Source of the DNA: Hyaloscypha bicolor E
Lineage: Eukaryota > Ascomycota > Leotiomycetes > Helotiales > Hyaloscyphaceae
Assembly (NCBI RefSeq): GCF_002865645.1
Contig: NW_020194517.1
Span: forward strand, 1,612,001-1,676,000
Reading direction: 5' to 3'
Length of the DNA stretch: 64,000 nt
Positions 1-64,000 of the stretch are shown one piece after another. A program made the translations under genes and the position numbers. Below the pieces are notes generated by a model. That model did no database searches. It was not told the DNA's origin and worked only from the letters and a program-made list of their open reading frames with translations. The first letter of the stretch is position 1, and every line of letters starts with the position of its first letter.

Positions 1-2191
1 GTCGACGCCAGGTTAGCCATGCTATTTAATGTATCTGGATGGTCCGCTCCAAGACCTCTCTTCTCGATTTCAAGAACTTCAGCAATTGCAGCCTCAGCCT
101 CATTCCATCGCCCATCTTTGGAGAGGCACATTCCATACCTCCACAAAAGATCCATCCTACTCTGCCAATCTTTGTCGACTAGGTTGGATTCTAGTACATA
201 ACGCGCGTGTGGCAAGTATGTTCTCCAGACACTTCTATTCCTGTGGTCTTCGTCTGGAAACACTTCCTCCAGTCGCCTAATTACTCGCTCCGTCGAAGAA
301 GGAAGCAATTTTTCTTTCCGAAGCCAGTTCCGTGTGGACAGATGTACTAGCCGATGGAGGTCAAGAGCAGTATCTGCGGGCCGTTTAGTATGAATGAGTA
401 GGCGTTAAGCGTCCCAATCGCCTCTATCTCTTTCTTGCGCGAAGGTCCTGGAGGAAGAAGAGCCTGTGGGATGTCCTTCGAATCGATGCAACACATAAAG
501 GACAGGTAATCAGCCGCTAAAGGGTCGCGATGCCGGATCTGCTCGAACGAAACTAGCCATGTTGTAGCAACCGGGTTCTTTATATTGTGATATCTCCCGT
601 CGTCCTCAAATTCCTCGCTTAGGAGATCAATAACCTCCTCTTCTTGATCTGCCAGGAGTAATAGATAATCTGCGAATGTGATCCCGTTCTCGTTGATGTA
701 TGCTGCTGCCTGAATAATAGCTAGTGGAAGGTAGGTGAGCTCTTCAAGTAAGTCTTTCGTATCTGACCCACTAGTAGCAAGACCCGGATTGACTAAACAC
801 TTTTGTAGCAGCTGGGTAGCTACGCCTTCGTCCATTTCCGGTACCTCCACTATATTCTGATGTGCAAGTTTGACAGCCGTTTTCCTATCGCGTGATGTGA
901 ATACAATGCACCCTTGGTCACTTCTGGGCAAGTACTCGATTAAACGGCCAGATCCCGGCTCAGACCCAGCCTTCGCAATCCACATATCAATTTCATCGGC
1001 GTTATCGAATACCAGGAGCCACTGGCCAGCACTCTCCTTGCTTAGGTAAACTTGCACAAGTTTCTTTACATCTGCCTTCTCCTCCTCGCAACCAGCAATA
1101 CTAAGCCGTCGGGCAACGTCGAGATATGCTTGATGAAGACTTTCCATGTTGGTCGCTGGTATCCAGATAACTGAGCAATTCCTATACTTTTCTCTGATTC
1201 GGTAGACGAGTGCAAGCACTAACTGGGTCTTTCCTACACCTCCGAGTCCGGTGATTGCAACCTTGGTCGTTTGCTCTCCCACGAAAAGCTTTCCTTCAAG
1301 CTGAGCAAGCTGGGTCCCACGACCCGTAAAGTTGGGATTTCTGTCGAATGGTACGATAAAAGGAACGAGCTTTTCTGAAACCTAAACTTAGTATAGGCTA
1401 AAACATGATAGAGACTCCATACCTTCTAGATCTTGCGGCTCGCCAATACTATTAGAGAATCCTTTTACTGTCATTTGAAGCCGTTTCAGTGCCACCTCCT
1501 TCCCCTCGCCATAGATAGGCGGCATAGACACTTCGCAGAGACCCAGTAAACAGTACACAATATCTTCTTCTTTCGTTGTCTGGCGTCGTGCTGCCCATCT
1601 TATCCGCTCATCTATATTGAAATTAGAGAATGGATTTCCTCGCAGAGCTTGAATTGGAATTCCCGTGATCTCTTGGATTGACTTTTCTAGTGACTGTTTA
1701 TCGCCTAATTGCTTGCCTTCTTTGGAGAAGAATTCGACCATTGATGGAGCTATAAGCTCTTGAAGTGTCCAGCCTCTGCTAAACCACCTGCTATCCCGGA
1801 AAGCCGCTTCCCATAGGTATTGGCGTGCCTGAACGTCCGCGTCATAGCCAAGTATTGTCACATCCGCGAGGTATACGTAACATTTCTTCGCATTTCGATA
1901 CCAGCGGAACATTGAATTGATAGCCGTTATAAGCTCATCTGTATCTGACTTATCAATGCAGCAGGTGTCTACCCAGAAGTATCGCAGGCCATCTCTTGTC
2001 GCTTGTTCTCCACAAAACTTGATCTTGTCGTAGCCAGATTTGCTATTGCCCGTACCATTAACGAGATCCTGATATGTGACCTCTTGGCCATCTGTCCAAG
2101 TGTGCGAGAGTATTGCGTATGAGGGAGTGGTATGGGAAGAAACCTGGACCAGGCTGAACTCGCCAGGGCCTTTGATCTCCAAAAGACGCAT
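1..2191 (-). CDS. HET - NB-ARC - TPR NLR-like receptor, 3' end outside window, one internal frameshift
   Basis: Reads leftward and runs off the left edge. Exon 1 (1423-2191) is a HET domain with YAILSHTW, YFWVDTCCIDK and WFSRGWTLQELIAP. A 48-bp intron (1375-1422, GTATGG to TTTCAG) joins it in phase 1 to the linker FIVPFDRNPNFTGR and an NB-ARC ATPase: P-loop GLGGVGKTQ, Walker B LLVFDNADE, FTSRDR and LPLAIIQAAAY. Near 377-385 the frame slips by one base. The expected continuation DLHRLVHLSTRNWLRKE is in another frame, which stays open to base 1 and carries kinesin-light-chain type TPR repeats (GRWNEAEAA, HPDTLNSMANLA). HET-NLRs act in fungal non-self recognition and regulated cell death; that role is family knowledge, not shown here. 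The slip may be a sequencing error or the start of decay, because everything else is open. Start chosen at the canonical MRLLEI of HET proteins. Confidence 0.88.
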
Positions 2192-2617
2192 GATTGCGTA
2201 CGGATTTAGGATCTCGTATGTCTCCTGCGGGGCTGAAGAAGTTGAGGTAAGATCAAAATCACGATCCTAGTCCAGAGTGGAGTGTGGGATAAGAGTGTCC
2301 AACGCAGGGTAGCCTTTTGCAAAGGTGTGGAACAACAGCAGCATGTGATCCCTTACGTGGCGCGGGGCAGACTACTGTAGTAGGATCAACTAGCAAACCG
2401 CCCATGCCCCCAGCCGGCCTCCATTTCACCACAACAACGATATAAAACGGAAATTTTGAGTATATATTCGTGACCAGTAACCTTAGTATATTAATTCTTG
2501 AAGTTTTCAGCATTTTCCTAGTACATTTAAAAAAATCTCAAAATTTTGGTGTTCTAACGTAGTTTTGCCTCTGGACGTCGGTTAGTTCCAACTTTTCAAA
2601 TCGAAAAGAGGAAAAGG
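2192..2617. other. Intergenic region upstream of the HET-NLR gene
   Basis: No convincing coding sequence on either strand. It is the presumed promoter of the leftward HET-NLR gene. Confidence 0.5.
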
Positions 2618-3308
2618 TACGGAAAGCCGTAAGGATCACTTGTGCCAGCGCAAACCCCACCAAAAATCGCCCACGCTCACAACCCCCCCGCAGCACCCCA
2701 CTTAAATATTTACTCTCTTTACGGAGATTCCTCTCGCTCTCTATCCCCTCGCCTAGTGAAACATTGCTACGCTAGCGGCCGCACACGAATATCCCCTGTT
2801 CAGTCAGAATACAACCGCCTCCTCCAATCAGGCCATCCGCATTAGGCGGCCGCTAGCGCTGGCAATGTCTCACTAAATAGGGGTTGGGGAGGTGGGATAT
2901 AGGGAGGACGGAAGGGGGCTGTACCAAAAATCTATGTCGCACTCCACGAAAAAGTCGAGCATTGAATTTTTAGTACCTATAGCCTGTCATTATAGGGCTT
3001 CCTTTCCCTCGCGACTCACGAGCCTCGAAGCTTGCTTTTCTCACTTTTCACTTGTTGCTTTTCACTTTTCACTTTTACTTGCTCGCTCTCTCAACCCCTC
3101 CCCCCAGATCCCCCTCTCCTACCCCTATACTTATATATAGATAGATAAGAATTAAAGAGATAGAGTAAATATTTAAGTAGCAGTAGAGGTTTAGGGAGAA
3201 GGGGGGGCGGTGGTGTATGGGCGTGGGCGATTTTTGGTAGGGTAGTGAAAATCAGATTTCGTGTTTTGCGTTTTGCGCTGGCACATTACGTTCTCGCGGC
3301 TTTCCGTA
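2618..3308. mobile_element. Non-autonomous TIR element, about 690 bp, with a nested MITE
   Basis: The two ends are diverged inverted repeats. The left side has TACGGAAAGCCG, then GTGCCAGCGCAAA, ACCAAAAATCGCCCACG and ACTTAAATATTTACTCT. The right side (about 3150-3308) carries the same blocks in the same order on the opposite strand. The interior has no transposase-like frame. The superfamily cannot be assigned: no clear target duplication was found. A smaller palindromic element (2744-2885) sits inside the left part. Confidence 0.6.
2744..2885. mobile_element. MITE, diverged member of the TCCCTTCGTC/GCTAGC family
   Basis: Imperfect palindrome. The left arm has TCCCCTCG, GTGAAACATTGC and CGCTAGCGGCCGC; the right arm mirrors it with GCGGCCGCTAGCG and CAATGTCTCAC. 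It is the most diverged of four copies seen in this window. The left edge follows a TA; the right edge is blurred. Confidence 0.55.
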
Positions 3309-3331
3309 AGGTTGGGTCGTGCCTTTATTTA

Positions 3332-3475
3332 TCCCTTCGTCCGCCATGAACTATCCACGCTAGCAGGGGGGGTGTGGCTGCACGCAAGCCTCTTGAATTG
3401 GAACGAAGCGAGGTGAGGCTTGCGTGCAGCCACACCCCCCCTGCTAGCGTGGACAGTTCATGGCGGACGAAGGGA
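3332..3475. mobile_element. MITE, 144-bp near-perfect palindrome flanked by TA
   Basis: Two 61-bp arms, differing at a single position, are separated by a 22-bp loop. The ends are TCCCTTCGTCC and GGACGAAGGGA, bordered by TA on both sides (3330-3331 and 3476-3477), as expected for a TA target-site duplication of Tc1/mariner-type elements. It has no coding capacity, so it would need a transposase supplied elsewhere. The near identity of the arms suggests recent mobility. Confidence 0.85.
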
Positions 3476-3610
3476 TAGAAACCGCGCGACAGCCTCATAA
3501 ATTCTAAGTGAGGCTGCGCTAGGCTACGCTGGCAGCAGATTTCCTCCGCCTAACACATTATCGAACACGAATTTCTGAACCACTTTGCAGCAGTTGTAGG
3601 ACGGTGCAGC

Positions 3611-5215
3611 ATGGTATCCAGAAGGCCGAGATCGTCTCGCCAGCCAGACGCAACCAAACATGACACCGTTCAGGCGAGCAGTCCAGCTTCCATGTCCTTG
3701 ACACCTACTGACGGCCTCTCAGAGACCAGCGAAGAAACGACGCACTGGAACAAGGAACGACGCTCCGCTAGAGTCCTTGGAGCCGACCGCTGATTCCAAC
3801 AAGTCACAATGGACTACATATCGAGTGAGCCCAATACCGAATACCTACAACGCAACCTCCTTCCACGACGCTCTTCGTATCAGTCTTCGGCTCGAATCAC
3901 ATACAACATTGACCATCCACTCCTTCGGTTCGGACTGGTCGCAGCAGAGAACCGCAACGATCACATTCAGCGACACTCCTTCCGGGCTATACTCAGTTGG
4001 GGTTGATGATGTCTGCGGCAAGACAACAGAATGGAAGGTGAACATTGTTCATCCATTGTCTACACAAACCGACACTGTGTGCATTGATACACACTTTAAG
4101 GGTTTTACACCTGTTTCCCCGCTTGCTAATGACGAGGAACATTTGATTGAGTACGTTGCTCGGTGTAAATTGAGAACGTTTGCTGATCTATAGTCACAGC
4201 TGTTATTGCGCTATACATGCGCTGGGGAAGTCATGCGCTTGGAGGATTCAAGCCCATAATGATACTTACATGGTGGCTTCGGAGATTCCCTGGCCAAAGG
4301 ACCTTCCTCGATTACGGGTATTCATATACGGATACGCATGTGATTTGACCACGGCCGAATCGATCAGTGGGGTTGATGATTACGCAGATACCGCTTAGGC
4401 GGGCTGCTTAGGAACAGGCGGGGTCCAAGAACAAGGTAGGAGCACCTCGATTCGCCTGCATGCCGTCGCTGACCCACGAAGACCGGTCCTCCAGTACCCC
4501 TGGTGTTCATTGCTCACCAGCCTTGGTGGCATAGTCCTCAAACAGTATGTAGGTTTATCCATCGCAACAAATCATTCGTTTTCTTGGCTTAACTGTCGGA
4601 AAGGCACGTTTTATACGGATGTCATGAAGGAAGAGTTCTGATGAGTTTTGGTCACGTTCTAATTTACAATTTGATTCTAGTTCTATGTGGAGTCCTTTGT
4701 TTTCGGTCTTGTGCCCATGCCAAGGCTTATGTATACCCGCGAAGCAGTGGCTTTGGCTGTTATTTTGTGTCGGAGTACAACCCTCACACGATAATCGGAT
4801 TTGTCTCTCTTGCTTCGACCAATAGAGGTGTGGCCATCGTATGTTCTACGTGTGCCGTCACCACCCAGATCACGAGATTGCTGTAAACGTGATGGCTGCT
4901 TGTGATCTATCCAAAGACTCAAAAATCATTCCAGTTCTTTGAAACGAGGAAGACGTCTACGTCATTGAGGGTAGCGTCGGCTACTTGGTGTCGTCTGTAA
5001 TCGATAACTTAATAAAACAACGACCCAGTTGCAAAGAAGTGGACTCGTGGCTGAGTCGACAACGTTGGCCGTCCAATCACCTGCGTCAGCAACACTTCGG
5101 TCCGCCACTGCGAAAACTCGGAATCGGATTATCAAAGTGGTCTATTGACGCGGATCATAGCGAATGGTGGAATTTTCCCAGCATTTGATCAAGACGGCTA
5201 TATAGGAACCGGCCC
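3611..5215 (+). pseudogene. Decayed SERAC1-like alpha/beta-hydrolase, N-terminal part of an NLR-type receptor
   Basis: Fragments in three frames match, in order, the fungal SERAC1-like effector domain. Residues around 4080-4150 read CIDTHFKGFTPVSPL. At 4225-4340 HALGGFKP and DLPRLRVFIYGY lie in alternating frames. At 4501-4545 LVFIAH and SLGGIVLKQ are split by a one-base insertion inside the nucleophile elbow (GHSLGG type). At about 5150-5205 ADHSE and FDQDGYI are split by a frame change. At 5233-5290 MTVTETELQH resembles the conserved end of a NACHT module. Several frameshifts and stops make this a pseudogene. The order hydrolase then NACHT then ankyrin fits the downstream ankyrin sequence. 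The NACHT P-loop is not seen and may be deleted or in the gap. Confidence 0.7.
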
Positions 5216-5336
5216 GAGATGAACTACGAACGGTTTGCAGAAGCGCAAGCCTATGACTGTAACAGAAACAGAGCTCCAGCATAGAATCTCATAAAGAATA
5301 ACCGTATCATCCGGCACGACCAATAAGTGCAAATCT

Positions 5337-6270
5337 NNNNNNNNNNNNNNNNNNNNNNNNNNNNNNNNNNNNNNNNNNNNNNNNNNNNNNNNNNNNNNNN
5401 NNNNNNNNNNNNNNNNNNNNNNNNNNNNNNNNNNNNNNNNNNNNNNNNNNNNNNNNNNNNNNNNNNNNNNNNNNNNNNNNNNNNNNNNNNNNNNNNNNNN
5501 NNNNNNNNNNNNNNNNNNNNNNNNNNNNNNNNNNNNNNNNNNNNNNNNNNNNNNNNNNNNNNNNNNNNNNNNNNNNNNNNNNNNNNNNNNNNNNNNNNNN
5601 NNNNNNNNNNNNNNNNNNNNNNNNNNNNNNNNNNNNNNNNNNNNNNNNNNNNNNNNNNNNNNNNNNNNNNNNNNNNNNNNNNNNNNNNNNNNNNNNNNNN
5701 NNNNNNNNNNNNNNNNNNNNNNNNNNNNNNNNNNNNNNNNNNNNNNNNNNNNNNNNNNNNNNNNNNNNNNNNNNNNNNNNNNNNNNNNNNNNNNNNNNNN
5801 NNNNNNNNNNNNNNNNNNNNNNNNNNNNNNNNNNNNNNNNNNNNNNNNNNNNNNNNNNNNNNNNNNNNNNNNNNNNNNNNNNNNNNNNNNNNNNNNNNNN
5901 NNNNNNNNNNNNNNNNNNNNNNNNNNNNNNNNNNNNNNNNNNNNNNNNNNNNNNNNNNNNNNNNNNNNNNNNNNNNNNNNNNNNNNNNNNNNNNNNNNNN
6001 NNNNNNNNNNNNNNNNNNNNNNNNNNNNNNNNNNNNNNNNNNNNNNNNNNNNNNNNNNNNNNNNNNNNNNNNNNNNNNNNNNNNNNNNNNNNNNNNNNNN
6101 NNNNNNNNNNNNNNNNNNNNNNNNNNNNNNNNNNNNNNNNNNNNNNNNNNNNNNNNNNNNNNNNNNNNNNNNNNNNNNNNNNNNNNNNNNNNNNNNNNNN
6201 NNNNNNNNNNNNNNNNNNNNNNNNNNNNNNNNNNNNNNNNNNNNNNNNNNNNNNNNNNNNNNNNNNNNNN
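5337..6270. other. Assembly gap, 934 N
   Basis: An unbroken run of N. Frames that appear to cross it are meaningless. Confidence 0.99.
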
Positions 6271-7800
6271 ATGTATGCCGTCGAACTTCTCGTAACGGCA
6301 TCATAGGCGGAACTCGTAACTGAAGCCGAAATAATAGCTCCTCCTCGACATGCCAACGAAATAACGGGGGTTTACGCCGTCGAACTTCTCGCAACGGCAT
6401 AGGAGGCGGAACTCGTAACTGAAGCCGAAATAATAGCTCCTCCTCGACATGCCAACGAACTAACGGGGGTTTACGCCGTCGAACTTCTCGCAACGGCATA
6501 GGAGGCGGAACTCGTAACTGAAGCCGAAATAATAGCTCCTCGTCGACATGTTAATGAACTATCGGGGGTATACGCCGCCGAACTTCTCGTAACGGCATAG
6601 GAGGCGGAACTCGTAATTGCAGTCGAAATAATAGCTCCTCCTCGACATGCCAACGAAATAACGGGGGTTTACGCCGTCGAACTTCTCGCAACGGCATAGG
6701 AGGCGGAACTCGTAACTGAAGCCGAAATAATAGCTCCTCCTCGACATGCCAACGAACTAACGGGGGTATACGCCGCCGAACTTCTCGTAACGGCATAGGA
6801 GGCGGAACTCGTAATTGCAGTCGAAACAACAGTTCTTCGTCGACGTGATAACGAGATGAGGGAAAACGTCGTCGCGGTACATTTCGCAAAGGTCAAAAAG
6901 GCCAGACAAACAACTGCAGACGTGGGAATTATTCATCGTTAGGTTGATAAGGAAGTACGGGCAACCGACGACGAGCGAGATCACGACACGTAAACGACAA
7001 TAAAAGACGAAGTTTTTGTCGGGGACGTAGTTCGTCACGAAACTGCTGAAAACGTACCGGGGTTGCTCTACGTACCACCTCACGAGCCAAAGGTAGTGGT
7101 AGGTAAACAAGTTCTAGTCCCCCACAGTTATCGTTTGGGAGATATTGCGAGTTTTCTGGGCGTGGCCTCCGTTACACCTCGTACCAACTTCTAAAGAGTC
7201 CAACGGCAAGTCTCATCACCAATAGTAGTTCCTTAAGTATTTTAGACTGGGTTACTAGGTCGTATGAACCTATCATGACTGACATTGCATCTTCTATTAG
7301 GACACCTTGGGGAGCACAGAGTCGGAAAAGCCGCACATTCTTGGTTCTAGAACGTTGTATTAGGTGCTTGCCCTCGAACCAGAACTCTCTAAATCGTAGT
7401 TTAAGCAAGCTCAGCCGTTAAGAGTACATTAAACGTGTTTATTCGCTGTTGACTACTACCGGAACAGGTTAACCTAGAGGTCTTCAGAACAGCTTCTTAG
7501 CTTCGGGTAGAGCATCCTTCTTCAGTAACTGTCTAACCACTTACTTGACATGCTAGACTAGGAGGGGTACGGCGAACCTAAGATACTCCGGAGGTCTGTT
7601 CGATTGCTAAGCAGAGTGGTAGTGTAGCATACCAGCGTTAAGGCCAAGACGTTCTCTCCTAGGGCCCGGTTCATAGAGACAAGGAGCATCTGAGTACCGC
7701 TTCGTGTAGAGACAGTGCCAGTTCCCGGCGAGCCGCTCTGTATGGGTAGAGTACTCCGCATACCGAAGGCCCATTATAAAAAACATCTACTGAAAGGAAT
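6271..7800. other. Segment written in reverse (not reverse-complement): NACHT C-terminus plus ankyrin repeats
   Basis: As written, neither strand makes sense. Read from 7798 down to 6271 with bases NOT complemented, one frame is open for 509 codons with no stop. In order it gives VCLAERPLTVTEMCFAM, QIVQFIHQSVNDFFL and CANYMRIADSNEFD (typical after a NACHT domain), then ankyrin repeats: STMLHIASGAGLLSVIE, NRALHHASRWGHAKVV, KCTALERAAANGHEGIV, TGNALHGAAAKGSRAIV, and six nearly identical 99-bp units such as GNALQAAAFGGNQATV. The repeat phase is exact: units begin at 6277, 6376, 6475, 6574, 6673 and 6772. The same repeat occurs in normal orientation just after the block (7804 onward). DNA cannot be reversed this way by any known rearrangement, so the natural reading is a data-handling or gap-closure artefact next to the N gap. 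Confidence 0.93.
6277..6870. repeat. Six 99-bp tandem repeats (33-aa ankyrin unit, backward text)
   Basis: The period is exactly 99 bp and the units are almost identical. Differences fall at a few codons (for example GAA/GAC giving E/D, and AAA/CAA). Read 3' to 5' uncomplemented, each is one ankyrin repeat ending LLLDNKAEVNAQ. Highly similar repeats that vary at few positions are typical of fungal NLR ligand-sensing domains. Confidence 0.9.
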
Positions 7801-7803
7801 CCT

Positions 7804-8075
7804 GGGGGCAATAAAGCAACCGTACAGCTCCTCCTCGATAATAAAGCCGAAGTCAATGCTCAAGGCGGAGTCTATGGTAATGCTCTTCAAGCTGCTAGAT
7901 CTCGGGGCCATCAAGCAATCGTGCAACTCCTCCTCGATAGTAACAAGGCCAGTGCTCAAGCCGGGTAATATAGCAATGATCTCCAAGCCACAGCATGTCA
8001 GCGCCGCACATATCGCCGACAGAACCTCTCTGGTAACTGTCGCAGGTGCAGAATGCGCTCTCTCTGAAGCATAAA
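7804..8075 (+). pseudogene. Ankyrin repeat fragment in normal orientation, decaying
   Basis: Starting at about 7804 the plus strand encodes GGNKATVQLLLDNK, GNALQAARSRGHQAIV and QLLLDSNKAS, i.e. two ankyrin repeats nearly identical to the backward block. It then meets a stop at about 7963 and degenerates (YSNDLQATACQ) with frame changes. It is probably the 3' end of the same receptor gene as the 3611-5215 fragment. If the backward block and the gap were flipped into place, hydrolase, NACHT end and ankyrins would be collinear on the plus strand. Confidence 0.75.
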
Positions 8076-8246
8076 TTGGGTGCTCCGGAGGAGCTTATAT
8101 AGTGGTGAAACATGCCCAGGAGCTAAGCCACTGAACACGTGTGATCGGCACGCAGAGGGCAGTAGGGGGGGCCCATATGCCATGCAACAGTAACCTTACT
8201 ATACTATACAGTTGTGTAGACTCAAATCAATTGAGTGTTGCATTAG

Positions 8247-8606
8247 CTGTGCCTCGTGGAACAAGTTCTCAGCCACGAACGTGATTCAACGACGGAGGGA
8301 GATTTGTTGAAACTGGCCAAAGAAATAGTTACAGGCATTGCTAAGTGGTTCCATTATAAGCAGATGACTATCAACAGGACCCTGGACACTGTCGCACACT
8401 TACGAAGTAGTATGAAGTTTGAGACCCACGGAAGCTCTCGAGCAAAGCCTCTTGGGTCAGTCGTAGTGCGGAGTCCAGTTGGCTTGGTTGACGGGTTCGG
8501 GAATCAGTACAGGCAGTACCGCAATCTCGTCTTCTGGACAGAAAGAAAGAGAGACGAAGGATTTATTGATGAGTGGTGGGATGAAGAGGTGCAAATCGGG
8601 CGATAG
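8247..8606 (+). pseudogene. Open frame without ATG, possible 3' remnant of the receptor locus
   Basis: The frame is open from 8247 to a stop at 8604-8606 and reads like protein (LLKLAKEIVTGIAKWFHY, GFIDEWWDEEVQIG). It has no ATG near its beginning. No family is recognised. Its position just after the ankyrin fragment makes a detached C-terminal exon possible; a chance frame is the alternative. Confidence 0.3.
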
Positions 8607-9205
8607 CTAGACTGACATGGCAAACGCTGAAATCAGCACAGAACCTGAAAAATGCGAGCCAGACACAATCGACCCAGCATTCAAGAAGCTGAGGCCGACA
8701 GTCTGTGTTCCTCGCGAAAGAAATTTTGGTGTGAAATTCCATAACAAGTTGCGGGACAACTCGCTTTCCCCGACTAGAGGGAAAGGCCCCTTTAGCGCGA
8801 CGTACGTCCGACCATCAGTTCCACGTTTTCGAATCAAAAGACGAAAAGGGGATCGGCAATCGCTTAATGTGGGGTAATTGCGGGGACCAGCCAAGTGCGC
8901 CAAATTTCCTGTTCGTCTGACAAATCTCTCTGGTCCCTGCGCTGTAAATCCGCTATATGGTGGTATTCAACAGGTACTACTCATGTCTATTTTAGGGGAA
9001 GTGAATGGAAAACAGCATCCCTTTCACAAGACTTTCGCGACTTCAGATCTACGCTTTCTTGCAGTCGCCCCAAGTAGGGTCAATACGCTTCTTCGTCTGT
9101 TCACAAGATCTGTCGATCGTCAACTTTTCAAAGCCCCGCGATGGGGTCATTGCTAGGAAAGGACCTCGGAGCATTTTTTCTCCAGGATCGAACGCTGGGC
9201 TGCTG
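8607..9205. other. Non-coding or unrecognised
   Basis: Several overlapping short frames occur on both strands; none has codon or domain support. Confidence 0.4.
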
Positions 9206-9410
9206 GGGTATATATAAGCCTGGCAAAGCCATGCTTGCGAATCATGCATGTCATCTTGGGTGCTCGGAGCTTCCCTTGCTTCCCCCTTGTCGGCAGCCTC
9301 TTTCGATCTTCAAAATGCTTTCTCCATTTGCGCTTTGCCTTCTTCCTCTCGCAATTACCGCACCAAGTTCTGAGAAGCGAGCTAACATCAAGGTTATAGC
9401 ATCAAAATAA
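9206..9410 (+). pseudogene. Promoter and signal-peptide stub of a secreted-protein gene, truncated
   Basis: A TATA-like TATATATAAG (about 9208) is followed about 105 bp later by ATG at 9315 in the context CAAAATGC. The 31-residue product MLSPFALCLLPLAITAPSS... has a signal peptide, then a KR dibasic site, and stops at 9408-9410. Beyond it the sequence becomes AT-rich with no continuation. It looks like the 5' end of a secreted-protein gene whose body has been lost; a missed 3' exon is the alternative. Confidence 0.4.
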
Positions 9411-9639
9411 TACAAGTAATTAAATAATGAAACAAGATCAACCTCAACCAGATCAAAGGGTACTTAAAGGGGCTAGCACGTGACAGCGGGGTACTCTCGA
9501 GAAGTGGGGAAGCTCCACCCTCCGCGCTCAACCTCAAGCACGCCATCCAGAATCTGACAGAGCCTCAAACCCCTCCCCTCCTCTCATCCAACCTTCAATT
9601 CTTGTACATACCCCTTTCCATCTCATATCTCCTCCAAAA

Positions 9640-10454
9640 ATGGTAGAATCCTCAACCCCCCACCCCCCGCCACCAACGTCAGCCCCAGATGATGCATGGA
9701 AACACACCGGCGTCCGCGTTATTCCCGCTGACTCCCTTGACGCCAACACCGCCCAGACACCCGGTATCCTTTGCTCCCTTCCCCTCCCCCTTTCCTCTCT
9801 CCGATCCCCTCCCCTCTCTAACAAGCACAGGCATGTCCCGCGCAGCAGCGATAAACTTCGCCAGAGTAGGTGCGCAAAAGCTCTGGGCAGGAACCGTGAC
9901 CATCTCGCCGAACGCTAAAACGGGCGCTCATCATCACGGGCATCTAGAGAGTGTGATCTATGTGCTGAAAGGGAAGGCGCGGATGAGGTGGGGGGGACGG
10001 CTAGAGTTCGTGGCGGAGGCGGGGCCGGGAGATTTTATTTTCGTACCGCCTTATGTGCCGCATCAGGAGATTAATGCTGAGAGTGATGTTGCTTTGGAGT
10101 GTGTGAGTTGATGCTTTTTCCATTTCATGTTTTGAGAGGAGGGTTGGCTCCCAGGCTAGTGTGGAGAACGGCCCTGACAGGAGAAGTGAGGACTGGCTGT
10201 GTTGGAACGGCACGAGGAAGAGGAGGAAAGGTTGCCGTTACTTTTTGACCGGTTGATTGATTCTGGAAAAAGTCCCAATACTAACTTATTTATAGGTTTT
10301 GATGAGAAGTGATGGAGAGGCTGTTGCTATCAATTTGCCGGATTTGGAACCTGTTGAGTCGCCAGAAGGTGTAAAGTGGATTGATCCTACACATGCAAAT
10401 TTGCCAGATCATCACCATGATCATGGACACGGACATGGCCATAGCCATTCTTAA
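9640..10454 (+). CDS. Cupin-fold protein with C-terminal His/Asp/Gly metal-binding tail
   Basis: Three exons: 9640-9763, 9831-10102 and 10296-10454, encoding 184 aa. Introns are 67 bp (GTATCC...CACAG, branch CTCTAAC) and 193 bp (GTGAGT...TATAG, branch TACTAAC). Both keep the frame. Exon 2 is a single RmlC-type cupin: motif 1 is TGAHHHGHLESVIYVLKG (His and Glu metal ligands), motif 2 is PGDFIFVPPYVPHQE. The last exon ends in a tail of alternating His and Asp/Gly residues (about residues 170-184), suggesting extra metal binding. Substrate unknown; relatives are called simply cupin-domain proteins and occur in bacteria too. No signal peptide, so probably cytosolic. Start at 9640 is the first ATG in frame with the Pro-rich N-terminus. 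Confidence 0.85.
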
Positions 10455-10566
10455 TCGCGCCTTCAACTTCAATTACCCTCGGGCTCTTCTATTTCTGCTT
10501 TTCCTTGACGGAGTAAGATATGGTACTACCCAGTCCAGACGAAGATTTCATCCTCAGTCAACTATA

Positions 10567-11350
10567 TCAATTCCCATTTTCGTCAAAACTAAAGCTTCTC
10601 CACTGGGTAGCTTCCCACTCGCCACCCCGAGACTCCCCAATGGACTTCCTGAAGAAGCTGCCATGACCAACAGCGACAATTTCAGTTGCACTTTCTCCAT
10701 TGGCAGCACGTAGGCTTGAGACAAAACCTTTGATGTGGCGAACTCTCCAGCTAGTCCTGCGTGCGCACCATTTCCCATCCTCATCCTTCTCATTTTCATC
10801 ATTCCAGTCCTTCTTCATGTATTGAAAATCCACACAGCGTACAGCTTTATCCCCCCAAACCATCTCCCCTTCCAAAATCAACTCAGCCTGATTGAGAACC
10901 TGTCCGTCATGATCACATTTGAGTTTCAAAGCATCTGTATCACGCCCAGTCCCATTTGGCCCGTCACCAAGGGTTTGGAGCTCCGGAATGGCAAGATCAA
11001 CATCAGACGGAACATCTGTGAGAGCCAGAATGGCGGTATCCAGAGCCCGAGAAAGGGGCGAGCAAGTGACGTGGGTATTGTACTTCGCATGGGATTAGAA
11101 AGCACTTCTGGCTTCGAGGGATCGCTGGCAGCCTCTTTGAGTGAGATTGGGGTCCTTGAGTTTTAGGAGTTGCTGAGGATTATCATGGGAAGCATAACCC
11201 TAAGGTTTGTGTTCGGGCTGCTCGGAAATGTGAGTTTAGGGAAATTGATGGCTTGACTTACCTCAGAGTGGCGCGGAGGTGCAATATGGGTCTCACATTG
11301 ATGGAGGCATCCATTCGCAGATCCACGACAGCCGAGAGACCCCACTTTCC
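10567..11350 (-). pseudogene. Histidine phosphatase (phosphoglycerate-mutase-like), broken
   Basis: The minus strand encodes the fungal PGAM-like fold: ILHL and RHSEGYASHDN (the RHG-type catalytic histidine motif, here RHS), DPNLTQRG, THVTCSPLSRALDTAI, and the C-terminal second histidine in EIVAVGHGSFF. An intron of about 60 bp (GTAAGT...CTTAG, about 11205-11265) splits RHSE and GYASH. Two lesions are visible. One base is missing between ILHL and RHSE. An in-frame TAA at 11095-11097 sits where CAA would be expected. No intron can remove the stop. The gene is therefore probably inactive. Confidence 0.65.
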
Positions 11351-12771
11351 AGTTCCATGATATGCAATTCCAACGTGTGTACGGTTCAAGTGCCAGTCCG
11401 TGGAGACTCTGATTAATTTATTATGTTACCTGAAAGACCCAAACAATGAAGGGCCATTTAGTTTGGCGGACTTGAGGCCGCTCCAAACCTCCATCGCTTT
11501 CTGCGCTCCCAATGAACTGAAATATGAAAACGCTCACTTAAACGTCTTTCATTGTACTTGAACTTCCAGAGCATTTAAGCTCTGTAATCTTGGTAGACGC
11601 TTCAGCACGCCTGAATGTCCAAGCCTCCCCACACAGCTCATCAAACTAGAGCTCCTGGAATATCTAAGTGTTAACTCTACTCACAAAAAATTCAAGGTAC
11701 TGTAATTCATGGAAAATTCGAGCATTTCACATAACACAATCTACCAGACTTTACAGAACAATCAAATGCCTAAAGACATCGAAGCAATGAAATTAGAATA
11801 TGGTTTACGTGTCATTTGTCCGATGGGTTATGCATCATATGATTTCCACCTTGGAAGCACGTCGGTTCACCTTTTTATGTGTTTTCTAGTGAATTAAACA
11901 ATATATCTGGGCTTGGCTATTGGCTTGCCAAAATTCCATGACCTGCTCAATATCAGTCCTCAATCGACCAAGACTTCTTCTCGCCCAGTCAAAGTGTCAC
12001 GATATCCAGCGCTTCGAGACCCAGTCCTATTTCTTTTAGTATTTCATCTCTGTCTTTGTTGAATCGCGGAAATGAGCAGCGTCCAAACTTCAACTGTAAT
12101 AGTTCACTTTATGCAACATGCGGAGGTAAGGACACCTCTCTTTCTCTTCTTTCTATCTTTTCCTTATCCTTTGGAACATTCCCACTCTCAGGTTGTTGTT
12201 AAAATCTTGTACTATCTAAAGCTTGGGTTAAGATTACTTTCATCTTATTTATGTTGGAGCCGACGTAAGGACGCAGAATTCAATGATTTGAAAAAGGGTT
12301 GGGGGGTTGTTATACGGACCATGTGCGTACGTACTACAGGTACCCGTGCAAATAACTCTTCCTGGGAGCTCTCCTTCCCTCTCTTATCAATTACCCCTCA
12401 TTCCAGTCAAATCTTCGTGTCGCGCCGATGCCAAGATCTCTGACCCTGAATCTCTCATGAGAGTCTTGTTGGCGATCTGCTGCAAGCCCCATCTTGGCCT
12501 CACAAACTGCCTTCCTAAAATGATCCGCAGAGTCCAGAAGTACGAATCGAAGTCCCGTATAACGTTGCCCAATTACTTGTCACCCAATCACTTCGAAGGG
12601 ATCTTCGTTTTGCGGGGTAAATCCAACCACCAATAAAAAACGTAAGCCGGGAGAATCTGTCCCGACTACCTGGGACCTGAGCAGTACTTAACCTGGACCA
12701 CATGGAATGTATCTCCAAGCTATTTATCAACTTGTAACATATTTTCCAGTTTGGGTAGGGCAGAGGACGAA
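11351..12771. other. Intergenic, nothing recognised
   Basis: Short frames only, none with domain or splice support. The last part is the promoter of the lipase gene. Confidence 0.5.
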
Positions 12772-13892
12772 ATGGTTCCCCTCATCATCGCCATTCTTCT
12801 CTTCAGTACTTGCGAGGCAATTCTTCTCCCAGGACCCAAAGGACCCTTCCACATCTCCCTCAGCAATCACGAACTCGTGGACAAGAGCAGGAAAGACCCA
12901 TGGAACCTCGACACTATCCCTCAGCGGCGAATAATGCTCTCAGAATTCTCACCCGTTCCTGGCGACTGTTCAAAAACAAAAACAATCCCGTATATGTCCC
13001 CAACCGTGGCAGGCGCTGAAGACAATATCCTCCTTCCTTACGGTTGGCCAGCAGGAATTCTAGGTAACATCTCTATGGAGTTTTGCGTCCAACCTGAACA
13101 TCACAAGAGGAATGAAAATTTTCCGTTGGTGTTGTTTTCGGGGGGACTGAATACAACGCGATTTTTCTACTCGGCTATCGCACAAGAAGTAGCGGGTCGT
13201 GGCTTCAACATCCTTACCCTAGACCACCCATTCGAAACCGACATCGTGGAGTTCCCAGATCGGACGATTGCGTATGGAGGACACACCAACACCTCCGATC
13301 TCTCGTCTATTCTCTTCTCTCTCGACATTCGCAGCCAAGATGTTTCTTTCATTTTAAACAAATTTGGGTTCAAGGAGAGGGAAAAAGCGAAAGTAGCCAT
13401 GTTCGGACATTCCTTCGGTAGAGCTGCTACTGCGGCTGCTATGGGAAATGATTCCCGCATCCGGGGGGGAGTGAACCTCGATGGGCTGCTTTGGGGTCCG
13501 GTTATCGAAAATGGCTTCGAGTTACCAGGAAATAGGAAATTTCTTCTCTGGGGTGCGGAAGGTCATAATTCCTCATCGGACGAAAGCTGGGGAAAATTCT
13601 GGTCAACCTTAAATAAACAGGGAGTTTGGAAGCGGGAATTAAGTTTAGCGGGGGAGCGCATGGGAGTTTTTGGGATTTACCGCTTGTTGCTGATGTGACT
13701 AGGATAAGGGATGGGTTGGGTAACGAGACGGAGGAGGGATTGCTGGGACTATTGGGTGGGGAGAGGGTGGTGGGGGTGTTAGCGGATTATTTGAGGGATT
13801 TCTTTCGGTGGGTGATGGATCCAAGGAGGGGAGAGGGACTTTTGAGTGGTGGGGAGAGTGGAGAGTATCCTGAAGTGGGGGTTTTGAACTGA
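12772..13892 (+). CDS. PAF-acetylhydrolase-like secreted lipase, one frameshift near the C-terminus
   Basis: Starts with a signal peptide (MVPLIIAILLFSTCEA). The ATG at 12772 is preferred; the frame upstream lacks ATG. The alpha/beta-hydrolase core shows FPLVLFSGGL (oxyanion region), the nucleophile elbow VAMFGHSFG and the acid region GVNLDGLLWG. At about 13640 the frame slips by one base. The catalytic-His segment GGAHGSFWDLP and the rest (to a stop at 13890-13892) continue in the +2 frame, ending YPEVGVLN. Without the slip the protein is about 373 aa, a normal size for fungal PAF-AH/phospholipase A2 group VII-like esterases. The residue after GHSFG is Arg, where the family has Gly. As written, the protein would lack its catalytic His. 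It could be a sequencing error or a young pseudogene. Confidence 0.75.
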
Positions 13893-13959
13893 TGGTTGGG
13901 GATTCTAGGCACTTGATCGACAAGAGAGTTGTTTGTGAGAAAGGCAGATTTTCTGAGAA

Positions 13960-14340
13960 TTATCGTCTTGTTATTATGCCTTCTTTTAGCTTGCCTTTCC
14001 CGTGAAGAAGGTAATGCTTCGTTATTCCAAACTTTCATTTTCTTTGCCACAGAAGAAGTAGAGATGGCCGGAGATGCGACATTGACGTTGGACCCCGCCC
14101 TCTTCCCGTTCCTCTTTGAGCTTCTTCTTTACGAACTTATTAACCTCTCCACGCTCTTTTGCTTCATTTAGCCACCGCTTTTCTCTTTGTTTAATAGCTT
14201 TAATAGCAAGCTCTTACTATTTAACTCGCTCAATTTTATCTATTATAGTAAATGCTATGAAAAATTAGTCCTTCAAATTCGTGGAATATAATATGAATCA
14301 TTATATAAACAACAGGACATTGGTAGAAGTGTATTGTGTG
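13960..14340 (-). mobile_element. Possible relic of a transposase C-terminus
   Basis: The minus strand around 14060-14210 encodes a Lys/Glu-rich stretch (KAIKQREKRWLNEAKERG, then KFVKKKLKEEREE) like the charged tails of pogo/Fot1-type transposases. It is followed by AT-rich sequence. No catalytic domain or TIR was seen, so this is tentative. Confidence 0.25.
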
Positions 14341-14942
14341 ATTTGACACTGGATGCTTTAGGCTTGCCGCCTCGAGCCACAAAACCTGACCAAGTCTACC
14401 TCATCGATGGTTGAAGATCATCCGCTGGTAGCCAGCTGGCATGGCTGTAGGAGGGATACGGTCGGCTTTATCTGCGGAATTCCGTCAGGGCCGAGGACTC
14501 GAGCGGAATGCGCCAGGCAACTTGAAGTGGAGACACGTGACTGTCGCTTAACCCCTATTCTCGCCCGGTCAACTAGGAGAGGCGACAGCCTCACTTTGAG
14601 CCCTGCAAGTGGTTGATTTTCCCGCAACACAGCCGAAGTTGCAAGACCCATGTTTATGGGAATGATTGGACTCAACGGAGCCGAGGTTCTCCATTAGGCT
14701 CTTTTGCCGTGGTTACATTCCCAGCTGCGTTCAGGATGGTGGCTTGAAAGCAGAGTTTGGATTCGCCCAGTTTCTCGCCAGCCTCACTCGACGACCTGCA
14801 CACCGAATATCCCCTCTAGGAACTATCCCACAGCCTTGCAGCCCATTCCAAGCAACGTATATGAATTCCCACAATCCATGTTTCGGGATCTTCTCGATCG
14901 ACACTCTTGACTTCCTATTTCAAGACGGCTAATCTCGACGAG
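14341..14942. other. Intergenic, promoter of the transcription factor gene
   Basis: No supported gene. It lies directly upstream of the plus-strand Zn2Cys6 gene. Confidence 0.4.
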
Positions 14943-17053
14943 ATGGATTTCAATTATTTCGATCAGCTCGATGGGGGGTACCCGTGGTGGATGGAAGCTC
15001 GCACCTTTGCGGATGATGAGGGATTTAATGTCCAGCCCCAGCCTCATCAACCCCGGCTTGAAGAATTTCCTACATACAACACCACCATCCACTCAGACGA
15101 ATTTTCATATTCAGGTGTTGGCCAAGAAGCCAACTACTTGGAGTTTGAAGTGCCGATTGTGAGACAGCCAACAGCCTCGTGGTCGGAAAATGTTGCAACC
15201 TACGTGGCCGCCCAGTATGATGAGGCTCCAGCCCCGTCAAGCATGAGTGCCGTGGTGCACGTGAATAACAGTGGTGCAAGCACCAACCACTCAAGCTCCA
15301 ATCAACCTTCCGCATTAACAAGTAGTGGCGGAAACAAGCGCAAAATGGAGGAACATGTCGGATGCTTCTCTATCCACAGTGATCCGAAAGAAAACAGACG
15401 GAAGAGGCAGGCTTTTGATCAGGAGACCCGCAAAAAGGTGGCGGTGATCAGAAAAGTAGGGTCTTGCTCGAGATGTAAAGCACGAAGAGTCAAGGTGGGT
15501 TTCGGGCCAGATTTCGTGTTGACATCACATCTGATTCCTTCCAGTGCGATTTCCCAGGTCCCTGCCCTCCATGCAGGAAGGCAGCAGATAGTATCAGCCT
15601 CGCGAAACACATTTGCATTCGTCAAACATTGCTGGAGCTCCGCTTTAGCGAGACGAGTTTTGGTAGACACCCTGCCCAACATCTGAACTTCGAATCTGAC
15701 AATATCAGATTTCCTCTCCCAGTGCTACACAGAAGAATTGCTCCAGACAGAAATTGGCGCTTTCCATGGAAAGAAGAGGACTATTGCTTGCAACCTCCTT
15801 TTCCGAGGGACCGATACCATCACTCGCAGGCCGTTGCTGCTGGAAGTTCAAGACTACTCCGTGCCATATGTCAACGCCCCTCCGCTAGAGTCTGATTGCC
15901 TTGTGGGTTACGACAAATCTACGCCCATCTTTAAGAGGGTTACTAGCGAGAGGTATGCGCTTACCCCGGAGAGCCTCCCGACAGTGAGACAGCTCCTGGA
16001 CTGGATCCAGCTCGATGTACATTCTCCAAATGAGAGTACCGTAAAGCGCTTTATGCTCTCGCTAGGTGAGTTCATGGAACGCTACTGTGCAGAACAACCA
16101 GACGTGCCCATGTACGAAATGCTCAACAGTGCCGTGACAATCCTCAAACTCCTCCGTTGCTGGCGAAACTGCAAGATGACCACCTCGCCGGATCCCAGCA
16201 GCACTCAGTCCCCTTTGGACCCCAACCGTAACAAACAGCACATCTCACGCACCGTCGTCTCCCAATTCCTCCTCATAATCAAAGACGGGATCCGCACCGC
16301 CGAACTAACACTGCTCGACAACCTCGAAAAGCTCGTCTACAGCACCAAAGGGCCCGGTCAAAAGAACATGATTCCCCTCTGGACAACTCTCTGGACACTC
16401 ATCCTAACATACCGAGACTGCATGACAGCCTACAAATTCAGCCAACACTGCTCGACTACCATATGTTTCGAGCACGACGCCGCAGACGCCGAAGTCCTGA
16501 TCGAGGCGTCAAAACATATGTATCATATACTGACATCGGTGTATGCGGCGCTGTTTCGGGCGAGCACTCCGTTGTATTTGGATTGGAGGGAGGGGAGTAA
16601 TATGGAGTTGCTTGGGAATAGCGAGGTGTTGAAGGGGGCGTTTATTGCGCTGAGGACGGAGGTTGAGTGGTTTTGTGAGTCCCCCGTCCCAAAAGCTCAA
16701 GTCCAGAGTTGTGGAAGTTCGATTGAAGGTTGCTGACGAGTTTGGTAGATGGGCAGAAACATAGACTTGGGAATGAAGATGCGAGGTTGAAAGATGAGAT
16801 AATTGAGCAAGAGCAACGATTGAAGCCGAAGTAAGTCCCGACTTCTCGAGTATCAGTCCATCTTGTAGCAATGTCGCGCAGCTCCTGAAACATGCTGCTT
16901 CCGAACATACCTAAAAGAAGATGCTGAATTTGATTTCTTGGGAACAGGTATCCGACGAATGTTGTGGTGAGGAGAAAGGCGCAGCCTTCCAGGGCTGAGG
17001 ACAATGTCGTGAGTGGATGCTTGGCTGCTGTGGATTGTCATTTTGATCATTGA
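14943..17053 (+). CDS. Zn2Cys6 transcription factor with internal zinc cluster (subfamily with Cx13C end)
   Basis: Five exons: 14943-15494, 15545-15662, 15709-16674, 16749-16830 and 16948-17053, encoding about 607 aa. All introns (50, 46, 74 and 117 bp) have GT/AG ends and keep frame. The zinc cluster is at about residues 175-215, not at the N-terminus: CSRCKARRVK, intron, CDFPGPCPPC, 13 residues, then C in HICIRQTLLELRF. An intron falls exactly before the third Cys codon. A basic patch (ENRRKRQAF, TRKKVAVIRK) precedes it. The C-terminal half is a helical regulatory region of unknown ligand. A second gene with the same arrangement lies at 46044-48610. The last exon is inferred from splice signals; without it the protein would end at 16835. 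Start: first ATG in frame (MDFNYFDQL). Confidence 0.82.
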
Positions 17054-17399
17054 GGTGTATTGGGAGAATGGAGTTCCTGTATTTACTCTGGTGTTCTGTT
17101 TCTGGACGTTAAACGCAGTTTCATTTTCTTGATGTTTTCTGGAATTGGGTTAACTGTGCAGAGGATGGTCACTGTACTTCAATTGATTATCGCAAGATTG
17201 AAAACAATACTAAATACTCGTGAACTCATCTTTGCGACGGGTGGGCTTTCTCCCAGGGCTGATATAGTAACAATCATCAATTCGTCTACCAGTCTATGCT
17301 ATTTTAGCTCTATTCCAAACAGTGCCCAAGAAACAGACTCAATCAAAAGCACCTGATGTCTATTAACCTCCATCCAACACCGCCATATCCAGATCCAGT
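17054..17399. other. Intergenic between convergent genes
   Basis: Shared 3' region of the transcription factor and the helicase; no gene recognised. Confidence 0.5.
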
Positions 17400-20300
17400 C
17401 TAAGCGAAAATAGCGTGGAACTTCTCATCAAATGCACTTTTCAGCTGCCTGAATGCCTTATAGACATTCATCAACTTATCATACTCCTCATCGTCAGTCG
17501 CACCTGTTCCATTCAAGCCCTCGCTCTTCAAATAATCCTCTTGAGCAACCAGGGCATCTTCGCCTGCATCCCAATCATCGACGACTTTCTTGCTCTTTCG
17601 GATCGGGGTTGCAACCTGAGCAGTAGCGGCTGAGGTTGCAAGAGCATCGGGTATGATTGTGGCGGCAACCTTTTCGTCGGCTTCGTTCTCAGCTGCGTCA
17701 CCAGCGCCCATTACATCGAGCATCTCGGGATCTGTATCGTTTCCAAGACCAAGGTGGAGAGCGATTGAGGTCACGATGGTAGCGAGGACCATGGAAAAGT
17801 CGTTCAATAGAAACCATACCTTCGATGAAGGGTCAGCGAAAGTGGTCAGTAAGGAAATCGACAGGAGAGACTTACATCTGCCTTGCGAATACCATTAGCC
17901 TTTTCCAATGGATCAAGGGATCCATGCATGTAGAAATCCAATATGTAAGCATTGAGTGGGGTTCTGCACTCGTCTGGATGGAGCTCCAGATGCGGTATGA
18001 CGGCCGATTCGAGAAATACGCCCTCGCGAGTGGAAGAACAAAGGTCATCGATCGTCGTAAACTCATCACCCAAGCCTGACAAAGCAACGAAAGTTGATCT
18101 AGCATGTGGGACAGGTAGACTTGGAAGAAACTCGAAATTTTCGTTATCCTTGGCAGGCTTCGCAGGATGAGCACCTCCATTTGGTACGGCGTGACCGTTG
18201 GCCTTCCCATTCGCAGAAGGTGGGACGAATCCGACCGGGATGTGCGTCAGAGGAAGGTAACGTTCTTCTTCCTTGAGGTGCTGAGCAGCAAAAGTCTTGA
18301 CATAGGTGGTGAAAACGTCGAGAGTGTCTGCATTATGCTTTCGAAGGATTTTGGCAGCATCTTCGGGCATCGGCTTGAGGTAGACGACCGAAGGAGAACG
18401 TTTGATCATTTCGGCTTCTTCCGGATTATCAACTTCGCGGCATACTCGGCGTCCAAACAGATGACAGAGAACCAAGATCAACTTGTCAAGGACGATGCTT
18501 GTCTTGGTATCGATATCAGCGCAAAGCTTGTGGAAATATCCTCCTTTGAGGAGTGCTACATGAATCAGTCAGCATTTAGAAGAGGATATGGAGGGCTGAT
18601 TCTCACCATGGAAAGCGAAACTAGAGTTTTCCGTGTAATACAAATGCGAGACACAACTGGTGAAGTTCACCGGCTCTCCAGCGGGACCAAGCAGCTCATT
18701 TCTGCGAAGATACTCAATTGAAAATCGAAGATGATGCAAGACTTGTTCTTTGAAGCTCTGTCCACCCAGATAAAGCCTGGGCTGAGAAAGCAGCGAGTTG
18801 ACAGCCCGGACCGCATACGGAGAGCTCTTTGAGTCGTGCAGCAAGGTGAAGAGTCGCAGGACCAAGGTTGTGGTGATTGGGAAATGTCCTGTTAGCTCCG
18901 GGAGTCTGGAACTTAAGAGACGGCTGGCACGCTCTCTTGAGATGCCTTGGAAGACCACGTTACCAAGAAGGTCAAAACCACGACGCCCGGATCGACCGGC
19001 AGCCTGGCGGAAATTCAGTGCTGTCAGGTACACCGAGTTGCCACAGAAGACAACAGTAGCGCACGGCATATTGATACCAAGACTGAGAGTTCCGGTTGCG
19101 ATGACAACTCTTAAGAATCCTCTCCGGAACAGCATTTCCACACATTGTCGATATTTTCGATTCATACCAGCGTGATGCACACCGATTCCTCTCCGTAACA
19201 AGTCAAGTAAGTCCTCTTTCACGTTCTTCCATCGGAGGGCACGAATGTATTCATCCAATTCAGCTTTCTGGAGCGCTTTTGGATTGGCGAAGCTGAAATC
19301 TTCTTGAGGCGCCTCCGGGTCGAAAAGATCAAACGCAGAGGCCCCGTCGGATGATTCTTCGCGCATCCGGTCAACCTTGGAGCCTCCCTCATCATCTTCG
19401 CCTTTCGTCTTCTTCGCAGGCTTTGTAGGTTTCCTAGACTTCTTGTCTTTCTGTTCTTTGTACTTTTCGTACCCTTCCATCAACTTCTTCCACTGTGGAC
19501 CCTCCTTCCACAGAGTCTCGGCCGCGACGAGTTGTTTTAGCACGGACTCCGCAATTCTTTCGCACTGGCTTCTGTCATAATTGAAGAGAATCGCTGGCAG
19601 GGCTCGGCGCTTATGGAGTTGATACAACAAGGGCAAAGTTGTGGATTTCAAGTCGTACGGGTCAATGTACTCGCCATCGCTTGCCGAAGAATTGCTAGAT
19701 AGTGCCTTGTCTGAGGTCAAAAGCTTCAGTGTGCTTGTCGTAGGTGTCAATTCCTTGACAACTTTATCGATCGGGGAATTTTTGTCTGCCAACCATTGCA
19801 AAAGCAACTTCTTGAGGGCTTTCTCCCACTTGAATATATCGGCCTTCCGAATGCAAGCTGGGAGCGCCTTCTCAGGATTCAACGATTCCGGAACCTGATA
19901 TTCAGAATTCTGGAATTTGCACATGGCCTTCCAAAGCGAGAGGCAGTCTCGAGGCTCGAGAGCTAAGTCATCTGGCATCCCCCGAGATTTGTCAACGAGA
20001 CTTGACGCAGGATGGAATGCATCAAAGCCGAGCAACCCATCAAGTCCAAGACCTACACCATATGACTTGCCAAGCCCAGAGAATTGGAACACCTTGGGAG
20101 GCTCATACATGTATTTTCGGAGATCGCTGTAACGGGTTGAGTGTTGGATCATCTTCAAGTCAGATCCCAGAGCCTTTTGCGTATCCTTAAGCCAGTCGTT
20201 GAACTGCTCCGGGTTGCCGACGGTTGCAGACAGGGCAACGATTGGACATGGAGCAAGTAGGAGAAGCTGCTCCCATACAACACCATCCTCAGAATTTCCA

Positions 20301-23300
20301 ATGGAATGGATTTCGTCAAAGATGATTCGTCGTACTCTCGGTGCCCAAGACTTCGCATTGCTGGGGGATAGAAGCATGATTTGAAGAATATGTGGAACTG
20401 TTACAAGAATCTGGCAACCCGTAGAGTTGTTGACACGGTAATCTCTGGTGTGTATGGCCCAGACGCCTTTGCCGGGAACCGGAAATTTCTTCGAAAAGCG
20501 ACCCTGGATTTCGGCAGCAATTTGGTTGACCAGTGCCTTCGTCGGCGCAACATAAACCAAAACCCCATCGTTGTCAGCTCTTAACACTTGTTCCATGGCG
20601 TAGAAAGATATGAAGGTCTTTCCTGCGGAAGTAGGAGCGACGACGAACACACTCTTGTTAGCATCCAATTGGTCGAGAACATCGCGTTGCCATCCGTCAG
20701 GGACAAAACTTGACACTCGTGGATCAGGTTTAGCATCTAGCATTCGGTCCATATATGGGCCACAGTAATTCAGCTGAAGCTCCGTCTGTGAAATATCAAT
20801 TCGAAGGTCCTGCGCCGAGGGTGGATATTTGAAGACAAATGACAGCTTCCGGTCGATGGGGGTCGAATCGAAAGACGTTAATGCATTCGTGATGCCCAAA
20901 AGCGTACACAATTTTGTGACGTGCTGTATGTTTTCTTTTGAGATTGGCGAGGTCGAGGTGCAGATTGCTCTGAACGTGGTCCAGATTAGAGCCACAACAA
21001 AGTATCCTTCAGCTTTCTTGTTGACTTTGCAGTACATAGCCCACCAATTCAAGAGAGATTGGATCATGTAAGTATGGATGTCAGCCTCGAGGAATGCCGT
21101 TTTCGCCGAGTCCAAGGCATTAAAATAGTCGACTGTCCTCAGGTATCTGTCCTGGTCATCCGAAATGACATCAAGACCCTTCATGATTGTACTCCAGGCA
21201 GTGAACGCCTTATCTGACTCGGAAGATCCTTTCCTCTCCTTGTTATCTGCGATCATTTGCTCCTTCTTTGAAAGCCCCGCTGCAGCCTTCTTCGTTCCCT
21301 TCTTTCCTCCGCCGGATTTATTTTGCGTCGGAGTGTCTTGAGCTTCGTCCTTCCTCGACTTGGCGGCTGCCTTCTCTGGTTTTTCCTCCACTAATTTAAC
21401 AAGGCGCTTTGATCCAACAGTGAGGGTCTCAGGTTCTAGGGCTTTTCCTTTTGCGCCAGTCAAACTGGCTGCATATGTCGTCATCTCCTTCATGTAGAAT
21501 TGATTTGTGCGGAGGGGGTTTCTAGGCAAAGTCAGTCGTCATAGATCATGTAGAGCGAAATGGTTTGGTTTGGTGAATTGTATACCTCCATTTGGAAACC
21601 TTTGCCGCCGGGGCATATTTCGGGTTGAGAGGTTTCCTATGGTTGTGCCAATGTGTGGTCTCCCTATAGATCTTCATTGCACCAAAACGAACAGCAAGTG
21701 ATGCATTAGTCTTGACATGAATGCATTCTAAGTGCTTGTCAAAAACTGAGTTTGTGAAGGGCAGGACTGTAAGCTCCTCTACCTCACCCTCAAAGTCAGC
21801 CTTGTCTGCCGTAGACTTTGAAAATGCTGGTTCTATGCTTCCGGCAAGACTGAGGGTTTCATCCCCGAGCTCCGCGACGAGACCAGAGAGAAGGGCCCAG
21901 TCGGGTTGAGCCGCTCGAGGAACCACACCATGGAGCGAATTGTCGCACATGGCCTGCATAACGGCTCGGAATAGCCGACCATCAATAAGGTCAATAGAGT
22001 CGCAATCAAACTCTTCATTCGACATGAGCTCATTCCATCTCTTGTCTTCTACCGCATTTCGACACACTTCCGAGATCGCCTCCAAAAATGATTCGATCTG
22101 CTCCTCGAACTCTTCGTCGAATGTAATCAGAGGTAGTCTGCGCTGAGAGAGAGGGATATGCTTGATAATGACGCTGTGCAATACAAATGCGGAGGCCAAG
22201 AAGGCGTCACATTCTTGCTGTTTCAGAATCTTTGACACTGCGTATGTCACCAAGCAGTAACTCTCATTCAAGTCTTCTTCGGAAAAGGCTTCAGATACTT
22301 TTTCCAGATCTTGGTCCTCGAACGATGCCTCAATATCTGATGTCTCCCAAGATTTCTCTAATAGCTCTTTAGCTTCCTTGATCGCATCGGCGAATTCGAT
22401 ATCCACGGTAAGTTTTGTCTGTCTGCGCGGAATAAAGCTTTCAACAATCATCGTGAAAGCTTTCGAGTCTCGGAATTCGATTCGATTGATCAAAGCTACG
22501 TTAAACCGGTGGACGTTGAAGCTTCGAATCATTCCACGCAAAAGAATTTTGGTCCATTTCTCGTCGTCATCCGCTGGCATGATATCGGCATCGAGATGAT
22601 TAACAGCAGGGGCTGATGTAATCGACTTAGGTGATCCATCATGAGCCATCACGAAATGGATGGGGCACAAACGGAGATACTCCTGGAACTCGGAACACTT
22701 CAATGAGGAAAATACGTTGACTTGCAAGTTGGGGTGCGCATCCGGAAGGTGGACCGCCAAATGGCGTTTGATGATGGACCGGGCCAAGAGGTATCGAGAT
22801 CTACGAGTACCCGCCGTTCCAGGAGGCATGCAGAGCTCGGCATTTTCTGAAGCCTTCATCAACAAGCCATCAAAAACAATGGACTCATCAGAGATTACCT
22901 TCAAAAAACGCGATGTGGAACTGGCAGTGGCGCTTGACCAGATTCTCCAGAAATCGCTCGGCAACATAAACTGCATGAAGCAATTGAAATCCATCTGGAA
23001 GAATTAGCAGACGTTTTGTTGAATGGTGCTCTGATGGTCTGGACGGAATGCAAGATAGCTGAAGACATCATGATGCGTTCAAATCGTTGAAATCTGAACG
23101 TGGTGCTACAACCAGAGGGTCGAGCAGTGCCAGGGCGCGCATTTACAACGCTGAGAAATGATACCGCGTCCCATGCATTTAAGAGAAAGGTGGCTGGGTC
23201 AATGCAAATCGGGAAGATGCGCCGTGGGCTTACCTTCGAAATCAATTCGCTCGTCTTCGAAGCATACTCTGAGCAGCGAGTCGCCCTCAACTAGAAAAAG

Positions 23301-23414
23301 CTCTTTGCCCGCATAATCGCCAACCAGGTCGATGAACATCGGCCGGGTTCTGTCGTACCAACTGAGTATGACGTTGGAGCCTCGCGGGGCATCCTGGTCA
23401 TCATGCCCCGCCAT
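17400..23414 (-). CDS. DDX60-like / Ski2-family superfamily 2 RNA helicase
   Basis: Six exons: 22994... in detail 23234-23414, 22899-22994, 21586-22846, 18607-21521, 17876-18555 and 17400-17819, encoding about 1850 aa. Introns are 239, 52, 64, 51 and 56 bp, all GT/AG and frame-keeping. The helicase core is in exon 4: APTSAGKTFISFYAMEQ (Walker A), GVLVYVAPTKALVNQ (Ia), IIFDEIHSIGN (DExH box), ALSATVGN (III), HHAGMNRKYR, VVIATGTLSLGINMP (V) and FRQAAGRSGRRGFD (VI). The long N-terminal part starts MAGHDDQDA and contains GFQLLHAVYVAERF, typical of DDX60 homologues. A lysine-rich linker precedes the core (about 21230-21370). The length agrees with fungal DDX60-like proteins. Animal DDX60 acts in antiviral RNA sensing and the Ski2 relatives in RNA decay; the fungal role is unknown. 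Divergent from the DUF427 gene. Confidence 0.92.
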
Positions 23415-24307
23415 AGTGGCGTGTTCGGACGTTGTATTACTTTTCCCTACTTGTCAGTTCTGCTGTTGGTTAACTGTCAGAGAAGGTCCTCGTAAGCCAC
23501 TTTTTCCAGAAAAAGGAAGTTCAAGACGCGTTGGGATCTTGTAGGCGTTGATTCAATTTGAGGAATTGTTTGTGGTTTCGTTGAAAATTCGAAACTGGGC
23601 AAACGAAGGTCGTTTCGCGGACACGTGATAGACACGCTAACATCGCGCCTTCCATTATCTTGTTCTCTGATTGTTCAATTTTCCTCTTTCTTTCAATTTG
23701 TATTTTTCGCGATGGCAAATAAGACGTTTGAATTCTTCACGACGCTCTGCAGTCGGGACTGTTCCTCTTGCAGCTCCCATAAGAGAGAGGATCGAATCAA
23801 TGCTCAAGTTTATCTCTTCCCCTCCTCTGCCCTCTGCACTACTCATGCTCCATCACTTCTCTCTTGCAGCTTTGACATATAAAGATCTACCCTCGGGTTG
23901 ACGGTATCAATCTTTCAGAGCACGCCCGAATGTTTGTAGATGGCATATCAAATCACGTGATCTTGATTTCAGTTCCACATCTCCACAGAGGAGGCTGTGG
24001 GATCTTCGTACGAGGCGCCGATCAGTATGCTCCTAGCTTACTTCCTCAGCCTGAAATCCACGGTGATTTTCAAGCAGAAGACTTCTGACGAATCCACGAT
24101 GCAAGTCTGATTACTATCTACACGCGTCATCCAATTATTTCCCATTGCAGAGAACGGCATGCATGATTACCAAGACACCTCGAAAGGCGTACAATTCACC
24201 AGACATTTCAGATCAAATACCATCCCAAATCTCAACTTATACTTTTCTGAACCGCCAGCATCTACGGTTCCCCCATCAATCTGAAATAAACTTGAAACCT
24301 CACCAGA
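23415..24307. promoter_or_regulatory. Divergent promoter region, helicase / DUF427 protein
   Basis: 893 bp between two head-to-head genes. It contains pyrimidine-rich tracts (around 23660-23720 and 23810-23870), common in fungal promoters. No small gene supported. Confidence 0.5.
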
Positions 24308-25208
24308 ATGGCCGAGTTCGTCACCCCACCTTTCCCTCCTCGCCTTCTGACAGATCACAGCCTCGAACAACTCGCAGCAAACCTCATCACCACAGGCCCT
24401 GTAAAGGTAGAACCCACGCCCCGCCGTGTCCGCGCCCTCTTCAACGGTACCTACCTCTTCGATACCACCTCCGCTTTGCATGTCTGGGAACACAAATACT
24501 TTCCCCAATTCTGGGTTCCCATTTCAGCCTTCGATACTTCCATTCTCACCAAACTCGCTCCCTACGATCCAGATGGTGTCGCCTTCCGCGCTTCAATTAA
24601 AGTGAAAGATAAGACTTCAGATCGAGTTATCATCTCAGAGAATGGGCTGTTGAAAGGGTTTGTAAGGGTGGAGTTCAAAGCTGCTGGTAAGTAATTGAGG
24701 TTTCCGGAAGTTCAGAGAATGGAATTAAAGGGGTTATGGCAGATGCATGGTTCGAAGAAGATCAGCAAATCTACGACCATCCCAAGAACCCGTATACAAG
24801 AATTGATATCCTGCCTTCGTCACGGAAAATCGAGGTTAAGCTTGGGGGCGTCACAATTGCGGAGTCGAGTAACCCGAGCTTTCTTTTTGAGACTGAGCTA
24901 CGGACGCGATTCTATCTGCCGAAAACATCTGTAAGTCTAATTCCGATCCTGGTTTCGAATTTTGGGGCAGCAGAAGTTGATGGGAACAGGTTAAATGGGA
25001 ATACCTTTCCAAGAGCGAAACGACGAGTAAATGCCCCTACAAAGGTCTGGCACAGTACTACAACGTGACGGTAGAAGGGAAAGAATACAAGGATGTCATT
25101 TGGTGGTATGAATACCCAACCCATGAATCTGCTGCTATTCAAGGGTTAATGTGCTTTTACAATGAGAAAGTGGACACCTACATTGATGGAGTCTTGGAGG
25201 AGAAGTGA
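24308..25208 (+). CDS. DUF427 (NTP_transf_9-like) domain protein
   Basis: Three exons: 24308-24686, 24731-24930 and 24990-25208, encoding 265 aa. Introns are 44 and 59 bp. The protein has two consecutive DUF427 units. The first includes RRVRALFNGTYLFDTTSA and WEHKYFPQFWVP; the second includes RKIEVKLGGVTIAESS, LFETELRTRFYLPKTS, CPYKGLAQYYNV and KDVIWWYEYP. DUF427 is a small beta-rich fold found in bacteria and fungi with no established reaction. No signal peptide or membrane segment. The double-unit arrangement and length are usual for fungal members. The ATG lies in AGAATGG and is the first in frame. Confidence 0.88.
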
Positions 25209-25448
25209 TGCTTCTCTCTTGAATGTGCTAAAAGCTACTTGGTTATTTTCAGGTAATTTACATACGCAACTTTTCAGATGGGAGCGGATGTTAGATTTGC
25301 ATTGTGGTGGCAAAGTCGTCATTATGCTATTGCACGTGACAGCAGCCCGTCAAGATCCTTAGGCCATTCGTTGCGGCCTCTTCAGCAAGTGCGAGAATGG
25401 AGGTCGATGATGTATTCTATATTAATGGTACTGTACGATCAGGAAGCA

Positions 25449-26783
25449 TTACAAGGTCACAACGATCTTTCCTGCGGTTTTCCCTTCGAGCATCGCGCGA
25501 AATCCAACATCGGCTTCGCGCAAAGGAAGTACATGACCAACATGCGGCACAATGGCCTTTGAGACAACAAAAGAAATCAGGTCCTTGAACTCCTGCAAGG
25601 TACCCAAGTACGACCCCCGAATATTCAGCTGCTCAACAAATACCTTCTGAACATTCAGCGGGATCGAGCTTCCACTATGACCACCACAAGTCACAACAGT
25701 CCCTCCAGCCTTAACAGAGTTCACAGAATGCTCCCAAGTTACTTCCCCGCTAGTATCAAACACCGCATCTACCTTCTCCTGCAACTCCTCACCAGACCCA
25801 AAAGCCCTCTCAGCCCCAAGTCTCAGCCCCAACTCCCTCTTCTCCTGCGTCCTTCCCGTACACCAAACCCGCATGCCCGCCGCACTACCCATCTGAATCA
25901 ACGCCGTCGTCACACCGCCCGAGCTTCCCTGAACTAACACCGTCTGTCCAGCTCTCAACCCCGACTTCGTAAACAACATCCGGTAAGCCGTCAACCACGC
26001 AATGCCCAACACAGCAGCTGAAATGGTCTCAAGCCCCTTCGGCTTCGGCACAACATTCCGAAGCGGGACGTTTACGTACTCGGCTAATGTCCCATCCGTC
26101 TGCTCGCTGAGAACATGGCGTTCTGGATCCAGTGTTTCGTCGCCTTTGAAATTCGGATTCCCCATGGCGGGGTACAAGAGGACTTCCGTCCCATCGTCAA
26201 GCACACCTGCTCCTTCGCAGCCGAGAATGAGAGGGAATTTTGGAGTTCGCATGCCGAGCCCGCGCATGGTGAAGATATCATGGTAATTTAGGCCTACCGC
26301 CAGCATCTTGACTCTCACCCAACCTTCCTGAGGAGTTGGCTGTAGTCTCGGTGCGGTTTTGATCGCGGAGATGGGATCATCGATGCTACCTTTATCGACG
26401 TAGACGGCGGTCATGGTTGGATTAGAGGAGTCCCAGGGCGTGATGAGGAGGGAGGTGATATTGTTGAAGTGGAGGTGGAAGTTGAAGTAGAGGATGAAGG
26501 GCTCGGTGATGCCGTAGTCAGCGACGAAGTCGCCATCCATTGTTACTTGGATGATGATGTGCTCTCCTACTTGGTTTGCATTCTTAAAGATGACTGAGGC
26601 GGAGTGCGAGATGAAGGCATTTTTGAAGAAGGCTTCGATTGAGGAGTGACCCTTGCAGGTTCGGCCTTCGTCAATTATGATGCCATCTGACGAGAAAGCC
26701 GTGCAGAAATCTGTGCTGCTCTTGCTATTGATGGATTCGAGAACGGCGGTCACGGCTTTTGGTAAGCTGGCTGGGAAAGACAT
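25449..26783 (-). CDS. SnoaL-like domain fused to MDR-family quinone oxidoreductase
   Basis: Single exon, 444 aa. Residues 1 to about 118 form a SnoaL/NTF2-like fold (CTAFSSDGIIIDEGRTCKG, then TEPFILYFNFH). Residues from about 124 are a complete zinc-independent medium-chain dehydrogenase/reductase. It begins MTAVYVDKGS, the usual first residues of the free-standing enzyme. It goes on through VGLNYHDIFTMRG, LGCEGAGVLDDGTEV, the NAD(P)H site VLVQGSSGGVTTALIQ and the C-terminal GKTAGKIVVTL. The inner Met could also be a real start, giving a 320-residue enzyme, but the frame is continuous with no stop or splice need. It likely reduces a quinone or enone using NADPH (family inference). It shares a promoter with the divergent Zn2Cys6 gene. 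Confidence 0.87.
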   Translation of the reverse strand: MSFPASLPKAVTAVLESINSKSSTDFCTAFSSDGIIIDEGRTCKGHSSIEAFFKNAFISHSASVIFKNANQVGEHIIIQVTMDGDFVADYGITEPFILYFNFHLHFNNITSLLITPWDSSNPTMTAVYVDKGSIDDPISAIKTAPRLQPTPQEGWVRVKMLAVGLNYHDIFTMRGLGMRTPKFPLILGCEGAGVLDDGTEVLLYPAMGNPNFKGDETLDPERHVLSEQTDGTLAEYVNVPLRNVVPKPKGLETISAAVLGIAWLTAYRMLFTKSGLRAGQTVLVQGSSGGVTTALIQMGSAAGMRVWCTGRTQEKRELGLRLGAERAFGSGEELQEKVDAVFDTSGEVTWEHSVNSVKAGGTVVTCGGHSGSSIPLNVQKVFVEQLNIRGSYLGTLQEFKDLISFVVSKAIVPHVGHVLPLREADVGFRAMLEGKTAGKIVVTL

Positions 26784-27505
26784 GTTTTATTGACGGATTG
26801 ATGTCGAAAATATTGTTCGTGCCGATGTATTTGGCAGAGGTGATGTCCTTCCATCATCTCGACTGAACCCGCTGTATATATAGCGGAAAGGAGACTGGCA
26901 ACCTCGAAATGGAGAGTGCCAAGATACTCCACCTCCAGTCACTACTCTTGATTCTTCATCCTCCAAGGATGGGTTTCGAAGCATGCGGAGATTCTGCGCG
27001 CTTGGGTACGTCATGGTGAAGGATGATTGACCCAGAACTCTATCATCTGCGGAGTCTGAAAGGCTGAGAGGGACGAGCATAATTTTATGTGAGCTGAGAT
27101 GATAGAAGAATCTCCGCAGGTGCTGTCGAAGCAGTGTTGCAAACTCCGCAGCTTGCGGAGTTTGGTGGGGTGTGGGTGCAGTGGAGTTTCTGTTATTGGC
27201 TGGACGATCCTTGATAGTGGGGCAAATTTGCTGACTTTGCTCCTCGACATGAACCCGTCCTTTCATCAAAATTTTATCAATTCTAGGCAAATCTCGAACT
27301 TTTGCTCAGCTAGCATCCGCTCAAATGCATATATAATGCATGGTCATCTATGATTCGAATCAAGACGCTCTTGATAAACCGAATGTGTAGCTTGTCAGCT
27401 CTCGGACTCTTAGGACGATTTGACCCTTTCTCTGAGCAGGGGTCCAAGGGAGATACCTTGAAAACATGAGTCTGAAGAAGCCTCTGCCATCGATTTACCA
27501 AAAAT
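26784..27505. promoter_or_regulatory. Divergent promoter with five CTCCGCA/TGCGGAG motifs
   Basis: The heptamer occurs at 26984-26990 and 27048-27054 (as TGCGGAG), at 27112-27118 and 27144-27150 (as CTCCGCA), and at 27154-27160 (TGCGGAG). The last two form a palindrome, CTCCGCAGCTTGCGGAG, whose CCG and CGG triplets are 7 bp apart. Zn2Cys6 factors bind paired CGG triplets, so these are good candidate operators for the factor encoded at 27506. TATA-like TATATATAG lies near 26876 on the oxidoreductase side. Confidence 0.65.
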
Positions 27506-28726
27506 ATGAATACTCCAACGAGGTCACGGCAAAAATCCTGCGAGCAATGTGCCAACTCGAAGCGGCAATGCGATCGAGGTAGCCCAAAGTGTTCGCGCTG
27601 CACCTCAAAAGATCTCCGCTGCCTGTACAAGTCCACTCCGCGCCATCATTCTGCGGAGACGGACATTTTGGCCCCTTTGCCCAATGGCCAATTTACCGGG
27701 AACTTCCAACCTGGTAGTAGCAATACACAGGTTCCTCCTTTGGACAACATGTTCGTTGAGCAGCCTGGCTTTCAGGACGTCTCAATGCCCTTGCTCCCTG
27801 GGGTGTTCCCTCCCAATTTGAGCATGAACATGGTGGAAGCAGGCAACTTGACAATTGACGACAACCTCTTCGTAGCATTCAACAATTACGCCATGTCAAG
27901 CAGACGGGATCCCTACGACTGCGAACTGGGGGTTATGGACCGCTCGAGAATCCGCTTCCTCATCCGCCAAATGAAAACTTACCCCACTCTCCTCGTACAA
28001 AATGGCAAAGCGCCTTTCATTCATCCCCAAGCAAGCCACGCATGGCCGTTAATTCCCTCGCCACTGCAAGATGCGATCGCAGCGTCTGCGCTGTACCTAA
28101 GTAAAAACGAGAAAAATGAAGCTATCATGTGGGATATCGTCTCGGCGAAAGTGGCGGTTCTGATGGAGGCACGAGCCTCATGGAGTGTTGCAGAGCACTT
28201 GACATGTCTTCAGGCTTTGGTAATCTACCAGATCATCCGTCTTTTTGATGGAGATATCCGTGCTCGTGCAGATGCGGAAGCGAGTGAGAATACACTTGTT
28301 GACTGGACCGATCGTCTCGTTGCCCGGACAGGCGCCAACATTTCACCGGAAACTGCTGTATCCAACTCCTGGGAAAATTGGGTCTTCGAAGAAGCAGTTT
28401 CGAGAACGGTCATTGTCTCAAGGATGGTGCAGGCAATGTTCATGATTGTGAAGCAAGGCTTTTGTACGCTGGTTGAAGCAGTGACTGAAATGTCGTTCAC
28501 TGCCCAGAAAGCGCTGTGGTACGCTCCTACTGCTGTGCACTGGCAACAAGCTTGCAAGCAGAACAAGAGATTCTATCTGCACAAGATGGACTTCACAGAG
28601 CTTATGGCGAAGGGAGACCTGAGCGAGGTTGATGAGTTGGGAGTGTTGATGTTGGTGTGCTACAAAGGTGTTGATGATGTGAACCAGTGGATTGTGAGGA
28701 AGGGAGGGACTGTTCTGCTTGAGTGA
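27506..28726 (+). CDS. Zn2Cys6 transcription factor, probable regulator of the divergent oxidoreductase
   Basis: Single exon, 406 aa, no introns. The N-terminal zinc cluster at residues 12-40 reads CEQCANSKRQCDRGSPKCSR followed by CTSKDLRC, a canonical CX2CX6CX6CX2CX6C. The remaining ~350 residues are a helical regulatory domain of the type seen in short C6 regulators of metabolic gene pairs; no ligand is predictable. It is transcribed away from the SnoaL-MDR gene across 722 bp carrying repeated TGCGGAG motifs, suggesting control of both genes. Start: ATG at 27506, just before the cluster. Confidence 0.9.
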   Translation: MNTPTRSRQKSCEQCANSKRQCDRGSPKCSRCTSKDLRCLYKSTPRHHSAETDILAPLPNGQFTGNFQPGSSNTQVPPLDNMFVEQPGFQDVSMPLLPGVFPPNLSMNMVEAGNLTIDDNLFVAFNNYAMSSRRDPYDCELGVMDRSRIRFLIRQMKTYPTLLVQNGKAPFIHPQASHAWPLIPSPLQDAIAASALYLSKNEKNEAIMWDIVSAKVAVLMEARASWSVAEHLTCLQALVIYQIIRLFDGDIRARADAEASENTLVDWTDRLVARTGANISPETAVSNSWENWVFEEAVSRTVIVSRMVQAMFMIVKQGFCTLVEAVTEMSFTAQKALWYAPTAVHWQQACKQNKRFYLHKMDFTELMAKGDLSEVDELGVLMLVCYKGVDDVNQWIVRKGGTVLLE

Positions 28727-29307
28727 GCAAAAGTTCAAGACTCTAAAGCTCTGAATCTCAACAGCTTCCAACATCTCAGCACTGTAGAAACGAGGGGTCT
28801 CGGCATTTGAGATGACCTGCTTCGTCGACTTTCCTCCCCATTGAAAGCGTTGCCTTCGAGTTGGCAAACTCTGCACCGGCCACTGTTTCGACGAAAGCCT
28901 AACGCCGAAGAGTTTTGTCTTTGCTATCAGTGTGCTCGGAAAGGGAAGTGCAATTGGAGGATACCAACCAGCGGGCCAATCACCTCGAAATGGCATGCCC
29001 TGGTCATATTCGCCCCAGTTTTACCGAGATGCCATTTTTTCCCGATTCGGTCATTGCGCGATCTGCAGTTTGTAAGCACGGCGCAGAGCCACAACATTGT
29101 CGCAAACCTCGATCGTTTTATCAGCAATTGTTTCACGGTTTTTCAGCACATAAACAAGAACTAGTCTTAGCTTTGTCATAGCGGCAAGACAAGACTGGTA
29201 ATTCAGAAAAGAAAAGGATCAACGAGAACCTCAACATCGAGAACAGCATTCACCATCAGGTCTCTGAACCAATTATAGGGAAAGTTCTTGCATTGCCGAA
29301 AATCAAC
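28727..29307. other. Intergenic
   Basis: Short frames only. A Cys-containing plus-strand stretch near 28910-28960 does not fit any zinc-finger spacing I recognise. Confidence 0.45.
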
Positions 29308-31396
29308 ATGACCGAAACACATCAAGCCCAACTCAGAGATCCACCACCTGCACGAGTTCGCCTGCCCGGAGGATCGAAAGCCAAAGCCCACGATGTTGAT
29401 GGCGCAGATCCAAGCCCAAGGCGTTCAGCCTTGAGCAATAAAAACAGTACGTTCGCGATCCCTTTTCGTTCCAGCCGCGGACTGACCTTAAGTCCAATCA
29501 GTAAACATTTTCAAGATCGCCATCCCTGATACATCTAATCCAACTGACAACTCAGATCCCTCCTCGCCTCTGGAATCCAGAACTTTCGAGTTCGTTACGA
29601 TCACCAGTCAGCCATCAGCAATGACGACCAATAGAACTTCCAAGCAAGTACGGACTCAAGCAATGCGTGATTATCTCCGCAAACAAACCAAAGAGGCGAT
29701 TACAGGTGTCCCCGAAATTTTGCCACCACCCGTGACTCTTGAAGAGCCTTCCCAGTATAAGGGGAGGTTCAAGTTAAACAGTTGGACGCACAAGGCTAAG
29801 ACGAAATCGTTGAATACTCGCAAAGCAAGGCCAGGAGATGTAGAAGATGGGGTAGTGAGCCAGGAAATCGTTCTACAGAGAGGAAATGGAGGGGTCGAGG
29901 ATCGAGAATGGCAAGCGGTGAATGCGGGGCGATTGCCTAATTCAGTATTTTCTATCAATGGCCTTTTGGATCCTTTTGAGACCCTTGCCATACAGCTGGG
30001 ACCAGACAGTGAAAATCTACTCGTTCATTGTCAGATACCCCACGCTTCATTATGCACATATCCCTATTCCCAGTCTTCCATATTCCTTGTCATCTACAGC
30101 AGGGCCATTCCTTTCCTGTTTTGGTTGGTCAATGCTGACATTCTTCTGCCCTCTAGATTTGACTACATACAACATGAACTCCGTCGCAGTCAACCCAGAA
30201 GGAGATTTCTTCTCCTACGTCAAAATCGACCCTGCCTTATTCCACTCCATTCTCTACATGGTCGCACTGCATTATGATCTCAGAAATGGAGTTCAAGACT
30301 CTGCTGTATGCCTCTACCATGGCGGTGAAGCATTCAGGATGGTAAACGAACGATTAGCGGATGTAAATGGTGTATTCAGTGACCAGACCATTGGTGCAGT
30401 TGCGATGCTTGTCAACAAAGAGGTAATTCAGCCGCAAAGATCCCCGCGACAGATACTGACGGGAATACTAAACAGAATCTAAATGGCCGATATGAGCTTT
30501 CGCAAATTCATATGAAAGGACTTGAAATGATGATCTGGATGCGCGGAGGCATCCAATCCCTCAAAGGCGTCTTCCGGCGAATCGTAACCTGGTAAGAACA
30601 ATCCCTTACACCTCACATCCATCAGCCTAACACCCACAGGTGCGACTTCTGCTACTCCACAGTCTGGGACGCTGCACCCCTCTTCCCCCGTATCCCGCCC
30701 GCCTCACCGCCTACTACGCTGTCCCTCCTCCTTCCCATCCACTCTCCCAGTTGCCACAACCAAGACCAACTGAACCCCAAAATCATCTTCGGTCCATCCT
30801 CGCGAGTCATCTCAATAATCACCACCCTCCGCACCCTATCCTCTTCCCTCGACCCAGCCAATATGTCGACTCTCAATCGTCTGGAAGTAAGCAAGCAAAT
30901 CTACAACCTAGAATACGACATCTTACTTCTCAACACCTCGCTAGATCTCCCGAAAGAAATATATGCGTTAAAGATTGCAGCCCAGTTATATCTCTGGCTT
31001 GTAATCCGCGAGATACCTCCCTCGTCGCAAATTCTCATTACCGTTGCTCAAAGGTTGCAGAACTCGCTTGGGCAAGAGGTGATGGAATGGTGGCTCGGGA
31101 GTTGGGAGAGAAGGGCGTGGCTTCTTTGGATATTCTTCATTGGTGCGGTGGTTAGTAATGGAAGGGCAGAGAGGCTTTGGTTTATCCAAGAGCTGGGGAA
31201 GCTGTGTAGGCTTGCAGGAGTATGTGAGATTGAAGGGAGTGGTGGGTTGAGGGAATGTCTTGGCAGGGTGGTGCTGCAGGATATTTTCTTCGAATTCCAC
31301 TTGAGGGCTGTTTGGGAGGATATCATTCTACCTTGGGAAGTGGACGGGCAGCTCAACGCGGGGGCTTTTGTAGGGAATTTTGAGGATGAGATGTGA
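29308..31396 (+). CDS. Fungal-specific transcription factor domain protein (DUF3468 type) without zinc cluster
   Basis: Five exons: 29308-29446, 29556-30029, 30157-30422, 30476-30591 and 30640-31396, encoding about 583 aa. Introns are 109, 127, 53 and 48 bp. The second uses the donor GTCAGA and is the least certain, but it gives the expected join VHYLTTYNMNS. The N-terminus lacks any Cys cluster and instead carries TFEFVTITS, then a basic RTQAMRDYLRKQTKEA. These are characteristic of a family of fungal factors that keep only the regulatory domain. The middle contains DPALFHSILYMVALHY and GLEMMIWMRGG; the C-terminus has WSWE-type helices (EVMEWWLGSWERRAWL). Likely nuclear; targets unknown. Confidence 0.82.
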
Positions 31397-32202
31397 AATT
31401 AGGAAGTTCAATCGAGAGTGTTAAATGATTGGAGGGGTTCGACGCCAAACTTTACATGCTTTGTCCTTTGTATTCTCACGATACCCTACTGTCCCTTTTC
31501 TCTCGCCTCGTTTTTGCATTTACAACGACTCACTTGTGCTTCAGCTAGCTTTATTGCCCCCTGTTCTTGCCCCTTATTTTGGCCCCTTTTCCTGCTCCGC
31601 ATTCTCGAACTATTTTTGAACCCCGAGGGCTGTGCAGCTTCAGGATGCCTTTGTTCGAATTGCAGAAATTCAGAAAGTATAATTGAAAGCGTGGTATTTA
31701 CTCGACGAATTCGGAAAGGCTGAGAGTCAATAAAGAACTCTCAAATTCTCAAAAAGACTTCTGAGTATATTTCTCCGCTTCAACTCCCTTGGGAAGAGGA
31801 GGAGGGAGAGTAAAATTATTGAGAAAATGGACATAGGTTGGTTGAGGGGAGATTTGTACGTACTATTCTCTTTGGCATTCGGAAGATTAATAACTTCGGC
31901 TAAGGTATTGAATTTTATGGCATCTGACCGAGCAAGCCCCTATACATTAGCCCTCACATAGGGTAACAAACCAGCTCTTTTATCATTTGCAACACTTACA
32001 GTGCTTCGAAGAAAGAATCTCCAGCCGTTTCGTTCTCCCAATTCGGACAAAACAAAGAGCTCTCCCATATGCGGCTAAACAAAGAATCGCAAGTAGGTTT
32101 TCTCCCACAACCACTATATACTGACATATCAGTGGTCCAGGTTTTATCTCTTATCTGTCATGGACTTATAACGAAGAGGGTTACCTTGAGCCCGAAAATA
32201 AA
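31397..32202. other. Intergenic, promoter of the small membrane protein gene
   Basis: No supported gene. Pyrimidine-rich stretches lie near 31480-31620. Confidence 0.5.
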
Positions 32203-32685
32203 ATGCAGCTCTCAGACCTCAAATATGCCTTCTATGCTCTCAGCCCGACATTCCTCTCTTCAGCACTCATCCTCATGCTGCTCCTCCTCTTCGCGATAGC
32301 ATCACTGCTCATCAACACCATATCCTATCCCAAGATTGCCGTCACACACATGCTTATCTTCCTTTTCTCCGCCTTCTACATCCCCGCAGTGCCAGTCGCG
32401 GTATCAGTCGATATCCTGCTCCTCACCTTCATCCTTTTCTCCATCGTCAAAAGCGTGGGCAAATTCTTTTCAGGATCTGGGCGGAGTAAGTATGTTGAGA
32501 AAATTATCAAGCTGTCTCTCGCGTTTGCTTGTCTGGCTATCTTGCAAGATGTTGTGTTTGCCGAGGCAGACTTCGGGTTCAGTGCGATGGCACAGTCTAG
32601 TCTTGTGGTGGGGAGCCTCAGGAGGTTCTTGGCCGATGTTGGAGTTGGGTATGGTGTTGCAGCAGAGATGCTTGCCAGGGTGTAA
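32203..32685 (+). CDS. Small integral membrane protein, unknown function
   Basis: Single exon, 160 aa, ATG in AAAATGC. It has three strongly hydrophobic segments: residues about 16-38 (LSSALILMLLLLFAIASLL), 47-65 (THMLIFLFSAFYIPAV) and 68-84 (VSVDILLLTFILFSIV). A weaker fourth lies at 103-118. A basic loop (GSGRSKYVEK) follows the third segment. No family recognised. No intron seen. It may have C-terminal residues not shared with homologues. Confidence 0.6.
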   Translation: MQLSDLKYAFYALSPTFLSSALILMLLLLFAIASLLINTISYPKIAVTHMLIFLFSAFYIPAVPVAVSVDILLLTFILFSIVKSVGKFFSGSGRSKYVEKIIKLSLAFACLAILQDVVFAEADFGFSAMAQSSLVVGSLRRFLADVGVGYGVAAEMLARV

Positions 32686-32977
32686 TGGGTGGCATTGCTG
32701 GGTTTGATGGCGTGGGGGGTTTGGGATTCATTGGCTCTTTTCTTGTGATTCTGAAGGAGGGGTGTGGTGCAGATATGGAGGAGGTTGAAGAAGCATTTGG
32801 ATGAATAGTGGAGTAGATTAAAGAGAGGATACCATTTGATCCGATTTCCGACGAAGCAAGGATGTCCTACACGACTGGCTCTGGCTTCCTTCGCGAGGGA
32901 AACTCAAAACCTCACGTATCTCGGGGGTCGAATTTTCTTTTCCGTTGTTTGAGTTGAAAACATTCCACCTAGAATAC

Positions 32978-33673
32978 TTAGAACAAACCCGGAATAAACC
33001 TCTTGGTCCCCTGGTGCCATTCCTCCCACTCCTTCCCAAACGTTTCCTTCATCATAGCTTCCTCCTCATGAACTCTCTTCCACGTAACACGCAACATCAC
33101 GACGGAAAGCAAACCAACCAACCCTCTCCAAAAGTTCGTCGCGTTCACGACCCAGGCAGGTAACCAGCACCCCACAATTCCACTAGGCGACTGAAGTAAA
33201 GCCAGGTTTCCAAGCATAATCAAGGCTTTTCCCGTATACGATGGGTGTTGGACATAACTGTAGAGCCCGGAAGTGATGAGAGTCTTTGGTTTTGCGAGAC
33301 GAAACGTGAAGTTCTGTCCTAGTGTACGGAAAGAGGACAGACGAATGGCGGAGCCGAGGAGGATGGTGATGAGCGAGATGGTGCTCTTGGGCGTCCAGGA
33401 AAACAGCGAGGGGTTGAGATTTGATGGGTTAGGACAGAGAAAGGGTGACGGCGACGAGAAGGTAAGGCTGATGATGGCATGGAGGATGCCGAGTGTGACG
33501 TTGACAGAAGAACGGATGAGGAGAGAGGAGGGTGTGACGACGAATTTCATGCTGTCGGGGGTTTTGGAGTTGTAGGGTGTCGGGTTGGGTGGTTGGCCGC
33601 AGAGAAATGTTGTGTAGGTGGTGAAGAGGATGCAGAGGGCGAGGGAGAGCGTGTTGAGATCTGGTAGGGCCAT
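32978..33673 (-). CDS. ICMT/PEMT-like membrane methyltransferase
   Basis: Single exon, 231 aa. The N-terminus starts with a hydrophobic helix (LNTLSLALCILFTTYTTFL), followed by further membrane segments. The C-terminal half carries the isoprenylcysteine methyltransferase/phospholipid methyltransferase signature: RTLGQNFTFRLA, LITSGLYSYVQHPSYTG (the GxYxxxRHPxY-type SAM-binding motif, with Gln for Arg) and RVHEEEAMMKETFGKEWEEW. The family methylates prenylated cysteines or lipids in the ER membrane; the substrate here is not predictable. Convergent with the small membrane protein gene. Confidence 0.85.
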   Translation of the reverse strand: MALPDLNTLSLALCILFTTYTTFLCGQPPNPTPYNSKTPDSMKFVVTPSSLLIRSSVNVTLGILHAIISLTFSSPSPFLCPNPSNLNPSLFSWTPKSTISLITILLGSAIRLSSFRTLGQNFTFRLAKPKTLITSGLYSYVQHPSYTGKALIMLGNLALLQSPSGIVGCWLPAWVVNATNFWRGLVGLLSVVMLRVTWKRVHEEEAMMKETFGKEWEEWHQGTKRFIPGLF

Positions 33674-36614
33674 TGTTCAGGTCTACACAGAATAGTTCGA
33701 GAATTCGAAATGACGGGTACTCGTGAAGAGAAGGTTTCAGGAAAAGAAGAGGGTTTATTTATACAGGCTCCGGAAGGCGGGGAAACTCGGGAGAGTACGT
33801 CTCGTAAGAACACTTGCTTTCGGACAAATTTGACTCCGCTGGGAGCACACCAAGCTCGTCGCGAGTACCAGTCAGGTAGGACAGGCGATACTTGGGTGAA
33901 GCATGCTTTTGAGCTCAGGATTGTAATGATGATGTAAAGGTGGACCTGGACAAATCTTGAAGAAGGTTTCGGAAGCGAGTTAGTGGGGGTGGGCCGGACA
34001 GTTGTTAGGGACACCCTCAATCTGCCCAAACGACGCGCCTCTTCATGATCAACACTGGAAAAGCAGCAAACAGCACTGCTCAAGACGCTTCCTACGACGT
34101 TCGAAAGAGGGAAAAGAACGCCTCGTACCACTCCCCGACATAGAATAATTTCCAGAGAGCCTCAAGCCAAATCGAAGGTCAAGCTGAAGGAGCCCAGGAT
34201 CCCGCCTACACTTTTTCGACGCGTTGCTACACCATACACAGAATGTTTACCTCCACGGCAGACGCGGGAATCGAGAAGTGTCTAATACCTTAATATTGGG
34301 CTAGCAGTGGGATGATTTACAGCATGCCATGAGGGGAGGGGCTCAACACTTGAACGAGGAAATATCGAAAGATTCGGGACCTGCGAGCCACCCTTCGACA
34401 ACGGCCAATCGAGAATGGATATATATATGGCACAATGGTGGAGATAACGATTGAGCAACTAGGAGGGAGCTGCGCGGCTGGTTCTGTACCAAGCTCCTCT
34501 CCGTCTAAGAAACAATCTTGGGGAAAACATCGCCCATCCGCGACTTCAGGAAGATATCATCGAGAGTTCGAATGCTTTCCTCGAAGTCTCAGTCAGATAT
34601 GCCCATAACAGATCCTCGACTATTCGTTCTTCGATTCAAAGCTCAATGGTCCTAATTCTGGCTGTTGGGGGTGGCCGCGCAATAAGGCTCTCGTAATCCG
34701 GGTCTGCAAATACACACTGCCTACATCCTCGAAAGTGCGTTGCCAGTTGTTTCCCAAAGCACAGACTGTGCCACAATTTTGGACAGAGGAATAAGTCTCG
34801 TTTTTCCTTTCTGCACGTGGAAATCTTGAACAAGATCACTCTTTGAAAGTGAAAGCTGCGGCTCTTGGGTCATACGGTTCTGGGCAACTGCACTGCTTCA
34901 AGTGATTTTTTTTGTCAGCTTCTTTTACGCAAGGATCCATCGTTTACATCTTGAAAAGCAGCAAGTTGTACATTCTTCGCATCCAAATTCCATCTCCTTG
35001 CTCTTTTCTTCCGAGTCTTGAGAAACTTTCGCAGAAACTGCATACAACAACATCGGTAACTACCACAATGTCATCATTTATCTGATATTGCGGGCCAGGC
35101 TGAAGTTCAACAGGGTTATAGCCGGAGAGGACAGGTCGAGATCAGTGGACGCGGTTGAAGCGTACAAGTTCTGCAAGAACGGCTTCATCAACTGGATTCA
35201 TAAGTGCATTCCACTGCACAACCGGCGGAGCGTCTGGGTACGTTATGTTCAACTCTACCGTTCCCCGTGAGAACGGCTTTTGGAGAGTAACCAGTCCTAA
35301 TACTTTCACAGCATAGGCGCAATCTGCCGAGCATTGTCTAGATTGAGAAGACATGAGTTGTCTGCTCCAGTGCCTGGCAAGGCTCTACAGAGCACCACAC
35401 GAGATAAAATTCTTTCCCTTCATGTTCGACCGATAGCGTATTTTGTTACTCCCAAGAAAGCCGCGATCGGCGTCGCTCGCCAATGGGTTGCCAGTGCTTC
35501 GCCGTTTGGGAGCGTCCCGGTTCGTTGTTTTGAACCTCCTCGTCGTTCCTAGGAACCCAATGATTTTGTTGCCAAGCGGCTAGATCGAAACCGCGCTCGG
35601 GAGCCATCGACAAACCAGCTTATATCGTCTTTGAAAAATTGCCTCTTAAAACGGAACGCGATTGATTGCACTGCTTCTAAGGATAATCGTGAGAGCTGCA
35701 CGACCACCTCCTCCGTCCCCGATCTTCGGAATCCGCAAGAACCCTTACGTATACCCACCTCTCTCAAGTGGGGGTTCGTCCCCTACCAACTAATCCATAT
35801 CTCCCCCCCCCCCCCCCCCCCTCTAAACACGAGCTACGATCCCGAGATATGAACATTAGATTCAACGTTCGTCGCATCGGTCCGAATTGTTGATTATCCA
35901 AAGTCGAGGCAAAAACGTTTAAGGTTTTTGATACCTCTCGATCATTATCCACCTGCTATCGTTAAAAGATAAATACTCACTTCCCTCCCACATTTCTCCT
36001 TTCAAGACTGATCAATGCGACGCCTACCAGCAGCAAGTAGCTCATCCCTCAAAGTGATGCTAGGAAAGGGGTGCTCACGTGACGTAACCCTTTTCCCGCG
36101 TACCTTACCCAAGTCTATCCATCTTCTCCTCTCCCCCAATGAAAGAGGTTAGGTAGTACCCGTGCGTTCATCTCCTATCTCTTGTGGGCACTCTTCCAAC
36201 CCCATAGTGAGTGATCCGTTAGAAGATTATTCACTCGTGCTCGGTCAGAAACTGATCTGAGATCTAGCGGGCGCACTCCCCGCCTTCCGCTGCCCACGCC
36301 CTCCGACAAACATGACATGAAACGACACGTCGGAAGAATCTAGTCCGGAAGTACTGTATATATATCTCGCTTTCCTTCGCACAATCAAGAAGGAAAGAAG
36401 AAGTGAAGTAAAGAGCGATTGTTTTGCATTGGGTATCTACCATCATCTCATCTCATCTCATCTATCCCGCAACCATGCAGTGATTTCCATCCCGCACCAA
36501 CCAACCACTTATCCCTTTCCCCGAGTCTCAGGCAAAATCTACTTTTATGATAAGATAGAAAGTAAGAGAAAAGCCACACCGTTCCCATATCATACATCTA
36601 TAGGATTCTCCCCT
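33674..36614. other. Long intergenic region, nothing recognised
   Basis: 2.9 kb with only short, unsupported frames. It includes a poly-C run of 19 (about 35803-35821) and a CATCT-rich simple repeat (about 36440-36462). The last part is the 3' region of the permease. Confidence 0.5.
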
Positions 36615-38327
36615 TTACATCCAGAAATCCCACGTCCTTTTCCACCAGGGCCACGTCGCCTTCTCCGCGCGCTCCGCTTCGAGCTCGGCTCTAAACGCAT
36701 CGAGATCAACCTCTCGTCGTCCCTCGTCGATCGAGATCTCCGAGAGCTTGACGCCGAGAGACCATTGTCTGTAATACAGCTTGTAGCCGACGAAGAACAT
36801 GATCACGACCGGCGCAGCGAGATACGACTCGAAGAACGCTTCGGCGTTGGGCTTGCCTCCGATAGGGAACAGCGCGACGTAGAACTGGGCAATGAGGCAG
36901 AGGATGTTGAGCCCGAGACCGATCCAGGAGCCGATGGTGCCGAACATGGCCGCGAACGGCAGGTCGTCGGTGGTGCGGCCGTTCATGGCCCACGCTTTGC
37001 GGAAGCGGATGTGCGCGAAGCAGATGCTGCCCCAGGTGAAGAAGTTGGACAGCCCGGAGATGGACAGCAGCCAGGTGAAGATGGTGCTTCCGGTCGAGGC
37101 TTCGTTGATGTAGGCCAGGCAACCGAAGAGCAGGGTGACAATGAGGACTACGTAGGGACGGCCTTTGGAGTCGACGCGGGCACCGATCGCGGGGCCCATG
37201 CCACGTGCGCAGAGGGCTTGCACGGTTCGCGTGGCGGCGAAGGTGCAGGAGTTGGCAACGGAGAGGACGGAGAGGGTGATGACTGCGTTGAAGATTGAAG
37301 GGAGAGCCTTGATGCCAGCAAGTTGGAAAGACAAAACGAAGGGAGAGTATCTGGTGTTACCACCGGAGGCTTGGGAGAGGTTCTCGTTGTCGGAGGGGAC
37401 GATGAGGCCGAGAAGGAAGAGCGAGATCACGTAGAAGAGGGTGATACGCCAGAACACTTGCTTAGTGGCCTTGGGGATTGTCTTTCTTGGGTTGGCGGCT
37501 TCTGCTGCGGCGAGACCCACCAGCTCAGTTCCACCGAAGGCAAAGGAGGCAGTGACGAACACGGAGCAGAAACCCTTGAAGCCGTTGCGGAATGCACCTG
37601 GCTCGTGCCAGTAGTGGGCGCCAATGTAGCCTCTGTTGTCAGTGGGAACTCCGCCGCAGTCGATGATAACACCGAGGAGGATGAAACCGATAATTGCAGT
37701 CACCTTGATCAGGCCAAGAACGAACTCGACCTCACCATAGCCGCGGACACCGAAGATGTTGACAACAACGACGCTGAGCAGGAAGATTGTGATCCAGACA
37801 CCGACGTTGATGGACGGAGTGCCAGTGTTGTTTGGGTCGGTCCAGAAGGCGATTGTGATACCGGCGGTGGTGAGCTCGAATGGCAAGACTATCAACCAGT
37901 TCATGGCATAGTTCCAGCCCATGGCAAAGCCCCATGCGGGGTCAATGAACCGGATTGAGTAGTTGTAGAAGGAACCAGCGACAGGGTACAGAGCTAGTAC
38001 GTGTTAGATCGTTCCCTCGAGCTCGGGACGCGTCAACTTACCAGCAAGCTCTCCAAGGGCATTGACAGTGAGCAACAACATGATACCAATGACGATAAAG
38101 TCAATTATAAGAGAAGCCGGACCACCACTGCTCAGAGCGCTACCAGAACCAACGAACAGACCAGCGCCGATGGAACCACCGATGGCAATCATCTGCATGT
38201 GTCTGCCCTTCAGACTTCTCTTCAGTCCACCCTCGCCCAGCTCGATGTCCCCAATCGGCGGCGTGCCCCCAATGGGAGACTGGTTGTCCAGATCGGAGGC
38301 ATACTTCTCGCTGTCGCTGACGCCCAT
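36615..38327 (-). CDS. Amino-acid permease (AAP/YAT family, GAP1-like)
   Basis: Two exons, 38042-38327 and 36615-37993, joined across a 48-bp intron (GTAAGT...ACTAG), encoding 554 aa. The cytosolic N-terminus is followed by LKGRHMQMIAIGGSIGAGLF, the hallmark first-helix motif of APC-superfamily permeases. Twelve hydrophobic segments follow. Other family blocks are FELTTAGITIAFW, GTELVGLAAAEAANPRK, LSVANSCTFAATRTVQAL, GRPYVVLIVTLLFGCLAYI and the conserved acidic C-terminal helix after KLYYRQWSLG. It imports amino acids at the plasma membrane by H+ symport (family knowledge). The length is normal for the family. Strong GC bias makes long antisense frames that are not genes. Confidence 0.95.
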
Positions 38328-41300
38328 CTTGACTTCTGTGTAGTCGACGTGTGGGTGATCGTTGGGAGGAAGAGAGGAAGGAGTTGGAGAAGGAACGCGA
38401 CTCTGCCGATCTGAAAGTAATTTCGAGTAGGGGTCTCGCTTGTTTTATACCTGCCTCTCGCCCTCACGACATCTTCCTGGCACCTCCCAATTGCTATCTA
38501 GTGTGGAGTGCAGCCCGGGCTTGGCCTTCCATTGTCTCCACATGGATGCCATGTCACGATATGAGCAAGGGCACTCATTCGTCGTGGCATGTAAATTTAC
38601 ATTGTACCCCGACTAGCCCCCTCGCACGGCATGCCCGACCTGCAAAACAGCCGCCAGGCCTTGGTGTTGAAGCAAGCATCGACCAAGGCTAGGCTGGCGC
38701 AGGCAAGCTCAGCAAGCTTCCTGGGCCTGCAGCCAATCCCACGCTGCATGGCAGGGCTGCCATTTCTAGCCTTGGCCTGTCCGCTGTTACTCGGATTACT
38801 CCCAGTAGTCTCATAGATCACATCCCGGTATGTCCGTACTTGTCTGAGATCCACACGATCCACAGATAAGGATAGCGCCCGCTCGTCCAGCCACGCCGAG
38901 GCAGCGAATCAAGGGGCAACGACGCGCGAGGGGGTGGCAAGACCGTGCAAAACCACAGGTTGCACCACATCTCGCAGACTCGCAGTAAGTACCGATCGTT
39001 GCTCAGGGCGAGCGATGCAGGATCGGAGGCTGAAGGCGGGTGGCGCGGCCGCAGCTTGCAGCTTCCAGCTCCAGGCAGCGTCGGATAAACGCCTGACGCC
39101 TGGCACCTGACCCCTCTCCCTCAGCGTTGACAAACTTTATCATGGCCGGCATATTAAGAAAGCATGATTTTGAATTTGATATGCTGAGCACACGGATGGG
39201 GCTGATAAGAGCTAGGGTTCTGAGGGGCCGGAGGGGTCAGAGGGGCCAGGGGAGCAGAGGCCGCAGTGGGGCAAATGGAATTGTTCTAGAAGCGCACTAC
39301 GCGCCTTGGCGCGTCTCGGGTCTGTTTCGACTCTTCCCACTGGCCAAAGCCTCTGCTAGTCGGTCCGGCCAGGGATCGAGTTGCGCGCTAGACGGGGTGC
39401 AGGTCTACTGTGGTAGCGGGGTCCTGTCTACAAGTACTACTCGTACTACACCAGCTAATCGCTGTGCAAAAAGAGGGGGAGCAGCGTACGTGTCCCGGAT
39501 GCATCCTGGACCATTTGTGTGCATTCGCGATATGAGGCCCTGGAGAACCCTGCTAGCGCACGGGTTGCGAAAGATACGCAGCGCTGCCGCGAACCGTAAG
39601 CATGTACCTCGTACGTAAGAAAGTAAATTTACAACCTCATTGTGATCACTCTTCCTGGAGATCTGGGGTTTTGAGTTTGCTGCGGGAATTGTTCATCGAC
39701 AGACTTGACCCGTGCATTAGGTCATACTTACCACATAATTCTTGCACTTCTCGCATCAGCCTATTCCCTCAGTTATGCCTTCCACTTCGTCCTTCCCTTT
39801 CTAGCACAATTCCCTCCTCCTTCCGTTTCATCGCAAGCGGAGGTGACAGCCGCATCTGCCAGCTCAACGCCCGCCGTTTGCCTGCCATCAAATCGACGAC
39901 GTCGTCCCTTTCGCCATCCCCCTGCTCAGTGGCGTTTCCCAATCTATCTTCCCGCCCCTCCCAACCAACCACGCCCTTCCCCTCGGCCGCCGGATCTGCA
40001 GTCGTCATGCACAGAAGGACTCAGCCTTCTTCCAGAAGATTTCCTCTTCCAATCCCTCCCGCGCGCCCCTGTGCTTTATTTCCTTTTGCAGCTTTTATCC
40101 CGAGCCCTTGCCCTCCTGTTCGCCTGCGAGCACCCTTTGCAAGTTAGACAAGCGCTTTCCCTCGGCTTCAGTCCTGCTTTTGGGATTTCCTTTTTTTTAT
40201 TTTACACTTGGTTATCTCTCTATTTTCAGGTTGCGTTTTGAGGCTTTAATGCAAGATAAACAGAATTTTTTTCCCCTCCCCAGGGCGTTAATGCTCGCTG
40301 AATAAGTTTCAAGAGTTTCAATTTTTTTCCCCCCTCCCCCATCACGGATGCGGATGCGGATGCGGATGTGGGCGTTCCTGTTTCTCCTCCTGATAAGCAT
40401 TTCGGGGGGGAAGGCTTATCGTTGCAGCCTGTGCCGTGAGTAGCTGAATTTGTTTGTTTCGAAATTCGAGGACGGGAGGACGGAAACTCCGGGGACCAGT
40501 AGAATCGCTTTCAGCAGTCTGAGGGGATTTCGAGCTGAGGCTGAGTGGCAGTGGTGCAAAAGAGGGCAACTGCTCGTGCTTTTCAGGAGTCTGTCGAGCC
40601 GGAGAGGACGAAGGCGGTGGTGAGGGGTGCCTTGGAAGGGAAAAGTTCGCGTTCCCAGCCTCGCAGTCTTTTTGGAGACAAGTTCTGGAGGGTTTTTTAA
40701 TTACTTTGATTATTGATAGACTTGGCGCTTATGGTTTTCGCGTTTGCTTCATCTCATCTGGCGGTTAATATGAGGTCGTATTATTTGATTATGTAAGCTC
40801 GACTTGCCGTCTTCGTTCCGATTTCATTTGCGATTGCAACGTTCCTCACTGCTAGTGACAAATCGAACAGCTGTCAAATACAGCACCTCCCACGTGACCA
40901 AAATGCCATAAAGCCGCGTGCAGTCAATTCCACACTTGCGTTCATTTCTATACTGCCTTCACTCATCTCGTTCTGGCCACGAAACGCATAGGGAATAACA
41001 GTTCTTTCCTTGAGCCTCTTCAGCCCTTGGATTCTCCTCACTCCTGTACAAAGAGTCGGTCACGGGTATAATCACGTGTATTGAAGATCGTGCTTTTTTG
41101 GTATTTTTTCTAAGTACACTCCACCTCACACAGTGACCACTATTCTAACTTCCACAGTAATATGGATCCATTTCTATATCCTGTCCTGACTACTTGAGCC
41201 ATTGCTTTCTGCACGTGACCCTCTCTGAGAAAATCTCTGCCGTTAGCTTAGCTTTAAGCGAAGCGCTAGCGCGGGGTGAAGATGTCGGGCTCGTGGCTTC

Positions 41301-41336
41301 TTTCCCTTCACAACCACCAACTCTCCTCATGACCTT
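38328..41336. other. Long intergenic region with simple repeats
   Basis: Contains the permease promoter (an AGATAAGG GATA-type site near 38862), a pyrimidine-rich tract (about 39750-40200), four GGATGC hexamers (40345-40370) and several CACGTGAC sites (about 40890, 41070, 41210). Frames of 160-180 codons at 39.1-40.2 kb are low-complexity and lack gene support. Confidence 0.45.
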
Positions 41337-42028
41337 CTAGTACGCCTCGGCATTCATTAGGTGGTTCGGGTAACGAGCGGCGTTGATACGTTGGATAACC
41401 GTATCCCGTCCTTGCTCTGACCAGCGCGACGTAGGAGCCTTCATGTCCTCGATAATGTTCATTAATTGGCGGAGATCGACAAGGAGGTTGTTTGCGAGTA
41501 GTAGGGTGTGTCGTCCGGCGCGGTACGCCTCTTCGCAGTAGGCACCGAGTTCAGTGACCGTCAATTGTACTGTTTGTGTGGCTGGCGTATCCGATTTGGC
41601 GTCAACTTCATTTGCCTTAGCCTTGGCCTTGCCTTTGGTCGGCGTCGCTTTGGCGTTCTTTGGGAATGTGATCTTTGCTGGGATGTCCGCGCTTTCACCG
41701 CTCTCGTCGTACTCGATCTTGACTTGTTTTGCTGGACGTCCTGGTCGGCGCTTGGCCACCTTCGGCGGATCCTCCTCCTAACGCTCGTTCTTCGTGCCTC
41801 GGGAGCTGGCTCTCGTCTCGCGGTCACGGACTTTGTCACGAGCGTCACGGTAGCGGTCGAGGGCTTGCATGGCGATGTCGTTCTTCTTGTATGCCTCCAG
41901 CAACGTTGGTGCCTCGATTGGATCTCCCCACTTCGGCAGTACTCGCCAAGGTCGGCGGAGGGGGGAACGCGACCCTTGAGGACGGCGTCTTGGATGCGGC
42001 GGTACGTGAGATCGTCGGATCGGGCCAT
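41337..42028 (-). pseudogene. AT-hook protein, one frameshift and one in-frame stop
   Basis: The minus strand starts MARSDDLTYRRIQDAVLKGR at 42028. At about 41939 the frame slips by one base into LPKWGDPIEAPTLLEAYKKN. That frame runs on through YRDARDKVRDRE and meets TAG at 41778-41780. It continues KVAKRRPGRPAKQ, an AT-hook (RRPGRP), a Lys/Ala-rich region and a C-terminal helical part (AYCEEAYRAGRHTLLLAN, LRQLMNIIEDM) ending at 41337. The parts line up into one ~230-residue protein, so the breaks look secondary. Probably a small nuclear DNA-binding protein. No family name recognised. Confidence 0.55.
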
Positions 42029-42475
42029 GGTTGTAGGGAATGTGTTTTTAGTCGTTGTTTCGTGGACGTGGATTGTGTGTAGAACGCGACAAGCAGACTG
42101 GGCTGCTGCAACACACCCCTCTGAACACCAGCTCGCAGGTCACGCTCTGCCTCGAGTATTGCTCTTACACAAATTTCTGTTTTGTTCAAACATTTTCCGA
42201 GATGTTGGTTTTGCTTCCAAAGGGCGTTCTCTCACAATCATCATTGGCGAGATAGTATCGAATGATTCGGGGCATACGCTTCTTTGGCTGCCACCTCGAT
42301 TATCTCTGATGGGAATGTCGCTTGACACAAGTTCCAGGTGAGGGAGCGCAACTTGTGAAAACCACTAATAGCCTAAGCCTATTATAAAATCAAATTTTTA
42401 GAAGTAGAAAATCGTGGGCAATTTCGATTCCCTTTACGGGTTATTCTTGAAAACAAGAGAAAAAAGGGCAATAAG
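42029..42475. other. Intergenic upstream of the AT-hook locus
   Basis: No supported gene. Confidence 0.4.
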
Positions 42476-42545
42476 GCGAGGTGAGGCTTGTGTGCAGCCA
42501 CACCCCCTTGCTAGCGCTGGACATGTCTCACCAGAGACGAAGGGA
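42476..42545. mobile_element. Half of a MITE of the TCCCTTCGTC/GCTAGC family
   Basis: GCGAGGTGAGGCTTG, GTGCAGCCACACCCCC and TTGCTAGCG follow the loop and right arm of the 3332-3475 element in the same order, ending GACGAAGGGA. The left arm is missing, so this is a deleted, immobile copy. Confidence 0.65.
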
Positions 42546-42654
42546 GAAAAGAAAATAAGTTTAAAAAGAAAGCTATATTTTTGGTGTTCCTGTCCGAGCG
42601 CCTCTACTTTGGGTTAGTGGCCCCTAATCGACACCACAATCGGGTGTCGATTGG

Positions 42655-42840
42655 GGTGTTGATTGGGCTGTCGAGTAGACTGTTGATTAGACTGTTGCTT
42701 CGACTGTTGCTTCGACGGTCGCTTCAACTGTCGCTTCGACGGTCACGACGACGGTCACAACGACTGTTGCTTCGACGGTCACGACGACTGTCGCTTCGAC
42801 GGTCACAACGACTGTCGGTTCAACGCATGGTGAATCCTAG
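42655..42840 (+). repeat. Minisatellite of GACTGT(T/C)GCTTC-type units
   Basis: About a dozen imperfect 9-15 bp units of ACTGTYGCTTCGACGGTCAC. In one plus frame the repeats read TVASTVTTTVASTVTT and then stop at 42838. This is like the Thr/Val/Ser-rich linkers of fungal surface proteins, so it may be a relic of such a gene. No signal peptide or flanking domain was found. Confidence 0.5.
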
Positions 42841-43476
42841 GCGATATGTCAGGCTGCGGAGCCAGATTAAAATATGCTGGCGGTGCAGTCGCTCTCCCTC
42901 TCCCTCTTCTCCTTCAATCCTTACACTCTTAATTCAACCATTTCCCCGTTGATTTATGGTTCATCTTGCCTAGCTCAAGAGTTTTTGAATCCGTCCGTCT
43001 CTTGTACTTCTCCCCACATAGCGTGTTCCACAATTCAAGAAGTATTTTGGGACAAAGTCGGCTCGACACGCCCAACCCCACAGTCTAGTCTACCGTCCTC
43101 GACGCTCCTCGAGCGATATATCATTATCAATTGACTAAGCTCACCAGTGTGTTCCAATTTGTGAAGATTGGTTTGTGCGAAAAGGACTTATTTTGAGTTG
43201 TGATAATTCTCAATTAGTGAGTCCTCGTTCATGCTCCCTGGACCTGATCAAATGTCGGATCAATCACAGCTTCTTGGAAATACGCTAATCGCTCAATGAC
43301 ATGCAGGGCTTAAGTTCATACCGGAGAACTCACTGTCACTTCGAAAACCCTACAGCCCGGAACCCATACCACACTTTCGTCGAGTCGGGAAGATACCCAC
43401 AGATACCCACCGAGCCTTATCACAGGCCGCTCAACAACACAATTTCCTTTTCGACTCTTGCTGCCACTTCGGCAGC

Positions 43477-44317
43477 ATGGCTACAACTTCAGCGCGATAC
43501 ATACCAACTGTTGCTACCATAGACGCGGAGGAAGCCGCCAATCATCACCCCGAGCTGCCAAATACTGTCGCGTTGCAGATCCTTGAACAAACGAGAAACG
43601 ACGCTCCACGCCGATGGTGGCCACGGCGACTACTGGACATGTTGTCCAAACGCATCAGGTGGAGAGGAACTGAACGGAGAACCGAGCTGCCACTCCCAGC
43701 GACAGCAAGATCCCAATCACGGTTCCGACACAGTGCCCGATGTCGAAATGGAAAGCACGCTTCCTCCTTAAGACCTTTATTGTATAGCGCTGCTCTTAGT
43801 CTTATTTTCGGCGAGCAGTTGTTTGGAAATACCAATACTCCAATTGGCTCTTTTTGGATGCAGCTCCTGCGGGCTATGTATGTCCCCCAATGTTTACTCT
43901 GTCTCATAGCGAAGTTCAGACGAAACGATGACCGCAGTTGCTAACTTACGGTGCCATTTTAGCTCTTTAGTCATTTGGGTCCTGTGTTACGATATCTACA
44001 TAACAAAATGCACGCCTGCAGATATGAGTGACACGAGAAAGACATGGTAAACATGCCCTTCAGCTTGGAGCTTAGCAGCTGCTGACAGGGATAGGTTCTG
44101 CACACTCACAGTCGTCTTCGCCCTGTGGCTATATTTGTGGTTACCACAATCACCCCTCGTCTTACTTGGCATTGCGGTGATCATCACTGGATCGACGGCG
44201 GCGGCAATACAGGCCCAGAATCTTTGGGATTTTTGGATTGAGACTCTGCTTCGTCTTGTTTCTGCTCTTTCTGTGAGGCCAAGCGATAGGTTAAACGAAC
44301 TCACTGAGGAGCCTTGA
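43477..44317 (+). CDS. Hypothetical multi-pass membrane protein
   Basis: Three exons: 43477-43877, 43963-44046 and 44089-44317, encoding 237 aa. Introns are 85 bp (GTATGT, branch TTGCTAAC, TTTTAG) and 42 bp (GTAAAC, branch GCTGAC, ACAG). Both keep frame, which strongly supports a real gene. The N-terminal ~95 residues are hydrophilic and basic (RRWWPRRLLDMLSKRIRWRG). Hydrophobic segments follow: LLYSAALSLIFG, then LLRAISLVIWVLCYDIYI across the first splice, then LTVVFALWLYLWLPQSP and LVLLGIAVIITGSTAAAI. The tail is short and acidic (ELTEEP). No family recognised. Confidence 0.65.
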
Positions 44318-45477
44318 CCTCAATCGATTACTCCCACGGCGATACGAAGCTAGGATACCTCAATGCGACTCGATATGGTATGACCTCACGAGGCATGTCG
44401 ATTCTTCACCACACTTTGGCGATAGTAGCCGTGCTCCCTGCGGCTGGTTCTGTTCCTCGATGCATTTGAGCAGGTTGTTTGGCGTTGCTTTCTTTACGTT
44501 GTATATGTTTGTTGTACGATCCTTGCGCGCACTACTAAGAAAGGCAAGTAGAGCGAGGGAAAATATACTATAGAGTGGAATAAGTCCAGTTATTGAGACA
44601 TCGGAATTTGTTAGGAAATTTCGGCCCATTATATAACAAGGCAAGGCCTTAGTTAGATACTCATTATGTTAGAAATAACATTTGATTTTACAGCCAAAGA
44701 GCCCTTGCTCTGACCTCGGAGTGATTGTGCAGGATAAAGCACTGCAAATGCAGGTCAACTCCTTCTGACTGCATTGTACAAGGTCTCCAGAGAGCATACT
44801 TTGCTTTCATAAATTGATCAGAGATGCTCACAAGTGTGAAATGTTCTCAGATGTTCGAGGCCATATGAGTGGCCAGCGTGACGATCCCTTCCGACTTTGA
44901 GTAGTGCAACGAACTGCTAGCTGTGGCCTATCCACGTACTTGAGATCTTCGTGATGGCGTGTTCTTTGACTGTTTTCGACTACTTCGTGTTGCAGGTCAT
45001 CAATAATCTCGGTTTTCGGTGTAGGCTTCAATGATAGTCGACCAGAGCGCTGTCCCAGCAGCTATTTTAGGCGCACTGGTGCCGCTGTCATGGCATCTTT
45101 CTCTCCTCCCCCAGTCTCGGGGTCCGACCGTCCGACCAAAGTCCGGAGACAGTTACTCCTCTGACTCTGCCCTCTTCGACGCAGCTGCACGTTCCCGCCG
45201 ATTTCGTAGCTTAATGATCTCTGATTGAATGGCAAGGAGTACGAACTCCTCTCAATACGTTGTGCAACAACTATATCGAAATCCATATTTGTAGTGCGTC
45301 AAGCGAGACTCGTACAGAGTAAACAGCTCATGATCTGTCCGGCAGACGCAACAACCCCCCTGCAACCCTACTATCTATTTCTTCAGATTCAGAGACTTCG
45401 ATCGAGCTTGGGCGTTCTAGTTCTCACTGAATCTACCATCGCCTGCTGCTGATTCACTGGAAATATCGACGATCAAC
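44318..45477. other. Intergenic, nothing recognised
   Basis: No supported gene in either strand. Confidence 0.5.
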
Positions 45478-45828
45478 ATGAGGAAGCCAAGTAGGCTTCG
45501 CGCTCTCTTTGGCCGCAGCAATGAGCACGAAGAGTCTTCTCTTAGAACGGCACTCTCCTTGCGGCGATCTCGAAGTCCTGCCGTTACAGGTGGCAGTCAA
45601 GCTTTACCAAGAATAAATGAGGTGGGCTTTACAGCCAAGTTCTCTTAAAATGTTCAGCAGCTGAAATATCCAGGCGTTGAAAATTACAATAAGCAGTGTA
45701 ATTGCTTCTGCCAGCCCACAACTGGTCATGATCCCGAAAGACCCAAAGTCCTTCTAGCCGACATCCGACCTAGGCCCTGGTTGAGTGTCAGAAAGTCTTT
45801 GGGACCAAACAGCTGCAATATGCGATAA
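45478..45828 (+). CDS. Possible small two-exon gene, unknown function
   Basis: Exon 1, 45478-45621, encodes a basic MRKPSRLRALFGRSNEHEE peptide. A 36-bp intron (GTGGGC...TTCAG) leads to exon 2 (45658-45828), encoding LKYPGVENYNKQCNCFC and ending in CNMR, about 104 aa in total. The acceptor is a tandem CAGCAG, allowing a one-residue variant. Support is only frame continuity across a plausible but very short intron; no family recognised. Confidence 0.35.
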
Positions 45829-46043
45829 AACATGCCAATTAGCTTTGCTATGTGTAACAAGAGACTTCTCCATCGCACTTAAAGACAAGCTCCAAAGAAT
45901 CTAAATAACAAGCCTCCCCAATAGAGGGCCGCACGAGAAAAGACAAGCGTCAAAGAGGCACATCCTTCCCCTTCCCCAACTGTTGATACACAGCAAGATG
46001 CCGGCTCCCTTAAAACTCCCCATCGCGGTTTTTCGAAAGCTTC
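45829..46043. other. Intergenic 3' region
   Basis: Between convergent transcripts; nothing recognised. Confidence 0.4.
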
Positions 46044-48610
46044 CTATTCCAAGGCTTTTGCTCCCTTTTTGGCAGCCCCTATAATAAAGAAGCGGAAAAC
46101 TTCATCGTGTTCTATTGACAGCTCTTGTTCGCCTGTTCAGGATTAGCAAATTTTCAAAGAATGTGGAGAGAAGTCCTAGAACACAGTGCTTACAGAAATT
46201 CTCATACGCAGAACCGAGCTCCTCGATCGCAATTGCCAATGGTAAAGCATTGCCGCTTTGATTGGGGTCGTTCTGCTGTATATTGTGGCTCCACAGCCTC
46301 CACTCGAATTGTGCAAATGAGGATGTCCTCTCGCATAGCGTTCCATAGGTAGCAACAACCACTCGATACATGAACTTGACTTTCTCAAGCCTCGTTGCAA
46401 AGATTACTGGCAGCAATCATCAGTAAGTATAATCACAGAATAGAATCGCACTCGTTTCGCCATGCTCATCCTCACCTCGAGATTTCACCGGAATCTTCAC
46501 ACTTCTCTCACATAACAAGACATCATTCCTATAGATGAGCAGCAGTCTGAGTAAACAATTCTTAGTCACCATCATGCTGAAGATGTCCAGGCCGAGGAGG
46601 CGAGGGAGATTGTTGAACTGGGAGAGGACGAATTTCTCGGCTTTGGATATGCCGGCGAGTGCAATGGCCCTGATGTGCTGGTTGAGCACAGGGTCGGCGT
46701 AAGAGTAGTCGCGAGAAGTACCGCCTGCTGCATTACCGTGGGTGAATACCAGCGAGTGCATTAGGAAACTTCGTAGATTTACTATCCTCAAGGTAGCGGT
46801 AACGAGTTCATGCTAGGAAACGAGTTGATAAGGGGAATTTTCTGTGGAAGGGGCTCTCACGAGTGGCGAACCCTCCGAATATAAAAGTAGCACTCGATCG
46901 ATCTTGTCATGCAAGTCGTGGCTAAGGAACGGGTCGTGTAGTTTGCAAATACCTGGCCGGGACAAATTCTCTAGCTGTTCGATACTAGGAACAGAATCTG
47001 GAAGGATTGCTCGGCACTCCGTCGCAGGAGGATGCCAAGCAATTGATGCGGTGTATGATCCAGAGAGCCCTGTACCTGGGTAGATGCGTTCGTAACCTGT
47101 GACGGTGAGACTGAGGGTAGGAGAATCATTAATCATGGCTTCCAGTCTGAAGGACACTTGTTCAGTAATGCCAGAGGAAAATCTAACCGAAGTAGCGCTG
47201 CGCTCTTGGGCCTTGATAATCATCTCATATATGCCTGTTTTAGTCAGATTTGAGCAAGTGTAAGACGGAGGCATGAAATTACTTGAATGGGAGATGTATA
47301 CGTCCATTAATCTCTGTCTTAGGCAGATCTGCCCTGCTAAGTTAGGATTTTTAGCCATCCTCTGACAGCGGGTACATGTTTCGTCCGTAGAGCACTATGA
47401 CTCTCTTATCAGTAGAGGGCCTTGTAGGGAACGCATCAACATTTTAACACACCGCAATTTTCCTAATCTGACACTGCCAACATGCTCCCTTTCTTCTTAC
47501 TTGCTCAACTTTCTTCCTTTCCTCCACGCTATAAGCTTTTTTACCCTTCGATACGGTTGTGGTTGATTGTTTAATTTCGAAGGTCGTCATCAGTTTCTCG
47601 GGTGGAGGTTGGAGAGGATGTGGTCCCAGAAGAGTTGAAGAGACGTCTAGGCGCTCTGGGAGACGATGGATACACGTCGGCTTTGGCGTGGTTTGAATAG
47701 AGTTTGTGACTTTGTTTCGTTGAGTCTCATGGCTCAGCTGTGGATGAAAGCCCAAAGAAAGTTCTTTGCCATCGAAGTCTGGATGGTCGCTGCTCCGCAC
47801 ACCTTCACAGAAGTATTGCTGAGTAGCTTCCATATTAGCATTGTCTGATCCATTGCTAGATGTTGGAGTGTAGATGACCGGGCTACTGGATTGCAGATTC
47901 GATGGCGGGTCAATGTAGAATGATCCAAGAGGATCAAGAGGGGGATTTTCGGCTATTGACATGGACGTGGAATCAAGAATGAACATATCGCTCAGATGAT
48001 AGTGGTACTGCTTCTGAGTGTTTGGGGAATCAAACATGCCAAGGTTAGAATCCGTCCCTGAGTGTAGCAAAAAGGGAAGTTTGTGATGGGTGTCGAATTT
48101 GGCAAATGAGGGACTAGTGGTGTAAAGTGGCCTACCATCACTCATTGTATGTGCAATATCCGAGCTGGCTATGGTTTCTTTCCAACTTAATGGACAATTG
48201 AGCGGATCGTCGTGTCTGGTTGTCGAACAGTCATGGTAGTTATCGTGATACTGAGTATGGTTTAGCCCGAAGCTGTCGTAAACTTTTGCGGCTGGACCAG
48301 AGCGGTTGTCCGGATCGACAAAATTACTCTCCTCCAGGAATAAATCAATCAAGAACTCGTCGTCCATGGCTTTGTAGCGATTTGTGTTGGCTACCGTACA
48401 GATTGGCTCCGGGGCCTTAGGTGACGGATCGGCTTGGTACCCTCCGGCTGATGAGATATGCGGAGGGCGTTTTGAATACGATAGAATGGATAATATACCC
48501 TGAGAAGTGAAACGGGGGAAACAGTTGATATCCGTATGGAATGAGTGGGAACCGGAAGATGATATGAATCCATATCCAAAGTTCAAGAAAGTGGTGGGGG
48601 GGAAGCCCAT
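46044..48610 (-). CDS. Zn2Cys6 transcription factor with internal zinc cluster, paralogue of the 14.9-kb gene
   Basis: Five exons: 47453-48610, 46861-47394, 46476-46812, 46194-46406 and 46044-46132, encoding about 776 aa. Introns are 58, 48, 69 and 61 bp, all GT/AG and frame-keeping. The start could also be the Met at 48367 (695 aa). The long Ser/Pro/Gln-rich N-terminal region is followed by basic KGKKAYSVEERKKVEQVRRK. The zinc cluster is CWQCQIRKIA, intron, CSTDETCTRC, 13 residues, then C in QICLRQRLMDVY. Spacing C-2-C-6-C-5-C-2-C-13-C and the intron before the third Cys match the factor at 14943. The C-terminal half is helical. Nuclear regulator; targets unknown. Confidence 0.82.
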
Positions 48611-49021
48611 GTTAATGGCCGTTGTTGATTGGATCGCGAGGGATTTCGGTGTGCCCAAAGCGGAAAGAAAACGCCACTTGGTTTTCCTTGGCCTACTCGT
48701 TCTTCGGTCACTATCGGTGAATACGGATTCAGAAACACACTCTCTTTTGTTACTTGCATGAGAATACGACTTCAAACCTGTAGGGCACAATAGTGGTCTT
48801 GCAGCTTTGCAGCGTAATGCAATGTTCCACGCTGCCCGCGGGCTATTGATTACTGATCACTGGATTCCTAACGTCATCTGTGGCGTCCAAACTCGGGGGC
48901 TTGATAGGGCTGTTTAAGGGCCCGTCCTGCGAACCACCCATACGCCCCATTTATTATATAATATCATTTTAAATTAAATTACCGTTCTTCAACCCTACTA
49001 TATAAAATCGCCCATATAACT
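48611..49021. other. Intergenic upstream of the transcription factor gene
   Basis: Promoter region; becomes AT-rich after 48950. The frame upstream of 48610 remains open to about 48790 but has no ATG. Confidence 0.4.
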
Positions 49022-49910
49022 GTTTCATACAGTGTGTCAAATGAATAGATTAGATTAGAATACTGGCTAGTAATCTAATTTATTCATCAAAAATACCCAC
49101 TAATTATATTCTAATCAGATTCTAATTGAGGTAATCATGAATATTCATGAATACTTTGATTACTATACACGTGACTGTCTCACGTGATATACTAACCTAA
49201 TTAGGTATTGTGATGGGGATTTGATTGTTATATGGATTTCGGACCATATATAGGCGTTGGATGCGTGGGTGGAGGTAAAGAGGGTAGGAAGCTAAATAAG
49301 TAGAAGTAATAATCTTAAGACTGCTAGGGAATCACGTTCTCGCTTAGCCTTACTCAGATAGCAACTTCTCGCTAGACAGAATTCATCAAGCTTCACAACA
49401 CACTCAAGATTCCAGAGCTTGCCCAGCAAAGACTCTCAGCACCAGTAATGAAATAATACGAATGGTCAAAAATAAGGGGCTCCGAAGGTTGATGTATTGG
49501 GAAGGCTAATCGTACGTATGGACGGAGGTCTTATGCAACCCCTTAAACTAGCGCCAGCATGCCTGGGAAGCAGGACACGTGACGGTAGTCACGGGACAAG
49601 AGAGAAAAAACCCCACCACAGTATGGCTCCCGATCTAGCATCGTCTTTGCAAGGCTTTCGACCCACTAATTAGGCAGCGAGGTGGCGCTAAGGAGACACT
49701 AGAGCGGGATCTCTACTTAATTAGGCTAGAGTATCACGTGCCATGGTCACGTGTAGAGTAATCAAAGTATTCATGAATATTCATGATTATATATTCTAAT
49801 CTAATCAAATTATTTAAGCATTGCAGTAATTATATTCTATTCAAGCTAATCATGAATATTCATGAATATTCGGAATACCTTGATTACTTTTTTGACACAC
49901 TGGTTTCATA
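49022..49910. mobile_element. Non-autonomous hAT-type element (873 bp) with 8-bp target duplication
   Basis: The element spans 49030-49902. Perfect 12-bp terminal inverted repeats CAGTGTGTCAAA are flanked by the 8-bp direct repeat GTTTCATA (49022-49029 and 49903-49910). CAGTG ends and 8-bp duplications are diagnostic of hAT elements. Subterminal regions carry several copies of ATCATGAATATTCATGAAT in both orientations (about 49133, 49770 and 49852), which would suit transposase binding. The interior has no transposase frame. Confidence 0.85.
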
Positions 49911-50213
49911 TGGAATTATATAATACTACTATAAAGGTCGCCTTTTTTGTATAATATTAAAAGTTAATTGTGACTTAACTTTTAACTAAGATTAGACTCT
50001 ATTTAACGCAACTATTGGATGCTCCAAATGCTCAGCAACCCGGAGTTTACTAGGTATGGCTAGGTCTACAAGATAATCCGCTTACTGGCGTGTACTAAGA
50101 AGTGCTTGATAGGAGATCTGGAGCATGGTGGATTGGTCCTGGGTGGTGTTACGGGTCTTTGTTCCTCTGAAAGCCCCGCCTGCTCCGGAATCTACCGAGG
50201 CCTATAACCCCTA

Positions 50214-50370
50214 TCCCTTCGTCCGGTAGAAACTGTCCACACTAGCAGGGGGGCCTGGCTCAGGGCGAAAAGGCGATAGATGACTAATAGGTTTCTAAGC
50301 AAAGGCACACGTTTTCGCCCTGAGCCAGGCCCCCCTTGCTAGCGTGGACAGTTTCTACCGGACGAAGGGA
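50214..50370. mobile_element. MITE, 157-bp palindrome flanked by TA (TCCCTTCGTC family)
   Basis: Arms of about 58 bp differ at two positions and enclose a ~41-bp loop. The ends are TCCCTTCGTCCGG and CCGGACGAAGGGA, with TA on both sides (50212-50213 and 50371-50372). The outer 12 bases and the internal GTCCACGCTAGC block match the element at 3332-3475, while the inner arm sequences differ. Confidence 0.82.
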
Positions 50371-51303
50371 TACTGACAAACCCCCGAAAATCGTGACATT
50401 GCGCAATGTCATAATGTCATGTTTTTAGGGGTTTTGGCTGGAGGATTGCTATCGGCCTCGGTAATACACGTGCGACCTTTAGAAACCAAAGTTCGAGTAA
50501 ATTGAAACGCGGCTCTGATCAAATATTAAGGATCGGGAGGGAGCGTAAGGGTGCGCGAAAACCGAAAGGACGGTTTTTCTTTATGACAGAGTAAAGTACT
50601 AGAAATAGCCGCCAAAATACACTTCTCTTAATAGTCTAAAGGATTACCCCTTTTCTATCTTCTTAATTCTTAGGTAAGGAATTAGCGGAAAAGAAGAAGA
50701 AGAGATCCCTCGCTGGAACAACTCCAAATTCTCCCTGGTCAGTCCGATAACATTTGCCCGCCCCACATAGGCATCTGACGCTGGGACATCTGGCCCAGCC
50801 ACCAATTTGCAGCTTACATCTTTGTTATTGAGAGCTTACGAGTACTCCCCCCTCCTCTAATTACTTGCAACAGTGGGTCCACAGAACACAGACACTCTAC
50901 CATACAAAACCCACCGGTCAAGAGGGTCCACAATTGCAGGTAATTAGGGAGGGGGAGGCGTATGATCGTATCTTCAGGGCGCTGTTAAGCAAAATTTCGT
51001 GAAATCAATATGGTAAGCATTTCGCACGGCAAGGGCCAAGCCGTAGGGCTGTGCTAAGCTTTCAGGGGCCAGCAGGGGTCCAGAGAGACCCGCCGTAAAA
51101 TGGCGCTGGACGGACCGACGTCGCGGGGGGGTTGCACTACCTCCGTAGACTAACTATAAGCAGTATGCAGGAAGCTCAACTCACCTCATCCTCAACAGCA
51201 GACGAATATATAATGGCTCTCCTCGACTCCTCTTCTACTCACCAACACCATCACTTCCATCACCCGATCCTCTAAATCCTACTCCTCCCACAACAGCAGC
51301 ACA
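50371..51303. other. Intergenic with one small palindrome
   Basis: At 50841-50966 an imperfect inverted repeat with CCCCTCC, CTAATTAC and TGCAA blocks is mirrored on the other arm; possibly another MITE. The last part is a CT-rich leader of the next gene. Confidence 0.45.
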
Positions 51304-52842
51304 ATGGGCCGTCTCGTGAAGCTCCTAGGCTCAGGAATAGGCCTCGCATCAGAAGCCATCCACAATCGCAAATCCTCGTCCTCGAACGTTAACCGTCCAG
51401 ATAACGCCGGCGAAGGCAGCAGCAGATCCGCCCCCCTTTCTGCCAATGAAGCACCACCCCAATACGTCGAAGTCCCAAACCATACCGCGGACGAGCTGAT
51501 CGCAGCCGGGAAAGCAGTCCCCGCAGACACGAAAGACCCCCACTTCTACGGCCACGACGAGAAGACACCCCACAACGACGATGACGATGATGATGATTCT
51601 CTCTCCGAGGAAGGTGACGAAGAACAATGGGAGCTCGACGAAGCAGTCTCCTACCCCGAGCCCCGCGACGACGCACCAGAAGACATCGGACAACTTACCG
51701 ATACGTTCATGGCCAACCACCCACCTCCTGCCTACACACCGAGGGAGACCGGCCCAACGCGAGGAAAATTGCCATGCCCGGTTATAATCCCGCAGAGGAG
51801 GCCTCGCGACAAGAAGCGCGGATTCGTCCGCGCTTACGCCCCTGTCCTAGCAGATTGCGGTATCGATCAAGCAACGTTTCTGGATTTTCTGGTGACATTT
51901 TATAAGAGCACGAAAGAGGACAAATGGCTGCAGGTTGTGAACATCAGCGCTGCGATCGCGGGCCTGGCGCCGAATCCGATTGTGATGGGTGTTACTATCG
52001 CGGTGCAGGTAGCGGTTGGCGTTGCGATGGAGGTGCAACGCCGTCATAGGTTCGTCCCCTTCCCTCCCTTCCCAACATTTCCTCCCCCTGACTAGTTGAT
52101 TAGGACAAACACCTTCCTCGATCGCATGAACAACGAGTTCTTCAAACCCCGCGGTCTCTACTGTCTAATTATGACGTATAAACCCGACTCAAACGCCGTC
52201 CACTCCAGAATCGACATCAACCAAACAATTTCCTCCTCCATGACCCCCGCTTCCTCATCCACGCGCCAAACATTAAAGAACCTGCGTCTCTCATCTGGCG
52301 AAACATACGGCGAGCTCGAACTTCCTGAAGCTGCGCCTCTCATCTTCCCAGCTCTAGACTCTCTCTCCCCTGCCGAAAAAGAACACCAGGAAAAACAGTC
52401 GAAGATGAAAGCCAGCGGGAAGTTCATCGCAGATTACTACGACCGTCGCGCACAAGCGAAGTTCAGCGGCGAGACTTACGGCATGAGCAAATTAAGCGCT
52501 GGCCCAGAGCCAGAGTTCAAGTCAAGATACGCGGATCCTAACCATGCGGCGAATAGCGGGAGTCTGATTTCTTTGTTGACCGGGGGACATGTAAATCCGA
52601 GGGAGAGGAGGGAGAGGAGACGGGGCGCGAAGAGGGTTCGGAGGGCGGTTAGAAGAGGGGAGGAGGTTACGGAGCAGATGAGGAGTGGGAAGGGGAGGAG
52701 GAGGGGAGGGAGAGAGGGTTTGGTTAAGAGGATGTTGAAGAAGGATGTGCTGTATTTGATGATTACGAATTTGCCGAGTGAGGAGGAGGTGAAGATTGGG
52801 AGGGAGGTTGTGGAAGGTGGGGAAGGGGAGGGAGAGTTGTGA
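51304..52842 (+). CDS. Conserved-looking fungal protein of unknown function
   Basis: Two exons, 51304-52049 and 52104-52842, across a 54-bp intron (GTTCGT, branch GACTAG/GTTGAT, TTAG), encoding 494 aa. The N-terminal third is disordered, with an Asp/Glu-rich run at about residues 90-115. Then comes a compact region (ADCGIDQATFLDFLVTFY, then a Gly/Ala/Val-rich, possibly membrane-binding, stretch NISAAIAGLAPNPIVMGVTI). Next is TFLDRMNNEFFKPRGLYCLI, two similar SGETYG segments, and a strongly basic Arg/Lys-rich segment (about residues 425-470). The end has LYLMITNLPSEEE. I do not recognise a named family. Confidence 0.75.
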
Positions 52843-54384
52843 CACTGAGCTGTTGTTTTGCTTACAGAGAAGTCCCGAAATGAAATCTTTTCATCTGGCT
52901 CTATTGGCTAGAGCAATCACAACCATTTTCAAGTGTGAAAAGTAGTTGAAGGCTTCGGACTGAGGCGTGCGATGCGGGAGGTGCTGGGAATCTTTCAATG
53001 TATTCCCTTTAAGCCTCCTTGTTTTCTTTCCTTCACATCCGGCATCCTAGGTTGATACTAAAGGAGAGGCCTCTTGCCCATAATAAAGCTCCTCCTTTTC
53101 ATTATGGGAAAGAGTGAAGGATGGATAAATACTATTGACAGTTTCGTTGCACATCGGATCTCTCTGTCGCCGGCTCGCCTTTGACTGACAACGACTTGCG
53201 TGTCTTCCAGTGAATTCAATTACAGCTCTGCTGAAACTTTCGTTGCACATCGCAATCTCTTTGTCGCTGCTCACCTTTGACTTTGTTGTCGGACCAGCGT
53301 GCCTTCAAGTGAATACTTTATAGCTCTGCAAGAGCTTTCGTTGCATATTGCACAAATCCTGGCCCTGGCACCACTGCCTCGACTTTGCAAAAAACATTAT
53401 GAGATGATGTCCAGCCGGTGACTATAGTTGATAATCATCTAAAGTCAGAGAGAAATATGGGAGTGAAGCTGACGCGGGTTAAATTATTCTGAGGCATTGA
53501 ATTGTCGAGCTATGTGTGAGATGATAGGTGAAAAGTGAAGGGTTGGCCTGGGATTTGGAGATTTAAGGCTGCAGAGTGCATACATAAGATATCTCATTCT
53601 CGAAGTTTAAGAATAGATGTCCGGAAGCCTTAAACCTTTTCCAGAGAAATCTTGGGGGGAGGCGTCAGTTTTGCTTTACAAGTCATCTGATTGGATGTTG
53701 TTGAGGTTACTTCACGTGATCTGGACACGAACATTTTGAAACGACGCCATTACGCGGCATAACTTCGCGTCCTCTGATTAGTTTTGCCTCCCCACACTCA
53801 TATCAAGCATTTATGCTTACGAGGACCAGATGAGCCCGCCAATGGCAAGGCGTTTTCGCAGCCTCTCAGCCTCCACTCTGACAGCTGCTGCTCAACGTCC
53901 TTCTTGGCAGGAGAAAACTTGCACCTGCCAAGATCGGGACCACATCGCCAGTGCGCGTCTAGTCCATAAGATTCGTTGTTTCGCCTGCCTCATTTGCCAA
54001 AGCACTGGTTCTTATTGGTTAATGGTTTGATGCGTTTTCGTCTGATGGATGGAAATAGCTGCAGGATGTGGAGTTGTGGAGTTCTGAATGATGGCGAGGC
54101 TGAGTGATAAGGATGGGGAAAACGGACCTTGGCATCAAGGGACCAATTCCAGGTGAGATGTTTCGAAACTGCGGAAATGGGAGGAGGCGGGATTAGGGGT
54201 GGTGACGAAGGCTTTGGGCGAATGCAGACTTAGAGAGAAAGATGAAGAGATGGTCGATGTATAAGTATACTTTCCACTCTCTGCTAGTGGTACATCCTCA
54301 CCTCATCTTCACTCTTTTCTCTTTTCTGTGCTCTTTTAACTCGCCTTTTGCATTCTTTACAAAAGCTCTTACTGATATTTCATC
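52843..54384. other. Intergenic with a ~97-bp direct repeat
   Basis: At 53142-53351 the block starting TTTCGTTGCA recurs at 53238 and 53336 (2.2 imperfect copies). The final 150 bp, with TATAAGTATAC near 54261 and a CT-rich tract, is the promoter and leader of the dioxygenase gene. Confidence 0.6.
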
Positions 54385-55613
54385 ATGGTCCACTTCTCCA
54401 AGTTAGCCACAGCCGTGGCAGCAGCCTGCCTGGCCTCCACCACCATCGCCCATCCAGGAGAACACCACGACCTTGCCGCCATCAAGCGCGAGATCGTGGC
54501 CCGCAACCAGATGGCTTCCGCTGCTAAGCGTTCCATCGATTCCTGCTCCAGCTCTCTCAAGCACCGAGAGTTGAACGCTCGATCCATTGCCCGACGCGCG
54601 GAGACGCTTCATTCGATCCGCAACGCCCGGGGTATAAAGTCAAGTAAGCAACCTTCCGGCCTTGAACAGTCTCTTGAAGTTTTTGCTGATAGTAAACAGA
54701 GCCACAAAAATACCGCCGCGACCTCGCAACCCTCGAGACCTACGAAGCAGTAGACCACAATGAGACAGGACTCGTCGACTACACTGTCGGCAGCAGCGAT
54801 ACCACCATCTTCTCCGCCAACACCTCCTGCATCCTCACTCCCGAAGTAACCGATGGTCCGTATTACGTCACCGGTGAGTTAATCCGCAAAAACGTCACCG
54901 AAGGACAAGCCGGTATCCCGCTGTATCTCGAAGTGCAGTACCTAGACATCAACACTTGTCTTGGTGTCCCTTCTCTCTACGTCGATATCTGGAATTGTAA
55001 TGCCACCGGAGTGTATAGTGGTATCAACGTAACCGGCAACGTTGCAGACGGGGGCTGGGATTCTACTTTCCTTCGCGGCATTCAGTCAACAGACGATGAC
55101 GGGGTCGTGGCTTTCGAGACGATCTTCCCAGGCCATTACGAGGGTCGCGCAATCCACACTCACTTGCTAGTCCACGACAACGTAACCCTGTTAGCAAATT
55201 CAACAATGCAAGGCGGCGCCGTGACACACATCGGGCAACTCTTCTGGCCCGAAACCTTGCGTTCAGCAGTCGAAGCTACGTACCCCTATTCCACTAACAC
55301 GCAAGCCGTCACCTCCAACGCGGAAGACATGTGGTCCATCGTGCAAGCCGAGAACGACTACGACCCGTTCCCGGAGTTCGTGTATCTGGGAGAGAGTATC
55401 GAGGATGGATTGCTGGCTTGGATTCAAGTGGGTGTTAATGTCACGGCGGATTACAGCGATGATGATTATTATCAGGTTGCGGCGGTGCTACAGGCGGATG
55501 GAGGGCATGAGACGAGTAATAGCGTTGGGGGGAGTGGTGGAGGTGGATCGGCGCCTTCGGGGGCGATGCCTAGTGGTGCTGTGCCGAGTGGTGCTGTGCC
55601 GAGTGGGTTCTAG
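54385..55613 (+). CDS. Secreted intradiol ring-cleavage dioxygenase
   Basis: Two exons, 54385-54643 and 54700-55613, across a 56-bp intron (GTAAGC, branch GCTGAT, AACAG), encoding 390 aa. A signal peptide (MVHFSKLATAVAAACLASTT) leads to a propeptide-like region with KR sites. The catalytic domain starts TSCILTPEVTDGPYYV. Expected Fe(III) ligands are present: Tyr in GPYY, Tyr in FPGHYEGR, and the two His in RAIHTH. Other family blocks are PLYLEVQYLD, LYVDIWNCNATGVYSG and FLRGIQSTDDDG. The C-terminus has three PSGA(M/V) repeats after a Gly/Ser linker. It cleaves catechol-type aromatics between the hydroxyls; extracellular fungal members are tied to lignin or plant phenolic breakdown (family inference). 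Confidence 0.92.
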
Positions 55614-56032
55614 GTTTTGAGGGCGATTCTAAATGGAATGGAGCCAACTGAGGGGTCGGTATGAAGGGATGAGATTGTACATATGGCATGTTCTTTGGCG
55701 TTGGATATAGAATCTAGAACGGCATTCTTCGTTCAATTTATGATATACTCTAACTCCATTCCATGTGTGATCACTTGATCACTATCCAGTCCAGTGAATT
55801 TGAGAACTCTCTTGGTTAGAGTGTTTACAACCGAACAAGGTTAATATTGCCATAGAATTTAGAAGTACAACACTTGAAGAGAGGCATTGCGGCACACATA
55901 AAATAGCTCCGGAAAAGAAGACCTTCGTAGCTAGTACAAACATGTCTAGAACCAACCGGCAAAATACAAATTCTCTTCCCTAAATAGAGCAAAACCGGTA
56001 GAAGTCAAATCTAGACAACGTCTGCCAGGAAA
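55614..56032. other. Intergenic 3' region
   Basis: No supported gene. Confidence 0.45.
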
Positions 56033-56705
56033 TTAGTTACAAACTATAGCGGAACCTGGTCGGCAGTTGTTTCCAGGTCTTGTAGTCCGATACTCTCCGA
56101 CGCTTTCTTTTATGGGCTCCGCATCATTTACGATAGCCCGCACTTGCCAACCCAAAAGCAATAAATGAATTACGCTAGAAATGATCAAAGCTGGACAGAA
56201 GAACCTACCGGAGAGGAAGGAACACCAAATCAAAACCCTTACCAGATAACCCATATTCATTACAGCCAAAACAAAAATGATGCTCAGAAGGACTGCAAGT
56301 GCCACGGTGAGCTCAATAGCGAGGACCGTCCCAGAATTGCAGCCAGACTCCCTCCTCGCAAGATAGTAGGTTCACGACCTCCACGAAGTTCAGCCAAAGC
56401 GACAAAGCTAGCTCATTTCGAGCAAAACAGATATTCGGTTACGATTGGACTTGTTTGTGCGGAGGCTCTCACCTCGCAAGGTCAAGTGCGCTACATCCCC
56501 CCACCCGTGCATATGCATTTGTGCATACAAGAGTCCAGAGGCCAAATCTGAGAACACTACTAACCTGTTCTGCCAGTCCGTTTCGCTGATTTGTTAGCTC
56601 CCTGCCCGAATCTTCTTTCAGCCTTGGTATCTGATTACCATGTGATGACTTGCTGGCTCGTCGTTGGTAGAATGCTCCAGGTTTGCCTTTCCTTCTCGTA
56701 GACAT
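56033..56705 (-). CDS. Possible small membrane-protein gene, exon structure unresolved
   Basis: The minus strand has a hydrophobic frame (TVALAVLLSIIFVLAVMNMGYL, then LIISSVIHLLLLGWQVRAIV) ending in a hydrophilic tail at 56033. A basic ATG-led stretch MSTRRKGKPGAFYQRR (56705) ends near GT-type donor sequence. I could not find one set of splice sites that joins them cleanly, so this may be a gene, a relic or chance. Confidence 0.3.
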
Positions 56706-57600
56706 ATCCGCGCGACTTGCATATGACCACCGACATATCGCAAGACAAAAGGGAGCGGATTTCCGTGGCAAACTCTCCTAATCGACACTTTTTCTCAACC
56801 AGATCTCTCGTACTTAGCCAGTCGCAGAACGAAAAAGTAATCGCGCACCTCATCATGCTTCTCAAGTCGTTCGTCTTCTTCACTGCCTGGGCTGTGGGCT
56901 TCATGATGCCTCCAGGTGCTATCGATGGAGTGTATTACGTCGAAATGACTCTCCAAGGATAGATGCGCACTCCCCTCAGCGAGAGGGCCCTCAACAAAAC
57001 CGGACCCTCTCCCTTCCGCTCACGGTACTATTCAAGCCAGAAGCTCGTTAGCACAGCGGTTTATACAAACGTACACCTCGACAGGGCCAGCACTAACAAT
57101 GCGGTGGCTAAACCCTAATACGAATGCGGGTTTCTTAGCGTTCGGGGAAATGGAGCGATTTATGTTTTAGAGGGGACCACTGGGGCCTAGTTTTGCAACT
57201 ATGCCCGCAACAACGCGTAGAGTGTCTGTAGTTCTAGAGATGCAAACATCGCCTCTCGCTTCCTAATCACCGGGCGGTGTGGAAGTTTCTCCACTGGTTA
57301 TTATTTATTCGGACTTTTGGCAAGTTACGGAGAACGGGGCATAAAGTGACGGGATTACAGGTGCATGCATAATTATAGGGCCACTAATAGGGCCTGCAGT
57401 GTCTCAGCGAGCCCTGTAAGCCCCGTAATTACCTTCCAATAGAGGCGTAAGGCCCCTGAAAGCTCCCTGAAACATAATATAGCCCGATTGGGAGGTTATA
57501 TTAAGCCACAGGCTTTGATAGGGCCCTTAGCCCCTGTATTTTAGGCGTGCGTCCGCAATCAGTAGCGGGGTAAAGTGAGCTTTACCCCCCTTCTCACCCC
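56706..57600. other. Intergenic
   Basis: Nothing supported. Toward 57540-57600 the sequence has a small hairpin (GTAAAGTGAGCTTTAC), which might mark the edge of the transposon that follows. Confidence 0.35.
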
Positions 57601-58780
57601 TCCCCAAGCTCTTTACTCACTCTCTTCTTCACTCTCTTCTTCACTCTCACTTTCCCATTTGAAGCTAGTAATTATGGCTACCTTTAGTGGTTTGTTTGAC
57701 TTCCCTGATTTATCAGATAACTAATCAGAGCTCTCCTCTCCTCCTAATTCCTCTGATTCAGACGAATTAGCCTGCAGCGTAGCTACTGAAGATAAAGAGG
57801 ATGCCTAGTATAATTTACTATCTGATTCAGAAGATAAAGACAATAATTCGATTATACCAAGCCTTACCCTCCCTTTTTGTCCTTCTATAGCTATTTCCAT
57901 AGCTTTTACTATACCCGATATTATATGCAAAGAGCATTTCACTAGTACTAGAATCAAGGCTATTTATATGCTTGAGCAAAGACGATCTGCAGGTAATATT
58001 AAGAAAGCTATAGGAGTATCCAGAACTCGTATTTATAAGCTTGCAAGCCTTACTAGGTAGTATAGATAGAGAGAGTATAAGAATATACCTCTGGAAATCT
58101 CTCATATACTTAATTAACCTCGTTCTAGTAGGCGAGTAATCTTGCCTATTATAATCAAGTATATCTTGCAAATAGTACTTTAAAATTCGACTACTCGTGG
58201 TTTCTCCTATATTATTATTATAAAAAAAGTAAGGAAAAGAGATTATAAGATTGCCTTCCGGATAGTTTAGAAAGTTCTTATAGTAGCTAGCTATTCCTAG
58301 TATAAACTAATATTAAAGCCTGGTTTAAATAAGTTTAGTAAAAAAGAGAGGCTAGACTAGTATTTGAAATACGAGTATTAGAGTTTTAGAGATTAGAAAA
58401 ATATAATTTTTTATAGACAAAATAGTAATATAATTAGGTAATATATAAGGGTATAAGGCATGTAATAGCAGGGTAATATATAAGTAGTTAAGGTAAGTAA
58501 ACTATAGAGTAATACTTGCAAGTATAACTAATTCTAATAAAAGACTAATTAATACTCCTTTCTAAAGCTAGGAGCGTCTCCCTATATATTCCCTAGTATT
58601 TAGCCAAGCCTATAAAGTACTTTATTTAACTAGGAAATATAATCCTATATAATTTATATAATTTCAATTACTTATATAATTCTAATTATAAGCTTTACCT
58701 AAAATAGGAAACTAGATCTATAATATCTAATACTTATTTATATACTATTATATATATCTATTATATTAACTTTTCCTCTG
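57600..58780 (+). mobile_element. Decayed Tc1/mariner-type transposon
   Basis: An ATG at 57674 opens a frame (MATFSGLFDFPDLSDN) broken by TAG codons of the kind expected where CAG or TGG stood. Further on, IKAIYMLEQRRSAGNIKKAIGVSRTRIYKL is helix-turn-helix-like. The later, stop-filled frame retains an RD-stop-KNIIF stretch, the position of the DWK.V.F.DE catalytic block. Base composition drops sharply to AT from about 58,050. C-to-T type changes and loss of CpG point to RIP. Element ends are not defined. Confidence 0.6.
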
Positions 58781-60200
58781 GGCTCTTATTCCCAAGAGGC
58801 CTAAAAGAACTATAAATAGCTTTATAAATAATTCCCTAAAACCTTTCTAGCTATTAGTTCTCTCTAAAGACTTCCCATAATTACCCTATTATTATACCAG
58901 GTAATAGACTTGAGAATATAGTTTATTAATCCTGCCTAGCTAATTTGTAAATTACCTTTAGTAATTCTCTCTTATAAAAATAATATAAAAATAATATATA
59001 TTATTAGACAGGAAGCTTTTCTGGTCTTCTAATTAGTTTATAAATTCTAACTTAGCCTCTATTTATAAATAAATTATTATTCTATAGGCCTAAGAACTTG
59101 GAAAAGTTAATCCGATTTTCTAGTTTATTTATAAATCTCTTCTTTAGAATTTTCTAGGTATTCCTAGTATAAAGCCGGTTCCGAATTCATAATTACTATT
59201 TAGGAAAAAAGTATTATAAAAAGGCCTTTTTTTTCCTACTAACTAATCTTTCCTTTCCTTAATTATAACACTATACCTAGCTTTTCCTTGTCCCTTGCCT
59301 TCTTTCTTTAAGCCTTTTTTAAGCTTCTTTAAGCTTCTTTAAACTTTATTTAAGCTTTATTTAAGTTCTTTTCTAATTTCCTCTTTTATTTCTTATCTAT
59401 TAAGATAAATACTTCTCTTAGTATTTATTAGCCTATTACTATCTATTTAGCTAATACTTCTATATCCTTAATTTATTCTTACTACTTTTAATATTCCAAG
59501 AATATTACTAAGTTTCCCGACCTTATTTATATTAAGAATAATAATTACTCGGTATATAATTATTATTATTCTAAAAATAAGAAATATAATTTTATAAGTT
59601 ATAATTTCCTTTATTTATTTCCTATTCTAATATTATTTAAGGTTCCTTAAATATATATAATATAATTAAACCGCCTTTTTTAAGCTATTAATATATATAA
59701 GTATCTTTCCTATTTTTTATCTAAAAAAAAGAAGGCTATTATTACTTTTTTTCTATATTAAATAATATATATTTCTTATATTAAAGCTATTATTCGAGGC
59801 TAACGAATTCCTCTAATAATCTAAGAAATAGATTAAGTAATTCTTATTAGCTTAATATAAATATAAAGTATTCTTAATAATATAATTAATATTCTTTAAT
59901 ATTAAATAAACTTACTTTTTCCTTATTTCTTACTAATAACTAATAACTTTATAGGCTAATTTACTATTTATTTCTCGAGAGAATCCTAATAAGAATAATA
60001 ATAAGAATAATAGAAAATAGTTATAAAAATAGGATATTTATAAAATATAAAAATTAGAATTTTTAAAGTTTTTAATAATTTTTATATAGTTTTTTTAAGA
60101 ATAAATATATAGTTTTTAATAGTTTCCTAATAAAAGTATTTATCTTTTATATTTTTATTTAGCTAATAGTATTATAATATTACTCTTTTCTAAATATTCT
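58780..60200. other. AT-rich RIP-type sequence, identity unclear
   Basis: More than 75% A+T with a stop in every frame every few codons. It probably contains the long terminal repeat and downstream end of the Gypsy element, but I could not find the repeat boundary because its partner lies outside the window. Confidence 0.4.
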
Positions 60201-63200
60201 TATAATTCTTAAGCTATATTCTCTAGATTACTTAGTAATTCCTATATATTATTTACTAGTAAATAGCTTTTCTAATAAATAAGATATTTTCTTTCTTTTT
60301 TACTTTTCTTATAAACTATAATAGATTCTATCTCGAATTCTTTTTTACCCTTAATCTTAACTAGTTCTAGTTCTATTATAGTACTAGCTTGCGAGTATTA
60401 TAATTCTAAGAAAGAAATATAAAAAATATTATAAATCTAATATAATAGTAATAATTTTAAATAATATATTTATTTATATATTTTTATAATTTCTAGAACT
60501 TTAAAAAAGCCAAGATATCTATTTACTAGCTTTATATTAGGTTATAGCTATTAAATATTCTTTATATAAAGTATAACTTTATTATATATATTAAACTTCT
60601 TATTAATATATTTCTTATTATAGTACTTTTTCTATATATTTACTACTTCTTATTATTATTTCTCTAGTACCTCCTATTTTACTTAAATCCTCTATATTCT
60701 TTCCTATATTACTAGTATTTCTTTTTCTGAAATATTATCCTTAATATATAATTTAATACTAGAATAGAATTCATATAATATATAAAATAAAGAACTTCTT
60801 ATTATTAAATATATAAAGTTATTATATATGAATTCTATAAAAGTAAGCTTTATTACCTAGTTATTTTACTAGTAGCTAGTATAGTACCTTAAGTACTATT
60901 CTAGAGTTTGGTTTAGATTTTTTATTTATTTATTAGTTTATAAATAAAATACTATATTTAGCTATTATTAAACCTTTAAGTAAAAATATAGATTTAACTA
61001 GAACTTACTTATAAAAATAGATTCTTTATTAAAGGTTATATTTGCAAATATACTAAAGTCTTTAATAATATAATATATAAATAGCTCTACTAATTCAGGA
61101 GCCGAGATTTCCTTAGTAATTAAAATATATTATACTATTTTTATATATTTATTAATAATAATAAATATAGAATTATATATCTTATTATAAAACCTAGAAA
61201 AAAGCAGTCCTATAATAAAGTCTATAGTAATTTCTTATTATAGCTTAAAGAAAAGGAGAAATAAACTAAATATACTATATAGTAAATATCTTTTTACCTT
61301 AGTTTATTAATATATAAGGCAAGTTCTAATATAGTTTTTTATATTCTTTTTTATATTTTACTAGAAGTACTTTTTTTAGAAAATCTTTAGTATTTTACTA
61401 GTATTAAAATACCTATTTATAGGATTATTATAGTTAGCTTATAATAATTCTTCTTTAAGAGCTAGCTTATTTAGTATATAAATAGTACCCTAATATCTTA
61501 ATAACCCAGATATATTAAGTTCCCAAGTCTTAATAGCTCTAATAAAGGTTTTTTTTAAGAACTATTTATATTACTAGTATTATATTAATAAATCAAGCCT
61601 TTAGTACTATAATAGTAATTTAAATAGTATCTCTTTATCTTTCTTATATATTATTTCAGACCTAGCTACCTATATAGCTAGAATTCATAATATATACTAT
61701 TTATAACTAGTTATATTAGTAATAGGCTCAAGTAATAATATTTCTAATATTATTTTATTACTAAAATAAACTTCTCTTTCGGAATTCCTTAGTATTTTAC
61801 TAATTAAGGAATACTTACTTTCTTTTTTCTGGGCCTTAAATTATAGTATTATAGAAATAGTATAATATCTTATTATTACTATTTATAGGGCTCTCTATTC
61901 TATATTCTATAGCTTATTATAAAATATAAGTAATAAAGTATTTTTATTTATACCTATTATAACATCTGGCCTTTTTAATAGCCTATTAGTAGAATTACTA
62001 TATTCCGGCTAATATTTTAAGATAAAATTAAAAATAGCTAGCTTTTTTACCTATCTTATTTATTAACTATTTAGTTTTCTCTTAGTTATAAAATATTTCA
62101 AGTTATTATAATCTATTTTAATAATAATAATATATTAGGTATATACTAGGTAATATTACTAAATATAAAATACTAAAATAATAGCTAAGAGCTCAGAATT
62201 ATATATCTTATACTTATTTTTAATTATAATTATTTTCTTTAAATAAAAAGTAATAAGATATTACCTAGCTTCTACTTTCTTACTAAAAAGCTAAGAAATT
62301 ATATTTATAATTATAAATCCTAAAATATCCGTTTTTATATAAATCTTTAAGGCTAAATTAAAATAATAAAGAATTAGTACTATTATAAATATAATTTATA
62401 GCTTCTTAAAAGCCCTATCTACCTTATCTATTTAGCTAAAATAATATTATAAGTTCTTACTAGTTTTTAATAAATTAGTTAATTCTTTTACTATTCTAAA
62501 GTATTTATAAATAAATCTCTAGTAGAAATTAGTAAAACCCAGAAATACTTAGACTTTTTAGATATTATTCTTTAGGGCCGGCTATTTTCTAATAGCTATA
62601 ATTCTATTAATTTCTATTTCCATATTATCTAGGCTAATTATAAACCCCAAGAACTTTATTTTCTTTATATTAAACTTATATTTTACTAAGTTTATAAAAA
62701 GCTAGTATTATTATAATTACTTAAATATTATTCTGGGTTCTCTAAATAAATTAAAATATTATTTAGATAAACTATATAAATAATATCTATAAGGCTTATT
62801 AGTATATAATTAATATATACCTAAAATATTACTAGAGTATTAAATAGTCTAAAAAATATAATATAATATTTAAAATATTTATAATATATTTAAAATATTA
62901 TTTTCTACTTATTACTTTCTTATATTTATAACTAATAATAAGTATTCTTTAAATCTAGCTTTATATATATCTTTATTTTATAAAGCCTATCTATAGTCTT
63001 ACTAATAAGTAATAATAGTATTTAGTTCTTAATAGTAATCTTATTTAGATTCCGGTAATTAATATATAAATATAGGCTACCTCCTTTTTTTAGAATAAAT
63101 ATAATTAGGGTACTAGCTAGGCTAGTAAAATAATAAATTCATTTCTTTTTTAGGCTAGTATTAAGATATTTCTAAAGAATTTTAAGCTTTCTTTCTAATA

Positions 63201-64000
63201 AAATATATATAAAACTATATAGTAATTAAGACCCTAGTTCCAGATTTATATAATACTTTATTATATAATAGTTAGGTAATATACCTATAGCCTCTATAGA
63301 AAATATTTAGAAAAGGTTATAATACTTTTTAGGAAATATAGCTATTCTATTAATAGTAATAGTAGTAATTCTTTAGCTATCCGTTATAGAATAAGTAATT
63401 AATAGAAAAACATATATCTTATACTTTATTATTTTAGTAAATTTCCTAGTATTTAGAACTTTAATCTTCTATAATTAAATCTAGTATTTTTATATTACTT
63501 TCCTAAAGAAAATTAGGGAATTAATCTAATAAAACTATAGGAATTCAAGTATTATATTAATATAATTTAGATTAAAATTATATAATATAAAGTATATATT
63601 AGTCTTTTTTTAGTTCCCTAGTATATTCTTAATAATAATACTAAGAATATAATTTTTATATAAATAAATTCTTCTTTTCTCTAGTAAGAATAAGAAAGTT
63701 ACTCTTAATATTAATAAAATACTTATATCTAAAGCTAATTTCCTCTTTATATAATTAGCCTCTATACCTGAGTTTGCTAATACTCTAACTCTTTACTTAT
63801 CTTTTATTATCTTAATAGTAACCTTAATTACTATTCTTATTTTAGGGGCCTTGCTTTTTATAATATAAATAAATATAATTATTATAAGATATATCCGTTT
63901 CCTGGCTTCTTTAATTCTAGATACTTATATACTTTATAGCCAGACTTATTATAATTATAATAAGTCGGTTTCCCTTAATTAGGGCAAGTAGTAATATAAT
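60200..64000 (-). mobile_element. Decayed Ty3/Gypsy LTR retrotransposon, incomplete at right edge
   Basis: Read leftward, domains appear in the order gag zinc knuckle, reverse transcriptase, RNase H, integrase, i.e. Gypsy order. The zinc knuckle (about 63,880-63,970) is recognisable with Cys and His codons turned to Tyr. The reverse transcriptase keeps IVYLNNILIY at about 62,750-62,780, where the catalytic YLDD has become YLNN, followed by KKIKFLGFIIS and VFLGFTNFY. The integrase region (about 60,700-61,150) keeps LNQTLE and RYYTSY. Dozens of stops, mostly at former Trp, Gln and Arg codons, show it is dead. The 5' LTR lies beyond 64,000. Confidence 0.82.
62758..62769 (-). other. Mutated reverse transcriptase active site (YLDD to YLNN)
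   Basis: Codons read TAT CTA AAT AAT on the minus strand. GAT to AAT at both Asp positions is the G-to-A change expected from RIP acting on the opposite strand. Confidence 0.7.

Follow-up and report, generated by a model that had tools for sequence, protein, structure and literature searches.

A letter-reversed block beside an N gap in Hyaloscypha bicolor E, very likely a one-sided gap fill set down backward

Can an assembly hold a coding sequence that becomes legible only when its letters are read from right to left without complementing? The question is raised by a block at 6271–7803 of the window, the 64-kb stretch of DNA analyzed here, which corresponds to C3:1612001–1676000 in the 82.0-Mb, 76-contig assembly of Hyaloscypha bicolor E. 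Our analysis indicates that the block is not a biological feature and that, very likely, a gap was filled here from one side with letters in reversed order.

Reading frames and ankyrin repeats of the block

When the letters of 6271–7803 were reversed without complementing, an open frame of 510 codons appeared (window 7801 to 6272), which grows to 542 codons if it is extended into the flank. The reverse-only frame claimed in the initial annotation was thus confirmed, although the edge of the block lies at 7803 and not at 7798 or 7800. As written, the block has longest frames of only 104 and 118 codons, and none on either strand exceeds 118. Among 1000 dinucleotide-preserving shuffles of the reversed block, the longest frame averaged 104 codons and reached at most 228. 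Elsewhere in the window, the next longest reverse-only frame has 292 codons and the longest complement-only frame has 451. Because long unnatural frames also occur elsewhere in the window, frame length alone is no proof of mirror writing.

The Pfam analysis of the backward reading revealed ankyrin repeats in five stretches (Ank_2, 3.5e-53), as the initial annotation had proposed. The mirror-written 99-bp repeat units (family D1, spacing 99) occupy 6271–6953 and, like the block as a whole, are assigned to neither strand. The array continues in the ordinary direction on the plus strand at 7804–7968, where it ends at a TAA stop codon (7966–7968), and the same repeat, already noticed to the right of the block, was found forward at 7802–7844 and 7901–7943. 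The first ~200 residues of the backward reading gave no Pfam match at 0.001; they are placed between NACHT and the ankyrin repeats and align with several paralogs from the same genome. A structure comparison of the repeat part returned ankyrin and designed-repeat chains among the best 60 of 413 sequences at 0.001, and these matches to solved structures add nothing to the Pfam result.

A right-order copy on C1

A protein search of the organism's own genome with the translated reversed text (303 residues), a check suggested in the initial annotation, scored 130 of 400 candidates and yielded at least 141 matches. Among those listed, C1:200894–201787 stood first, with 100% identity over residues 6–303, and none of the 141 listed matches falls inside the block itself. 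At the DNA level, the backward text of the block aligned to C1:200895–202435 with 0 mismatches and seven indels; the two agree fully over the first 1,200 letters of the alignment, and the indels are confined to the final part in the repeat array (the last ~300 bp). The reversed block and a 10-kb stretch of C1 have 1178 of 1235 distinct 20-mers in common, and the corresponding count is 0 of 1235 for the block as written, reverse-complemented, or complemented. Likewise, global alignment to the C1 copy scored at best 3026 for the reversed text versus −585 as written, −567 for the reverse complement, and −487 for the complement. The block is C1:200895–202435 in reverse letter order, uncomplemented. 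At the level of sequence, we regard this right-order copy in the same assembly as the decisive evidence for the reversal.

The copy also bears on whether the backward reading could have arisen by chance, if a stop-free 99-bp tandem repeat happened to resemble ankyrin repeats in one unnatural frame. Tandem repeats do lengthen stop-free frames, and the complement-only reading of the repeat part of the block is open as well, for 203 codons. This explanation is refuted, however, by the half of the block that precedes the repeats, which equals reversed C1 too, throughout the difference-free start of the alignment, and its probability is vanishingly small. Both the limit reached by the shuffles and the gulf between the alignment scores uphold the earlier judgment that a chance origin is negligible.

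A chromosomal inversion would likewise present a segment of changed direction between unchanged flanks. However, an inversion produces the reverse complement, whereas the block is reversed and not complemented, as the scores of −567 and 3026 demonstrate. It might still be supposed that the molecule truly holds letter-reversed DNA made by some unknown process, and the text of the assembly does read so. That text is all that speaks for such DNA, while the product of an inversion has none of its 20-mers in common with C1, and the block matches C1 without a mismatch directly beside an N gap. We therefore consider truly mirror-written DNA exceedingly improbable.

The C1 copy has an open frame of 739 amino acids, in which Pfam identified NPHP3_N/NACHT (6.8e-28 and 2.9e-07, respectively) followed by ankyrin repeats. 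STAND proteins that combine NACHT with ankyrin repeats are NLR-like receptors in fungi. Compared with such NACHT–ankyrin genes, the NACHT-type NTPase domain was found in the C1 copy only, the ankyrin array of the window block emerges only when it is read backward, and the window copy, unlike them, has no readable gene in the block. The initial annotation had placed a NACHT region inside the block, a claim that did not hold: Pfam found no NACHT or NPHP3_N domain in the backward reading, and in the C1 copy the domain lies upstream, in a part that is N in the window. As written, the C3 block gives no clue to a function, and gene models there should not be trusted. Moreover, 6900–7400 as written had itself as its sole match in the genome (one match), so that the searched part of the block, matching nothing else, would pass for orphan DNA.

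Flanks, N gap, and probable origin of the block

Both sides of the block are written in the ordinary direction on the plus strand. The left flank (3328–5336) matches C1 from 197957 onward with insertion-biased noise; blastn aligned 3328–5295 to C1:197957–199791 at 89.7%, and the last 41 bases (5296–5336) align only loosely, up to about position 3836 of L014, a 10-kb stretch of C1. The right flank (7804–9090) matches C1:202436–203740 at 93.7% (blastn, window 7805–9090). It picks up at C1:202436, the base after the end of the block, and is exact there but for one additional G within a G run. Beyond window 7803, nothing further of C1 was matched in mirror order. In global alignments to C1, the left flank showed 36 mismatches, with 86 gaps in C1 and 8 in the text of the window, and the right flank showed 21 mismatches, with 17 and 31 gaps, respectively; the blastn alignments contained 63 mismatches and 71 gap openings on the left and 28 mismatches and 42 gap openings on the right. 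With the flanks agreeing with a single C1 locus as ordinarily written, the reversal is limited to the block, and its position is correct.

Between the left flank and the block lies a run of 934 N (5337–6270), the only one in the window. The left flank stops ~1,059 bp before the start of the block in C1, a figure that is approximate because of the loosely aligning last 41 bases, and the N run stands for this part of C1 with its NACHT/NPHP3_N coding portion. The N run and the block together amount to 2,467 bp (934 N plus 1,533), or ~95% of the C1 span of ~2,600 bp. The filled text touches the right edge of the gap and the N remain at the left, which is the anatomy of a one-sided partial closure, and a single C1 locus is collinear with the flanks and with the fill once reversed, implying that the filled text belongs here. 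We also considered a joint reversal of the N run and the block, in which case the gap would fall within the ankyrin array. This was rejected, as the stretch that is missing precedes the block in C1, and the gapless meeting of the block end with the right flank speaks against it as well.

Taken with the mismatch-free right-order copy, the collinear flanks and this anatomy support the initial proposal of an assembly or gap-filling fault beside the N gap. We put the probability at roughly 93% that the block is an assembly artefact in which the gap was partially closed from its right edge with fill in reverse letter order. A NACHT–ankyrin gene on C3 would have been interrupted by a scaffold gap of apparently ~2,467 bp. 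A gap-closing or contig-extension step would then have extended leftward with clean sequence from the right edge only, leaving the remainder as N, and the filled piece would have been set down letter-reversed without complementing. Whereas the reversal, the right-order copy, the placement, and the adjacent gap are shown directly, we infer both a gap closer as the agent and the nature of the slip. A single programming slip would suffice: bases gathered on a leftward walk may have been put down in the order of the walk, or a piece from the minus strand may have been complemented and left unreversed.

Alternatively, some other step, such as format conversion, polishing, or manual finishing, could have reversed, or only complemented, a piece of a contig or a read, with the N gap unrelated. 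Simply reversing a string at any point of the pipeline would yield the same text, and the contrast between a clean block and noisy flanks points to probably different data sources. However, the block fills precisely the space from the N run to the collinear right flank and ends within one base of the C1 continuation. Moreover, the N run and the fill account for nearly the whole C1 span, whereas a chance reversal need not end at a gap edge. An origin in such a step is thus improbable beside a reversed one-sided fill.

In Perl, reverse called in list context leaves a string unreversed. LR_Gapcloser, which is written in Perl and shell, applies to its type 3 gaps the rule that, where reads are found at one boundary, the gap is filled from there and the remaining N equal the gap length minus the fill length, according to the text of its description (PMC6324547). 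This closure resembles the present case in having fill at one edge and leftover N at the opposite one, so that the rule of one gap closer would produce such an anatomy. A reversed letter order, as in our block, is however not described for this rule, and the word "reverse" does not occur in the main text of that article (PMC6324547); the main text of the DENTIST article likewise contains neither "reverse" nor "complement" (PMC8848313). According to a 2024 evaluation, gap closing with several long-read programs brings in errors and misassemblies (PMC10815858). Phrase searches for a published account of such a slip gave no title pointing to one, and the phrases "reversed but not complemented" and "reverse but not complement" were met once each, in text from PMC8920891 and PMC2206014, respectively.

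As for the source of the fill, the block matches C1 without a mismatch, its frame stays open where the C1 frame ends, and its flanks are noisy, suggesting that it was probably filled from clean data other than those of the flanks. Copying from the text of the C1 contig is unlikely in view of the indels near the end of the alignment and the frame that ends in C1 and continues in the block. Judged by these differences, the block probably derives from cleaner, independent data. As reads cannot map to mirror-written text, the block would not have been polished in place.

Orientation statistics, recurrence, and neighboring features

The orientation of the text was scored in bins of the window and of 22 sampled 10-kb stretches (L014–L035). 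K-mer models trained on window sequence placed bins 7001 and 6501 ahead of all others among 112 bins as the most strongly reversed pair, for every k in the range 2–6. Composition-matched, leave-one-bin-out models took over from a composition-blind model, and the same two bins ranked first and third of 423 normal-GC bins. Seven of the 423 normal-GC bins scored below −8, as did two of the 51 middle bins (L021 9001 and L028 4001), and there was no negative score among the 91 AT-rich bins. At least two of the seven normal-GC bins lie in the block and at least four outside it, the six lowest being 7001 and 6501 of the window, 7501 and 501 of L026, 6001 of L035, and 1001 of L033; bin 7501–8000, of which the block makes up ~60%, is not among the six. 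The orientation test is therefore unspecific: it supports mirror writing but does not prove it. A second model, trained on normal-GC text, scored AT-rich bins as reversed, with values below −8 in 104 of 440 bins outside the window and 15 of 125 inside it; it was rejected as a composition effect.

At the other low-scoring loci (L021, L026, L028, L033, and L035), the reverse-only frame never exceeds the longest natural one, and they were thus not read as mirror-written. In L026 (C3:1–10000), where bins 501 and 7501 score reversed, the longest reverse-only frame has 199 codons versus 337 for the natural one. Across the sample, the reverse-only frame was no longer than the longest natural frame in 21 of the 22 stretches; the exception, L022, is AT-rich (GC 0.23) and has no long frames (117 codons reverse-only versus 80 natural). 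All sampled stretches come from C1 and C3, two of the 76 contigs, and they contain 0 N runs, hence no other gap. In this sample, as in a genome search with the letter-reversed text of one dispersed repeat (3328–3481), no second example emerged. Being small, drawn from two contigs, and free of any other gap, this sample says nothing on other gaps.

It is conceivable, though rather doubtful, that a gap-closing program mirror-writes one class of one-sided fills and that many public assemblies carry such blocks beside N gaps. If the fault did recur, the blocks would escape ordinary searches, which cover the plus strand and its reverse complement, and a scan in mirror order beside N gaps would be a cheap quality test for public genomes. 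The block has no biological meaning, but it illustrates cleanly a kind of assembly error to which ordinary searches are blind. Gene models and claims of orphan sequence beside partly filled gaps should be checked in all four orientations of the text.

Other features of the locus were also noted. The block and its flanks belong to a 5.8-kb unit present on two contigs, at window 3328–9090 and C1:197957–203740 (L014 1958–7741). Indel-rich differences are typical of unpolished long reads. Such differences between the two copies outside the block point to two options, a single locus that was assembled twice or an unpolished recent duplication; with multi-mapping reads, a genuine recent duplication would show the same indel-rich look. 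At L014 7741–7770, the homology to the window stops at a run of more than 20 A, with other DNA beyond, and the tail of a retroelement or a join made in assembly may account for this. At its left end, the unit is bounded by the outer edge of a ~150-bp element (3328–3481) that matches its own reverse complement at 88% and recurs dozens of times across the genome; searched as ordinarily written, the element gave 86 rows over the two strands, and its letter-reversed text gave 0 matches in the genome. On the minus strand at 350–2266, adjacent open frames encode a HET domain (1391–2266) and an NB-ARC/NACHT domain (350–1381), which perhaps form one HET–NLR gene. At the far end of the window, an AT-rich tract (58001–64000; GC 16–27% in 1-kb bins) adjoins DNA of ~46–50% GC and looks like a RIP-affected repeat region. 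Together with the HET, NB-ARC/NACHT, and ankyrin genes, such AT-rich sequence is suggestive of a filamentous fungus. Finally, 8032–8193 is a dispersed repeat with some two dozen partial matches of 76–92% identity elsewhere in the genome.
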